Source: Candidatus Kuenenia stuttgartensis (lineage in GTDB: Bacteria > Planctomycetota > Planctomycetia > Pirellulales > UBA1268). From it: 54,458 nt of DNA. The notes below the pieces were generated by a model. It did not search any database. It saw only the letters and a list, made by a program, of their open reading frames with translations, and was not told the origin of the DNA. The DNA is taken from assembly GCA_945870505.1 (NCBI GenBank), contig CAMBSN010000009.1:1-54458 (forward strand), in the 5' to 3' direction. Each line of letters opens with the position of its first letter. Position 1 is the stretch's first letter. Below, one piece after another: positions 1 through 54,458 of the stretch. A program made the translations under genes and the position numbers.

Positions 1-1029
1 AGCGGCGACGGCGTGCAGATCTGCGAGCACATGCCGCTCATGGCCAAGCAGATGCACCACATGGCGGTCGTGCGGTCGATGAGCACCCGTGAGGCCGACC
101 ACATGCGCGGCCGCTACTACATGCATACGGGCTATGTGCCAAACCCGAACGTCGAGCACCCGAGCTACGGCTCGGTGATCGCCCATGAACTCGCCGACCA
201 GGTGCCGCAACTCGAGATCCCGCCCTTCGTGTCGGTGGGCAGCGGCAGCGTCGGGCCGGGATTCCTAGGCATGACGTGGGCGCCGTTTGTGGTCGACTCC
301 AACGGCAACGTCCGTAACCTCGACATGGGCGTCGATCCGACGCGGCTTGCCCTGCGGATGGAGATGCTGGCGACGATCGAGAGCCGGTTCATCAAGGAAC
401 GGCGGGGGGCGTCGGCCGACGATCACGCCAAGGTTCTCGACAAGACCGTCAAGCTGATGACCAGCAAGCAGATGGACGCCTTCAAGGTGGCCAAGGAGCC
501 AAAGGAAGTTCAGGAGCGGTACGGGAATAGCGGCTTTGGTAAGGGCTGCCTGATGGCCCGTCGCCTGGTCGAGATGGGCGTGCCGTTTGTCGAGGTCGAT
601 CTTGGCGGCTGGGACAACCACGCCACCATCTTCCCCACGCTCCAGAACCAGAAACTGCCGGTGCTCGATCAGGCGATGAGCGCGCTGGTGGAGGATCTCG
701 CCGAGAGGGGCATGCTGGACGACACGGTCGTGATCTGGATGGGTGAGTTTGGCCGCACGCCGAACATCAACGGTGGCGGTGGTCGCGACCACTGGGCCCG
801 AAGCTGGAGCGCGGTCGTTGGGGGCGGCGGATTCAAGCGGGGCGTGGTGGTCGGCGAGACGAGTTCCGACGGGAAGGAGGTGGTCTCGGAGGCTTACGCC
901 TCGCAGGATCTGATGGCGAGCGTGCTCAAGGCGCTCGGCGTCTCGCTTGAGACCACGTTCACGGCAAAGAACGGCCGGCCGATGAAGATCGCCAACTCCG
1001 GCAAGGCCATCAAGGAACTCTTCGCCTGA
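1..1029 (+). CDS. DUF1501 domain-containing protein (5' partial)
   Basis: The reading frame is open from the first base, so the N-terminus lies outside the window; the GTG at 13 is internal, not the start. The visible 342 residues match the C-terminal two thirds of DUF1501 proteins, a sulfatase/alkaline-phosphatase-like family that is greatly expanded in planctomycetes and usually exported by Tat. Family hallmarks seen are the VDLGGWDNH stretch near 600-625 and GEFGRTPNINGGGGRDHW near 742-792, where conserved Asp and His residues would bind metal. The biochemical function is not established for the family. DUF1501 genes often follow a DUF1549/DUF1553 cytochrome-like gene, which would lie upstream here. 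The stop is TGA at 1027, and the MATE gene begins 53 bp later on the same strand. Confidence 0.9.
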   Translation, partial: SGDGVQICEHMPLMAKQMHHMAVVRSMSTREADHMRGRYYMHTGYVPNPNVEHPSYGSVIAHELADQVPQLEIPPFVSVGSGSVGPGFLGMTWAPFVVDSNGNVRNLDMGVDPTRLALRMEMLATIESRFIKERRGASADDHAKVLDKTVKLMTSKQMDAFKVAKEPKEVQERYGNSGFGKGCLMARRLVEMGVPFVEVDLGGWDNHATIFPTLQNQKLPVLDQAMSALVEDLAERGMLDDTVVIWMGEFGRTPNINGGGGRDHWARSWSAVVGGGGFKRGVVVGETSSDGKEVVSEAYASQDLMASVLKALGVSLETTFTAKNGRPMKIANSGKAIKELFA

Positions 1030-1082
1030 CAGCGGCAGCCGGAGGCGATGCGGGCGGTGGTGCAGCAGCTTCAGGCGGCGGC

Positions 1083-2471
1083 ATGCGTCGTTCCACAGGC
1101 ACGGCGAAGCCGCTCGCGAGGCTCGTGCTCCCGGTTCTCCTGGAGCAGTTGCTCGCCCTGTCGGTGGGCTTCGTAGACAAGTGGCTGGCTGGCAACCTGT
1201 TCGCCGGTGCCGAGCCCCTCGCTGCCGTGGGACTGGTGGCGTACTGTCTGGCGTTCCTCCCGGTGCTCTTCGCGCTCCCGACCGCCGCCGTCACGGCCCT
1301 CGTCGCCAGGCATGTTGGGGCCGGCGAACCGGCAGCGGCCCGGCGGGCTCTGGCGCAGTGTGGACTCGTGGCCATCGCGCCGACGGTCGCGATGGCCATT
1401 CTGGCGGCAGTCTGGGGCAGCAGGCTGGTGGAGTCCCTCGGACTGCCGCCGGAGAGCAGCCTGCTGGCGGAACGCTATCTCGCGATCGTACTCCCCGCGC
1501 TGCCGGCGATGGCGGTGATCTGGGTGGGGGTCGCGGCCCTGCGCGGGGCTGGGGACATGGTGGCCGGGCTCGTGTCGATGTCGGTTGTGAACGTCGTCAA
1601 TGCGGCGGCCAGCTTCGCCCTGGCGACCGGAGCCGGCGGCCTGCCTCGGCTCGGGTGGGAGGGCCTGGCCTGGGGAACACTCGCCGGTTACTGCTGTGGC
1701 GCCGTCTGCGTGGTAACGATTCTCGTGGGCAACGCCCGCGGCCTGCGGCCGCGGGCGGCCGACTGGATTCCCGACACCGCCTGGCAGCGACGGATCGCCC
1801 GCGTGGGCGTGCCAGCGGGCGTCGATGCAGCCGCCAACGCAGCCTGCCACCTGACCTTCCTGTCGATCGTCAACCGGCTGGGCAACGTCGATGCCGCGGC
1901 CCACGCCGTGGCAGTGACGATCGAGTCGCTCGCCTTCCTGCCCGGCAGCGCGTTCCAAGTCGCGGCCGCCACACTCGCGGGGCAGGCCCTCGGTGCCCGG
2001 GACGAGCGACGGGCCCGCAACGGCGTCTGGCTTGCCGCTGGAACCGCCGCCCTCCTGATGGGTCTTGTCGGCGCAGCGTTTTTCCGGTTCGCAGGCCCCC
2101 TGTCGACCTGGTTCGCCGGTGGCGGCGCGGGGCCGGAGGTTGCCGATCGTGCGGCATCGCTGGTGCGGATCGTGGCCTTTGCGCAGCCGTCGTTGGCGCT
2201 CCTGATGGTGCTGTCCGGCGGGCTGCGAGGCGGCGGATCGACCCGGCTCCCGCTGATCGTCAACTTCCTCGGCCTGGTGGTGATTCGCCTGCCTTTGGCG
2301 ATCCTGCTCGCCTACCACGAGGTCGAACTCCCCGGGGGCTTCGGCGTACTCGCCGGCATGGGGCTCGGCGCCCGGGGCGCTTGGCTGGCAATGGCGGCCG
2401 ACCTGACGGCACGGGGGCTGGCGATGGTGGCGATCGTCGCCCGACCCGGATGGACGCGGGTGCGGGTCTGA
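1083..2471 (+). CDS. MATE family efflux transporter
   Basis: A 462-residue polytopic inner-membrane protein with about 12 hydrophobic segments in two homologous halves, the size and layout of MATE (multidrug and toxic compound extrusion) proteins. These antiporters export cationic or other small molecules using a Na+ or H+ gradient. The N-terminal segment with LVLPVLLEQLLALSVGFVDKW and a following gap rich in Gly/Ala is typical of the first MATE helix. The second half restarts around residue 235 (RIARVGVPAGVDAAANAA). ATG at 1083 is chosen because the nearby ATG at 1048 is out of frame. Substrate and coupling ion cannot be read from the sequence. It may be co-transcribed with the DUF1501 gene upstream; speA follows after 140 bp. 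Confidence 0.88.
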   Translation: MRRSTGTAKPLARLVLPVLLEQLLALSVGFVDKWLAGNLFAGAEPLAAVGLVAYCLAFLPVLFALPTAAVTALVARHVGAGEPAAARRALAQCGLVAIAPTVAMAILAAVWGSRLVESLGLPPESSLLAERYLAIVLPALPAMAVIWVGVAALRGAGDMVAGLVSMSVVNVVNAAASFALATGAGGLPRLGWEGLAWGTLAGYCCGAVCVVTILVGNARGLRPRAADWIPDTAWQRRIARVGVPAGVDAAANAACHLTFLSIVNRLGNVDAAAHAVAVTIESLAFLPGSAFQVAAATLAGQALGARDERRARNGVWLAAGTAALLMGLVGAAFFRFAGPLSTWFAGGGAGPEVADRAASLVRIVAFAQPSLALLMVLSGGLRGGGSTRLPLIVNFLGLVVIRLPLAILLAYHEVELPGGFGVLAGMGLGARGAWLAMAADLTARGLAMVAIVARPGWTRVRV

Positions 2472-2611
2472 TCCGCCGCGCCGCCGCGGATTGCCATGGC
2501 CTTGAGGGCCAGCGACGCTACACTTTGCCAAGGCGACGATCGTGCGGCGTCTTCGCTGGCGATGGCGGTCCGAAACATCTGCAGACCCCTCTTCCCGAGC
2601 GAGGGCCTCGA

Positions 2612-4528
<1,917 letters not shown>

Positions 4529-4595
4529 GCGTACCGTACACAGAGGGCATGGACTCATACGGATCGCACATGATCCTCGCGTTCGAGTGCTTGGC

Positions 4596-4697
4596 GGGTG
4601 AAAGCCGACCGGCCGTGAGGCCGCGGGCGAAACACGCTGGACGCGGCGTCTGCCGGTTGCTCACCCCACGCCTCACGGCGTTGGGCTGCTCCAAACG
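4596..4697 (+). ncRNA. Candidate structured RNA or leader upstream of nadE
   Basis: The speA-nadE gap (4529-4775) contains unusually dense base-pairing potential. Stem A pairs 4596-4613 with 4652-4666 (GGGTGA, GC and ACCGGC helices, 14 pairs). Its loop encloses a hairpin (CCGCG 4621-4625 with CGCGG 4642-4646; inner GCG/CGC around an AAACA loop). Stem B is a perfect 10-bp helix, GCCGTGAGGC 4612-4621 with GCCTCACGGC 4670-4679. It pairs the loop of A with sequence downstream of A. A and B therefore either form a pseudoknot or are mutually exclusive, as in riboswitches. A small hairpin follows at 4679-4697 and another (ACCCG/CGGGT) at 4719-4731. I do not recognise it as a known class. It could be a nadE leader, a speA 3' element or an independent sRNA; strand is inferred from the flanking genes. 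Confidence 0.35.
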
Positions 4698-4775
4698 GTC
4701 GCGCAAGGCTCATGGAAAACCCGTGTCGGGTCGTCTTGTCAATCTCCGCGGAGCGATTGCTGAATCGATTCCACG

Positions 4776-6779
4776 ATGCACCTGATCCGCGTGGCCGGCT
4801 GTGCCCTCAACCAGACGCCCCTCGATTGGGACGGCAACCGCAACCGCATCCTCGCCGCGATCGCCGCCGCCCGCGATGCCGGGGCGTCGATCCTCTGCCT
4901 GCCCGAGCTCTGCATCACCGGCTACGGTTGCGAGGATGCCTTCCAGTCGCCCGGCGTGCAGCGGCTCGCGCTGGAAGTGCTCGGCGAGATCGTGCCAGCC
5001 ACCCGCGGGATCGCCGTGGCGGTGGGGCTGCCGATCCGATTCGAGAGCGGCCTCTTTGACGCGGCGGCCTTCGTCGTCGACGGGACGATCGCGGGCATCG
5101 CCTGCAAGCAGAATCTCGCCGGCGACGGTATCCACTACGAGCCCCGGTGGTTCCGACCGTGGGTTCGCGGTCGCCGGGGCACGGTGCCGGTCGGCGACCG
5201 CGACGTGGCGATCGGCGACCTACGGTTTGCCTGTGGCGGGATCCGCGTGGGCTTTGAGATCTGCGAGGACGCCTGGGTGGCCGACCGGCCAGGAGCGGCG
5301 CTCGCAGCCCGGGGCATCGACCTGATCCTCAACCCATCGGCCAGCCACTTCGCGTTCGACAAGGACGAGATCCGCCGTCGATTCGTGCAGGACGGTTCGC
5401 GGGCGTTCGCCGCCGGCTACGTCTACGCCAACCTCGTCGGCAACGAGGCGGGACGCGCGATCTACGACGGCGGCGTGCTCGTCGCCGCGGCTGGCCGGAT
5501 GCTCGCGGCGGGGCGGCGGTTCTCGTTCGCGGACCGCGTGTTGACGGTGGCCGACGTCGATGTCGATGCCCTGCGATTGGCCCAGTGCCGACTGGCCGTC
5601 GAGCCCGTCGCCGATGCCGTTGAGGGGGACCGAATCGACGTGCCCTTCGCGCTCTCCCGGGTGACCTCGCCAGTGGTCGCCCCGACTGGGGATGCACGCG
5701 ACGCTTGGGAGTACGGTGGCCACGTCAAGGAGGAGGAGTTCACGCGGGCCGTAGCCCTTGGCCTGTTCGACTACGCTCGCAAGAGCAGGTCTCGTGGGTT
5801 TGTGGTCTCGGCCAGCGGCGGCGCCGACTCGTCGGCCGTGGCCTGCCTGGTCGCGATTGCCGTGCGACTTGCGGCGGGAGAACTCTCCGTGGTTGAGGCC
5901 GCCCGTCGCCTTGGCCTGCCCGTGTCCGATGCCGTCGCAGACGACGCGGCGCACCGGCTCGTTCCGGCGACGCTCACCTGCGTCTACCAGGCGACGGCCA
6001 ACTCCGGCGACGTCACCCGGTCTGCGGCCCGCGGGCTGGCGGAGGCCCTCGGCGCCACCTTTCACGAGTTTGACATCGAGGCGATTGTTCGCGGCTACGA
6101 GGCCATCGTGTCACGGGCGATCGGCTGGCCCCTCTCGTGGGACCGCGACGACGTGGCACTCCAAAACATTCAGGCACGGGTCCGGTCGCCCGGCGTGTGG
6201 ATGATCGCCAACATCACCGGCGCCCTGCTCGTGGCGACAAGTAACCGCTCCGAAGCCGCGGTCGGCTATGCCACCATGGACGGCGATACGTCGGGCGGCA
6301 TCGCGCCGCTCGCCGGCATCGACAAGGCCTACCTCCGCCGGTGGCTTCGCTGGCTTGAGCAGGGGGGCCCTGAGGGTATCGGGCCGATCCCCGCGCTCGC
6401 GGCGGTCAACGTCCAGGCGCCGACCGCTGAACTGAGGCCAGCGGCGTCGGGCCAGACCGACGAGTCTGATCTGATGCCCTACGACGTCCTCGACGCGATC
6501 GAGCGGGCGGCCATTCGCGATAAGCAGACCCCACTCGAGTCATGGCTACGACTTTGCGGAGAGTTTCGCGGACACGATTCGCAGCAGTTGGCCGCCTGGA
6601 CGGAGCGGTTCTTCGTTCTCTGGAGCCGCAACCAGTGGAAGCGGGAACGGTATGCCCCATCGTTTCACCTCGACGACGAGAATCTCGATCCCAAGACCTG
6701 GTGCCGGTTCCCCATCCTCTCCGGCGGCTTCACCCGGGAACTCGCCGACCTCCGAGCGGCCGTCGCCGCGACGGCCTGA
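4776..6779 (+). CDS. nadE: Glutamine-dependent NAD+ synthetase
   Basis: A 667-residue two-domain enzyme that amidates nicotinate adenine dinucleotide to NAD+, using ammonia channelled from glutamine. The N-terminal nitrilase-type amidase domain (about 1-270) carries the expected E44 (LPELCITGY), K111 (CKQNLAGDG) and C163 (FEICEDAW) triad. The C-terminal ATP-pyrophosphatase domain begins around residue 310 and has the SGGADSS P-loop near residue 347. Further signatures are the NIQARVRSPGVWMIAN and ATSNRSEAAVGYATMDGD motifs. Length and architecture fit the long, glutamine-using NadE found in many bacteria. The start at ATG 4776 begins directly with the amidase beta strand. NAD kinase is encoded elsewhere in the window (51829-52755). 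The upstream gap has RNA structure that could regulate it. Confidence 0.96.
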   Translation: MHLIRVAGCALNQTPLDWDGNRNRILAAIAAARDAGASILCLPELCITGYGCEDAFQSPGVQRLALEVLGEIVPATRGIAVAVGLPIRFESGLFDAAAFVVDGTIAGIACKQNLAGDGIHYEPRWFRPWVRGRRGTVPVGDRDVAIGDLRFACGGIRVGFEICEDAWVADRPGAALAARGIDLILNPSASHFAFDKDEIRRRFVQDGSRAFAAGYVYANLVGNEAGRAIYDGGVLVAAAGRMLAAGRRFSFADRVLTVADVDVDALRLAQCRLAVEPVADAVEGDRIDVPFALSRVTSPVVAPTGDARDAWEYGGHVKEEEFTRAVALGLFDYARKSRSRGFVVSASGGADSSAVACLVAIAVRLAAGELSVVEAARRLGLPVSDAVADDAAHRLVPATLTCVYQATANSGDVTRSAARGLAEALGATFHEFDIEAIVRGYEAIVSRAIGWPLSWDRDDVALQNIQARVRSPGVWMIANITGALLVATSNRSEAAVGYATMDGDTSGGIAPLAGIDKAYLRRWLRWLEQGGPEGIGPIPALAAVNVQAPTAELRPAASGQTDESDLMPYDVLDAIERAAIRDKQTPLESWLRLCGEFRGHDSQQLAAWTERFFVLWSRNQWKRERYAPSFHLDDENLDPKTWCRFPILSGGFTRELADLRAAVAATA

Positions 6780-6885
6780 TACCGCCGGCCGACATCGGGA
6801 AAACCGCCGGTGAACCGGCCTCGCCGCCGCCGCCGGGGCCTGCTAGAGTCCCCCGCCCGCCCGGCTTGCCTCGTGGAGATCAGCC

Positions 6886-7833
6886 ATGCATCGCCGTCCG
6901 ACGCCGTCCGTCCGCACGATCGCGCGCATGGTCGCGGCCGTCGTCGCGGGCTGCTCCGGGGCCGTGGCATGGTCGCAGCCGGCCCAGCAACCGCAGCCGC
7001 CGCAGCAGTCGGCGCAGCAGGCTCCGCAGAGGGTCGCTGTGGCGGCGCCGGCCGCGCAGCAGCCAGCGCCATTGTCGCCCGAGCAGCAGGCGGCGCTCGA
7101 TCAGTTGCTCGCGGCGTGGGAGACCCGCAACGCCGCGGTGCGGACGTGGGCCTGCACGTTCCGCAAATGGGAATACAACGCATGGAGCCCGGCCGATGCG
7201 AATGGCGAACGGCTGGCGTTCGCAGAAAGCACCGGCGAGTTGAAGTATGCCGCGCCCGACAAGGGGCTGTTTCGCGTCAAGGAGACGAAGCAGTGGAGTC
7301 CGGAGGCGCGGCGGTATGAGACTCGTGGCGGCGACACCGGCGAGCACTGGGTGTGCAACGGCGAGAGCATCTACGAGTTTCGTCACAGCGAACGGCAACT
7401 CCGCGAGACCAAGCTGCCTGCCGAGATGCGTGGCAAGGCGATCAGTGACGGTCCGCTGCCGTTCGTGTTTGGCGCCAAGTCCGACACGCTCAAGAAGCGA
7501 TACTGGATGAGGATCGTGACGCCACCCGACGTTCGGGATCAGATCTGGCTCGAGTCGCTACCAAAATTCCAGGCGGACGCCGCCAACTTCTCCAAGGTCG
7601 AGTTGATCCTTCAGGCCCGCGACCTGATGCCGTTCGCGATCCAGATTTATAAGCCGGCCGGGCAGGATCGTGACGTCTATCAGTTCGACCCGCGGACGAA
7701 CCTCATCGACCGTGGCCTCGACATGATCCGCGATTTCGCGAAGCCAATGACGCCATTCGGCTACAAGTACGTATTCGAGGATCTTCAGGCGCAGCCTGCG
7801 GGCCCGCCGCCCGCGGCCGGAACTGTCCGGTAG
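6886..7833 (+). CDS. TIGR03009-type secreted planctomycete protein
   Basis: A 315-residue protein with an N-terminal signal peptide (basic start, hydrophobic stretch around residues 15-30 ending near AWSQ). A low-complexity Pro/Gln/Ala segment rich in PQQP and QQ follows, to about residue 60. The remaining globular part (WETRNAAVRTWACTFRKWEYN, then KGLFRVKETKQW and EHWVCNGESIYEF) matches the planctomycete-restricted family TIGR03009. That family resembles LolA-like outer-membrane lipoprotein carrier folds; this relation is inferred from general family knowledge, not shown here. It would act in the periplasm. Function is unknown. It starts 106 bp after nadE and is followed by a Minf_1886-type gene. 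Confidence 0.75.
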   Translation: MHRRPTPSVRTIARMVAAVVAGCSGAVAWSQPAQQPQPPQQSAQQAPQRVAVAAPAAQQPAPLSPEQQAALDQLLAAWETRNAAVRTWACTFRKWEYNAWSPADANGERLAFAESTGELKYAAPDKGLFRVKETKQWSPEARRYETRGGDTGEHWVCNGESIYEFRHSERQLRETKLPAEMRGKAISDGPLPFVFGAKSDTLKKRYWMRIVTPPDVRDQIWLESLPKFQADAANFSKVELILQARDLMPFAIQIYKPAGQDRDVYQFDPRTNLIDRGLDMIRDFAKPMTPFGYKYVFEDLQAQPAGPPPAAGTVR

Positions 7834-7953
7834 CCTTTCTGCCGCGGTGAAGCCGGGAAGCGTCGCACCGCTCCGGTCGCGTATCTCGTGCGGAGAGCGG
7901 GCGCGGGTATACTCGCCCGAAATCCTCCCCGGTCAGGCCCCGGATGCCCCGAG

Positions 7954-8430
7954 ATGCCGCTGGTCGATCCCTCCCACCCGCTCTTTCAGTTGCTGCAGCG
8001 CGACCGCCGCTACACGCTGGATGCCTACCTGTTCGTGCTGGAGTCGCTGTCATTCGCCCAGGAGTCGCTGGGGATGGGGCAGGAACCGGCGACTGAGGAT
8101 CTCGAGCCCCTGCCAACGGAATCGAGCGGCACGACCCGATCCAAGCCGGGCCGCCGCAGGCGGCAGGTGGAGCGGCACGTCTCGGGCCAGGAGCTCTGTG
8201 AGGCCGCTCGGAAATACGGCCTGCAGCAGTACGGCTATCTGGCCCCAACGGTGCTCGGCGCCTGGGGGATCCGCCTCACGGACGACATCGGCGAGATCGT
8301 CTTCAACATGATCGGCATCGGCCAGATGCGGAAAACGCGGGCCGACAAGCGCGAGGATTTCCACGACGTCTATCGGTTCGACGACGGTTTCTCGCGGGAC
8401 CTCGCTTTCGTCGTGCCGGATCCGGTGTGA
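7954..8430 (+). CDS. Minf_1886 family protein
   Basis: A 158-residue soluble protein. Homology-type features begin at ATG 7954 (PLVDPSHPLFQLLQRDRRYTLDAYLFV), so the in-frame start at 7888 is rejected. The pattern of an N-terminal helix pair (YxxDAYxFVxExLxF), a variable Lys/Arg-rich linker (about 55-70) and a C-terminal block matches the uncharacterised Minf_1886 family found in Planctomycetes and Verrucomicrobia. The C-terminal block contains ELCEAARKYGLQQYGYLAPTVLGAWG, GEIVFNMIGIGQM and KREDFHDVYRFDD. No catalytic residues are known. It ends at 8430, three bases before a tiny membrane-protein ORF. A further membrane protein follows, so these three may be one transcription unit. Confidence 0.75.
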   Translation: MPLVDPSHPLFQLLQRDRRYTLDAYLFVLESLSFAQESLGMGQEPATEDLEPLPTESSGTTRSKPGRRRRQVERHVSGQELCEAARKYGLQQYGYLAPTVLGAWGIRLTDDIGEIVFNMIGIGQMRKTRADKREDFHDVYRFDDGFSRDLAFVVPDPV

Positions 8431-8433
8431 TCG

Positions 8434-8550
8434 ATGAGACCGTACGAGCTTCCCGTGGGGCGGCGGCGGTCGCGGGCATGGTTTGCAGCCGCAGTGATCG
8501 TGGAGACGGCGTGGCTGGTGGTATTGGCCTGGCTCGCCTGGCGAGGCTGA
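8434..8550 (+). CDS. Possible 38-residue single-pass membrane protein
   Basis: A short ORF packed between two genes, starting 3 bases after the preceding stop (TGA 8428-8430) and ending 10 bases before the next start. The product has a basic N-terminus (GRRRSR, residues 9-14) followed by a roughly 20-residue hydrophobic helix (about 16-36) rich in Ala, Val, Leu and Trp, and stops after RG. Charge layout predicts an N-in single-pass inner-membrane peptide. No clear ribosome binding site precedes it, so translation would depend on coupling to the gene upstream. Proteins this small are easily missed by gene callers. It may also be chance; conservation of the frame in relatives would decide. Confidence 0.4.
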   Translation: MRPYELPVGRRRSRAWFAAAVIVETAWLVVLAWLAWRG

Positions 8551-8560
8551 GGGAGCGATC

Positions 8561-9175
8561 GTGATGCGGATCGCCTTGACGGAAGTGCCGCTGTGGGCCG
8601 CGCTGCTGCCGGTTGCCGCCTACCTTGTCGCCGTGGGCTGTCTCCACCTGCGACGGCGACCGGTGGCACTGTCCGGCCACGTCGACGTGGCTCTGCTGAC
8701 GCTCGGGATCGCAGGGATGGTGATCGCGGGCCCGCTCGCCCTCTTGCAGCCCGGCGCGGGTACGTCTGCCTGGACGACCGCTGTCTTGCTCCTCGGATTC
8801 GCGGTTGTCGTGGCCGGCGCGGTGCTCGCGGCGCGTCCGCGGATGGTGATCTACAACGTCGGCCTCGATCAGGTGAGGCCAGTGGTGGCCTCCGTGGCGG
8901 CTGGCCTCGATCCCACGGCTCGATGGGCCGGAGAGACGGCCGCCCTGCCGGCCCGCGGGCTTCAGGTGCACCTCGACGAACGGGGGCCTGCGAGGACGGT
9001 CAGCGTCATTGCGGCCGGTCGGACATCGGCGGAAGCATGGGCTGAGTTCAGCCGCCGCCTGCGGCGGGCGATTCGCACCATTCGGGTGCGGCCGAGCCCA
9101 TGGGCGTGGATGTTTCTCGCGGCGGGCTTCGCTGTGGCGTTGGCGTCGGCCTGGCTCGCACTGACGACTCGTTAG
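8561..9175 (+). CDS. Hypothetical membrane protein
   Basis: A 204-residue protein I do not recognise. It has three hydrophobic segments near the N-terminus (about 10-28, 42-64 and 70-92) and one at the C-terminus (about 180-200). Between them is a soluble domain of roughly 85 residues starting at RPRMVIYNVGLDQVRPVVASVAAGLD. That segment has an alternating strand/helix look and may bind a ligand or partner. A GGGAG motif at 8551-8555 precedes adjacent GTG (8561) and ATG (8564) codons; either could be the start. It ends 42 bp before the convergent stop of the sigma-54 activator. The close packing with the small ORF before it suggests co-expression. Confidence 0.65.
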   Translation: MMRIALTEVPLWAALLPVAAYLVAVGCLHLRRRPVALSGHVDVALLTLGIAGMVIAGPLALLQPGAGTSAWTTAVLLLGFAVVVAGAVLAARPRMVIYNVGLDQVRPVVASVAAGLDPTARWAGETAALPARGLQVHLDERGPARTVSVIAAGRTSAEAWAEFSRRLRRAIRTIRVRPSPWAWMFLAAGFAVALASAWLALTTR

Positions 9176-9217
9176 GCCAGCCGCCCACGTCGGCTCAGCC
9201 GCGCGGCCCAAGCGCCG

Positions 9218-10360
<1,143 letters not shown>

Positions 10361-10457
10361 GGGGACAGATGAGTCCGTTGGCTCCGCCTGAAGGGCTGGC
10401 GAAGCAAGTGGTGTTCCCGGCCACGGGCGACTTTGGGAGCCTATCCGATTTCACCAC

Positions 10458-10488
10458 AATTGCGAATTCATTTCGCAATTATTGCGAA
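10458..10488. promoter_or_regulatory. Inverted repeat plus third half-site, probable activator-binding enhancer
   Basis: A perfect 9-bp inverted repeat: AATTGCGAA (10458-10466) and TTCGCAATT (10472-10480) around a 5-bp spacer. A third half-site, ATTGCGAA (10481-10488), lies 22 bp (about two helical turns) from the first on the same strand. It sits about 175-200 bp upstream of the predicted sigma-54 start site, a usual distance for an upstream activating sequence. It is also about 100 bp from the start of the divergent activator gene, so it could mediate autoregulation. Binding by the adjacent Fis-type HTH is inferred from position. Confidence 0.6.
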
Positions 10489-10523
10489 GACCGGCTAGCA
10501 GCCTCACGAAAGTGATGAGCCGG

Positions 10524-10568
10524 AAAAATTGGAAAAAGGCGTGAAAAACCATTTTTTTCAAGGTTTTT
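10524..10568. other. Helically phased A/T tracts, predicted intrinsic DNA bend
   Basis: Five homopolymeric runs are centred at about 10526, 10535, 10546, 10555 and 10566: A5, A5, A5, T7 and T5. Their spacing of 9-11 bp matches one helical turn, the classic arrangement for static curvature. The tracts lie midway between the inverted repeat and the -24/-12 promoter in otherwise GC-rich DNA. They probably help the enhancer-bound activator loop onto sigma-54 RNA polymerase. Curvature is predicted, not measured. Confidence 0.55.
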
Positions 10569-10640
10569 CTGGATGCGATGTATCCGGAAAACGGGGTTCG
10601 ATCTCTCCGGCCAGAAAAATATTTTGGAAATCGGTCGAGT

Positions 10641-10657
10641 TTGGCACGGAAATCGCT
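10641..10657 (+). promoter_or_regulatory. Sigma-54 (-24/-12) promoter for the PEP-CTERM gene
   Basis: TTGGCACGGAAATCGCT matches the consensus TTGGCACG-N4-TTGCT with one mismatch (TCGC instead of TTGC). The invariant GG (10643-10644) and GC (10655-10656) are exactly 10 bp apart, as sigma-54 requires. Transcription would start near 10667, giving a leader of about 55 nt before the ATG at 10722. A bEBP gene lies divergently next door and a palindromic enhancer-like site lies upstream. Confidence 0.72.
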
Positions 10658-10721
10658 CTGTAAGGGGGTGTCGGTGGTGATCGCCGACAGGATTGCCCGG
10701 AAGAAAAAAGGAACCCCGCCA

Positions 10722-11684
10722 ATGCGTGCCTTGTTCGCCTGCTTGCCCCAAACCGTTGCCTGTGCCGCCGCCCTCGTGATGGGCGTGGCGGTCATGCCTT
10801 GCGGGAAAGCTGCTCCCTTGTCGCCGGCACTAATCTACGGGGTTACGGTCGACAACGACATCAAGCGATTCGATACCCAGGATCAGAGCTTCTCGTTTGT
10901 GGCGACTTCGCTTTCGACGGGGGTCAAGGCCAACGGCTTCGCAACCGATCGCATCAGGAATCACCTCTTCTACTTCGGGTCGAATGGCGACCTCTATTAC
11001 TACACGACCACCGACGGCAGCGCGGGCACGGTTGCGCCGGCATCCACGTTTGGCAATGTCACCGACTTTCCGCCCGAGGACGCGGGGTTCTACAACGGCG
11101 CGTTCTGGTACATCGGCAAGGGCGACAACTCCAACAACCAGCTCTACCAGGTCCCGATCACCTACACCGGCAATGTGCCCTCGTTCAGCGGCACGCCCAC
11201 GTCGTATCAGCTCTCGGCGAGTGGCAGCACCACAGGCATGGCGTTTGGGGACATCGCCATCCATCGCGACACCGGCATCCTCTACGGATCGACCACGCCC
11301 GGCTCGGGCGGGCTCTTCTTCACGCTCGACATGAACTCGATCAGCTCGGGCACCACGAACCCCGTGAACGTGATCACGTCGGGTAACCCGATCAGTCTGC
11401 AGCTGGCTTTCAGCGAGGACTTTTCCACCCTGTACGGTCAGGAATACCGGTTTGATTCAAACGATCCAACGAACCCTGCATTGACCAGCGGGGTCTGGTA
11501 CACCGTGGACACGACTTCGGGCACCTACAACTCGATCTCCGTCACCACGAGCCCTGGCATGCGTGACCTGGCCGGCGTGGCCGCCGTGCCGGAGCCCGGC
11601 ACCTTCCTGCTCGCCACCGTCGGCTTCGCCGTGGCTCTGGCCTGGAATCGCAAGCCGATCCTGAAGGCGGCCCGCTCGACGTGA
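10722..11684 (+). CDS. PEP-CTERM sorting domain-containing surface protein
   Basis: A 320-residue exported protein. ATG 10722 is preceded by AAGGA at 10708-10712 and opens a signal peptide (MRALFACLPQTVACAAALVMG, cleavage near residue 30). The C-terminus has the sorting signal: VPEPGT, a hydrophobic helix (FLLATVGFAVALAW) and a basic tail (NRKPILKAARST). Exosortase would cleave at this signal; no exosortase gene is in the window. The mature part (YGVTVDNDIKRFDTQDQSF, KANGFATDRIRNHLFYFGSNGDLYYYTT) resembles beta-propeller-like repeats seen in DUF4394/WD-type surface proteins and is Asn/Ser/Thr rich. It is driven by a predicted sigma-54 promoter. The stop overlaps the GTG start of a MEKHLA gene, so the two are translationally coupled. 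Confidence 0.88.
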   Translation: MRALFACLPQTVACAAALVMGVAVMPCGKAAPLSPALIYGVTVDNDIKRFDTQDQSFSFVATSLSTGVKANGFATDRIRNHLFYFGSNGDLYYYTTTDGSAGTVAPASTFGNVTDFPPEDAGFYNGAFWYIGKGDNSNNQLYQVPITYTGNVPSFSGTPTSYQLSASGSTTGMAFGDIAIHRDTGILYGSTTPGSGGLFFTLDMNSISSGTTNPVNVITSGNPISLQLAFSEDFSTLYGQEYRFDSNDPTNPALTSGVWYTVDTTSGTYNSISVTTSPGMRDLAGVAAVPEPGTFLLATVGFAVALAWNRKPILKAARST

Positions 11685-12169
11685 AGCGACGGGGGGCGAC
11701 AAGTCCGGAGCCCTGGAGCCGGCCAGACTGGGTCGCCAGAGCCCGGCTGATCATCGAGTCCTACGCCACGCTGCTCGGCCGGCCGCTGATCGATCCCGAG
11801 GGGAGCGACATCGCCAGGGCAGAGCGGCTCTATCGGTCGCTGTTCGTCGTGGTCGCCCATGGCACCGAGATCGACCCGATGCTCTCGTATGGCAACGACG
11901 CGGCGCTGCGGCTCTGGGAGATGGACGCAGACGTCCTGCTGCGGACGCCGTCGCGACTAACCGCGGAGTTCGTGCACCGGGAGGAACGGGCACGGCTACT
12001 CGAGCGGACCCGTCGCGAGGGCTTTGTCGACGACTATTCGGGGGTGCGGATCACCCGGACCGGCCGCCGCTTCAAGATCGAACGTGCCATCGTCTGGAAC
12101 CTGATCGATGCCGCCGGCACGCTCCACGGGCAGGCCGCGACGTTCGACCAGTGGACGCCCCTGGGCTGA
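11681..12169 (+). CDS. MEKHLA domain-containing protein
   Basis: A 162-residue cytoplasmic protein consisting almost entirely of a MEKHLA domain, a PAS-like ligand-sensing fold also found at the C-terminus of plant HD-ZIP III factors. Seen motifs are SYGNDAALRLWEMD (about 70-83), a TPSRLTAEFVHREERARLLERTRREGF-type segment (about 90-115), YSGVRITRTGRRFKIERA (about 119-136) and VWNLIDAAGTLHGQAATF (about 138-155). The GTG start at 11681 overlaps the TGA stop of the PEP-CTERM gene (GTGA), implying translational coupling. No output domain is attached, so it may sense a small molecule, redox state or light and act on a partner. The neighbouring sensor-less sigma-54 activator is one candidate; this link is inference. 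Confidence 0.85.
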   Translation: MKRRGATSPEPWSRPDWVARARLIIESYATLLGRPLIDPEGSDIARAERLYRSLFVVVAHGTEIDPMLSYGNDAALRLWEMDADVLLRTPSRLTAEFVHREERARLLERTRREGFVDDYSGVRITRTGRRFKIERAIVWNLIDAAGTLHGQAATFDQWTPLG

Positions 12170-12282
12170 CGGCCTTTAATGAGGCCGAGAGCCGATGCTT
12201 GCCGGCGAAGCCCGGTTGCAACGGGTTCGCCCTCCATTCTCCCGTGACCTCACCAGACCTCCCAAGACAAGGAACTCCTTTT

Positions 12283-12837
12283 ATGATGCTTATTCGTTCG
12301 GTCGTGGCGCTGGCGTTCGTCATGGTGGGGATGATGTCCCTCGGGAATGCCCGGGCGGCCTCGCCGCTCGCAGGCGAGATGCCCGGGCTCGACGGGAAGC
12401 CGGTCGATCTTTCGTCTTACCAGGGGAAGGTGGTGCTGGTGGTCAACGTCGCCAGCCGTTGCGGCGCGACGCCGCAGTACGCCGGCCTGCAGAAACTCTA
12501 CGACACCTACAAGGATCGCGGCCTCGTGGTGATCGGCTTTCCGGCGAACGACTTCGGCGCTCAGGAGCCTGGCACCGACGCCCAGATCGCCGATTTCTGC
12601 TCGTCGAAGTACGCCGTCACCTTCCCGATGTTCTCCAAGATCACGGTCAAGGGGCCTGATGCGCCGCCGCTCTACAAGTCGCTCACCCAGTCGGCCAACC
12701 CGCCCGGCGACATCGCCTGGAACTTCGAGAAGTTCCTGATCGGTCGCGACGGCGCCGTGATCGGCCGGTTCAAGACCCGCGTGTCCCCTGATGATCCGGC
12801 GGTGATCGCCGCGATCGAGGCAGCCCTCGCGAAGTAG
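12283..12837 (+). CDS. Glutathione peroxidase family thiol peroxidase (exported)
   Basis: A 184-residue peroxidase that would reduce hydrogen or lipid peroxides in the periplasm, probably using thioredoxin-like donors. A signal peptide covers about residues 1-26 (MMLIRSVVALAFVMVGMMSL, then NARA/A). Catalytic residues of cysteine-type GPx are present: peroxidatic C60 (NVASRCG), Q94 (AQEPG), W146 and N147 (WNFEKF). C106 (ADFCSSKY) sits where the resolving cysteine of thioredoxin-dependent GPx lies. There is no selenocysteine. AAGGA at 12269-12273 supports ATG 12283; an adjacent ATG at 12286 is possible. It lies 113 bp after the MEKHLA gene and ends against convergent glycosyltransferase genes, with repeat DNA between. 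Confidence 0.93.
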   Translation: MMLIRSVVALAFVMVGMMSLGNARAASPLAGEMPGLDGKPVDLSSYQGKVVLVVNVASRCGATPQYAGLQKLYDTYKDRGLVVIGFPANDFGAQEPGTDAQIADFCSSKYAVTFPMFSKITVKGPDAPPLYKSLTQSANPPGDIAWNFEKFLIGRDGAVIGRFKTRVSPDDPAVIAAIEAALAK

Positions 12838-12953
12838 CGCGAGGCTGTGCGAGCGGGTCACGCGTGACTCGTACCAGTGAATGTCACGCGGCACCGCAGC
12901 CGGAATCAGATGTGAGCGACGATGCTGCACGCGCAACGCCAACCGGGAACACA

Positions 12954-12972
12954 CACAGGTTGAAAACCTGTG
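12954..12972. repeat. Dispersed palindrome, CACAGGTT family copy 1
   Basis: Perfect inverted repeat CACAGGTT / AACCTGTG with a GAA loop, followed by TGCTA. The same unit recurs at 13040, 30007, 34657 and 47133, always downstream of genes and never in a divergent promoter region. It lies in the convergent gap between gpx and the GT2 gene. Confidence 0.8.
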
Positions 12973-12976
12973 CTAA

Positions 12977-13016
12977 GAGCGGCTACGAGCGGCTACGAGC
13001 GGCTGCGAGGGGCTGC
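12977..13016. repeat. 10-bp tandem repeat, four copies
   Basis: GAGCGGCTAC, GAGCGGCTAC, GAGCGGCTGC, GAGGGGCTGC in direct succession between two CACAGGTT palindromes. The unit looks like slippage amplification inside the gpx/GT2 convergent spacer; no coding role. Confidence 0.8.
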
Positions 13017-13039
13017 CCTGAGCCGCCGCGATGGGCAGA

Positions 13040-13058
13040 CACAGGTTAACAACCTGTG
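13040..13058. repeat. Dispersed palindrome, CACAGGTT family copy 2
   Basis: CACAGGTT / AACCTGTG with an AAC loop, then GCTACG. It lies 38 bp before the stop of the convergent GT2 gene. The pair of copies could form hairpins at the ends of both convergent transcripts. Confidence 0.8.
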
Positions 13059-13095
13059 CTACGGGAGGAGCCTCGAGCCCCACGTGTGAGCCGTA

Positions 13096-14151
13096 TCAGG
13101 CAGCCTTCGACGTGGGGCGGGAGGCGGCGCGGCTGGGGCCGATCGTCCGTCGCACCACCCATGTCGGCCGGCCCTGGGCTTCGCGGTAACCACGGACCAC
13201 GTATTCGCCCACGATCGCCACGGCAGCCGTCTGCACGGCGGCTGCGAGCGCCACGACGGCCGTGATCGCCGCCAGCGAGGGGCTGGGCTTCGCGACGGCG
13301 GAGCCCCACCAGGGCGCGAGGGCGACGGCCATCCCGCCAAGGCCGATGGCCGCCAATGCTGCTGCCGCCATCCAGGTCAGCCGCACTGGGGCGTCGGACG
13401 AGATGATCAGCGCGTCGCCGGCGAGTTTGAGGAGTTTCCACGGGGAATACTTCGTGACCCCGGCAACGCGGGCGTTGCGGTCGTACCAGACGGGCTCGTG
13501 GCGGAATCCCGCCCAGGGGACGAGGCTCCGCAGGTAGCGGCGTTTCTCGGGCAGCGCGACGACCGCATCGGCCACCGCGCGATCGATGAGCTTGAAGTCT
13601 CCCGTGTCAACCGGCATGGGATAGGGGATCATCCGCGCGAACAGCCTGTGGAAGAGGCTTGCCGTGACGAGTTTGAACTTCGTCTCGCCCTCGCGAGAGT
13701 GTCGCCTTCCATAGGCCACGTCGACGCCCTCGCGCCAGCGACGGACCATCTCGAGAATCACCTCGGGTGGATCCTGGAGGTCGGCGTCGGTGATCACGAT
13801 CGCGTCGCCGCGGGCGGCGGCCAGGCCGGCCGACATCGCCGCCTGTTGGCCAAAGTTGCGGGCGAGTTCGATGACCTGGACCCGCGGGTCGCGGGCCGCG
13901 ATCGACTCGAGCCGCCGGAGGGTGCCGTCCCGGCTCCCGTCATCGATGTAGATGATCTCGAACTCGAGCGCGGTGGCAGGCAGCACCTCGGCGAGCCGGG
14001 CATGCGTCGCCTCGATCACCTCTTCCTCGTTGTGGCAGGGGATCACCACCGAGAGCAGCCCGTGAACGGGTCGCTCAGTCGTGGTCCTGCAGAACACCGG
14101 GCCTTGACTGTCGCCACCATCGGCGGCTGTGGGAAAGGCGTGGTCGCTCAT
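13096..14151 (-). CDS. GT2 family glycosyltransferase, polyprenyl-phosphate glycosyltransferase type
   Basis: A 351-residue membrane-anchored inverting glycosyltransferase of the DPM/GtrB/ArnC type, expected to load a sugar onto a polyprenyl phosphate on the cytoplasmic face. The catalytic domain (about 30-250) shows LLSVVIPCHNEEEVI, IIYIDDGSRDGT and the metal/nucleotide motif ITDADLQDPPEVI. Next come QAAMSAGLAAARGDAI and a C-terminal part with two transmembrane helices (about 262-285 and 298-322) and a short basic tail. The start ATG (14149-14151) overlaps the stop of the upstream ArnT-like gene (ATGA). This makes it the third gene of a coupled operon. It probably provides the lipid-linked sugar donor for the two ArnT-like transferases beside it. 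Confidence 0.9.
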   Translation of the reverse strand: MSDHAFPTAADGGDSQGPVFCRTTTERPVHGLLSVVIPCHNEEEVIEATHARLAEVLPATALEFEIIYIDDGSRDGTLRRLESIAARDPRVQVIELARNFGQQAAMSAGLAAARGDAIVITDADLQDPPEVILEMVRRWREGVDVAYGRRHSREGETKFKLVTASLFHRLFARMIPYPMPVDTGDFKLIDRAVADAVVALPEKRRYLRSLVPWAGFRHEPVWYDRNARVAGVTKYSPWKLLKLAGDALIISSDAPVRLTWMAAAALAAIGLGGMAVALAPWWGSAVAKPSPSLAAITAVVALAAAVQTAAVAIVGEYVVRGYREAQGRPTWVVRRTIGPSRAASRPTSKAA

Positions 14152-15911
14152 CGCCTGGGCTCCTCGTCATCGAGCGTTGCGGTCCGCGGCGTACTCTCGG
14201 TCAGCCTGCCCACGGCGAGCAGGTCGTGCGGACGGAACACGGGACGCGTCCGGCCGACGATGCCGAACCCGGGCGGCAGCGCCGACTCGATCGCGGCGAA
14301 ACTGTCTTCGGGTATCAGGAGCAGCGTGTCTGGAGCGGAACGGAAAAAGTCCGCCACTGCCGCGACGCTGCCGTCGCCGAGCCGCGTCACCGAGTCTCGT
14401 GCGTAGAACACGACGTTCGGGCTGGAGACGAGGTAGGTGCCGAGGCGCGCCGATTCGCGACCGCGCTGAACGTCTTCCACGAAGCCGGGCAGCGTGTTCG
14501 CAGCTGCGAGCCGCGTCTGGGCTGGTCCGACCGCGAGGGCGGCGTAGACCAGCCCTGTGACGGTGAATGCGGCCACGGCCTCCAGCGGCCGGCGCGTCGC
14601 CAGCGCCCAGCAGGCGGCGGTGCCGATGATCGGGACGATCCCCACGGCGGCAGCCGCCTCCGCTCCAGGGATGCCGTAGCGGGTCGCGACGATCACCGTC
14701 ACTGCGGTGGCCACGCCGCCAAAGGCCAGCGATGCCAGGCCAGTGGCCATCCACCGAGGGTGCGGCCAATGGCCGGTCGCGGCCTTGCGCGCCGCATCGA
14801 CCGCGATGATCGCCACCAGGAATGCGGCGGCGGGATAGGCGGGCAGCACGTAGTTGGGGAGCTTCGTGGCGGCCGCCGAGAACCCACCAACCCAGACGGC
14901 CAACCAGACGAGCGCCAAAAGCGTGACGGCGGCGGTGACGCCAGAGATCGTGCCCTTCGCCAGTCGCCACACCGCGACGACCAGGGCAAAGGGCAGAAAG
15001 CACGACCACGGATAAAAGCCCACCAGCATGGTGAGCGGATGGAACAGCGCGCCGCCGCTGTGCTTCTCCATCGGGGCCATGAATCGGCCGACGTTGTGAA
15101 CAAAGAAGAACCCGCTCGTCCACGCGCCGTCGGTGCGGAGCGTCACCGCGACGTACCACGGCGCGGCAGCCGCCAGTGCGGCCAGCGTGAGCGTGAGCGG
15201 CCGCAGGCACCGCAGGGCATCGAAGGCCGCAGGGATGGCCTCGCCGGCGAGTTGCCGGATGCCCGATCCTGCGGTGCCCCGGCTGGTCATGCGGGCCCGC
15301 ATCGCCAGGCACCAGGCCCACGGGCCGAGCACCGCGAGCGGTCCGACGAAGCCGATAGGTCCTTTGCAGACGATGGCGAGGCCCAGGAGGAGTCCGGCCG
15401 TCGCGGCCGTCGCCAGGGAGCATGTCTGTAGGCGGCCGTCGCGCCCCGGCATGACGGCCTCCGCCACGAGCAGTGTGGCCCAGGCGGTCAGGGCAGTCAG
15501 GATCGCGTCAGGCGTGGCGGCGTGCGCCTCGATCGAGACGAGCAGGCAGCCGACGTAGGCGAGGGCTGCGACGACACCTGTGGTGTCGTCGAACCAGCGG
15601 CGGCCTGCACGAAACAGTGCCAGCGCCGTCAGCAGCGTGGCGATGACGGAAGGCAGCCGGGCCGCAAACTCGTTGATCCCGAAGACCTTCATGCAGGCTG
15701 CCATGCACCAGTGCATGAGCACCGGCTTGTCCACCGCGAGATCGCCGTTGAACATCGGCACCACCCAGTCGCCGGTCTCGACCATCGTTCGCGCGATCGC
15801 CGCAAAGCGGGCCTCGTCTTCGTCCCAGAGCGGCGTGGGCGCGGTCGCGACGGCGAGCGTCGCGAGGGCGCCAAACAGCACGATGAGAACGGGACGGTTC
15901 CAGCTCGGCAT
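14148..15911 (-). CDS. ArnT/PMT-like membrane glycosyltransferase (GT83/GT39 type), second paralogue
   Basis: A 587-residue polytopic glycosyltransferase that would move a sugar from a polyprenyl-phosphate donor to an envelope acceptor on the periplasmic side. The hallmark loop-1 motif PLWDEDEARF (about residues 27-36), with catalytic acidic residues, follows the first helix. FNGDLAVDKPVLMHW comes next, then about 11 further hydrophobic segments. The C-terminal soluble part (about 490-587) contains a LGTYLVSSPNVVFYARDS segment. The start is ATG 15911, with AGGA about 9 bases upstream on this strand; the longer frame to 16076 overlaps the preceding gene and is rejected. It lies 40 bp after its paralogue and overlaps the GT2 gene by 4 bases. 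The acceptor is unknown. Confidence 0.88.
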   Translation of the reverse strand: MPSWNRPVLIVLFGALATLAVATAPTPLWDEDEARFAAIARTMVETGDWVVPMFNGDLAVDKPVLMHWCMAACMKVFGINEFAARLPSVIATLLTALALFRAGRRWFDDTTGVVAALAYVGCLLVSIEAHAATPDAILTALTAWATLLVAEAVMPGRDGRLQTCSLATAATAGLLLGLAIVCKGPIGFVGPLAVLGPWAWCLAMRARMTSRGTAGSGIRQLAGEAIPAAFDALRCLRPLTLTLAALAAAAPWYVAVTLRTDGAWTSGFFFVHNVGRFMAPMEKHSGGALFHPLTMLVGFYPWSCFLPFALVVAVWRLAKGTISGVTAAVTLLALVWLAVWVGGFSAAATKLPNYVLPAYPAAAFLVAIIAVDAARKAATGHWPHPRWMATGLASLAFGGVATAVTVIVATRYGIPGAEAAAAVGIVPIIGTAACWALATRRPLEAVAAFTVTGLVYAALAVGPAQTRLAAANTLPGFVEDVQRGRESARLGTYLVSSPNVVFYARDSVTRLGDGSVAAVADFFRSAPDTLLLIPEDSFAAIESALPPGFGIVGRTRPVFRPHDLLAVGRLTESTPRTATLDDEEPRR

Positions 15912-15951
15912 AGGAAGGGTTCCTGGGCGGTTGTGAAGACGGGGGGTGCGG

Positions 15952-17700
15952 TCAGCGGTGGGATGGCGTCGGCGACGGCTCGGCTGCCAGTCGCACCGGC
16001 GGCTCGTCGTCCCTCGGGCCGAGGAGCAGCATCTGCCGTGCGGAGGGAAAGGACGTCGCGGCCCGCAGCACGGCATACTCGGGCGGCAGCGCGGCGGTCA
16101 CCTGTTCCTCGAAGCGGGCGTCGACGACGAGGTGGGCGCGGGGGTTTTCGGCGACGAAGGCCGCCGCGGCCGCCGGCCCGGCGAGTTCCTCCACCGCACC
16201 GCACGTCGTGATGCGTCCCGCGTAGAAGACCGCGCTTGCCGGCGCCTTGAACGTCGCGATCGGCATGGCGGCATCGTGCCGGTGCCCAAGCCCGGCGACG
16301 AGATCCCGCATGCCACCGGCATGGCCCACGGCCGATGGTCCGACGGCGAGCAGGAGGCCCACGGTGCCGCAGGCCGTCGCCGCCCACGCGGACGTCGCAG
16401 CGATTCGCGACGACAGCGACTGGCAAGCCCAGGCCGCTGCGGCGCCGGCGATCGGCACGAGGCCGATCAGGCCGAGCCATTCGGCGCCGGGGGCGATGCG
16501 ATGCGTCACGATCGGCAAGCCGATCGCGAGGGCGACGCCTGATGCACCGAGAAGCATCCAAGCCACCCGCATCCAGCGGTCGGTTGTCGCTGCGGGCTGG
16601 CGGATCCACTCCGCCACGAAATGCCCGACGGCCATGGCGATCGCTGGATAGGCCGGCCAGACATAGCCTGGCAACTTCGTGCCCGAGAGTGACAACGGCA
16701 GCACCCAGGCGACGATCCAGCACACGGCCAGCCGCATGCCGACGGCGTCGCGAGTCGCCCGTGCGGCGTGCCCGGCGACCAGTGCGGAGGCCATCGACCA
16801 CGGGAAGGTGCCCAGCAGGATGATCGCGGGGTAGTAGAGGAATGGCGATCCGGAGTGCCCCTCCATCGGCGCGGCGAAGCGGCCCACGTTGTGCACGAGC
16901 AGGAATCCCCGCAACCATTCACCGTCCGTCTGCGCCGTCACAGCGGCATACCAGGGCGTGGCCACCGCGGCAGCCGCGCCGCAGACCACAAACGGCCGCA
17001 GCCCGCGGATCGCCGTGCACGCCGTCGAAGCGAGTCGCGTGTGGAGCGAAGCGGTGAGGCCCGGATCGAGCCACGCCTGCCACCAGCAGAAAAGACCAAG
17101 GCCAGCGAGGGGCAGGATCGCCCCGATCGGCCCCTTGGCGAGCACGCCGAGGCCGCAGGCCGCACCGATGCAGGCCGCCGTGCGCACGGAGACCACCACG
17201 GGCCCGTTTCGCCAGCCGGTGCCGTCGCGTGCGGGACGACACGTCCCGCGGACAAACAGCCAGAGGGCCAGCGTCGTGCAGAAGACGAGCGCTGCATCGG
17301 GCGTGGCGGCCCTGCCGCCCACTCCCGTCCAGAGGCAGGTGGCCATGACGACACCGGTCCAGAAGCCGACGTCTGGCCGAAAGACGCGGCCGGCGATCAG
17401 GGCCGTCAGCAGGCACGTGCCGATCGTGAGCACGGCCGATGCGAGGCGGGCTCCGGTCTCGTTGACACCGGCGACCGCGAATCCGGCGAGCTGCAGCCAG
17501 TTCACGAGCGCCGGCTTCTCAACCCGCAAGCGACCGTTGAAGGTCGGCACGATCCAGTCGCCGCTGGCGTGCATCGCGAGCGTGCAGGCGGCATTTCGCG
17601 GCTCATCGTCGTCCCAGAGCGGGGGGCCGCCGAGGTTGGGAAGCAGCACGATCGCCGCCAGGGCTGCGATGGCCAGGCCTGATGAGCGGGTGATCGGCAT
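15952..17700 (-). CDS. ArnT/PMT-like membrane glycosyltransferase (GT83/GT39 type), first paralogue
   Basis: A 582-residue polytopic protein with the same layout as its downstream neighbour. It has a first transmembrane helix, the motif PPLWDDDEPRN (about 26-36), a FNGRLRVEKPALVNW segment and about 11 more membrane segments. A C-terminal periplasmic domain carries APASAVFYAGRIT. The two genes look like an old tandem duplication: order of motifs is the same, but identity is moderate. It is the first gene of the operon and is divergent from gyrA with a 242-bp spacer. It probably transfers lipid-linked sugar to glycan, lipid or protein. ArnT itself decorates lipid A with aminoarabinose, but no arn pathway genes are nearby, so that name should not be used. 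Confidence 0.87.
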   Translation of the reverse strand: MPITRSSGLAIAALAAIVLLPNLGGPPLWDDDEPRNAACTLAMHASGDWIVPTFNGRLRVEKPALVNWLQLAGFAVAGVNETGARLASAVLTIGTCLLTALIAGRVFRPDVGFWTGVVMATCLWTGVGGRAATPDAALVFCTTLALWLFVRGTCRPARDGTGWRNGPVVVSVRTAACIGAACGLGVLAKGPIGAILPLAGLGLFCWWQAWLDPGLTASLHTRLASTACTAIRGLRPFVVCGAAAAVATPWYAAVTAQTDGEWLRGFLLVHNVGRFAAPMEGHSGSPFLYYPAIILLGTFPWSMASALVAGHAARATRDAVGMRLAVCWIVAWVLPLSLSGTKLPGYVWPAYPAIAMAVGHFVAEWIRQPAATTDRWMRVAWMLLGASGVALAIGLPIVTHRIAPGAEWLGLIGLVPIAGAAAAWACQSLSSRIAATSAWAATACGTVGLLLAVGPSAVGHAGGMRDLVAGLGHRHDAAMPIATFKAPASAVFYAGRITTCGAVEELAGPAAAAAFVAENPRAHLVVDARFEEQVTAALPPEYAVLRAATSFPSARQMLLLGPRDDEPPVRLAAEPSPTPSHR

Positions 17701-17848
17701 GACAGAGGCCCGGTAAAGATGGCGGCAGGCCGCGACGGCACAGCCCCCGGCGGTTTGCAGGGGGCGGGAGAGTAGGGGCTGGAGCCGGCGCGGGTCAAGC
17801 CGTCACGAAGGGGACGAAATGAGCCGAATTCTCCGCATTTCGAGCCGG

Positions 17849-17876
17849 TTGACCGACCCCAAGGGACGGGTATGTT
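17849..17876 (+). promoter_or_regulatory. Possible sigma-70 promoter for gyrA
   Basis: TTGACC (17849-17854) and TATGTT (17871-17876) are separated by 16 bp, a partial match to -35/-10 elements in an otherwise GC-rich spacer. The start site would be near 17883, about 60 nt before the gyrA start. The hexamers are 5/6 and 4/6 matches, so support is modest. Confidence 0.35.
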
Positions 17877-17942
17877 CAAGCATCGCCGCAGGGGCCATCT
17901 GAATGGCCGACGCGGGTTCGCACGCGGCCGGAGGCCGAATAG

Positions 17943-20690
17943 TTGGCAGACGAAAAGAATCCCCCGGCAGACGGCGACGAGAGCCCCGACACGCGACCCG
18001 AGCAAGACGGACTGCGCGACATCTCCGGCGGCCGGCTCATCGAGTTGCCAATCGAGCAGGAGCTCAAGGACAGCTATCTCACGTACGCGATGAGCGTGAT
18101 CGTGAGCCGGGCCCTGCCCGACGTTCGCGACGGCCTCAAGCCCTCCCAGCGTCGGATTCTGGTCGCGATGAACGACCTCAATCTCTCGCCGGGCGCCTCC
18201 CGCGTGAAGTGCGCCAAGATCTCTGGCGACACCAGCGGCAACTACCATCCGCACGGCGAGAGCGTGATCTATCCAACGCTCGTCCGCATGGCCCAGGAAT
18301 GGAACATGCGGCATGTCCTCATCGACAAGCAGGGCAACTTCGGCTCGATCGCCGGCTTGCCTGCCGCTGCGATGCGATACACGGAGGCGAGGCTCTCGCC
18401 GATCGCCTCGATGATGCTCGACGATCTCGGCCTCGACACGGTCGATTACGTGCCGAGTTACGACGAGCGAAACACCGAGCCGGTGGTGTTGCCGAGCCGG
18501 TTTCCCAACCTGCTCGTCAACGGTGCCGGCGGCATCGCGGTTGGCATGGCCACGAGCATCCCGCCGCACAACCTTGCCGAAGTCTGCCGGGCCCTCGTCG
18601 CCCTGATCGACAACCCCGCGGTGTCGATGGGCGAACTGCTGCAGATCGTGCCCGGCCCCGACTTCCCCACGGGCGGCATCGTGATGGGCCGCGAGGCCCT
18701 GATTCGCGGCTACATGACCGGTCGCTCCACGATCACGCTCCGGGCTCGGGCCCACGTGGAGGAGTTCGGGAAGAACCGAAACCGCATCGTCGTCACGGAG
18801 ATTCCCTACCAGCAGACTCGTGACGCGATCGAGGAAAAGATCGCGGAGCTGGTCAACGATGACCGCATCAAGGGGATCTCCGCGATCCGCAATGAGAGCG
18901 ATCTCAAAGAGCCGGTGCGGCTGATCCTCGAGCTCAAGCGAGACGCCGATCCCGACGTCGTTCTCAATCAGCTCTACCAGTTCTCGCCGCTGCAGACATC
19001 GTTCTCGTTGATCTTCCTGGCGCTCGTTGACGGCAAGCCGCGGATCCTTTCCTTCAAGAACATGCTGGAGGAGTTCCTCCGGCACCGCGCGGCGGTCATC
19101 CGCCGCCGCACGCAGCACCTCCTCGCCAGGGCCCGCAGCCGCAAGCACACCCTCGAGGGACTGCTCGTCGCGCTGGCAAACATCGACGAGGTGATTCGGA
19201 TCATCCGCTCGTCGAAGTCGCAGGCGGAAGCCAAGGAGCGGCTCTGCCAACTCCAGGCGCCGGCGGCGCTCCTGGAGCGGGCGCTCGGGCCCGAGGGCTT
19301 CGCGGTCCTCCAGGAGGAGCGGGGCGCTGCCGAGACCTACGGCCTCTCCCCAGTCCAGGCCGACGCGATCCTGCGGCTCACGCTCGGCCAACTCGTGAAT
19401 CTCGAGCATGAGAAACTCGGCGGCGAGCACCGCGAGCTTCTCGCCAAGATCGGCGAGTTCCGCCGGATCCTGTCCAGCGAGGCGAACATCAAGGCCCTGA
19501 TCCGTGCGGAACTGGTTGAACTCGAGGCCAAGCACGGCGATGAGCGGCGGACCGAGATCAGTGGTGAGGCGGGCGACATCCGCGACATGGCGGAGCTGAT
19601 CACCGAGGCCACGATGGTGGTGACGATCAGCCGGGCCGGCTACGTGAAGCGGACGGCCGCCGACGTCTACCGTGCCCAGCGGCGGGGCGGCAAGGGGCTC
19701 ACTGGCGCCCGCACCGACGAGGAAGACCCGATCGAGCACCTGTTCGTGGCCAGCACCCACGACTGGCTGCTGTTCTTCACGACGCTCGGGAAGGTGTTTT
19801 CGATGCGGGTCTTCGAACTGCCGGAACTGGCGCGTGACGCCAGGGGGCGGGCGCTGGTCAACCTGCTGGAGTTTGAGCAGGGAGAGAAGGTAGCCGACTG
19901 CCGTGCCGTGGGAGGCTTTGAGGACCCGAACCAGTTCCTGATGCTCGCCACGCGAAGCGGCGTGGTGAAGAAGACGGCCCTGGAGCAGTATCGCCGCCGC
20001 AGGACGAAGGGCCTGATCGCGGTCAAGCTTCGCGATGGCGACGAACTGATCGACGCCGTGATCACGAAGCCGGGCGACGAACTGGTGCTGGCGACAGCAA
20101 AGGGAATGGCGATCCGTTTCCCCGAGTCAGACGCCCGGCCCATGGGCCGTGACACGAGCGGTGTTCGCGGCATCAAACTCGGCGCCGGCGATCGGCTCGT
20201 CGGCATGGTGGTAGCCGACCCCGAGGCCACGCTGCTCACCGTCTGCGAGAACGGGTTCGGCAAGCGGACGCCCTTCGGTGCCGGCACGCCCGTGTCGGGG
20301 CCCGCGCCCGGCGAGGAGGGCGACGAGGCCGTCGTTGAAACGGAGGCCGTCGATGCCGCCGGAGATGATGCCGAGGGTGACGCGAGTTCGAGTGGGGCGA
20401 AATATCGCACCCAGCGTCGCGGCGGCAAGGGCATTCGCGACATCAAGGCAACTGCCCGAAACGGTTCGGTGGTTTCGATCGTCTCCGTTCGTGATGACGA
20501 CCAGGTGCTGATGATGACCGCCCGCGGCAAGATCCAGCGGGTGAACGTCCACGAGATTCGCCCGATGGGCCGCAACACCCAGGGAGTGCGGATCATGCGG
20601 GTCGATGACGGCGATGCGCTGGCAGCCGTGGTGCCCGTGCCGCCGAGCGAGCAGGAAGAGGCCGACGCCCCGCCGCCGGCTGATGCCTGA
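17943..20690 (+). CDS. gyrA: DNA gyrase subunit A
   Basis: A 915-residue GyrA, the DNA breakage-reunion subunit that introduces negative supercoils with GyrB. The start is TTG 17943, supported by GGAGG at 17930-17934, eight bases upstream. The catalytic tyrosine is Y146 (AMRYTEARL), equivalent to E. coli Y122. The quinolone-resistance region reads [10 protein letters not shown] (102-111): S107 matches S83, but E106 replaces D82 and P111 replaces D87. The C-terminal beta-pinwheel has the GyrA box QRRGGKG at 579-585. A second identical box lies at 824-830, after an acidic low-complexity insertion (about 780-818). Length is somewhat above the E. coli 875. gyrB is not in the window. ParC is a less likely identity because both boxes are intact. 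Confidence 0.96.
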
Positions 20691-20739
20691 AACAGGCCCT
20701 CGCTTCTTTTTTGATCAGTCCCAAAACAAAGGACATGCC

Positions 20740-22047
20740 ATGCGGATTGCGGTCGTGGGAACGGGCTACGTGGGGCTGGTGACGGGCACCTGCTTTGCGG
20801 ACAGCGGCAACGCCGTTACCTGCCTCGACATCAACGCCGACAAGATCGTGCGGCTCAATCGGGGTGAGATTCCAATCTACGAGCCCGGGCTCGAGGAACT
20901 CGTCCAGCGCAACGCCAAGGCCGGCAGGCTGCGGTTTACCACAGACACCACCGCGGCGATCCGCGGTGCGGAGGTGGTGTTTCTGGCAGTTGGCACGCCC
21001 CCTGCTGCCGATGGTTCGGCCGATCTGTCGGCGCTCTGGAAGGTCGTCGAGTCGATCGGTCCACACCTCGATCCGCGCGCCGTCGTCGTGACCAAGAGTA
21101 CGGTGCCGGTGGGGACGTGCGCGGGGATCGAGCGGCGACTGAAGGCGGCGCTCGGTCGCGACTGCCGCGTTGCCAGCAACCCCGAGTTTCTCAAGGAAGG
21201 GGCTGCGATCGAGGACTTCCAGAAGCCCGATCGCGTCGTCGTGGGTGTGCGTTCGTCCGAGGTGGGCGAGATCCTGAAGACGCTCTACGCCCCGTTCCTC
21301 CGCACCGAGAATCCGTTTCTGGCGATGTCGCCCGAGAGTTCGGAGATGACGAAATACGTGGCCAACGCTCTGCTCGCCACGAAGATCAGTTTCATCAACG
21401 AGGTGGCGAACCTCTGCGAGCGGATGGAGGCCGACATCGACGACGTCCGTCGGGGCATCGGCCACGACAGCAGGATCGGCTTCGCCTTCTTGTTTCCGGG
21501 GGCCGGCTACGGCGGCAGCTGCTTCCCGAAGGATGTGCAGGCGCTGGCGTCGATGGCCCGCGGCTGCGGGCTCGCGCCACTGATCCTCACGGCGGTCCAC
21601 GAGACCAATCTCGCCCAGAAGCAGGTGCTCGGCCAGAAGATCGATGCCCACTTCGGCGGCGACCTGGCAGGGAAGAAGGTCGCGGTCTGGGGACTGGCGT
21701 TCAAGCCGCGGACCGATGACGTGCGCGACGCTCCGGCGATCGACCTGATCGAGCGGCTTCTGGCGGGCGGCGCAATCGTCAGCGTGTACGACCCCGAAGC
21801 GATGGACAATGTTCGCGCGATCTACGGCAGTCGGCTCACCTATGCGGCCGGGAGCCTTGAAGCGGTTGACGGCGTCGACTGCCTGGCCATCGTGACGGAG
21901 TGGGGCAATTTTCGCAGGCCCGACTTCGACGCCATGGCCGCCAGGATGCGGGCGAAGGTGATTTTCGATGGCCGGAACCTCTACTCGCCCCAAGAGATGC
22001 AGGCCCGAGGTTTCGCCTACCATGCCATCGGGAAGGCCCCGGTCTGA
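20740..22047 (+). CDS. ugd: UDP-glucose 6-dehydrogenase
   Basis: A 435-residue enzyme that oxidises UDP-glucose twice with NAD+ to UDP-glucuronate, a precursor of capsule, exopolysaccharide and other envelope sugars. The N-terminal Rossmann motif is [10 protein letters not shown] (7-16). Other signatures are [25 protein letters not shown] and [13 protein letters not shown]. Helix residues K205 and N209 ([14 protein letters not shown]) and the catalytic C261 in GGSCFPKD are present. A C-terminal UDP-binding domain follows ([20 protein letters not shown]). Start ATG 20740 has an AAAGGA about 7 bases upstream; the frame before it is a gyrA shadow. It lies 49 bp after gyrA, so read-through from gyrA is possible. 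An equivalent name for orthologues is tuaD/rkpK. Confidence 0.95.
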
Positions 22048-22237
22048 GGTGGGCCAGTCGGATTCGCGGCGCTGCCCGTCGGGCCACCGAACGCCTGGCC
22101 CGGCGTTGTTTGACACGCGCCTCGGGGCAGGGTTCAATCTTCGCGCCCGGGAACCCATCGGTGGGGCAGGCCTCGCAGCCACCAGTCCGGACGGAGTTCG
22201 TCCCGTCTCCCTCTCTTATTTTCGGAGCCTCCTGATC

Positions 22238-24853
<2,616 letters not shown>

Positions 24854-24870
24854 GACCCTCCCTGGGCGTC

Positions 24871-25002
24871 GGGGCTGCCCATGCCCCGGCTCCGGACGTT
24901 CGCTTCGGACATCCTGTCCTTCGCTCACTCGGATGCCGCCTGCGCTTTGCCATCCTGGCTGCGCTTGTCGGCATACGCCGGCTCCGGGGCATGGGCAGCC
25001 CC
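24871..25002. repeat. 132-bp element with perfect 19-bp inverted ends (family member 1)
   Basis: The ends GGGGCTGCCCATGCCCCGG (24871-24889) and its exact complement (24984-25002) flank about 94 bp of GC-rich sequence with smaller internal repeats. It begins 17 bp after the hppA stop and ends 56 bp before tgt. Related elements lie at 34404-34531 and 46980-47107. It could act as a terminator or be a non-autonomous mobile/REP-like element; no transposase is nearby. Confidence 0.8.
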
Positions 25003-25058
25003 TCGCAAAATGGCTCATGCGATTCACGTCGTGCCCTGCTGGCCGGTAGTCTGACCGC

Positions 25059-26189
25059 ATGCAACCTGGATTCGCATTCGAGATCGCGGCGACGGACGGT
25101 GCGGCGCGGGCGGGAACGCTGACGACGCCGCACGGCAGCGTGCCCACGCCCCTGTTCATGCCGGTGGCCACGCTCGCCAGCGTGAAGGGGGTCGACATCG
25201 GCCGCGTGCGCGAGACCGGCGCCGGGATGGTGCTCTCCAATGCCTATCACCTCCACCTGCGGCCCGGCGAGGCGCTCGTGGAGGCTGCAGGGGGCGTGGC
25301 GGCGTTTATGGGCTGGAATGGTCCGACGCTCACCGACTCGGGTGGCTTTCAGGTGTTCAGCCTGGCGAAGCAGGTGAAGGTGACGGAGGCAGGGGCGTTT
25401 TTCCGCTCGCACATCGACGGGCGGGCGGTGGAGTTCACGCCCGAGAACTCGATGCGGATCCAGGAGCGGATCGGCGCCGATATCGCCATGCAGATGGATC
25501 ATGTCGTCGCCCTGCCTGCCGAACGGTCGGTGGTGGAAGACGCGATGCGGCGGTCGCTTCGCTGGGCCGAGCGGTGCCGGGCGGCTCACACGCGTGCCGA
25601 TCAGGCACTCTTCGGGATCGTGCAGGGAGGGCTCGATCCCGAACTTCGGCAGGAGAGTGCCGAGGGGCTGAGGTCGCTCGGGTTTCCCGGCTACGCGGTT
25701 GGCGGCTTGTCGGTGGGGGAGGGGCCCGAGGCGATGGTGGCGGCACTGCAGGTGACCACGCCCCACCTGCCCGCGGATCGCCCGCGCTACCTCATGGGGG
25801 TGGGCCAGCCGGAAGACATCATGGCGGCCGTCGCCGCCGGCATCGACATGTTCGACTGCGTGCTTCCCACGCGGTGCGGCCGCAACTCGCTGGTCTACAC
25901 CTTCGCGGGGCAGGTGCGGCTGAGGAACGCCCGGCATGCCACCGACGAGCGGCCGCTGGAGGAGGGCTGCCCCTGCGTCGCCTGCCGCCATGGCCGGCGG
26001 TATCTCCGGCACCTGTTCCTGGCAGGCGAGATGCTGGGGCCGGTGCTGGCCTCGATCCACAACCTGACCTTCTACCAGCGGCTCGTTGCCCGGCTCCGGA
26101 AGGGGATCGTGTCGGGGTCCCTCCCGGCCGTGGTGGCGGAACTCCGCCGGGGCATGGCGGCCGGGGACGATCGCGGCACCGACCCCTGA
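25059..26189 (+). CDS. tgt: Queuine tRNA-ribosyltransferase (tRNA-guanine transglycosylase)
   Basis: A 376-residue TIM-barrel enzyme that exchanges guanine-34 for preQ1 in tRNAs with GUN anticodons, a step in queuosine synthesis. Seen features are LTDSGGFQVFSL (general acid/base Asp), IVQGGLDPELRQ and VGGLSVGE. DMFDCVLPTR (263-272) contains the nucleophilic Asp. The zinc site is C304, C306, C309 and H334 (CxCx2Cx25H). Length matches E. coli Tgt (375). It is followed after 126 bp by yajC and secDF, an order shared with many bacteria (tgt-yajC-secD-secF). ATG 25059 gives the normal N-terminus; an inverted-repeat element separates it from hppA. Confidence 0.97.
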   Translation: MQPGFAFEIAATDGAARAGTLTTPHGSVPTPLFMPVATLASVKGVDIGRVRETGAGMVLSNAYHLHLRPGEALVEAAGGVAAFMGWNGPTLTDSGGFQVFSLAKQVKVTEAGAFFRSHIDGRAVEFTPENSMRIQERIGADIAMQMDHVVALPAERSVVEDAMRRSLRWAERCRAAHTRADQALFGIVQGGLDPELRQESAEGLRSLGFPGYAVGGLSVGEGPEAMVAALQVTTPHLPADRPRYLMGVGQPEDIMAAVAAGIDMFDCVLPTRCGRNSLVYTFAGQVRLRNARHATDERPLEEGCPCVACRHGRRYLRHLFLAGEMLGPVLASIHNLTFYQRLVARLRKGIVSGSLPAVVAELRRGMAAGDDRGTDP

Positions 26190-26315
26190 CCCAAGACGCG
26201 TAGCGTCCGGTCGTGACGCATCGCCCTTGTCGCTCGCGCGCCATGACCACTACATTTTCGGGCTTGGCATGACGGGGCGCTCCCCGGCAGCCTTCGTTTT
26301 CAGCCGGATGGCCGC

Positions 26316-26705
26316 ATGACTGCACCCGTGATCACCGCGTTTCCCCTCCCGACGCCCCTGGCGGCGGTGTGCATCGCGCAGGCCGCCGATCGTCCCGAGG
26401 CGCCGTTCGCCCTGCAGTACCTCCCGCTGATCGCAATCGCCGCGGTGGCCTACCTGCTGCTGTTTCGGCCCGAGCGGGAACGGATGAAGAAGCAGCAGGA
26501 CCTCCTCGCTGCCATCAAGAAGAATGACCGGGTGGTGACGTCGTCAGGCATCTACGGAACGGTTGCGAGCGTCGACCGCGAGGCGGACCGGGTGACCCTC
26601 AAGATCGACGAGGCGTCGAACGCGAAAATCAGCGTCACGCTCTCGAGCCTGGCGCGGGTGATTCGTGATGGAGCCGACGGAGGGGATCACGACGGCGGTG
26701 GCTGA
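26316..26705 (+). CDS. yajC: Preprotein translocase subunit YajC
   Basis: A 129-residue inner-membrane protein with a single transmembrane helix (about 37-52, LPLIAIAAVAYLLLFRP). The cytoplasmic YajC domain follows: RPERERMKKQQDLLAAIKKNDRVVTSSGIYGTVASVD, then DRVTLKIDEASNAKISVTLSSLARVI. YajC associates with SecDF in the Sec holotranslocon. An N-terminal extension of about 30 residues precedes the helix. It lies directly before secDF (63 bp) and after tgt, the conserved neighbourhood. Confidence 0.93.
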   Translation: MTAPVITAFPLPTPLAAVCIAQAADRPEAPFALQYLPLIAIAAVAYLLLFRPERERMKKQQDLLAAIKKNDRVVTSSGIYGTVASVDREADRVTLKIDEASNAKISVTLSSLARVIRDGADGGDHDGGG

Positions 26706-26768
26706 GCGGGAGCCCGGTTGCGGCACGCCGCCAAGACCAAGACACGGATTCAGGAACGGGATGAAGGC

Positions 26769-29700
26769 ATGAATATGTCGAGCATTGCAGTGGGCATCAT
26801 CGCACAGGCCATGGCATCGGCCGCGGCCACCGAGGCGGCCGTGCCGTGGTGGCGTGAGGGCTGGGCACTGTGGGGCATCGCGCTGCTCACGCTGGCAGTG
26901 CCGACGTTCGTCGCCCGGCTGATCGCGGGAGCCCTGCGGGCTTCCGACATGTGGGGCCGGATCGCCGCCGTGCTCATCGCGCTCACCGCCGGTGTGGTGA
27001 TCTGCCGGCTGGGCTGGCCGCCGCGGCTCGGCATCGACCTCAAGGGTGGTCTCATCCTGGTCTACGAAGTCGACAACTCGAAGCAGTCGGCAGCTCGGGT
27101 GGACGACGCGATTCGCCGCGTGGAGGGCATTCTCAAGTCCCAAGACGGCTCCCAGGGGACGGTGCGCCGTCGGCAGGGCGGTGGGGTGACAGTGCGGCTG
27201 GCGACGGCCGACTCTCGCGCCCGCGAGGCGTTCACCGCCGCGATCAAGCAAGAGGAGTTCGACCGGGTTCAGGTTCGCGAGGTCGCCCGCCGTGATCGGG
27301 ACGACTCCCTCGAAATCGACTTCGACGTGGTCGCCGAGGCGGCCCCGGTCGCCATGGACAAACTCGTCGCGGCCGTCAGTCGCCGTGTGAATCCAGGCGG
27401 CCAGAAGGAGGTCACTGTCCGTCAGTACGGGCTCGATCAGATCGAAGTGATCATTCCCGAGGTGGAGCAGTCGGAGGTCGATCTGATCAAGCGGGTGGTG
27501 TCGAGCGCCGGCGTGCTCGAGTTCCGCATCCTGGCCAATCGCGACGACACCCGCCACCGCGCGGCGATCACTCTGGCCGAAAAGACTGCGGGTCAGACCG
27601 TCCGTCAGGGCGACGAGACGCTCGCCCGCTGGGTCCAGGTCGACGTCAAAAAGATGGATCCCTCGGACGACCGTCGCCTGGTCACGCGGCAGAATGCTGA
27701 CGGGGGTATCGACATATTGGTGATCAATGACCCGTTCAACGTCACCGGCGGCGATCTCGGCCGGGTGAGCCCGAGCCTCGACGAGAGTCTCGCGCCGTGC
27801 GTGAACTTCACGTTCACCTCCAAGGGCGCTCCCCGCTTCGGGCTGCTCACCGGCCGCAACCTGCCTGATCCGGCCAACGGGCTGCAGAGCCGCCTCGGCA
27901 TCCTGCTCGACGACGTTGTCCAGTCGGCACCGTCGATCAAGAGCACCATCACGTCGTTCGGCCAGATCACGGGCAACTTCAAGCAGCCCGAGGTCGATTT
28001 CCTCGTCGAGGTTCTCAACGCCGGCAGCCTTCCGGCCGCCCTGCGCAGCGAGCCGATCAGCGAGCAGCGGATCAGTTCCCAGCTCGGCGATGACACGATC
28101 AAGTCGGCCCGCCTGGCCATGATCCTCGCGACCCTGCTCGTGCTCACCTTCATGCTGGCCTACTACCGGTTCTCCGGTTTCGTGGCCGACCTTGCGGTGC
28201 TCCTGAACATCGTGCTCGTCGTCGCGGTGATGATTTCCTTCAAGGCGGCGTTCACCCTCGCTGGCCTCGCCGGTCTCGTGCTCTCGGTCGGCATGGCGGT
28301 CGACGCCAACGTGCTGATTTACGAGCGGATGCGGGAGGAGATGGATCGGGGGGCGGCGGTGCGGATGGCGATCCGCAACGGCTTCGCCCGGGCGTTCTCC
28401 ACGATTGTGGATTCCAATCTCACGACCCTGATCACGGCCGTGGTGTTGTTTGCGATCGGCACCGACCAGCTCAAGGGCTTCGCCGTCACGCTGTTCTTCG
28501 GCCTGCTCCTCAATCTGTTCACGGCCGTGTTTTGCTCGCGGGTGGTGTTCGACCTCGCCGAGCGAAACCGCTGGATCACGACGCTCTCGATGTCGCGAAT
28601 TTTCGGCCAGCCGAACTTCCAGTTCGTGAAGTGGATGAAGCCGGCGATCATCGGCTCGCTGCTCTTCATCCTCGCCGGCCTGGCGGCCGCCTGGCACCGC
28701 GGCCAGGGCCTGTTCGACATCGATTTCACCGGCGGCACGAGCGTGCAGATCGAGTTCAAGCCCGACCAGCCGCTGGGGATCGCGGCAGTCCGCAACGCCG
28801 TGGCGGCGTTGCCGGATGCGGCCGTCAGTTCGGTGTCGACTCCTGGCGCGGCCCCCGATCTGCGTTACAAAATCGACACCTCCCTCCGCGGCGCCGACTC
28901 CAGCGAGGTTGAATCGCGGATCCGTGACCTCTTTCCGGGCCGGCTGGCCACCTACGGCATGGACATCGTGGACGTGGCGGCGAGGCCGCGCGATTCCGCG
29001 AAGGAGCCGGCGGCGAACGCCGAGGCCGCTGCGCCGCAGGCCGTGACGGCGGCCACACTGCGGTTTCCGCAGAAGATCAGCCGCGCCACGCTCCGCGAGA
29101 ACGTGAAGCAGGCTCTGGAGACGGAGAAGATCGGCGATGCCGACTTCGAACTCGCTTCAACCGATCCGGGGGCCGTTTCCGGGCGGGCCTGCAGCGATTG
29201 GACACTGACCACCACCCTCGATCCGGCATCGACCCGCGGGATTCTCGAGAGCGTGAAGGCGAAGCTCGCTGAGACCCCGGTCTATCTCGCGGCCAACGCG
29301 ATCGGTGGCAAGGTGGCGGGCAACACGCAACTCACCGCCGTCTACGCGCTGCTCGCTAGCCTGCTGATGATCGTGCTCTACGTCTGGATCCGGTTTCAGA
29401 ACGTCGCCTTCGGGTTCGCGGCGGTGATCGCACTGGCGCACGACGTGCTTGTGGCGGTGGCCTGCCTGGCGCTGAGCAGGTACGTGGCTCCGTATCTCGG
29501 CTGGGCGCTTGTCGACGACTTCAAGATCAGCCTCGACGTCGTCGCAGCCCTGCTGACGATCATCGGCTTCTCGATCAATGACACGATCGTGATCTTTGAC
29601 CGCCTCCGCGAACTCCGGGGGAAGGGGCGCTACGTGACCGCTGCGATGGTCGACAAGGCGGTCAACCAGACGCTGAGCCGGACGATCCTGACGTCGGGCA

Positions 29701-29900
29701 CGGCGCTCCTGGCGACGCTGATCCTGTATGCCGTCGGCGGTCAGGGCATCCATGCCTTCGCCTTCACGATGCTTGTGGGCATCATCGTGGGCTCCTACAG
29801 CACGATCTACATCGCGTCGCCGATCGTGCTCTGGCTGCAGCACGCCTTCTCCGGTGAGGAGCGGCCGGTGCGGGGCGGTGCTGCGACCAAGACGGCCTGA
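26769..29900 (+). CDS. secDF: Protein translocase subunit SecDF (fused)
   Basis: A 1043-residue fusion of SecD and SecF, the proton-driven RND-type module that pulls exported proteins through SecYEG. SecD motif DLKGG is at 90-94, followed by a large periplasmic domain. The first six-helix block includes the SVGMAVDANVLIYERMREE motif. The SecF half starts near residue 610 and carries DFTGG (652-656), a second periplasmic domain with an Ala-rich insertion (about 745-760), and helices with FSINDTIVIFDRLRE. Two hydrophobic segments precede the SecD domain, one more than usual. ATG 26769 is preferred over the TTG at 26718; ATG 26775 has the better-placed AAGG and is also possible. Fused SecDF is common in Planctomycetes and Bacteroidetes. 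Confidence 0.95.
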   Translation: MNMSSIAVGIIAQAMASAAATEAAVPWWREGWALWGIALLTLAVPTFVARLIAGALRASDMWGRIAAVLIALTAGVVICRLGWPPRLGIDLKGGLILVYEVDNSKQSAARVDDAIRRVEGILKSQDGSQGTVRRRQGGGVTVRLATADSRAREAFTAAIKQEEFDRVQVREVARRDRDDSLEIDFDVVAEAAPVAMDKLVAAVSRRVNPGGQKEVTVRQYGLDQIEVIIPEVEQSEVDLIKRVVSSAGVLEFRILANRDDTRHRAAITLAEKTAGQTVRQGDETLARWVQVDVKKMDPSDDRRLVTRQNADGGIDILVINDPFNVTGGDLGRVSPSLDESLAPCVNFTFTSKGAPRFGLLTGRNLPDPANGLQSRLGILLDDVVQSAPSIKSTITSFGQITGNFKQPEVDFLVEVLNAGSLPAALRSEPISEQRISSQLGDDTIKSARLAMILATLLVLTFMLAYYRFSGFVADLAVLLNIVLVVAVMISFKAAFTLAGLAGLVLSVGMAVDANVLIYERMREEMDRGAAVRMAIRNGFARAFSTIVDSNLTTLITAVVLFAIGTDQLKGFAVTLFFGLLLNLFTAVFCSRVVFDLAERNRWITTLSMSRIFGQPNFQFVKWMKPAIIGSLLFILAGLAAAWHRGQGLFDIDFTGGTSVQIEFKPDQPLGIAAVRNAVAALPDAAVSSVSTPGAAPDLRYKIDTSLRGADSSEVESRIRDLFPGRLATYGMDIVDVAARPRDSAKEPAANAEAAAPQAVTAATLRFPQKISRATLRENVKQALETEKIGDADFELASTDPGAVSGRACSDWTLTTTLDPASTRGILESVKAKLAETPVYLAANAIGGKVAGNTQLTAVYALLASLLMIVLYVWIRFQNVAFGFAAVIALAHDVLVAVACLALSRYVAPYLGWALVDDFKISLDVVAALLTIIGFSINDTIVIFDRLRELRGKGRYVTAAMVDKAVNQTLSRTILTSGTALLATLILYAVGGQGIHAFAFTMLVGIIVGSYSTIYIASPIVLWLQHAFSGEERPVRGGAATKTA

Positions 29901-30270
29901 TCCAGGTTGCGGGTGAGCCTCGTGCGTCGTCTCGGCACCGCAGCCGGCCGGAGGCATGCTCGCTCCTTCCGAATCACCTGCGAGCCCAAGGCGAATCGGG
30001 AAGACACACAGGTTGAAAACCTGTGCTACGAGAGGCCGCGAGCTTCATGGACGCCTCGGGATCCCATGCGACCCGTTGGTGGACGGCTGCACCGATTCTC
30101 CCTGTGGGGGGCCATGGGCAAGCCCTGCGGGACGTGCCGCCCATCCGGGCGAGGATGCTCGCGTTGAAGCTGCCGGCGGCAACTGCCGGTCGGCGCGGCG
30201 GTCGGCAGGGGGGCATGGTTGCATGGCGACGCATGCGGCCGGCATCCGTCGCACACGAGGCGAGGGTGAC
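29901..30270. other. 370-bp spacer between secDF and the LysM gene
   Basis: It contains one CACAGGTT palindrome (30007-30025), about 107 bp after the secDF stop. The rest is GC-rich sequence in which the downstream LysM frame is open but shows no protein-like composition before about 30223. I see no RNA gene or convincing promoter. Confidence 0.5.
30007..30025. repeat. Dispersed palindrome, CACAGGTT family copy 3
   Basis: CACAGGTT / AACCTGTG with a GAA loop followed by CTACGAG; the first 24 bases match copy 1 (12954) including flanking ACA and GCTA. It lies downstream of secDF. Confidence 0.8.
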
Positions 30271-31227
30271 GTGGGCAGTGTTGCACGCAGTATGCGGTTT
30301 CTGGTCGGCATCGGCATGATCGCCGCCGGCGCGACGTTGGCGGTTCCGGCGGGCCGGCTGACCGCAGCCGCCTGGACGGCGTCCCAGGCGTCCGCGGGCG
30401 GTGCTCCACCGCAGGCCCCCGCTGCCGTCCAGGCCATGCCTCCGGCCGTTGCCCCGTCTGCCGGGCCTGGGCAATGGCTCGTGCCGGAGGAGTCCCTGCC
30501 TCCGCCGGTCGTGCCCCGGGCGGATTACGCGCCGCCACCCTCGCCCGACCGTCTGCCTCCGGTCGCGATGGCGGCTGTGGCCCAAGGACCCGACATGAAC
30601 GGTACCTACCGTTCGACCCTGCAAGTGCCTCCTCCGCCGTTGCTCGACGCCCACGCGCCGCCTCCGGCCACAGCTGCCTGGGCCACTCCGGCTCCGCAGC
30701 CGTTGCCTTCGGCTCAGGTCGGTTCGGCCTCGGAGCCTTCCCCCTCGACATATGTCATACGTGATGGCGATGACCTGGCGTCGATATCCGCGAGGTTCTA
30801 TGGTCATCCCGCCGCGGCCGCGGCACTCTGGACCGCAAACCGTGACCTGATCCCAAACCCAGACCTGCTGCCAATCGGATCCGAGATCAGGCTCCCGCCC
30901 CCGTGGGCAGTTCCCGGAAGTGCTTCGTCGCAGCACGGCGGTGTGAGGTCGATCGAGCCTCCACCGACCGGTGTCTTCCCAAGGCAGGTTGAGGCGTTAC
31001 CGGCCTCGGCGGCCTGGCTCGATGGTCGGCAGGCCCCACCGCCAGCCACCACCCGGCCCGCCCCGGTCGCCGGCACGGTGCGACTCGCGCCGGGTGAGAC
31101 ACTCGAGACACTGGCCGAACGGTTCTATGGCGACCGTCGTGCCGCTGCGAGGATCTGGGAGGCCAATCGCGATCGTCTTCGCAGTCCCGAACTCGTTGTC
31201 CCGGGCATGGAACTACGCTTGCCTTGA
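30271..31227 (+). CDS. LysM-domain envelope protein, two LysM-like repeats
   Basis: About 318 residues. The start is uncertain: GTG 30271 has GAGGG just upstream, while ATG 30223 and ATG 30292 are alternatives. A hydrophobic N-terminal stretch (MRFLVGIGMIAAGATLAVPAG) indicates export or anchoring. A long Pro/Ala-rich linker follows. LysM 1 (TYVIRDGDDLASISARFYGHPAAAAALWTANRD) ends in PIGSEIRLPP. After a second Pro-rich linker, LysM 2 (VRLAPGETLETLAERFYGDRRAAARIWEANRDRL) ends at VPGMELRLP at the C-terminus. LysM binds peptidoglycan or related glycans. No catalytic domain is present, so it may be a wall-binding scaffold. It converges on the hydrolase-like gene with a 7-bp gap. Confidence 0.8.
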   Translation: MGSVARSMRFLVGIGMIAAGATLAVPAGRLTAAAWTASQASAGGAPPQAPAAVQAMPPAVAPSAGPGQWLVPEESLPPPVVPRADYAPPPSPDRLPPVAMAAVAQGPDMNGTYRSTLQVPPPPLLDAHAPPPATAAWATPAPQPLPSAQVGSASEPSPSTYVIRDGDDLASISARFYGHPAAAAALWTANRDLIPNPDLLPIGSEIRLPPPWAVPGSASSQHGGVRSIEPPPTGVFPRQVEALPASAAWLDGRQAPPPATTRPAPVAGTVRLAPGETLETLAERFYGDRRAAARIWEANRDRLRSPELVVPGMELRLP

Positions 31228-31234
31228 ACCACGG

Positions 31235-32245
31235 TCAGCCACCGCGGCTGGCGACGACCTTGATGAACCCGGGAATGACCGTTGCGGGATCGGCCGCCCG
31301 GCCGCCCCTGTCGGCCGATCGGGCTGCCGCGAGCTCGTCACCGCTGCGGTTCGCCGGATGCACAAAGAGCATCAGCGACGCCTCGACCGCTTTCGCTGGC
31401 GATGAATCCTTTTCGTTGCCGGGCGGACGCCGGGTGTCGTACCACTCCTTCGGCCGCAGTCTTTTCATCTGATCGAATACCTTTAAGGCATCTCGATCGT
31501 CGGATCCCGCGATCACGAGCATAGGGATCGTGCGGCGCACGGCGTCGGTGGCGAGTGCCGGATTGAGGGAAAACCCCTTCGCTGCGAACGCCGGGCTGAT
31601 GAGCACGAGCCCTGCGACCTCGCGGCCCTGAGGGCCGCTGGCGATATCAGGCCACGCAGCGTCAGCGGCGGCCCAGTGGGCCGCCACGGAAGCGCCGATG
31701 CCAGAGCCGACGACGAACAGCGGTGCCTTCGGTACGTTCCCGTTCGCCGTCTCACGCACGATCCAGTTTCGAATGCACTCGACATCGCCGCGAATCCCCG
31801 ACTGGTCGCGGACCCGGCCACCGCGGGAAGCGGCCATCATCTCGAAGTCCCCCTTCTTGAGCAGTTTCGTCTGATCATCCTGGTGCGACGGGAGTGAGGC
31901 GAGTTTGGATTCGCCGTGGCCCCGGAGGTCGGGTGCCACCACCGCGCACCCTGCGGCCTGGAGTGAGCGTGCCAGAGGCTCCACGGCCTGGTGCGAACCG
32001 CCGAGATCATGCAGGAGGATGACGATGCCCAGAGGGCTCACGTCTTCGGAGACGGGGTAGTACCATGCGGCGATCGAGGTTCCGTCGCTCGTCTCGACGT
32101 CGAACTCTTCGGCCGTGTCTTTGGCGGCGGCTTTCGCTGGAGCAGTCGGCGCCGGCTGGGCCTGGGCCTGGGCGAGGGCGGCGTGGAACAGGAGGGCGAC
32201 CAGGGCCGTCGACAGCGGCCTCAGGCGGAAGGGGCTTCGGGGCAT
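31235..32245 (-). CDS. Alpha/beta-hydrolase fold protein lacking the nucleophilic serine
   Basis: A 336-residue exported protein with a signal peptide (about 1-27, PLSTALVALLFHAALAQAQA). The alpha/beta-hydrolase fold is clear: IVILLHDLGGS (oxyanion strand, about 74-84), VVAPDLRGHGES (102-113), and a late IPMLVIAGSDDRDALKVF segment carrying the usual acid position. The nucleophile elbow reads 180-GSGIG-184, so the residue that should be Ser/Cys/Asp is Gly182. Related planctomycete proteins often show GAEMG there, so this looks like a non-classical or non-enzymatic branch. The annotated start ATG 32245 gives the signal peptide; the frame is open further upstream. It is divergent from the vWA gene (141 bp apart). 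Function unknown. Confidence 0.75.
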   Translation of the reverse strand: MPRSPFRLRPLSTALVALLFHAALAQAQAQPAPTAPAKAAAKDTAEEFDVETSDGTSIAAWYYPVSEDVSPLGIVILLHDLGGSHQAVEPLARSLQAAGCAVVAPDLRGHGESKLASLPSHQDDQTKLLKKGDFEMMAASRGGRVRDQSGIRGDVECIRNWIVRETANGNVPKAPLFVVGSGIGASVAAHWAAADAAWPDIASGPQGREVAGLVLISPAFAAKGFSLNPALATDAVRRTIPMLVIAGSDDRDALKVFDQMKRLRPKEWYDTRRPPGNEKDSSPAKAVEASLMLFVHPANRSGDELAAARSADRGGRAADPATVIPGFIKVVASRGG

Positions 32246-32385
32246 GGCGGAATGCTCTTGGGTCGGGGGAAACCACAGCAACCCCGGCGGGCAGGGTCGG
32301 CAGAGATATAGAATATCGGTGGCAGGGCGAGAACTTCCACCGGCCGGCCGATCACCACAGGGATGGGCGGAGCAACCCAGGAGCA

Positions 32386-34362
32386 GTGACGGCCGTGCTC
32401 GAGTCCGCAAAACGCTGGTGGCAGGAGCAGACGGGCGAGGAGGAAACTCTGCTCGACGGCGACACGCCCGCCTGGGCGGTGAGCCTTGTCATCCATGTCG
32501 TCGTCCTGATGGCGTTGGCTTTGATCGGCGTCCAGAAGATCGATCCGCAGTCCAAGGCGATCGCGATTCTCGCCTCAGTGGCCCCGATCGAGGACGACTT
32601 CCTCATCCCGCCAGAGATGGTGGTCGCGGCCGAGGAATCGTCGGCCGCAGCGTCCGATGCCGAGAACCTCGAGATCGCCACGGCGGTGGCGCCGGAGATC
32701 TCCGACGATCCTCTCGTGACGGTGGACGTGGTGGAGGGGCTCGCCGGCGAAATCGCCGTCGCCCCGCTCGACCTGCCGCCGACCGGGGCCGAACTTGGTG
32801 CGTTCCTGCAAACCGGCCGCATCGGGGAGGGGGACACGGGGGTGGGCACCGCCGGCACCGGAGGCGCCGTCGACCGCCTCACCTTGGAGATCGCCGCGTC
32901 GCTCCAGCAGCGGACGACCGTGGTCTGCTGGGTCTTCGACCAGTCGGTCAGCCTCGCCGGCCAGCGTCGTGAAATTGCCAGACGTCTCAGCCGGGTGTTC
33001 GAGGAACTCGGGCTTGCTACCCGCGAGTCGCACAGCAACGAACTGCTGAACCTCGTCTATGCCTACGGTCAGAAGGTCACCCCGGTGATCACGGAGCCGA
33101 CGCAGGAGACGGCGCCGGTGGTCGCGGCGATCGACTCGATTCCGGTTGACGAATCGGGCGTCGAGATGACGTTCACCGCGATTGCGGAGGCGGCGAAGAA
33201 GGCCAAGCAGGTGCGGGTGTCTGCCGCGAAGCGCAACGTGATGATCATCGCGTTCACCGATGAGGTCGGCAACGATCAGCAGTATGCCGACCAAGTCGCC
33301 GCCTTCTGTCGCACCCAGGCGATGCGGGTTTACGTCGTCGGAGTTCCGGCGCCCTTCGGGATGCGGGAGGTACGGATGAAGTTCAAGGAGTTCGACCCCA
33401 AGTACGACGATGATGTGCAGTGGGCGGTGGTCGAGCAGGGGCCGGAATCGCTCTATCCAGAGGTGGTTCGAGTCCGGTCGGGACGCGAGTCCGACGAGGC
33501 GATCGACTCGGGATTCGGCCCCTTCAGCCTCTCCAAACTCTGCGCGGAGACCGGCGGCATCTACTTCTGCGTGCATGCCAACCGCAACGCGGCCCAGAGG
33601 GTGACCGACCGTGAGGTAGCCGATATGGCGTCCGGCCTGCGGTACTTCTTCGACCCGGAGGTGATGCGAGCCTACCGGCCCGACTACCAGGCTGCGTTGA
33701 AGATCGATCAACTCCTCGCCGGCAACGGGGCGATGAAGGCCCTCGTTGAGGCCGCGAAGAGTTCCGAAGTCGCGCCGATGGACTCCCCGGTGCTCGAGTT
33801 TCCGAGGCGGGACGACGGCGCGCTGGCCCAGCTGCTCGGCGACGCCCAGAAGAAGGCGGCCGTGCTCCAGCCGAAGATCGACGCACTCTACGGCATCCTT
33901 GCCGTCGGTCTTCCTGACCGCGACAAAGTGAAGGAGAAGCGCTGGCAGGCCGGTTACGATCTGGCTCTCGGTCGAGTGATTACCCTCAAGGTGCGGACCG
34001 ACGCCTACAACATCATGCTGGCCCAGGCGAAGGCTGGGATGAAGTTCAAGGATCCGAAGAGCGACACCTGGCGACTGGAGGTGGACGACGACATCGCGGC
34101 CGCGGGCTCACAAACGGAGAAGCTCGCATCGCAGGCGCGAACGCTGCTGACGCGGGTGGTGGACGAACATCCGGGAACGCCGTGGGCCCACTACGCTGCG
34201 GCGGAGTTGCGGCAGCCGCTCGGCTACCGCTGGGAGGAGGCCCATACTGGGGTCAATGAGAAGAAAAACGACGGTGGCGGTGGCGGTGGTAATCGTCCCA
34301 GGGACGACATGCGCCGCACGCTCGCGCCCCCGAAACCGAAGCGTGACGTGAAGAAGCTCTGA
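32386..34362 (+). CDS. Membrane-anchored von Willebrand factor A-like protein
   Basis: About 658 residues. Start is GTG 32386 or the in-frame GTG 32395; AGGAG at 32379-32383 precedes both. One transmembrane helix (about 26-46, WAVSLVIHVVVLMALALIG) anchors the N-terminus. An acidic linker follows, then a vWA-like domain from about residue 183 (TTVVCWVFDQSVSLAGQRREIARRL) with the MIDAS motif DQSVS. That domain includes AKRNVMIIAFTDEVGNDQQYADQVAAFC and YVVGVPAPFG. The remaining 300 residues (SLSKLCAETGGIYFCVHANRN, helical repeats) are not recognisable and end in a Lys/Arg-rich tail. vWA domains mediate metal-dependent protein contacts. Similar proteins occur throughout Planctomycetes with no assigned role. 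Confidence 0.75.
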   Translation: MTAVLESAKRWWQEQTGEEETLLDGDTPAWAVSLVIHVVVLMALALIGVQKIDPQSKAIAILASVAPIEDDFLIPPEMVVAAEESSAAASDAENLEIATAVAPEISDDPLVTVDVVEGLAGEIAVAPLDLPPTGAELGAFLQTGRIGEGDTGVGTAGTGGAVDRLTLEIAASLQQRTTVVCWVFDQSVSLAGQRREIARRLSRVFEELGLATRESHSNELLNLVYAYGQKVTPVITEPTQETAPVVAAIDSIPVDESGVEMTFTAIAEAAKKAKQVRVSAAKRNVMIIAFTDEVGNDQQYADQVAAFCRTQAMRVYVVGVPAPFGMREVRMKFKEFDPKYDDDVQWAVVEQGPESLYPEVVRVRSGRESDEAIDSGFGPFSLSKLCAETGGIYFCVHANRNAAQRVTDREVADMASGLRYFFDPEVMRAYRPDYQAALKIDQLLAGNGAMKALVEAAKSSEVAPMDSPVLEFPRRDDGALAQLLGDAQKKAAVLQPKIDALYGILAVGLPDRDKVKEKRWQAGYDLALGRVITLKVRTDAYNIMLAQAKAGMKFKDPKSDTWRLEVDDDIAAAGSQTEKLASQARTLLTRVVDEHPGTPWAHYAAAELRQPLGYRWEEAHTGVNEKKNDGGGGGGNRPRDDMRRTLAPPKPKRDVKKL

Positions 34363-34403
34363 TAAACACGCCCGGTGGAAGCACGATGGTGCCGCGGGGG
34401 CTC

Positions 34404-34531
34404 GGGGCTGCCCATGCCCGTCGCCGGACACTCGCTGCGGGCTCCGGCCCTCCGCTCGTTGCACGCCGGCAGCGCTTCGCCATCCCGGCTTCGCTTGCCG
34501 CCGAGCCCGGCTCTCGGGCACGGGCAGCCCC
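34404..34531. repeat. 128-bp element with inverted ends (family member 2)
   Basis: Ends GGGGCTGCCCATGCCCG (34404-34420) and CGGGCACGGGCAGCCCC (34515-34531) are complementary at 16 of 17 positions. Its interior is nearly identical to the element at 46980-47107 and more distantly related to 24871-25002. It lies 41 bp after the vWA stop. Confidence 0.8.
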
Positions 34532-34608
34532 TCGCGAGATCATCCCTCGCAGGTGATACCGGCTGCGGTGCTGCGACGAGAAGCGACGATCAATTGTGAG
34601 TCTTCTTG

Positions 34609-34995
34609 CGTGCTGGCCGGCAGGAAGCCGGCCGTTGCCCGGCCAGGATTGCTTGGCACAGGTTGGACACCTGTGCTACGGATGGAAGTGCCGGGCTCAA
34701 GGCTGCCGGGGCCATGGATGGGTTGGTGCCGCGCCGGCGAATCCCTTCGGGCCTTCGGCGGCTTACGTGCTGGCCGGCAGGAAGCCGGCCATTGCCCGGC
34801 CAGGCGAACCTTGGCTTCGCCCACGCCGGGCTCAAGGCTGCCGGGGCCATGGATGGGTTGCCGCCGCGCCGGCGAATCCCTTCGGGCCTTCGGCGGCTTA
34901 CGTGCTGGCCGGCAGGAAGCCGGCCGTTGCCCGGCCAGGCGAACCTTGGCTTCGCCCACGCCGGGTCAAGGCTGCCGGGGCCATGGATGGCCCGG
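34609..34995. repeat. 135-bp tandem repeat array
   Basis: Direct repeats with a 135-bp period: CGTGCTGGCCGGCAGGAAGC begins at 34766 and 34901, and GCCGGGCTCAAGGCTGCCGG begins at 34690 and 34825 (third, one base shorter, at 34960). A diverged first unit begins at 34609 and contains the CACAGGTT palindrome. Each unit holds small palindromes (GCCGGC, CCGGCCAGG). Two nearly identical full copies imply recent duplication. Confidence 0.85.
34657..34675. repeat. Dispersed palindrome, CACAGGTT family copy 4
   Basis: CACAGGTT / CACCTGTG with a GGA loop (one arm mismatch), followed by CTACGGATGG. It lies in the first unit of the tandem array. Confidence 0.7.
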
Positions 34996-35006
34996 CAGCC
35001 GTAAAG

Positions 35007-35654
35007 TTAGAACGTCAGGCTGTCGTCGGCAAAGACGTCGCGGCTTTCATAGGCATGGAAGCACCGCGAGATCTTCTGTGACAGCATCTGCAGGAACATT
35101 CCGCGGAAATCCGCCTCCGTACGGTCGCTGGCCGGGATCGCGCTATTGGCCGGGAAGGCGAAGTCGTCGATCCGCTTGTCGAACAGCACTTTCTTCGTCG
35201 CGACGTCGTACACCCGCACGTGGGCGGTGGCGCGGCCGCGGTAGAGCGTTGAGCCCTCGTGCAATCGGAACTGCTCGAGGTCGATCCCCATGACGATGTC
35301 GGCGTCGAGCGATTTGCCGAGGGTCGGGTAGTCAACCCACGAGTTCTCGTCGATCCAGCGGGCCACCTCCTGCTGGCTGATGAGACGGGCGCGGCGAACT
35401 TTGCTCTCAACCTGCGCGCCGACCAGCGATGCCAGTTCGCGGGCCGATCCGGCGTCGCTGAACTCCAGTTCCACGATCGGGCGGCAGACGACGGCCACGT
35501 GCTTCCCCTTGAGGCCGGAGAACTCGGCGGGCACGTCGGCCGGTTGGAGCAGGTAGGCAGCGGTGAGGAGCGTCGAGCAGCCGCAGGCGGCCGGCAGCAG
35601 GATCGCTGTGGCGAGGGCTGCGAGGCGCATCGGGCGGACCGCGGGGGAGAGCAT
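35007..35654 (-). CDS. Putative lipoprotein of unknown function
   Basis: A 215-residue protein with a lipoprotein-type signal (RPMRLAALATAILLPAACGCS); the acylated Cys is one of the two at about residues 24-26. The mature part begins LLTAAYLLQPADVPAEFSGLKGKHVAVVCRP. It has an alpha/beta pattern with RRARLISQQEVARWIDENSW, DADIVMGIDLEQFRLHEGSTLYRGRATAHVRVYDV and KVLFDKRIDDFAFP. That arrangement (short secretion leader, nucleotide-like strand, ATxHVRVYDV strand) resembles periplasmic lipoproteins such as CsgG/LpoB-like folds; this is only an impression. ATG 35654 is chosen, with AGGA about 10 bases upstream; ATG 35630 is an alternative. It is divergent from tilS. Confidence 0.7.
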   Translation of the reverse strand: MLSPAVRPMRLAALATAILLPAACGCSTLLTAAYLLQPADVPAEFSGLKGKHVAVVCRPIVELEFSDAGSARELASLVGAQVESKVRRARLISQQEVARWIDENSWVDYPTLGKSLDADIVMGIDLEQFRLHEGSTLYRGRATAHVRVYDVATKKVLFDKRIDDFAFPANSAIPASDRTEADFRGMFLQMLSQKISRCFHAYESRDVFADDSLTF

Positions 35655-35761
35655 GGCGGGGATCCTCGGTGGTTGGGCCGAAGTTCGGCCGTTCGAGAGA
35701 CGGAGGGTACCGGTGGCCCGTGGGTCACTCAATGCCGCTTCCCGGGCCGTCGTCTGGCAGA

Positions 35762-36844
35762 ATGGGCAAACAACGAACCATGGGCACGGCATCTCAAACC
35801 AGTGGCGGACATACTGCGACCGAGCGCACGGTCGCCGAGGGGGAGTTTGTCGCGACGGTGGCAGCCGCCCTGCCAGCGACCAGCTTCTGGACGATGCCGG
35901 TGCTCGTGGCCGTCTCCGGCGGCGCGGATAGCGTCGCCCTGCTCGTCGCCCTGCGGCAGATCGTGCCCGTTGGGCTGGAACGGCGGCTGATCGTCGCCCA
36001 TGTCGAGCACGATCTTCGTGGGGATTCCGCCGACGATCGTGGGTTCGTCGCCGATCTCGCGTCGCGCCTGGGGCTGGCGTGTGTCTGGCGGCGGGTCGCG
36101 GTGCGCGATGACGACGGCGACGAGGGTCTGGAAGGCCGTGCCCGTCGGCTGCGATACGACGTTCTCGTGGAGGCTGCGCTCGACCACGGCGCTCGGCACG
36201 TCGTGACCGGTCACACGGCGGACGACCAGGCGGAGACGATCCTGCAGCGGATGCTGCGGGGCACCGGGCTGGCCGGGATCGGCGGCATGGCGGCGGCTCG
36301 GGAGCTCGTGCCGGGCGTCTCCCTGCTGCGGCCGCTTCTCGGGCTGCGGCGCGAGGCGGTACGACGATTCCTGGAATCGCTCAACCAGTCGTGGCGCAAC
36401 GATCCCTCCAACGCCGACCTCCGTCATACCCGCAACTTCATCCGCCACGAGGTCCTACCGCGGTGTGCGGACGGCCCCTTTCCCTCGGCGTCCGAAGCGA
36501 TCGTCCGGCTCGGTCGCCAGGCGTCTCTCGTGGCGGCTGCAATCCGGAGCGCGGCCGAGCACCTACTCGACATCCATGCGAGCCGGCACGCCGACGGCAG
36601 CGTCGTGGTGCGGGCGCGGGATCTCGCCGGACTCGACCGCCATCTCGTGGCCGAGGTGTTCGTGGCGCTGTGGCGGCGTGAGGGCTGGCCCCAGCAGGGC
36701 ATGACGGCCCGGCACTATGCGGCCCTTGCCGAGCTGGTGGCCGATCCAGAGCGGATCCCCACTGCATGGTTTGCCACCGATCTGCCCGGCGGAGTCCGCG
36801 CGACGCCCCTGCCAGGCGGATGGCTTGACCTGCGGCAGATTTAG
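35762..36844 (+). CDS. tilS: tRNA(Ile)-lysidine synthetase
   Basis: A roughly 360-residue ATP-pyrophosphatase that attaches lysine to C34 of the tRNA-Ile(CAU) anticodon, an essential decoding step. The P-loop motif AVSGGADSVALL begins about 50 residues in. VAHVEHDLRGDSADD, GLEGRARRLRYDVL and the HTADDQAETILQRMLRGTGLAGIGGM signature follow. RPLLGL and the WRNDPSNAD..HTRNFIRHEVLPR segment are typical of TilS. It is the short form: the C-terminal domain is abbreviated. No good ribosome binding site distinguishes ATG 35762 from ATG 35780. After the stop, GACCTGCGGCAG from the last codons is repeated once in the spacer before the convergent MFS gene. Confidence 0.94.
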   Translation: MGKQRTMGTASQTSGGHTATERTVAEGEFVATVAAALPATSFWTMPVLVAVSGGADSVALLVALRQIVPVGLERRLIVAHVEHDLRGDSADDRGFVADLASRLGLACVWRRVAVRDDDGDEGLEGRARRLRYDVLVEAALDHGARHVVTGHTADDQAETILQRMLRGTGLAGIGGMAAARELVPGVSLLRPLLGLRREAVRRFLESLNQSWRNDPSNADLRHTRNFIRHEVLPRCADGPFPSASEAIVRLGRQASLVAAAIRSAAEHLLDIHASRHADGSVVVRARDLAGLDRHLVAEVFVALWRREGWPQQGMTARHYAALAELVADPERIPTAWFATDLPGGVRATPLPGGWLDLRQI

Positions 36845-36889
36845 CTGGCCGCAGCCGACCTGCGGCAGGTTTCCTGAGCGCAGCCGACC

Positions 36890-38485
36890 TCAGGGCGACA
36901 TCTGGACCCGCTTGTAGCCGCCGATACTCGCGAAGTAGAGCATGAGCCCAAGGTAGATCACCGCCATCGTGGCTGGGATGTACGAATCGGCCTTCAGGGT
37001 CTCGCGGTCGCCCTGCTGGTCGGCCTGCACCGCCTGCTTCTGCTCCGCGGTGGCCGCATCGCCGGCATCCCGAGCCGCCTTGACCTTCGCGCCATCGAGG
37101 CCAAAGACCTGCGAACTGGGGATATTGAGGAACAGACTGGGGGTTTCCGACCGGTACTGCTCGTAGGCCGCCGGGTTGGTTGTCTGTAGCGTCTCGCCGG
37201 CGAAGCGATCCTTGGAGTAGCCGAGCCCCGGGCCGCCAATCAGGCCCGCCGAGAGCATGCCGATGCCGCCCATGATCGACATGGCGACGGCACCGGTCTG
37301 GGGGAACCGATCGCCGACGACAGCGAGCATGGTCGGCCAGAAGAACGTCTTGCCGACGGCGTAGATGCCAAGCGCGGCCAACGCCGCCGGGAACGTGTCC
37401 ATGCCGCTGGCGAACCGCAGGCCGACGAACGCCAGGATCGATGAGACCAACAGCAGGCCGATCGGCGAGAGACCGAGCCTCGTCTCGATGAAGTGGGCAC
37501 AGAACCGCAGGCCGAACATGATCACTGAGGTCCAGATGAACAGTGCCTTGCCCTGCTCAGAGGAGAACAGGTTGCCGGTGATGTTCTGGATCCAACTGTC
37601 CGTGCCCAGTTCCACGGCCCCGACCAGGGCGTGCGTGACGAACAGAATGAACAGCATCACGGAGCCGAGCGAGAACTTCGTCATCGCCGCGACGGCGAGC
37701 AGGAGCAGGCCTCCGAGTGCATAGCCGATCGCGGCCGCGTTGTCGGGGACGAAATTCTTGAGGATGTCACCAAAGAACAACGAGAGCAGGTAGCAGGCCA
37801 CGGCGGCGCCAAGGATGCCGACGTCGCGGAACATGTCGACGAAGCTTGCCCCCTTCGCCGCCGCCTCCGACTTTGGAAACGTCTGACCCAGGAACATCAG
37901 GGCGTAGATCGCCGTCGGGATGAGGTAGAGCGCCAGTTGGTACTTCCAGTCCAGGTGAAGCCTGTCGTCGAGAAACCAGCCCGCCACGGTTCCCAGCACC
38001 ATGCCCGCCGGCCAACTGGCGTGGAGGATGTTGAGATAGTGTGTCCTGTTGTGCGGGAACACCGTCGAGACGAGGGGATTCGCCACGGCCTCGAGCGTGC
38101 CGTTGGCGAACGCGAAGATGAACGAACCCCAGAAGAGCATCTGATACGCATTGTCTGGCGACGATGCGCTGAATGTGACGAGCGCCGAGAGGATGTGACC
38201 GGCGAGTGCGAGCGCCACGAGTTTGCCGTACCCGATCTTGTCGACGATCACGCCGCCAATGATGATCCCGAAGCAGAAGCCCGTGAGCCCGGCGCCGGTG
38301 ATCTGGCCCACTTGGGAAGCTGTGAATCCGAACTGCTCCCGCCAGTTGTCGAGGATGCCGCCGCGGATCGCGAAGCCCACGCCAGCAGCAAGGATCGCCA
38401 TAAACCCGGCCCAGAGGAGCCGCTGGGCGTTGGGATAGGCGCCGGCAAGGTCGGCGGATGAATGGTTGGTGCGGGTGGCGGCCAT
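36890..38485 (-). CDS. MFS transporter
   Basis: A 531-residue major facilitator with 12 or more hydrophobic helices starting at about residue 20 ([22 protein letters not shown]). The conserved loop-2/3 region is present ([21 protein letters not shown]). The second half contains [22 protein letters not shown] and [22 protein letters not shown]. Before the last helix lies an 80-residue soluble loop rich in Ala, Gln and Asp ([15 protein letters not shown]), longer than usual. Many planctomycete MFS proteins of this type are annotated as sugar or nucleoside permeases; the substrate cannot be told from sequence. Start ATG 38485; the frame is open far upstream only as a shadow. It is divergent from the AsmA-like gene and converges on tilS. 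Confidence 0.88.
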
Positions 38486-38711
38486 GCGCTGGTGCCTTGT
38501 GGGTGGTGCGACTGGGCACAATGCCGGTGGTGTGGCGGGGCCGGCTCCCCCGGAACCCGGCGATGACGCGGCACTATAGCAACCCGCGCAGCCTAGTGAA
38601 ACGGGGGGTTTTCCGTCGCTTGGCGGCCACGGCCGTGGCTTGACCCCTCGCGGCCGCGGCCCGTACCTTCCCGCCCCGCTTGTCAGCCTTGGTGTTCCCG
38701 CGCGCCGACCC

Positions 38712-41700
38712 ATGAGATCCCTCGCCGACCTACTCTGGACGATCGTTCGCTGGACGCTGCCGCTCTCAGTCGCGGCGGTCGTGGTGGCGGTCGTGCTGGG
38801 CTCCAACCGCGTCGGCGAAGAGGTCCGCCGCCGCGTGGAGGCGCGACTGCAGGCGATGCTCCCGCGCCTCGCGGTCCACGTCGGGGGTGCGAGCCTCGTC
38901 GAGGGCGAGGGGATTGTTGTGCGGCGAATCTCGGTTGTTGATCCCGCCCAGCCATCCGACAGGAATACGCTGCTCACGATCGAGGAGGCGCGGGTCGCGT
39001 GTGGCACCGGGATCAAGGATCTGCTGGCGGGAGATCCACAGATCACATCCCTGCGGGTCGTGCGGCCCGTCGTGCATGCCCGTCGCGGCGCCGACGGTGG
39101 CTGGAGCCTCGCTTCGCTCGTCGGGAAAGGCGGCCGTGGCGACCTCGCGATTCCGGTGGCCATCGAGGACGCGACGCTCCTCGTTGATGCCGAGGGGGTA
39201 GGGGGTCGCCTGACCCTGCGCAACATCGGCATCGACCTCCGGCCGGCGGCCGGGCTCGATGGCGGGCCGGCCGTCCTCGTTCGCGGTGCGGTGGGAGGCG
39301 ACCTCTTCGACCGCGCGGTGTTCGAAGGACGGATCCTCGCCGCCGGTGGCTTCGAACTCGCTGGTCAGGTCGAGTCGCTCGAGCTCTCGCCGCGGCTGCG
39401 GGGCCTGGTGCAAGCCGCCGCCACGGCTCCCGAGTGGCTCGCCGGGCTGCGAGGCCGCCTCGACGTGGAGTGGCGAACATCGGGCGACCTCGCCACGCTC
39501 GACCGCTCAGCCTTCACCGTCGCCGGCCGGCTCGAATCGGGCCACTTCGAGTACCCCGGGCTGCCGTTCACGATCAGCGACGTGTCGGCCGCGTTCACCG
39601 CCGACCGGAGCGGCGTGAGAGTGGAGCGGGTCGAGGCCCACTCGGGCTCGACGCTGGTCCGTGGTGCCGGCCGCTTCGCCGGCTGGGACGCCACGGCCGA
39701 CTACGACGTCACCGTGGAGGCGGAACGCATGCTCGTGGGCCATCACTGGGAAGGTCTTCTGCCCGAGTCGGTGGCGTCGCACTGGAGCAAGTTGCTTCCG
39801 GCGGGGGAGGTCGACGTGCGGGCCCATCTCGTGCGGCATGCCGGTACGGTGACGCCCGACGTGTCGCTGCGGTGTCGCAACGTATCGCTGACCTACTATC
39901 GCTTCCCGTATCGGGTCGATCGGACGGTTGGCACGGTCTCCCTCAAGGATGACCTTCTCTCGATGCACCTCACTGGCGAGGCTGGCGGGCATCCCGTCAC
40001 CGTCGAGGGGGCCGTCTGCACGACGAACGGAGGTCGCGGGGTCGTTGAAGTCCGCGGAGACGGGATGCGGATCGACGACGCGCTGCTCGCCGCCATGCCC
40101 ACGCGGAGCGCCGACATCGTGCGGTCGCTTCGCGGCGCCGGCACGTTCGACTTTGTGTTTCGGCACGAACGATCGGCCGACCTGCCCGGTGGATTCGCTA
40201 ACTCGCTCGGGATCCACCTCGCGCAGTGCACGATGGCCTACGCCGGCTTCCCCTATCCGCTCGGGAACGTCACCGGCAGCATCCACATGGACCGTGGGAA
40301 CTGGACGATTCGCGAGATCACCGGCTCGAACGACACGGGGGTGGTGCGGTGCACCGGCCGGCTCCAGCGGATCGGCGAGGACGACAGCGAACTGACGCTG
40401 CATCTCGCCGGAACCAATGTGGTGCTCGAGAAGGAGCTTCGCGACGCGCTGCCGCCGGGCGTTCGCCGCATCTGGGACGACGTCACGCCCCGCGGCACTG
40501 CGGAGTTCACCGCTGAGGTGAGGCACCGCGTCAAGCAGCGACGGACCGAGGTGGAGATCGTCGCCGCGCCGCAGGGCGACACCGTGTCGATCGAGCCGTC
40601 ATGGTTTCCCTACCGCCTCGAGCGGCTCCGCGGTCGCCTGCACTGGAAGGATGGCGTTCTCGCCTTCGACGACGTCCGCGGCGCACACGCGCGGACTGCC
40701 GTGTCAGCCGAGGGCACCTGTCGATTTTCGCCCGACGGTGGCTGGCACGTCTCGTTCGCCCGGCTGGCCGCCGACCGGTTTCACGCCGACCACGACGTCC
40801 TCAGGGCGCTTCCTGCAGGGCTCCGGCAGGCGGTCGCCGGAGTGCATTTGCGGGGCATGCTCTCGGTGGACGGCGCCCTCGAAATCTATTCCACGGCACC
40901 GCAGGTCGTGACCGGCCCCGGCGGCCGCACGGAGGTCACCCCCGGCCCGGCCGCTGCGGCCTGGGACATGCAACTCGACATGGAGCAGGCGGCGCTCGAC
41001 GTGGGGATGCCGCTGGAGCACGTGCATGGCGGGATCCGGCTCCGTGGCCAATCCGACGGCACCACCTGGCGGAGCCTCGGCGACGTGGCGATCGACAGCG
41101 CGATGTGGCGGGGCGTGCAACTGACGTCCGTCTGCGGCCCGTTGGCGATGGATGCTGCCGGCGCGCGGTTCGGTGCCCAGGCCGGCGCCGATCCTCAAGC
41201 AGCGGCGCGGCGGATGACGGCTCGAGTCGCCGACGGGATCCTGGAGGTTGACGGCAGCGTGGCGGCGGGCGACGCCGGTGCCTTCGCGGTGACCGCATCA
41301 CTCTCGAACGCCGACCTTGCCCGGGTGGCTGGCGACATGAGCGGCGGACCGCACCATTACCAGGGGCGGGTGCACGGAGGCATCGAGATTCGTGGATCGC
41401 GGGCCGGTACTCACTCGCTCGTCGGCAGGGGACAGGTGAAGCTCACCGATGCCGACATCTACGAGTTGCCTGTCACCGTTGCCCTGCTGAAGATCCTGCG
41501 GGTGAAGAATCCCGATCGCAACGCGTTCACGAGCAGCCTCGTCGACTTCAGAATCGAAGGACCGCACGCCTATCTCGACACCATCGAACTCTCGGGCGAC
41601 GCCATCAGCCTGGTGGGTAACGGTGAGGTCGACTTCGACTCGCAGATCAATCTCGTACTGCGGCCGATCATGGGTGAGGCGGAGACGCAGTTGCCGGCGA

Positions 41701-41885
41701 TGAAGCGGCTGCTCGGTGGCGCGAGCGGGCAGTTTGTGCTCGTGCACGTCGATGGCACGGTGACGGAGCCGACCACCTCGACCGAAGTCTTCCCCACGCT
41801 GCCAGCGGCTGTCCAGCGGCTCCAGTCGCGGCGCAAGGCTGATGGATCGACGACAGCGACGCGGGAGGATCGGGTGCAGCGGTGA
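38712..41885 (+). CDS. AsmA-like/TamB-related envelope protein
   Basis: A 1057-residue protein anchored by one N-terminal helix (about 10-30). The rest is periplasmic, long and beta-rich, with repeats typical of AsmA/DUF3971 bridges: [20 protein letters not shown], then [27 protein letters not shown]. The C-terminal block [65 protein letters not shown] matches AsmA-family ends. Members of this class form channels that move lipids between inner and outer membranes. ATG 38712 is chosen because homology to the membrane anchor begins there. The dapF start region follows the stop at 41885. It and the acyltransferase downstream suggest an envelope-lipid theme. Confidence 0.8.
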
Positions 41886-41980
41886 GCGGCGCGGGCGGGG
41901 CGGGATGCCTCGGGCTGGTAGAGTGGGGCGACGACAACGGCCGGGGCGTGGATCGCCCGGGATGGCATGAGGATCGACCG

Positions 41981-42850
41981 ATGAAGATCGTGAAGATGCA
42001 CGGCGCCGCCAACGATTACGTCTACGTGGACTGCTTTGACGAGCAGCCGCCCGCCGATCCCGCCGCGTTGGCGCCGGTGATCGCCGACCGCCACACCGGC
42101 GTGGGAGGCGACGGGCTGGTGCTTGTGATGCCGTCGGGTGTGGCGACCGCCCGGATGCGGATGTTCAATGCCGATGGCAGCGAATCGGAGATGTGTGGCA
42201 ATGGCGTCCGTTGCGTGGCCCACCTGGTGGTCGCCCGCGGCCGGGCTCCGGCCGGGCCGGTGACCATCGAGACGGGTCGCGGCGTGCTTGCGCTCGACGT
42301 CACCCCGACTGGGCCGCGGACCTCCCAGGTGCGTGTCGACATGGGCGAGCCCTTGCTCGAGGCCGCCGCGATTCCGGTGACCGGATGCGGCACTGGCCGC
42401 GTGATCGACGGCCCATGTGCAGCCCTCGATGGCGAGGAGCCGTGGTGGCGCGACTGCGGCCTTGATCCGCGCATGACCTGCGTGTCGATGGGCAATCCGC
42501 ACGTCGTGCTCTACTGCCGTGACGTCGACCGCGTGCCGCTCGAAACGGTCGGGCCACGGATCGAGACGCACGCAAGCTTTCCGCGACGGGTCAACGTGCA
42601 CTTCGTCGAAGTTCGCGGCCGCGACCACGTGAAGATGCGGACCTGGGAACGCGGTAGCGGCATGACGATGGCCTGCGGCACCGGCGCGTCGGCGGTCTGC
42701 GTGGCGGGCGTGCTCAGCGGCCGTACGGATGGCACGATCGCGGCCGATCTCCCCGGCGGCCGGCTGGATCTTACCTGGGCGGCAGGCGGCCACGTCTTCA
42801 TGACGGGACCGGCGGAGGAGGTGTTCGAGGGCATGTGGTGGGGTGGCTGA
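41981..42850 (+). CDS. dapF: Diaminopimelate epimerase
   Basis: A 289-residue PLP-independent epimerase converting LL- to meso-diaminopimelate for lysine and peptidoglycan synthesis. Both active-site cysteines are present: C72 in EMCGNGVRC and C232 in ACGTGASAVC. Other motifs are MKIVKMHGAANDYVYVD, ADRHTGVGGDGLV, FNADGSE and SMGNPHVV. The GAGGAT about 8 bases upstream supports ATG 41981; the GTG at 41882 would add a non-homologous extension. The find is useful because planctomycetes were once thought to lack peptidoglycan. It lies 95 bp after the AsmA-like gene and 27 bp before the acyltransferase gene. Confidence 0.97.
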   Translation: MKIVKMHGAANDYVYVDCFDEQPPADPAALAPVIADRHTGVGGDGLVLVMPSGVATARMRMFNADGSESEMCGNGVRCVAHLVVARGRAPAGPVTIETGRGVLALDVTPTGPRTSQVRVDMGEPLLEAAAIPVTGCGTGRVIDGPCAALDGEEPWWRDCGLDPRMTCVSMGNPHVVLYCRDVDRVPLETVGPRIETHASFPRRVNVHFVEVRGRDHVKMRTWERGSGMTMACGTGASAVCVAGVLSGRTDGTIAADLPGGRLDLTWAAGGHVFMTGPAEEVFEGMWWGG

Positions 42851-42877
42851 AGCAGCGTCCAGGGAAGGACATCGACC

Positions 42878-43699
42878 GTGAAGCTCAAGAGTTCGTTCGC
42901 AATCGGCGGCTGGGCCCTCGCCACGACGGCCGTCCTCCGCCGCTGGCTGGGCACGCTCGACTACAAGGTCGACTTCGGCGATCCCGACGTCGATCCCGTG
43001 AGTCCCGCGTATCGCGGCGCGAAAATCTACGTGTTCTGGCACGAGAACATCCTGATCCCGCTCTATCTCCGCGGCCACTCCAACATCTCGATGCTGCTCT
43101 CGCGGCACTGGGACGCGAACATCCTCGACCGCGTGGCGCGGATGATGGGATTCGGCGTGGTTCGCGGGAGCACGTTTCACGGCGGGTCGGCGGCACTCCG
43201 GGAACTGGCCGAGCGGGCCGCCGTGGGCAACCTCACGATCACTCCCGACGGCCCGCGTGGACCGCGGCGGCGACTGGCACCGGGCTGCGTGTTCCTTGCC
43301 AGCACACTCGGCATCCCGATCGTCGTCATGGGCCTGGGCTACGATCGGCCCAAGCGCGTGGGCACCTGGGACCGGTTCGCGATTCCGCGTCCCTTCTCGC
43401 GGGCTCGCGGGATCGTCAGCCGGGCGATTTCCGTGCCGCCCGACCTCGACCGCGATGGCATCGAGCGATATCGGGCCGCGATTGAACGACTGCTCACGCA
43501 TCTCTCCGACGAGGCTGAGGCGTGGGCGACCGCCGGGAGCCGCCGCCCGAACCAGCGGTCGGTCTGCAAGGAGCCGTCACGGGTCGCGCGTCGAACTGCG
43601 GTGCTGAAGGGGGAACCTGGGGTGGAACTCGACGCCGAGTTGACGCGGGCGGGGCTACCAACCGCGGACGACGCAGTTCGAGATCGCCCGGCTGCGTGA
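42878..43699 (+). CDS. Lysophospholipid acyltransferase-like protein (DUF374)
   Basis: A 273-residue protein of the DUF374 branch of the LPLAT/HlyB acyltransferase superfamily. It would transfer an acyl chain to a lipid A-like or phospholipid acceptor at the inner membrane. Features are IYVFWHENILIPLYLRGH and a SRHWDANILDRVARMMGFGVVRGST block (the HX4D-like region). A glycine block (GGSAALRELAERA) and ITPDGPRGPRRRLAPGCVFLA, close to KDO-linked acyltransferase motifs, follow. GTG 42878 has GGAAGGA about 10 bases upstream. The last 45 residues are poorly conserved and Arg-rich. It is adjacent to dapF and converges on the PDZ gene with 5 bp between. Confidence 0.8.
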   Translation: MKLKSSFAIGGWALATTAVLRRWLGTLDYKVDFGDPDVDPVSPAYRGAKIYVFWHENILIPLYLRGHSNISMLLSRHWDANILDRVARMMGFGVVRGSTFHGGSAALRELAERAAVGNLTITPDGPRGPRRRLAPGCVFLASTLGIPIVVMGLGYDRPKRVGTWDRFAIPRPFSRARGIVSRAISVPPDLDRDGIERYRAAIERLLTHLSDEAEAWATAGSRRPNQRSVCKEPSRVARRTAVLKGEPGVELDAELTRAGLPTADDAVRDRPAA

Positions 43700-43704
43700 T
43701 CCGG

Positions 43705-44997
43705 TCAGCGGGCGATGCGATCGAGTCGCTGCTCGACGGCCTCGAGCAGCATCCGGAGCCGGCCTACCTCGCGACGAAGTTCACCCGCTTCGCCATCGCC
43801 CCCCGACTCCGGCCGTCGGCTGGTACGGACCTCGGGGTTCTGTTCGAGCACCGGTGCCGCAGAGGGCTGGAGCGAGGGCTCGCCGACCAGAGCCTGCTCG
43901 AGCGGCAATTCGAGCGACTGCAGGATGACATCGGCCCGTTTTTCCGCGCCGCCAGGAAGCACGTAGTGCAGTGGCAGCGGACGGTTTGTCGGCCCGGCAG
44001 CGACCAGTTGTGTGAGTTCCTGCGGTGAGCGGACCGGACGGTCGGCAAGCGACACGATCACACTGCCCGGAGGGATGCCTGCCTTCGAGGCCGGGAGATC
44101 GCCGACCACACCAATGACGTAGGCTCCGGCCTGAGCCGGCAGGCGAAACCGTTCCTGGATGCTGCTGTCGATCGGTAGCGTGCGAACACCAAGCGCGGTG
44201 CGGCCTCGAGACGAAACCGTTGATGGAGCCGTTGATGGAGCCGTTGATGGAGCCGTTGATGGAGCCGTTGGGATCGGTGGGTTCGTGAGAACCGAAACGG
44301 TGGCCACGCCATTCGGGGCGGGCACGGCCACCGTGGCCGCTGGATCAACGGACGACTGCCAGCCGCGGTCGGCAGCAGGACTGCTCGGGGCGGGAGTCGT
44401 GATCGTTGCCAGGGTGGTGGCCGGAGCCGCGGGGATGTCGGGAGTTGCCGTGCCGGCCGTGGTTACGGGGCGGGGCAGCGCGACGATATCCACGTCGCTC
44501 ACCCGATCGGCATGAGCCACGCTGAGTCGCACCTGTTGCCCCGCGGTGATGGCCGTGAGGGCCTCAGACACGTCGTCGGCGCTGGCCAATGGCCTGCCGT
44601 TGACGCCGCGGAGTTCGTCACCCATGACGATACCAGCGGCGGCGGCAGGGCCCGACGGCACGAGTTCTACGATCGTCCAGCGGCCGGGGGCGGCAGACTC
44701 GGCCACCGACATCCCCAGCCACCCTGGCGTTGCGGCCGTCGCACTGGCCGAGGGTGTCACAGGGGGGGCTCCGCGTGGCGGTGCTGCGGTCGGTTGAGCG
44801 AAGGGCAGGGCGATCGGCTCACCGATCGAAATGTCGTCTGGCTGAAACGAGGCCGGTGGCGGGGATGCTCGCTCCGGGTCGGCCGCGATGCACATGCGGG
44901 CGACCATCACGAAGAAGCATGTGATGACACCAGCCACGCAGGCAACACGCCGCGGGGAAGTCCTGAGTCCGTTCAGTGAAAGACCAGCATCCTGCAT
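43705..44997 (-). CDS. Two-PDZ-domain exported protein
   Basis: A 430-residue protein with an N-terminal hydrophobic segment (about 16-38, VACVAGVITCFFVMVARMCIA) that looks like a signal peptide or anchor. PDZ 1 (about 90-160) reads GWLGMSVAES ... IVELVPSGPAAAAGIVMGDELRGVNGRPLAS. PDZ 2 (about 270-345) reads TALGVRTLPIDSSIQERFRL ... GDLPASKAGIPPGSVIVSLADRPVRSPQEL. A Pro/Thr/Ala linker encoded by a 12-bp minisatellite lies between them. The C-terminus is a predicted coiled coil (GELRREVGRLRMLLEAVEQRLDRIAR). No trypsin-like protease domain is present, so it differs from HtrA/DegP and is probably a binding adaptor. ATG 44997 is chosen; the frame is open to 45072. It is divergent from dnaA. Confidence 0.8.
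   Translation of the reverse strand: MQDAGLSLNGLRTSPRRVACVAGVITCFFVMVARMCIAADPERASPPPASFQPDDISIGEPIALPFAQPTAAPPRGAPPVTPSASATAATPGWLGMSVAESAAPGRWTIVELVPSGPAAAAGIVMGDELRGVNGRPLASADDVSEALTAITAGQQVRLSVAHADRVSDVDIVALPRPVTTAGTATPDIPAAPATTLATITTPAPSSPAADRGWQSSVDPAATVAVPAPNGVATVSVLTNPPIPTAPSTAPSTAPSTAPSTVSSRGRTALGVRTLPIDSSIQERFRLPAQAGAYVIGVVGDLPASKAGIPPGSVIVSLADRPVRSPQELTQLVAAGPTNRPLPLHYVLPGGAEKRADVILQSLELPLEQALVGEPSLQPSAAPVLEQNPEVRTSRRPESGGDGEAGELRREVGRLRMLLEAVEQRLDRIAR
44219..44266. repeat. 12-bp minisatellite, four copies, in the PDZ gene
   Basis: GTTGATGGAGCC occurs four times perfectly in tandem, encoding the TAPS-type repeats of the inter-PDZ linker on the minus strand. The unit keeps the reading frame, so copy-number changes only lengthen the linker. 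Confidence 0.9.
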
Positions 44998-45334
44998 GAG
45001 CCCCAGTATACGCCGCCTCGAGGCCTCCGCGACCCTGTGTTGCAGCCGCGAAAATGCGTGGTTTCGACGCACGGCTGCGAGTCGTGCACAAGTTCTGCAC
45101 CATGCACGGATGTATGCATCGAACCTGGCAGACGAGCATCAGGCTCGCGAGTCGTCAGCGGCGGATCGCGATTCGCGGCGCCGATTTCGCCGCGATGCTG
45201 TCATGGTTTGACAGCACAGCATGCACTCCTATACTCGCGCCACGTTGCGGGCCTCGGAGTGATTTCCGTCACGCAAACAGCAGCACGGATGAATATTGCC
45301 GAAGGTGAACGCCTTCGGGCCACAGGAAGGATCC
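44998..45334. other. 337-bp divergent region between the PDZ gene and dnaA
   Basis: It holds the dnaA promoter at 45208-45235 and the dnaA leader. I looked for the DnaA box TTATCCACA and its complement and saw no match of 8 or 9 bases; the nearest resemblance is a 6/9 site around 45089. No gene is visible. Confidence 0.6.
45208..45235 (+). promoter_or_regulatory. Sigma-70 promoter of dnaA
   Basis: TTGACA (45208-45213, perfect) and TATACT (45230-45235, one mismatch to TATAAT) are 16 bp apart. The transcript would start near 45242, with a leader of about 90 nt ending in AGGAAGGA just before the dnaA ATG at 45335. This is the best housekeeping promoter match seen in the window. Confidence 0.7.
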
Positions 45335-46876
45335 ATGGGGAACGCAACCGACGTTGACGTGGCCGCCGGCATTTCGGCACCTCTCGCGTCAGTGGCGAGC
45401 GTGCTCGATGCCTTTCGGTCTCGAATCGGCGACGATCGGTTCGCGGTCTGGTTCGGCGACGCCGCCTGCACGATTGAGGCCGCCGCCGACCGGAGCGGCG
45501 TCCAGGTGTCGCTTGCCGTGGGAAGCGGGTTCACCCATGAATGGCTGCGGCGGACGTTCCACGCCGAGTTTGACACGGCTGTCCGGGAAACGGTCGGCCC
45601 CGGCAGCCAAACAGCCTGGCGACCGCAGTCGGCGGCCGTTGCCGCTGAACCGCCCGTTGCCTCCGGTTCCAACGAGCAGCAGGATCGTGGCTCGCAGAAA
45701 GTCCGGCGTCAGTCGCCGTCGCGTGGGCCAACGTCGCCGTCTCGCGTCCGTCGGGCCGATGGTCCGCCCGCCGCGGAGCCGACCTGTCGCCAACTCAGTG
45801 TTGTTCCGCGGTCTGGATCGTCGACGGTCTCCCCGTCGCGGCGGCAGCCGCTGCGGCTTGGCGACTTCGTGGTCGGCCCGAGCAACCGGATGGCGTTCGC
45901 CGCGGTGGAACTCGCCGCGTCGCGGCCCGGAGAGATGTCGCCTCTGGTCATTCATGGCCCGAGCGGGGTCGGGAAGACGCACCTCGTGGAGGCCGCGTGC
46001 GACCGTGCCCGCGAACTGCATCCGGGAGCCACCGCTGTCTGCCTCTCGGCCGAGCAGTTCACCACCGCCTTCCTCCAGTCGCTGCACGGCGGTGGCCTGC
46101 CGGGATTCCGCCGCACCTGCCGCTCGGCCGACGTGCTGGTGATCGACGACCTACAGTTCTTCGTCGGCAAGAAGGCGACGCTCCTTGAACTGCAGCAGAC
46201 GCTCGATGCGTTGCTCCGCCAGGGCCGGCAGGTCATCTTCGCCTGCGACCGCGAACTCGACGCGCTGCCCGATCTTGGAGCCGATCTGCTGACGCGGCTG
46301 CGGGGTGGCATGGTGGCCCGCCTGCTGCCCCCCGACTACGACGTTCGCCGAGGCATCGTCGCGGCGGTCTGCGACAAGCGGGGCTTGGTCGTGACGGACG
46401 ACGTGCTCCACTACGTGGCCACGTCGATGACGCGGCACGCGCGGGAGCTCCTCGGTGCCATCAACCGGCTCGAGGCCACGAGCCACATGCTGGGCCTGCC
46501 GGTGACGCTCGGGATGGCGCAGGAGGCATTGGCCGACCTCGTCCGCTCGAGTGGTCGGAGCGTTCGGCTCGCCGACATCGAGCGGGCGGTCTGCAAGGCG
46601 TTTGGCATCGAAAGCGGCGCGCTGCAGTCGTCGCGCCGGGCGCGGTCGGCGAGCCATCCGCGGATGCTCGCCATGTTCCTGGCGCGGAAGCACACCCAGG
46701 CGGCGCTGACGGAGATCGGCGGGTATTTCGGCCGTCGCAGCCATTCAACCGTGATCGCGGCCCAGAAGGCCGTGGGAGATTGGGTGGCGAAGGGATCGCA
46801 GGTAGTCCTCGCCGACGCCACGTGGGACGTCGAAGAGGCGATCCGCCGCGTCGAGGACGTGCTCCGCGCCGGGTGA
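45335..46876 (+). CDS. dnaA: Chromosomal replication initiator protein DnaA
   Basis: A 513-residue AAA+ initiator. Domain I is about 15-90 (LDAFRSRIGDDRFAVWFGDA) and a Pro/Ser/Arg linker spans about 91-170. The AAA+ domain has NRMAFAAVELAA, Walker A GPSGVGKT (208-215) and Walker B VLVIDD (266-271). RQVIFACDRELDALPDLGADLLTRLRGGMVARLLPPD contains sensor and arginine-finger segments. Domain IV ends with the DNA-binding signature YFGRRSHSTVIAAQKAV. ATG 45335 follows AGGAAGGA (45324-45331), a near-perfect ribosome binding site. It has its own strong promoter. No dnaN, recF or gyrB follows, so the classical dnaA-dnaN cluster is broken up here. No DnaA boxes are visible around it, so the origin is probably elsewhere. 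Confidence 0.95.
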   Translation: MGNATDVDVAAGISAPLASVASVLDAFRSRIGDDRFAVWFGDAACTIEAAADRSGVQVSLAVGSGFTHEWLRRTFHAEFDTAVRETVGPGSQTAWRPQSAAVAAEPPVASGSNEQQDRGSQKVRRQSPSRGPTSPSRVRRADGPPAAEPTCRQLSVVPRSGSSTVSPSRRQPLRLGDFVVGPSNRMAFAAVELAASRPGEMSPLVIHGPSGVGKTHLVEAACDRARELHPGATAVCLSAEQFTTAFLQSLHGGGLPGFRRTCRSADVLVIDDLQFFVGKKATLLELQQTLDALLRQGRQVIFACDRELDALPDLGADLLTRLRGGMVARLLPPDYDVRRGIVAAVCDKRGLVVTDDVLHYVATSMTRHARELLGAINRLEATSHMLGLPVTLGMAQEALADLVRSSGRSVRLADIERAVCKAFGIESGALQSSRRARSASHPRMLAMFLARKHTQAALTEIGGYFGRRSHSTVIAAQKAVGDWVAKGSQVVLADATWDVEEAIRRVEDVLRAG

Positions 46877-46979
46877 TTCGACTCCCGGCGCTGCGAGGGG
46901 CTGCCCGTGCCGTCGCTGTCGACCTGCGGAAGCCCAATCGCGTGAGCGATGGGGGCACGCTGGCTCCGCTGCATCGCTC

Positions 46980-47107
46980 GGGACTGCCCATGCCCGTCGC
47001 CGGACGCTCGCTGCGGGCTCCGGCCCTCCGCTCGCTGCACGCCGGCTACGCTTCGCCATCCTGGCTTCGCTTGCCGCCGAGCCCGGCTCTCGGGCACGGG
47101 CAGCCCC
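46980..47107. repeat. 128-bp element with inverted ends (family member 3)
   Basis: Ends GGGACTGCCCATGCCCG (46980-46996) and CGGGCACGGGCAGCCCC (47091-47107). It has the same length as, and only a handful of differences from, the element at 34404-34531, suggesting recent spread. It begins 103 bp after the dnaA stop. Confidence 0.8.
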
Positions 47108-47132
47108 TCGCTTCGTGTTCATGCCTCCGTAG

Positions 47133-47151
47133 TACAGGTTTTCAACCTGTG
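47133..47151. repeat. Dispersed palindrome, CACAGGTT family copy 5
   Basis: TACAGGTT / AACCTGTG with a TTC loop, in the opposite orientation to copies 1-4, 25 bp after the third 128-bp element. Confidence 0.75.
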
Positions 47152-47368
47152 CGCGTTCCCTGCGGTTGCTCGCTGCTGCTGCCCTGCATCCAGCAAGCCC
47201 CGGGCACCAGCGAGGGGATCACGGTCGGAATTACGATGCGCACGTGCGCCATTCCTGCACGCATCTGTCCCTGGGGCAGAGTAGACTTTCTGGATAGGCC
47301 GCGGCGTCTACCCCTCCTGTAACAGCCGCCACATGGCGCAGACGGCGGCGCACCTGGTCCAGACCGCG

Positions 47369-47788
47369 TCATCCCGCCGACCAGAGCGACGCTTGTCGCG
47401 ACCTGCGGATGCGAGCGTCGTGGGTGGCCAGCGGCAACCCTCCCGCCCGGGCAGTTGCCACGATCAGGCGATCGGCAGGGTCCTGGTGAAATGTTGCGGG
47501 CAGGCGATTCATTTCCGCGACCACGGCGGGGCTGATGGGGATCACCTCGACCGTGGCTGGAGAAGCGGCGATGCGCAACCAATCCTCCAGGCTGTCGTCG
47601 ATCCGCAGACGCCCGAGTTGAACCAGCATGGCAACTTCCCAGAGGCTGATGTCGCATAGCCTAGGCCGCTGGCGGCTCGGGAGGTCGTCCAGAGCCGTTC
47701 GCTCACGGGCTGGAAGCCGGGAATCGCCGAGCATCCACCAGACCCAGATGTGCGTGTCGAGAAGCGGCTGCTTCGTCGTCTTCGTCAT
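47369..47788 (-). CDS. VapC-type PIN-domain ribonuclease toxin
   Basis: A 139-residue PIN-domain protein, the toxin of a type II toxin-antitoxin pair. The acidic metal-binding residues are D11 (LLDTHIWVWW), E51 (SLWEVAML), D103/D106 (HQDPADRLIVATAR) and D124 (LATHDARI), all intact. PIN toxins cut specific RNAs (often initiator tRNA or 23S rRNA loops); the target here is unknown. The start ATG overlaps the antitoxin stop (47785-47788, ATGA), so the toxin is translationally coupled and made after the antitoxin. Related planctomycete modules are commonly acquired horizontally; there is no element boundary here. It converges on dnaA across repeat DNA. Confidence 0.92.
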   Translation of the reverse strand: MTKTTKQPLLDTHIWVWWMLGDSRLPARERTALDDLPSRQRPRLCDISLWEVAMLVQLGRLRIDDSLEDWLRIAASPATVEVIPISPAVVAEMNRLPATFHQDPADRLIVATARAGGLPLATHDARIRRSRQASLWSAG

Positions 47789-48009
47789 CGCAAAACTTCG
47801 ATCTCGGATTCATCGACAACGCTCGCGAATGGGTCTCCCGTGAACGCACCGCGGCCGCGAAGTGCCAGCCACGGCTTATCGTCTCGCGCCGGCACCAGGC
47901 GGGCCACAGGCCGTCCGCGTTTGAGAATGAGCAGTTCCTCGCCTGTGCGGCTGACCTCATCAAGGAGTCGCAGGCAACGAGCCTTAAAGGCAGACGCAGT
48001 GATCTTCAT
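47785..48009 (-). CDS. Phd/YefM-type antitoxin
   Basis: A 74-residue antitoxin that would neutralise the adjacent PIN toxin and repress the operon. The Phd-like N-terminal DNA-binding part is seen (MKITASAFKARCLRLLDEVSRTGEELLILKRGRPVARLVPA), followed by a charged C-terminal toxin-binding tail (WLALRGRGAFTGDPFASVVDESEIEVLR). ATG 48009 is chosen over GTG 48018 because a promoter analysis places transcription start at about 48010, which would make the mRNA leaderless. The stop overlaps the toxin start by four bases. Antitoxins of this family bind paired direct or inverted repeats at their own promoters, and such repeats are present upstream. Confidence 0.85.
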   Translation of the reverse strand: MKITASAFKARCLRLLDEVSRTGEELLILKRGRPVARLVPARDDKPWLALRGRGAFTGDPFASVVDESEIEVLR

Positions 48010-48010
48010 A

Positions 48011-48046
48011 ATGACCACTGTACATGACCAGTGTACAAAGTGTCAA
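48011..48046 (-). promoter_or_regulatory. Toxin-antitoxin promoter with overlapping operator repeats
   Basis: On the minus strand TTGACA (complement of 48041-48046) and TACAGT (48017-48022) are 18 bp apart. Between and over them lie two adjacent 13-bp direct repeats on the plus strand, ATGACCACTGTAC (48011-48023) and ATGACCAGTGTAC (48024-48036), with TGTACA palindromes at 48019-48024 and 48032-48037. Occupancy by antitoxin would block RNA polymerase. The start site falls at or next to the antitoxin ATG. Confidence 0.6.
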
Positions 48047-48162
48047 CAGCTAGCGTGCTTGTGACCGATCCAGAAGAGGCTTGAGCCCCGCGACGGCCAC
48101 ACAGCCGTGAACGCCCCGGTACTGCTCCCCATCGACCGCCCATCACGGGTCGCTCACTTATG

Positions 48163-48183
48163 GAAGTGACGGTGACCGTCCTA
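48163..48183. repeat. 21-bp direct repeat, left copy
   Basis: GAAGTGACGGTGACCGTCCTA, containing the palindrome GACGGTGACCGTC (48168-48180). A copy with one difference lies at 50969-50989. The two flank the Calx-beta/CBM2 gene and its long upstream region (about 2.8 kb apart). Confidence 0.75.
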
Positions 48184-48217
48184 TCCTCAATCGCTCCCGT
48201 CCCCGATTTCCAATTTT

Positions 48218-50257
48218 CTACACGGCGACACCGTTGATCTTCTTGTTCAACGGCAACTCACCGGCGACTCCGTCAGCCTGGAAGCCGAAGGAGATCTCCG
48301 CGCCAGCAGCAATGGTGCCATTCCAGTCGGCGTTCTTGATCACGTACTTGGTGCCGACGTGGCTGACGATCACTGCGTTCCAGATGTTGACGATGTTCGC
48401 CTTCATGTCGAACTCCATCGTCCAGCCGTTGATCGCCGTCGTGCCAGTGTTCTTGATCTTGATGTCGCCATTGAACCCAGTCCCCCATGCGTTTGTCTGC
48501 GCGTAGGTGGTCACCACGTTGCCGGTGGACGAGGGGGTCGGGGTCGGGGTCGGGGTCGGGGTGTGCATCGTGCCGTGATCCATGCCACCGGGCATGGTCT
48601 GGCCCATCGATGTCTGGTAGCCGTCGGTGATCTGGCCTACCGGAGCGGTCGGCGTCAGCAGCGCTGTCCGGCTGACGAGCGTGAAGTGCTCGGCGGGGTG
48701 GCCAAACGACACCTCCAGCTGATCCTCAACGATCTGGTCGTGATGGAATTCGACGTTCCCCGGCACGAGCTGGGCCTTTGTCATGCCCACGAGCAGGATG
48801 CTCTGGTTGGTGGGCAGAACGGAGATCAACAGGCCCTCGGCTGTGTCTGTCACCGAGAGCCGCTCGCGGGTGCCGAAGTAGAGGAAGCTCAGCTTCATCG
48901 TAGCCGGATTGAAGCCCTCAATCCGCTGCCGGACTCCATATTCGTGCGACCGCACGTAGACCGTGCTGCTGTCCCGGGGGCCGATGCCCTGCTCCCAGGA
49001 GACCACGCCGCCGATGTCCTGACGCAGGTGCTCGTTCTGGACGACGCCGAAGTTGGCCATCGTGAGGTCGCGGTAGCTGATGCCGCGCAGCACCTGGAAC
49101 TCGGGTGTTGAAGCCCACGGATTGACGATCGCCACCTCGCCGGTCTCCGTCTTGGCGATGATGAGGTTGTGGACCGACACATCACCGAAGTTGAGGCGGT
49201 CGCGGGAGGGGTCGAATCCCACGATGTCGTCGGCCGCAGGATTGACGAGGAACACACGGCCTGTGGTGCCAGTGACTGGGGCTGGCGTGGGCGTGGGAGT
49301 CGGCGTGGGAGTCGGCGTGGGAGTCGGCGTGGGAGTCGGCGTGGCCGTTACGCCGCCGACGAGCATGAGGTTACGAAGCACTGCCGAACTACCGCCGGGG
49401 GTGGCGGTGAAGCCGAAGGTCGTCGAACTCCCGGCCGCGAGCGATCCATTCCAACTCTCGTTGCGGACGGTGTAGTGGCTGCCCGAGTGGCCGGCGATCA
49501 CGCCATTCCAGAGCGACGAGATCTGTCCGTCGAAGTCGAACTCCACCGTCCAGTTGGCATACGCGGCGCTGGTCGTGTTGCGAACCGTCACGTCACCGTT
49601 GAAGCCGCTACCCCAATCGCTTGTGACTGAAAACGCAACTGCTGAAGACGGCGTCGCGGCCGCGGTAGGCGTCGGTGCAGCCACGACGGCGGGCGCAGCA
49701 AGCGTGACGGCGGGCGACAGCGTCGCCGCAGGGGCTGGTGCTGGCGGGGGCGTCGGCGAAGGATCGTTGTTGGCGATCGTGACAGTGCCGCTCCGATCGG
49801 CGATTGTTGCCCGCTTCGGCGACGAGAGGTTGATCGAGAAAGTCTCGTTCGGCTCGTAGGTGCGGTCGCCCTTGATCGCGATCAGCACCTGCTTGGTGGT
49901 CGTTCCTGGGGCAAATGAGACACTGCCGGCCTTTGCCATGAAGTCACTCCCGGCCGTGGCGGTGCCGTTGGCCGTCGCGAATCGCAGGCTCACGATGCTG
50001 CTTGTGGGCTGCGAGAGCCGTAGGGTGATGGCCGCATTTTTCGTGCCGGCGTCCCCTTCCGTGATCGTGACGTCATCGATCGAGATCGACGACGGAGTGA
50101 CGGCCATCATCGACCGCTGCTCGAGCGTTTCCGAGACCAGACTGGCGAGCGTCGGCCGACCGCGGCGTGGTCTGCTGCTGTGGTGAGTGGTCCGACGGCG
50201 GAACAGGTCGGCGATGGCGGAGGAAGTGCGAGGAAAGAACCAGTTACGCAGCGTCAT
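48218..50257 (-). CDS. Secreted Calx-beta and dual-CBM2 surface protein
   Basis: A 679-residue extracellular or outer-surface protein. The long basic N-terminus ends in ETLEQRSMMAV (about 44-53), a LEPR-like motif found at the processing site of planctomycete surface proteins. A Calx-beta domain (about 55-165, SISIDDVTITEGD ... GTATAGSDFMAKAGSVSFAPG ... ANNDPSP) follows. Next come an Ala/Pro linker, a first CBM2-type cellulose-binding domain (about 207-303, SDWGSGFNGDVTVRN) and a (TP)n linker. A duplicated, unclassified domain spans about 330-545. A second (TP)n linker with Met/His-rich GMDHGTMH precedes a second CBM2 (about 579-677). No catalytic domain is visible, so adhesion to polysaccharide or biofilm matrix is likelier than hydrolysis. 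ATG 50257 has GAGGTG upstream. Confidence 0.82.
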   Translation of the reverse strand: MTLRNWFFPRTSSAIADLFRRRTTHHSSRPRRGRPTLASLVSETLEQRSMMAVTPSSISIDDVTITEGDAGTKNAAITLRLSQPTSSIVSLRFATANGTATAGSDFMAKAGSVSFAPGTTTKQVLIAIKGDRTYEPNETFSINLSSPKRATIADRSGTVTIANNDPSPTPPPAPAPAATLSPAVTLAAPAVVAAPTPTAAATPSSAVAFSVTSDWGSGFNGDVTVRNTTSAAYANWTVEFDFDGQISSLWNGVIAGHSGSHYTVRNESWNGSLAAGSSTTFGFTATPGGSSAVLRNLMLVGGVTATPTPTPTPTPTPTPTPTPTPAPVTGTTGRVFLVNPAADDIVGFDPSRDRLNFGDVSVHNLIIAKTETGEVAIVNPWASTPEFQVLRGISYRDLTMANFGVVQNEHLRQDIGGVVSWEQGIGPRDSSTVYVRSHEYGVRQRIEGFNPATMKLSFLYFGTRERLSVTDTAEGLLISVLPTNQSILLVGMTKAQLVPGNVEFHHDQIVEDQLEVSFGHPAEHFTLVSRTALLTPTAPVGQITDGYQTSMGQTMPGGMDHGTMHTPTPTPTPTPSSTGNVVTTYAQTNAWGTGFNGDIKIKNTGTTAINGWTMEFDMKANIVNIWNAVIVSHVGTKYVIKNADWNGTIAAGAEISFGFQADGVAGELPLNKKINGVAV
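49284..49344. repeat. 12-bp tandem repeat encoding a Thr-Pro linker
   Basis: GGCGTGGGAGTC is repeated perfectly four times (49290-49337) with partial copies on both sides; the minus strand reads Thr-Pro-Thr-Pro. A shorter GGTCGG-type array around 48535-48560 encodes the second linker. Linker length is free to vary by slippage without frameshift. Confidence 0.85.
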
Positions 50258-50986
50258 GGGAGCACCTCGTGGAGGATAAAAAAATGGTCCGGGAAGAGGA
50301 TGTGCGGGATGCGACCCGAGACGAAACCGTCTCGCTGGTTCCCACCCACTCATAAAAAGATGCTGGCAGCAATCCGCATTGCGTCAGCGTTGGCCCGGCG
50401 GTCTGCCCCTGAACGACCGGCGCGGAGCTTGCGTGATGACCTCCCTGCTCCGTTCCTGATTCTTCCCCGACCACCTGCTCGAAGCAAGGAATTGGTTTAC
50501 GGTTTTGGACGCGGTCACACATCTGCTCAACGATTCAAAAAAGCCTTAAAAACATGTCTTTTTCGTGTCGTCGTGGTCGCGGAGCCCAGCCTCTGTTCAT
50601 CCACCGTTCACGAATGGTTCAGCGATCATTCACGTGCCGACTTCACTGCGGGGAGAGTGAGCGGCCGCGCCACCTGGTCTGGAGGCCGAGTTGTCGACGC
50701 ATGGCCGGGCTGCCGTTGCCCTCGGTCACGTTCTTGAGAAGTCTCGTCCAGACATCGAGGCTCCGCGCATACATCCGGCAGGAGGCGATGTCGGATGCAT
50801 CGAAGGTGTCGGTGCGAAGGCCTCTGGCCCGTGTTTCACAGGAACAGGTGCCTGTCCCCGTGTGCAGGGCAAGAGAGCCAGGCACCGAGTGCTCCACAGC
50901 CGGCACCAGTCCCTGTCACGACACCTCGCGGATTGCTTCGGCCAAAACTCATGGCCCGACTCGGGGAAGAAGTGCCGGTGACCGTC
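50258..50986. other. 729-bp upstream region without a recognisable gene
   Basis: The part near the CBM2 gene contains a perfect hairpin (50317-50334). Poly-A/T runs lie around 50528-50565, suggesting bent or AT-rich promoter DNA. Near 50840-50930 are GTGCC/GGCAC-rich short repeats (for example CAGGTGCCTGTCCCC). An 87-codon minus-strand frame at 50643-50906 has no recognisable homology and may be a degraded gene. The right end holds the 21-bp direct repeat. Confidence 0.5.
50317..50334 (-). promoter_or_regulatory. Perfect hairpin in the leader of the CBM2 gene
   Basis: CGAGACG (50317-50323) and CGTCTCG (50328-50334) pair perfectly around a 4-base loop, about 60 bases upstream of the start codon of the Calx-beta/CBM2 gene. 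It could stabilise the leader or act as an operator. Orientation is assigned from the gene. Confidence 0.45.
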
Positions 50987-50989
50987 CTA
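50969..50989. repeat. 21-bp direct repeat, right copy
   Basis: GAAGTGCCGGTGACCGTCCTA, 20 of 21 identical to 48163-48183. Its last bases overlap the stop codon of the DUF6263-like gene (TAG on the minus strand at 50987-50989). Confidence 0.75.
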
Positions 50990-51832
50990 GTCTTTTGCCT
51001 CGACCGGCGTCTCCTCGAGGCTCGCCTTGTAGCGAACGCTTGATTGCGGGCCGCCGAAGCCGACCACTCGGCGGTCGATGGCGGTCTGGCGGCCGACCAC
51101 GCGGCCGCGTTCGATGTCGAAGCGGATCGTGCCGTCCCAGATCCGCTCCAAGAGCCGGGCTTCAAGCCGCGGATCGTCCACGGGCGTGAGCACCGTGGTG
51201 TCGACCGCGATCGTGGCCACGCCGTCCTTGACCGATTCGAGGCGGTAGCGGAGGCGGGTGCGGACGGCCTTTCGCGGACCGTTCGGTACTTCGATGACGA
51301 CCTCCTGCGGGATCGTCCACTCGAAGCCGACCTCGACCGGGTCGTCCGGAAGCGGCACCACGACGAGGTCGCCGGTCGCCGCCGGTGGGCAGGGGCGGAG
51401 CTCGCGGCGGTCGAGCACGCGGCCATCCGCGGCGACCGTCATCTTCACCAAAGGCACGCCGAGACTGTGCGGCACGAGTTCGTAGCCTGGCGGCGGCTCC
51501 TCGCCGCTCCCGCTCGACCAGCGGACTTCGCCGCGGTCGCTCGTCCGCGAGGTCATCGTCACATCTTCGACCGTCTGTTCAAGCGTGGCGGTGCCATCCG
51601 CATCGACGGCGACGACCCTCCAGGTCTTCGTTGAGTCGGTCATCGTCTCAACGGCCTGCGTCGTGCCGTTCATCGTCGTCTCGGTGAGCGCGCGATGGGC
51701 GACCCTCATCGCCATCCGCTCGTCGGGCTGGAACTCGTAGCGAAGCCTGATCGGTTCAGCCGCCCCCGCGGCGGCCGTTACGAACAGGACAAGGCACGCG
51801 AAGGCGACTCGTCGAGGGGCTGCGGCCGTCAT
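50987..51832 (-). CDS. DUF6263-like exported protein
   Basis: A 281-residue protein with a signal peptide (about 1-25, RRVAFACLVLFVTAAAGAAE). The mature domain begins PIRLRYEFQPDERMAMRVAHRALTETTMNG. It shows repeated beta strands with TWRVVAVDADGTATLEQTVEDVTM, LGVPLVKMTVAADGRVLDRREL and DGVATIAVDTTVLTP. This matches the DUF6263 type of planctomycete secreted protein, function unknown. The ATG overlaps the stop of nadK (51829-51832, ATGA), making it the last gene of a dxs-nadK operon. It ends inside the 21-bp repeat described at 50969. Confidence 0.75.
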   Translation of the reverse strand: MTAAAPRRVAFACLVLFVTAAAGAAEPIRLRYEFQPDERMAMRVAHRALTETTMNGTTQAVETMTDSTKTWRVVAVDADGTATLEQTVEDVTMTSRTSDRGEVRWSSGSGEEPPPGYELVPHSLGVPLVKMTVAADGRVLDRRELRPCPPAATGDLVVVPLPDDPVEVGFEWTIPQEVVIEVPNGPRKAVRTRLRYRLESVKDGVATIAVDTTVLTPVDDPRLEARLLERIWDGTIRFDIERGRVVGRQTAIDRRVVGFGGPQSSVRYKASLEETPVEAKD

Positions 51833-52755
51833 GTGCCGCCCCGCGTCGTGGGCCGCTCGGCGGCCCGCAGGCCGCCGCCCCAGGCCAGCTTCTCGCGGAG
51901 CGTGCCGTAGTAGCCGTGCCGCCCAGTCTCGACGAGCGTGAAGCGGGGTTCCGCGCGGCGGACCCGGATCCGGTCGCCGGGCTCGAGGCCCGTCACCACG
52001 CGGCCATCGACCACGCAGGCCGAGCCCGCATTCGGCTCAGCCACGACAATCTCGTAGGTGCGGGCGGCGGAGTCGACGACGGTGCGGTTGGTGAGCGTGT
52101 GCGGGTTGAGTGGCGTGAACACGAACGCGTCGAGGTCCTTGCGGACGATTGGGCCTCCGGCCGAGAGGTTGTAGGCGGTCGACCCCACCGGCGTCGAGAC
52201 GATCAGCCCGTCGGCGCGGTACGTGGTGGCGGGCTCTCCGTCGACGATCAGGCCGATCTCAATCATCGAAAACGGCGGGCCCGCGAGGATCGACGTCTCG
52301 TTGAGGCCGAGTTCACGAGGCACCACTGTGGCGTTTCCACGGACGACCTCCGTCTCGAACATCAGATGGTCGACAAGTTGGAATCCGCCGGCCGCGATGC
52401 CGCGGATCGCCTCCGCGGCGGCGGCGCGAGGCACGTCGGCGAGAAAGCCGAGCCGCCCAAGGTTTACACCAAGCACGGGGATCTGGTCGTACGCCATCCA
52501 GCGGGCGGCGCGGAGGATCGAGCCGTCGCCCCCGATGACCACCACGACGTCGGTGGCCGAGGGGCAGGGGGGCTTTTCGGCGGTGCTTGGAGGCGGAGCC
52601 AGGAGCGCGGTCGCCTCGTGACCGGCGTCGCGGATCAGTGCCGCGACCCGGTCGGCCTCTGCCGCCACGTCGGGCCTGTCAGCGGGGCCGACGATCGCAA
52701 ACCGCAGCGGGGCTGCAGCGGCATGACCGGGACGCAATCGAGAGCCGCTGGGCAT
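51829..52755 (-). CDS. nadK: NAD kinase
   Basis: A 308-residue ATP-NAD kinase making NADP+. The nucleotide-binding GGDGS is at 75-79 (DVVVVIGGDGSILRAAR). VLGVNLGRLGFLADV, RELGLNETSI and the YRADGLIVSTPVGSTAYNLSAGGPIV block, which forms the NAD site, are all intact. An Ala/Pro-rich N-terminal extension of about 18 residues precedes the first strand, as in several planctomycete orthologues. The start ATG lies 24 bp after the dxs stop, and its own stop overlaps the next gene by four bases. NADPH is needed for the reductase steps downstream of dxs in isoprenoid synthesis, so the pairing makes metabolic sense. Confidence 0.94.
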   Translation of the reverse strand: MPSGSRLRPGHAAAAPLRFAIVGPADRPDVAAEADRVAALIRDAGHEATALLAPPPSTAEKPPCPSATDVVVVIGGDGSILRAARWMAYDQIPVLGVNLGRLGFLADVPRAAAAEAIRGIAAGGFQLVDHLMFETEVVRGNATVVPRELGLNETSILAGPPFSMIEIGLIVDGEPATTYRADGLIVSTPVGSTAYNLSAGGPIVRKDLDAFVFTPLNPHTLTNRTVVDSAARTYEIVVAEPNAGSACVVDGRVVTGLEPGDRIRVRRAEPRFTLVETGRHGYYGTLREKLAWGGGLRAAERPTTRGGT

Positions 52756-52779
52756 ACGGCGAAACGCCTCCGGCGTCGA

Positions 52780-54458
52780 TCAACGGTTGAAGGCGGCGTG
52801 CGCGGCGACGCTGCCGGTCGGGTCACGACCGGACAGGCGACGGCACGTGGCGGCGATGCCCGCCGCATCGAGCCTCAGGTCGGCCAGCAGTTCTGCCCGT
52901 TCGCCGTGCTCCACGAAGCGGTCGGGCAGGCCCAGCCGCACGATCGGGCCGGCGTGGATGCCGGCGTCGTTGACCGCCTCGAGAATGGCGCTGCCGAAGC
53001 CGGTCGGCAGAGCATTCTCCTCGAGGGTCACCGTCCACGGCGCCGACTCGATGCGGTCGACGAGTGCGGCGTCGATCGGCTTCACGAACCGGGCGTTGAC
53101 GACCGCGAGTTCGAGCCCTTCGCCGCGGAGGATCGTCGCCGCCTTGAGGGCTTCTCCCAGGAGCGTGCCGCAGGCGATCACGAGGCCCTCGCTTCCCTCG
53201 GCGAGTGTCTCGGCATGGCCGAGCTCGATCGGCTGCCGTGGCCCCTCGTGCCGCTCCACGACCGCCTTCGGGTAGCGGATCGCCACTGGACCGTCATGGG
53301 CCAGCGCCCAGTCGAGCATCGCCACGAGGTCGTGCTCGTCGCCGGGGGCAAGGACCGCCATGTTGGGAAACAGCCGCATGTAGCCGAGGTCGAACGAGCC
53401 GTGGTGCGTGGGGCCGTCGGGGCCGGTCAGGCCGGCGCGGTCCATCATGAACACCACCGGGAGGTTCTGGAGGCAGACCTCCTGAAAGACCTGGTCGAAC
53501 GACCGCTGCAGGAACGTGCTGTAGATGTCGACGATCGGCCGGCAGCCTGCCTTGGCCTGGCCGGCCGCAAAGGCGACGGCGTGCGACTCGCAGATGCCGA
53601 CATCAAAAAACCGCTCGGGAAACTCCGCCCGCACGGGCTCGAGCTTGTTGCCCTGGCACATGGCTGCGGTCATCACCGTGACCCGCCCGTCGCGGCGGAG
53701 TGCGGCGCCGATGGCCGTGGAGGCGACGTCGGTGTAGGCCCGTGACGTCGACTTCTTGATCGACACGATGCAGTCGTCGTCGTCGCACTCGAACGGCGCG
53801 GGGGTGTGAAAAAAGACCGGGTCCGCCTCCGCGGGCTTGAAGCCGTGCCCCTTTTCGGTGAGCACGTGGAGGAGAATCGGCCCCTCTTCCTCCTTCACGA
53901 GTTCGAGGTAGCGGATGAGGTTGGGGAGCGAGTGCCCCTCAACCGGCCCGAAGTAGCGGACGCCGAGGGCCTCGAAGAGCGCCCCGCCGTGGAGCGAGGT
54001 CTTGAGCGACTCCTTGACGTTGGAGAGCATCCGCTCCACCGACTCGCCCACCATCGGCATGCCCTTGATGAACTCGCCGGCCTGATGCTTGAAGCCGCGG
54101 TACCAGGCGTTGGTGCGGACGGTGTCGAGATACTCCGCCAGCCCGCCCACCCGTGGGCAGATCGACATCTTGTTGTCGTTGAGGATCACGAGCATCCGCT
54201 TCTTGAGGAAGCCGGCGTTGTTGAGCGCCTCGAAGACGATGCCCGAGGGAAGCGCGCCGTCGCCGATCACCGCCACCGAATGGCGGTCGGCTTCGCCGCG
54301 GAGGCAGTCGCCGCTGGCGAGGCCGAGCGCCGTCGAAACGCTGCAGCCGGCGTGGCCGGTCATGAACAGGTCGTAGGAGCTCTCGTCGGGATTGGGGTAG
54401 CCCATCAGGCCCCCCTTGGTGCGGATCGTGCCGAACGTGGCGAAGCGGCCTGTGATCA
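52780..54458 (-). CDS. dxs: 1-deoxy-D-xylulose-5-phosphate synthase (5' partial)
   Basis: The frame is open to the right edge of the window, so the N-terminus (about 60-80 residues) is missing; the first visible residues are ITGRFATFGTIRTKGGLMGY. The enzyme joins pyruvate and glyceraldehyde 3-phosphate using thiamine diphosphate, the first step of the MEP isoprenoid pathway. Motifs are TGHAGCSVSTALGLA, the TPP/Mg2+ motif GDGALPSGIVFEALNNAG ... NDNKMSI, KGHGFKPAE, and FMMDRAGLTGPDGPTHHGSFD of the pyrimidine domain. A C-terminal transketolase-type domain ends at 52780. At TGHAGCS most DXS enzymes have TGHSSTS, a mild divergence. It is followed by nadK with 24 bp between. Confidence 0.95.
   Translation of the reverse strand, partial: ITGRFATFGTIRTKGGLMGYPNPDESSYDLFMTGHAGCSVSTALGLASGDCLRGEADRHSVAVIGDGALPSGIVFEALNNAGFLKKRMLVILNDNKMSICPRVGGLAEYLDTVRTNAWYRGFKHQAGEFIKGMPMVGESVERMLSNVKESLKTSLHGGALFEALGVRYFGPVEGHSLPNLIRYLELVKEEEGPILLHVLTEKGHGFKPAEADPVFFHTPAPFECDDDDCIVSIKKSTSRAYTDVASTAIGAALRRDGRVTVMTAAMCQGNKLEPVRAEFPERFFDVGICESHAVAFAAGQAKAGCRPIVDIYSTFLQRSFDQVFQEVCLQNLPVVFMMDRAGLTGPDGPTHHGSFDLGYMRLFPNMAVLAPGDEHDLVAMLDWALAHDGPVAIRYPKAVVERHEGPRQPIELGHAETLAEGSEGLVIACGTLLGEALKAATILRGEGLELAVVNARFVKPIDAALVDRIESAPWTVTLEENALPTGFGSAILEAVNDAGIHAGPIVRLGLPDRFVEHGERAELLADLRLDAAGIAATCRRLSGRDPTGSVAAHAAFNR

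Follow-up and report, generated by a model that had tools for sequence, protein, structure and literature searches.

A sigma-54 control region of a planctomycete PEP-CTERM gene as a probable member of a larger regulon with two operators and two receiver-less activators

The control region at positions 10361-10721 most probably represents one promoter of a sigma-54-dependent PEP-CTERM regulon of a planctomycete, in which the activator EBP-A would act on an operator designated A and the related activator EBP-B on an operator designated B (probability about 0.83). This reading draws on the anatomy of the locus, the enrichment and conservation of its elements and the sister relation of both activators, all of which are read directly from the DNA. 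The locus thereby appears to belong to a larger pattern of two surface-protein gene sets and two related sensorless activators. The window, i.e., the whole stretch of DNA that was analysed (54,458 nucleotides), corresponds to contig C9 of a 3.35 Mb planctomycete assembly (180 contigs, 87 % complete; G000, in the following termed own genome). TIGR03009 and TIGR04138, families named for planctomycetes, were found near the control region. The locus comprises the following features:

9218-10360, minus strand: EBP-A, sigma-54 activator (380 aa), AAA+ with GAFTGA loop and Fis-type HTH
10449-10467, plus strand: A operator unit 1, TTTCACCACAATTGCGAAT, one mismatch from TTTCRC-N7-GCGAAA
10471-10489, plus strand: A operator unit 2, TTTCGCAATTATTGCGAAG, one mismatch, 22 bp from unit 1
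10642-10657, plus strand: sigma-54 promoter (-24/-12), TGGCACGGAAATCGCT, 152 bp beyond the operator array
10710-10712, plus strand: probable ribosome binding site GGA, read from sequence, 9 bases ahead of the ATG
10722-11684, plus strand: PEP-CTERM protein gene (320 aa)
11583-11654, plus strand: PEP-CTERM sorting motif, VPEPGTFLLATVGFAVALAWNRKP
11681-12169, plus strand: MEKHLA-domain gene (PF08670, E 1.2e-49)

The divergent activator gene and the absence of a histidine kinase or receiver had both been recognized by the first-pass annotation of this DNA, and both observations hold. EBP-A is identified as a sigma-54 activator (bEBP) by PF00158 (Sigma54_activat; E 1e-64, 217.7 bits), the GAFTGA loop and an HTH domain (HTH_8, 23.3 bits, cut-off 22), accompanied by AAA_lid_14. 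No receiver (PF00072) or other sensor domain was matched in the profile scan of EBP-A, and neither histidine kinase nor receiver families were matched among the nine scanned proteins (EBP-A and its neighbours). PspF (TIGR02974) is a receiver-less activator composed of AAA+ and HTH domains, lacking an N-terminal sensor domain. EBP-A shares this architecture, but differs from PspF in its score (236.6 bits against the TIGR02974 cut-off of 443.55) and in having a surface protein as target; psp families were not matched among the scanned neighbours of EBP-A.

The product of the divergently oriented gene is a PEP-CTERM protein, as assigned previously (PF07589, 24.3 bits, cut-off 20.7). Its start was set at 10722, since the ATG at 10578 is located upstream of the promoter. 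The TGA stop of this gene overlaps the GTG start (11681) of the gene for the MEKHLA-domain protein, a domain which we take to be PAS-like, and both genes are probably co-transcribed.

The promoter TGGCACGGAAATCGCT is near-consensus, with GG at 10643-10644, GC at 10655-10656 and exactly the N10 spacing that had been reported for it; it corresponds to the -24/-12 element (motif 2) of the proteobacterial PEP-CTERM box. Its first 15 bases are the same in the relatives G005 and G015. The pattern TGGCACGNNNNTYGCW occurs once in the window, namely at this promoter (0.10 in shuffles), but its looser form YGGCACGNNNNYYGCW shows no enrichment across the genome (47 sites versus 73 in the reversed control). 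The motif alone is thus weak proof and was rejected as evidence in its own right; what counts is its placement. A scan for sigma-70 promoters and terminators yielded no sigma-70 promoter-like site, and terminator-like sites were at chance level.

The operator consists of two tandem 19-bp units of the form TTTCRC-N7-GCGAAA. At one mismatch this pattern has 3 matches in the window (both strands counted), compared to 0.42 in shuffles. The TGCGAAT of unit 1 is unchanged in nine aligned loci (window, L032-L038, L042), and in relative G015 unit 2 is perfect and unit 1 off by one mismatch. Spacer positions beyond the search pattern are also kept, with A/C and A/G on the left and C/T and G/T on the right in 93 % each (both strands counted). 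A different unit had initially been proposed, i.e., a perfect 9-bp inverted repeat with a third half-site. The sequence is indeed present (AATTGCGAA-N5-TTCGCAATT at 10458-10480, followed by ATTGCGAA), but a genome-wide search for it, as had been recommended, retrieved this single copy, no other repeat of this kind (spacer 0-12) being present in the assembly, whereas TTTCRC-N7-GCGAAA recurs and is the unit used by the other promoters; the inverted repeat was therefore rejected as operator unit.

The own genome harbours 45 PF07589 matches, one RpoN, one exosortase (the only match in the assembly; PF09721 at C3:27504, E 1.2e-48) and eight strong sigma-54 activators among 12 matches. Allowing at most three mismatches, the A operator TTCGCAATNATTGCGAA was found at 16 places (reversed control: 2), of which 11, including two that overlap, are located upstream of five PEP-CTERM genes with sigma-54 sites (C9, i.e., the present locus, C61, C177, C115 and C1:59750). 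A second palindrome, the B operator TGGNGCGAWTCGCNCCA, occurs 21 times exactly and 35 times with at most one mismatch, with none in the reversed controls, and precedes PEP-CTERM genes on C43, C81, C85 and C37 (with sigma-54 sites) as well as on C50. This genome is predicted to contain at least five PEP-CTERM promoters of the A type, the present one included, and at least six of the B type. A strictly local one-to-one circuit was rejected, since A and B sites recur genome-wide in arrays. From the sigma-54 circuit originally described, the promoter, the upstream activator site and the divergent receiver-less activator are retained, but the circuit extends beyond this locus.

Two or more operator units were counted as an array, and a sigma-54 site within 320 bp was regarded as strong at a score of at least 21 of 24 (our own scoring scheme). 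Loci of relatives were picked by operator match alone (at least 20 A places and at least 20 B places, the latter from G002, G014 and G035 only), and mostly display the same order of operators, sigma-54 site and PEP-CTERM-like gene. The arrays are distributed as follows:

A arrays, own genome: 5 in total, 5 with strong sigma-54 site, 5 with PEP-CTERM-like tail, 0 cut off
A arrays, relatives: 8 in total, 7 with strong sigma-54 site, 6 with PEP-CTERM-like tail, 2 cut off
B arrays, own genome: 11 in total, 10 with strong sigma-54 site, 7 with PEP-CTERM-like tail, 2 cut off
B arrays, relatives: 20 in total, 18 with strong sigma-54 site, 12 with PEP-CTERM-like tail, 3 cut off

A strong sigma-54 site accompanies 40 of the 44 arrays, compared to 114 of 2000 random positions (own-genome DNA). 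Among the 37 uncut arrays, 30 are followed by a gene whose product has a PEP-CTERM-like tail according to a rule of our own. This rule is also triggered by a few false frames (e.g., on the plus strand of C43 and near C3 and G026:C156). All 30 targets were therefore examined again as whole proteins with Pfam, an outcome that slightly weakens the overall reading: 13 scored above the PF07589 cut-off, 14 below (12.8-19.8 bits) and three were unmatched, the tails of the latter (L358, L166, L383) being read by eye. Within the own genome, 12 of 14 uncut arrays are located before PEP-CTERM-like genes by the tail rule (binomial P 4e-20), and 9 of 14 if only PF07589 matches over the cut-off are considered (binomial P 2e-14; 2,900 genes assumed in both cases). 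Conversely, only 10 of the 45 PF07589 matches are preceded by an array, and the array targets on C40 and C127 are outside the 45. Some targets contain other domains, i.e., FGE-sulfatase (2), PATR repeats (2 over cut-off), lamin-tail and Vgb_lyase. Neighbouring units are mostly spaced by 21-23 or 31-33 bp, corresponding to roughly two or three helical turns, and the distance from array end to sigma-54 site is 42-197 bp, mostly 85-152 bp. Seven uncut arrays have no PEP-CTERM-like target; six of them lead to a different, recurrent operon (C67, C69, L375, L376, L382, L388; see below). Array L386 has a PEP-CTERM tail gene to one side and no strong promoter.

Several single sites were not accepted as operators. 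The near-match at C56:3219-3237, beyond which a PEP-CTERM gene is located, is a single unit inside an upstream reading frame and has no strong sigma-54 site. None of the other single sites of the own genome (C1:14701, C6, C3:29129, C23, C17:41887, C19, C67:12664) is accompanied by a sigma-54 site with a score of 21 or more, and all of them were attributed to chance.

The second activator is encoded elsewhere in the genome:

C1:13345-14427: EBP-B, sister activator of EBP-A, no receiver (PF00072) matched

EBP-A and EBP-B form one clade (support 100/99) that excludes the remaining six strong activators of the genome, with long outer branches (A_L054, a frame with a long extra tail, was left out of the tree). 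The recognition helix GVSLNTMTRL is conserved in EBP-A of the window and L032-L044, and GVHANTMTRLL in the 18 EBP-B proteins of the genus that were read, own included. Co-occurrence of activators and sites was assessed across 37 same-family genomes, with presence of the activators taken from the matches listed and from C-termini (confirmed by sequence in G026 and G034; G030 and G032 from the match list alone). Among the matches listed and with kinship ignored, exact B sites are present in 24 of 25 genomes with EBP-B and in 2 of 12 without (P 1.9e-6), and exact A sites follow EBP-A weakly (14 of 21 with, 4 of 16 without; P 0.014). Since B sites correlate with EBP-A as well (P 0.003; A sites with EBP-B, P 0.17; kinship again ignored), the A/B pairing is not cleanly separated. 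G009 and G016 possess B sites, with EBP-B absent among the matches listed. Taken together, EBP-A likely binds the A operators, as suggested by adjacency, and EBP-B likely binds the B operators, as suggested by co-occurrence with exceptions.

According to the proposed mechanism, EBP-A would sit on the two tandem A operators and be brought by DNA looping to sigma-54 RNA polymerase at 10642-10657, driving the PEP-CTERM gene together with the overlapping MEKHLA gene. The A units are also located 89-129 bases upstream of the EBP-A start, so that EBP-A probably autoregulates. In trans, it may act on at least four more PEP-CTERM genes (contigs C61, C177, C115 and C1), whereas EBP-B would most likely act via the B operator on the second PEP-CTERM gene set and on the small operon mentioned above. 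As no sensor domain was matched, the amount of activator or a partner protein presumably determines activity.

It is unlikely that the operators are instead bound by other regulators (a repressor or, in case of B, e.g., the activator C14:44369, which is likewise devoid of a receiver and may bind B) while EBP-A or EBP-B act elsewhere. Such an arrangement would be compatible with operator assignments drawn from adjacency and co-occurrence, with the absence of a B site near EBP-B in all 21 loci, and with the near absence of exact B sites outside the family (1 of 23 genomes), although EBP-B-like proteins with a very similar recognition helix are present there (seven read). It is opposed by the presence of an A unit ahead of EBP-A in all nine close loci aligned, and by the repeat distances of the units (21-23 or 31-33 bp) and their position 42-197 bp from sigma-54 sites, which correspond to the geometry of activator sites.

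The recurrent operon behind B operators and sigma-54 sites encodes a small, apparently exported protein, one or two receiver-like proteins that stand alone, or both, and was found at the following loci:

L350:5384-5911 (C69): pseudo-receiver operon
L349:5694-6179 and 6250-6759 (C67): pseudo-receiver operon
L376:1441-2977: pseudo-receiver operon
L375, L382, L388 and L380: pseudo-receiver operon

The receiver-like proteins score below the PF00072 cut-off (3 of 3 scanned), and the phosphate-accepting aspartate is replaced by Ala (7) or Ser (1) in all eight aligned proteins. At L376, a PEP-CTERM gene is located downstream of the operon. One may speculate, albeit with little probability, that a PrsR-type regulator is present in split form, in which the receiver-less activators would obtain their input in trans from the pseudo-receivers of the B regulon and, in case of EBP-A, from the MEKHLA protein. 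As the pseudo-receivers are devoid of the phosphate-accepting aspartate, such control would bypass their phosphorylation.

Activators related to EBP-A were found in all 60 genomes searched (own included), with EBP-A-type matches of at least 366 bits in at least 21 of the 37 same-family genomes (own included). Among the matches listed from a scan of named genomes, at least 80 were generic activators with 36-52 % identity, and none represented a close named relative. For comparison, 27 activator loci were used, i.e., the window and 26 around better matches (L053, where the gene runs to the contig end and has no upstream region, was dropped; L056-L058 group with EBP-B in the tree). Gene order around EBP-A is largely kept in the window and L032-L041, as far as contigs reach, and in these 11 loci the MEKHLA gene is located at the opposite end of the region upstream of EBP-A. 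The slot in between varies: the PEP-CTERM protein of the window is matched only in G005 and G015 (L032, L033) among the 27 loci, other PEP-CTERM genes occupy the slot in L039-L041, and no divergent PEP-CTERM gene is present in L034-L038. The more distant L043 and L046-L049 likewise show PEP-CTERM genes in divergent orientation to the activator. All 11 loci with a divergent PEP-CTERM gene possess a sigma-54 site that scores 21 or more, compared to only 1 of 13 without (L054, score 21.0; Fisher P 4.8e-6) and 2 of 3 loci cut by contig ends; the corresponding numbers for an A unit, with two mismatches tolerated, are 8 of 11, 8 of 13 and 1 of 3 (L051 and L042, with PEP-CTERM frames near but not divergent from the activator, were counted as without). 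The first-pass annotation had regarded absence of the promoter/operator pair from orthologous loci as evidence against the circuit. In the loci compared, the promoter invariably accompanies a divergent PEP-CTERM gene, but the five close orthologues L034-L038 keep activator and operator and have neither such a gene nor a strong promoter, so that the local pair is not obligate.

The same distribution bears on the improbable view that the A operator mainly serves autoregulation of EBP-A, the PEP-CTERM gene being a bystander inserted later between the EBP-A and MEKHLA genes. Retention of the operator in L034-L038 and L042 despite the missing divergent PEP-CTERM gene would agree with this, as would the restriction of the window's PEP-CTERM protein to two relatives. 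A mere bystander is, however, difficult to reconcile with the tight association of strong sigma-54 sites with divergent PEP-CTERM genes, with the occupation of the same slot by PEP-CTERM genes in L039-L041, and with A arrays before four more PEP-CTERM genes of the own genome and six in relatives. The MEKHLA gene adjoins EBP-A also in L034-L041, including loci without a divergent PEP-CTERM gene; this constancy may indicate a functional link or just regional synteny.

That PEP-CTERM genes can be controlled by sigma-54 is known from proteobacteria. In the report by Haft (2006; PMC1569441), an activator motif combined with a sigma-54 promoter is described before 99 of 167 proteobacterial PEP-CTERM genes, the regulon is tied to PrsK, PrsR and PrsT, the motif is shared only by proteobacteria among the species discussed, and more regulators and motifs are expected to be discovered. 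The PrsK/PrsR/PrsT regulon resembles the present case in its long upstream regions, a possibly repeated activator motif followed by a -24/-12 promoter, and a Fis-type activator (PMC1569441). In contrast to PrsR with its receiver and kinase partner, the planctomycete activators are devoid of a receiver, and instead of motif 1, which ends with TTTACA and averages 62.8 bases from the promoter, two other operators are present at mostly 85-152 bases (PMC1569441). Neither EBP-A (253 bits) nor EBP-B (273 bits) reaches the cut-off of TIGR02915 (PrsR; 502.6 bits) or contains PF00072. Derivation from the proteobacterial PrsK/PrsR system by mere loss of the receiver would agree with the shared target class, sigma-54 promoter type and Fis-type activator, but is very unlikely given that none of the eight strong activators reaches the TIGR02915 cut-off (best 371 bits) and that TTTACA does not occur in 10361-10721 (once in the window, at 52463; motif 1 was compared by this end alone and in this window only).

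For pepA of Aquincola tertiaricarbonis, the need for sigma-54 was demonstrated by primer extension and an rpoN1 mutant, with the promoter TGGCAC/CTGCTT and PrsK-PrsR suggested as accessory system (PMC9850573). The planctomycete gene shares the sigma-54 promoter with this proteobacterial case, but is known from sequence alone. In its main text, a 2025 survey of sigma-54 regulons including planctomycetes mentions neither PEP-CTERM nor exosortase (PMC12316311). Titles and abstract openings of the literature matches listed, a scope mostly outside the subscription literature, contained no report of a planctomycete PEP-CTERM sigma-54 regulon. Sigma-54 activators of Pirellula were reportedly studied by Studholme and Dixon. 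The new regulatory design initially claimed thus narrows to the receiver-less activator clade and the two operators, since sigma-54 control of PEP-CTERM genes was already known in proteobacteria (PMC1569441). The two operators, together with the two candidate activators and the target genes found, provide a concrete regulatory code for a planctomycete family, marking surface proteins that may switch together, and may help to reveal the purpose of the exosortase system in these bacteria.

Individual promoters deviate from the general organization. The best-looking promoter of the PEP-CTERM gene with B operators on C50 (L148), TTTGGCACGGGAGTGCA, has N9 between GG and GC and is possibly decayed. 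The upstream regions of C37 and C81 (L160, L154) contain a common dispersed repeat (GCCGACCGGCCGTAAGGCCGCGGGCG...) just upstream of the operator arrays. On C17 (L347), a PEP-CTERM promoter has a single B unit (38833-38849) upstream and an A-like unit (38956-38974) downstream of its sigma-54 site, with one mismatch each, which may indicate cross-control or chance. The EBP-A relatives of L045-L049 and L052 have altered recognition helices (GVSPNT, GVSRNT, GVCPNT, GVHLNT), and their loci possess strong sigma-54 sites but at most a single A unit, suggesting further operator types beyond A and B.
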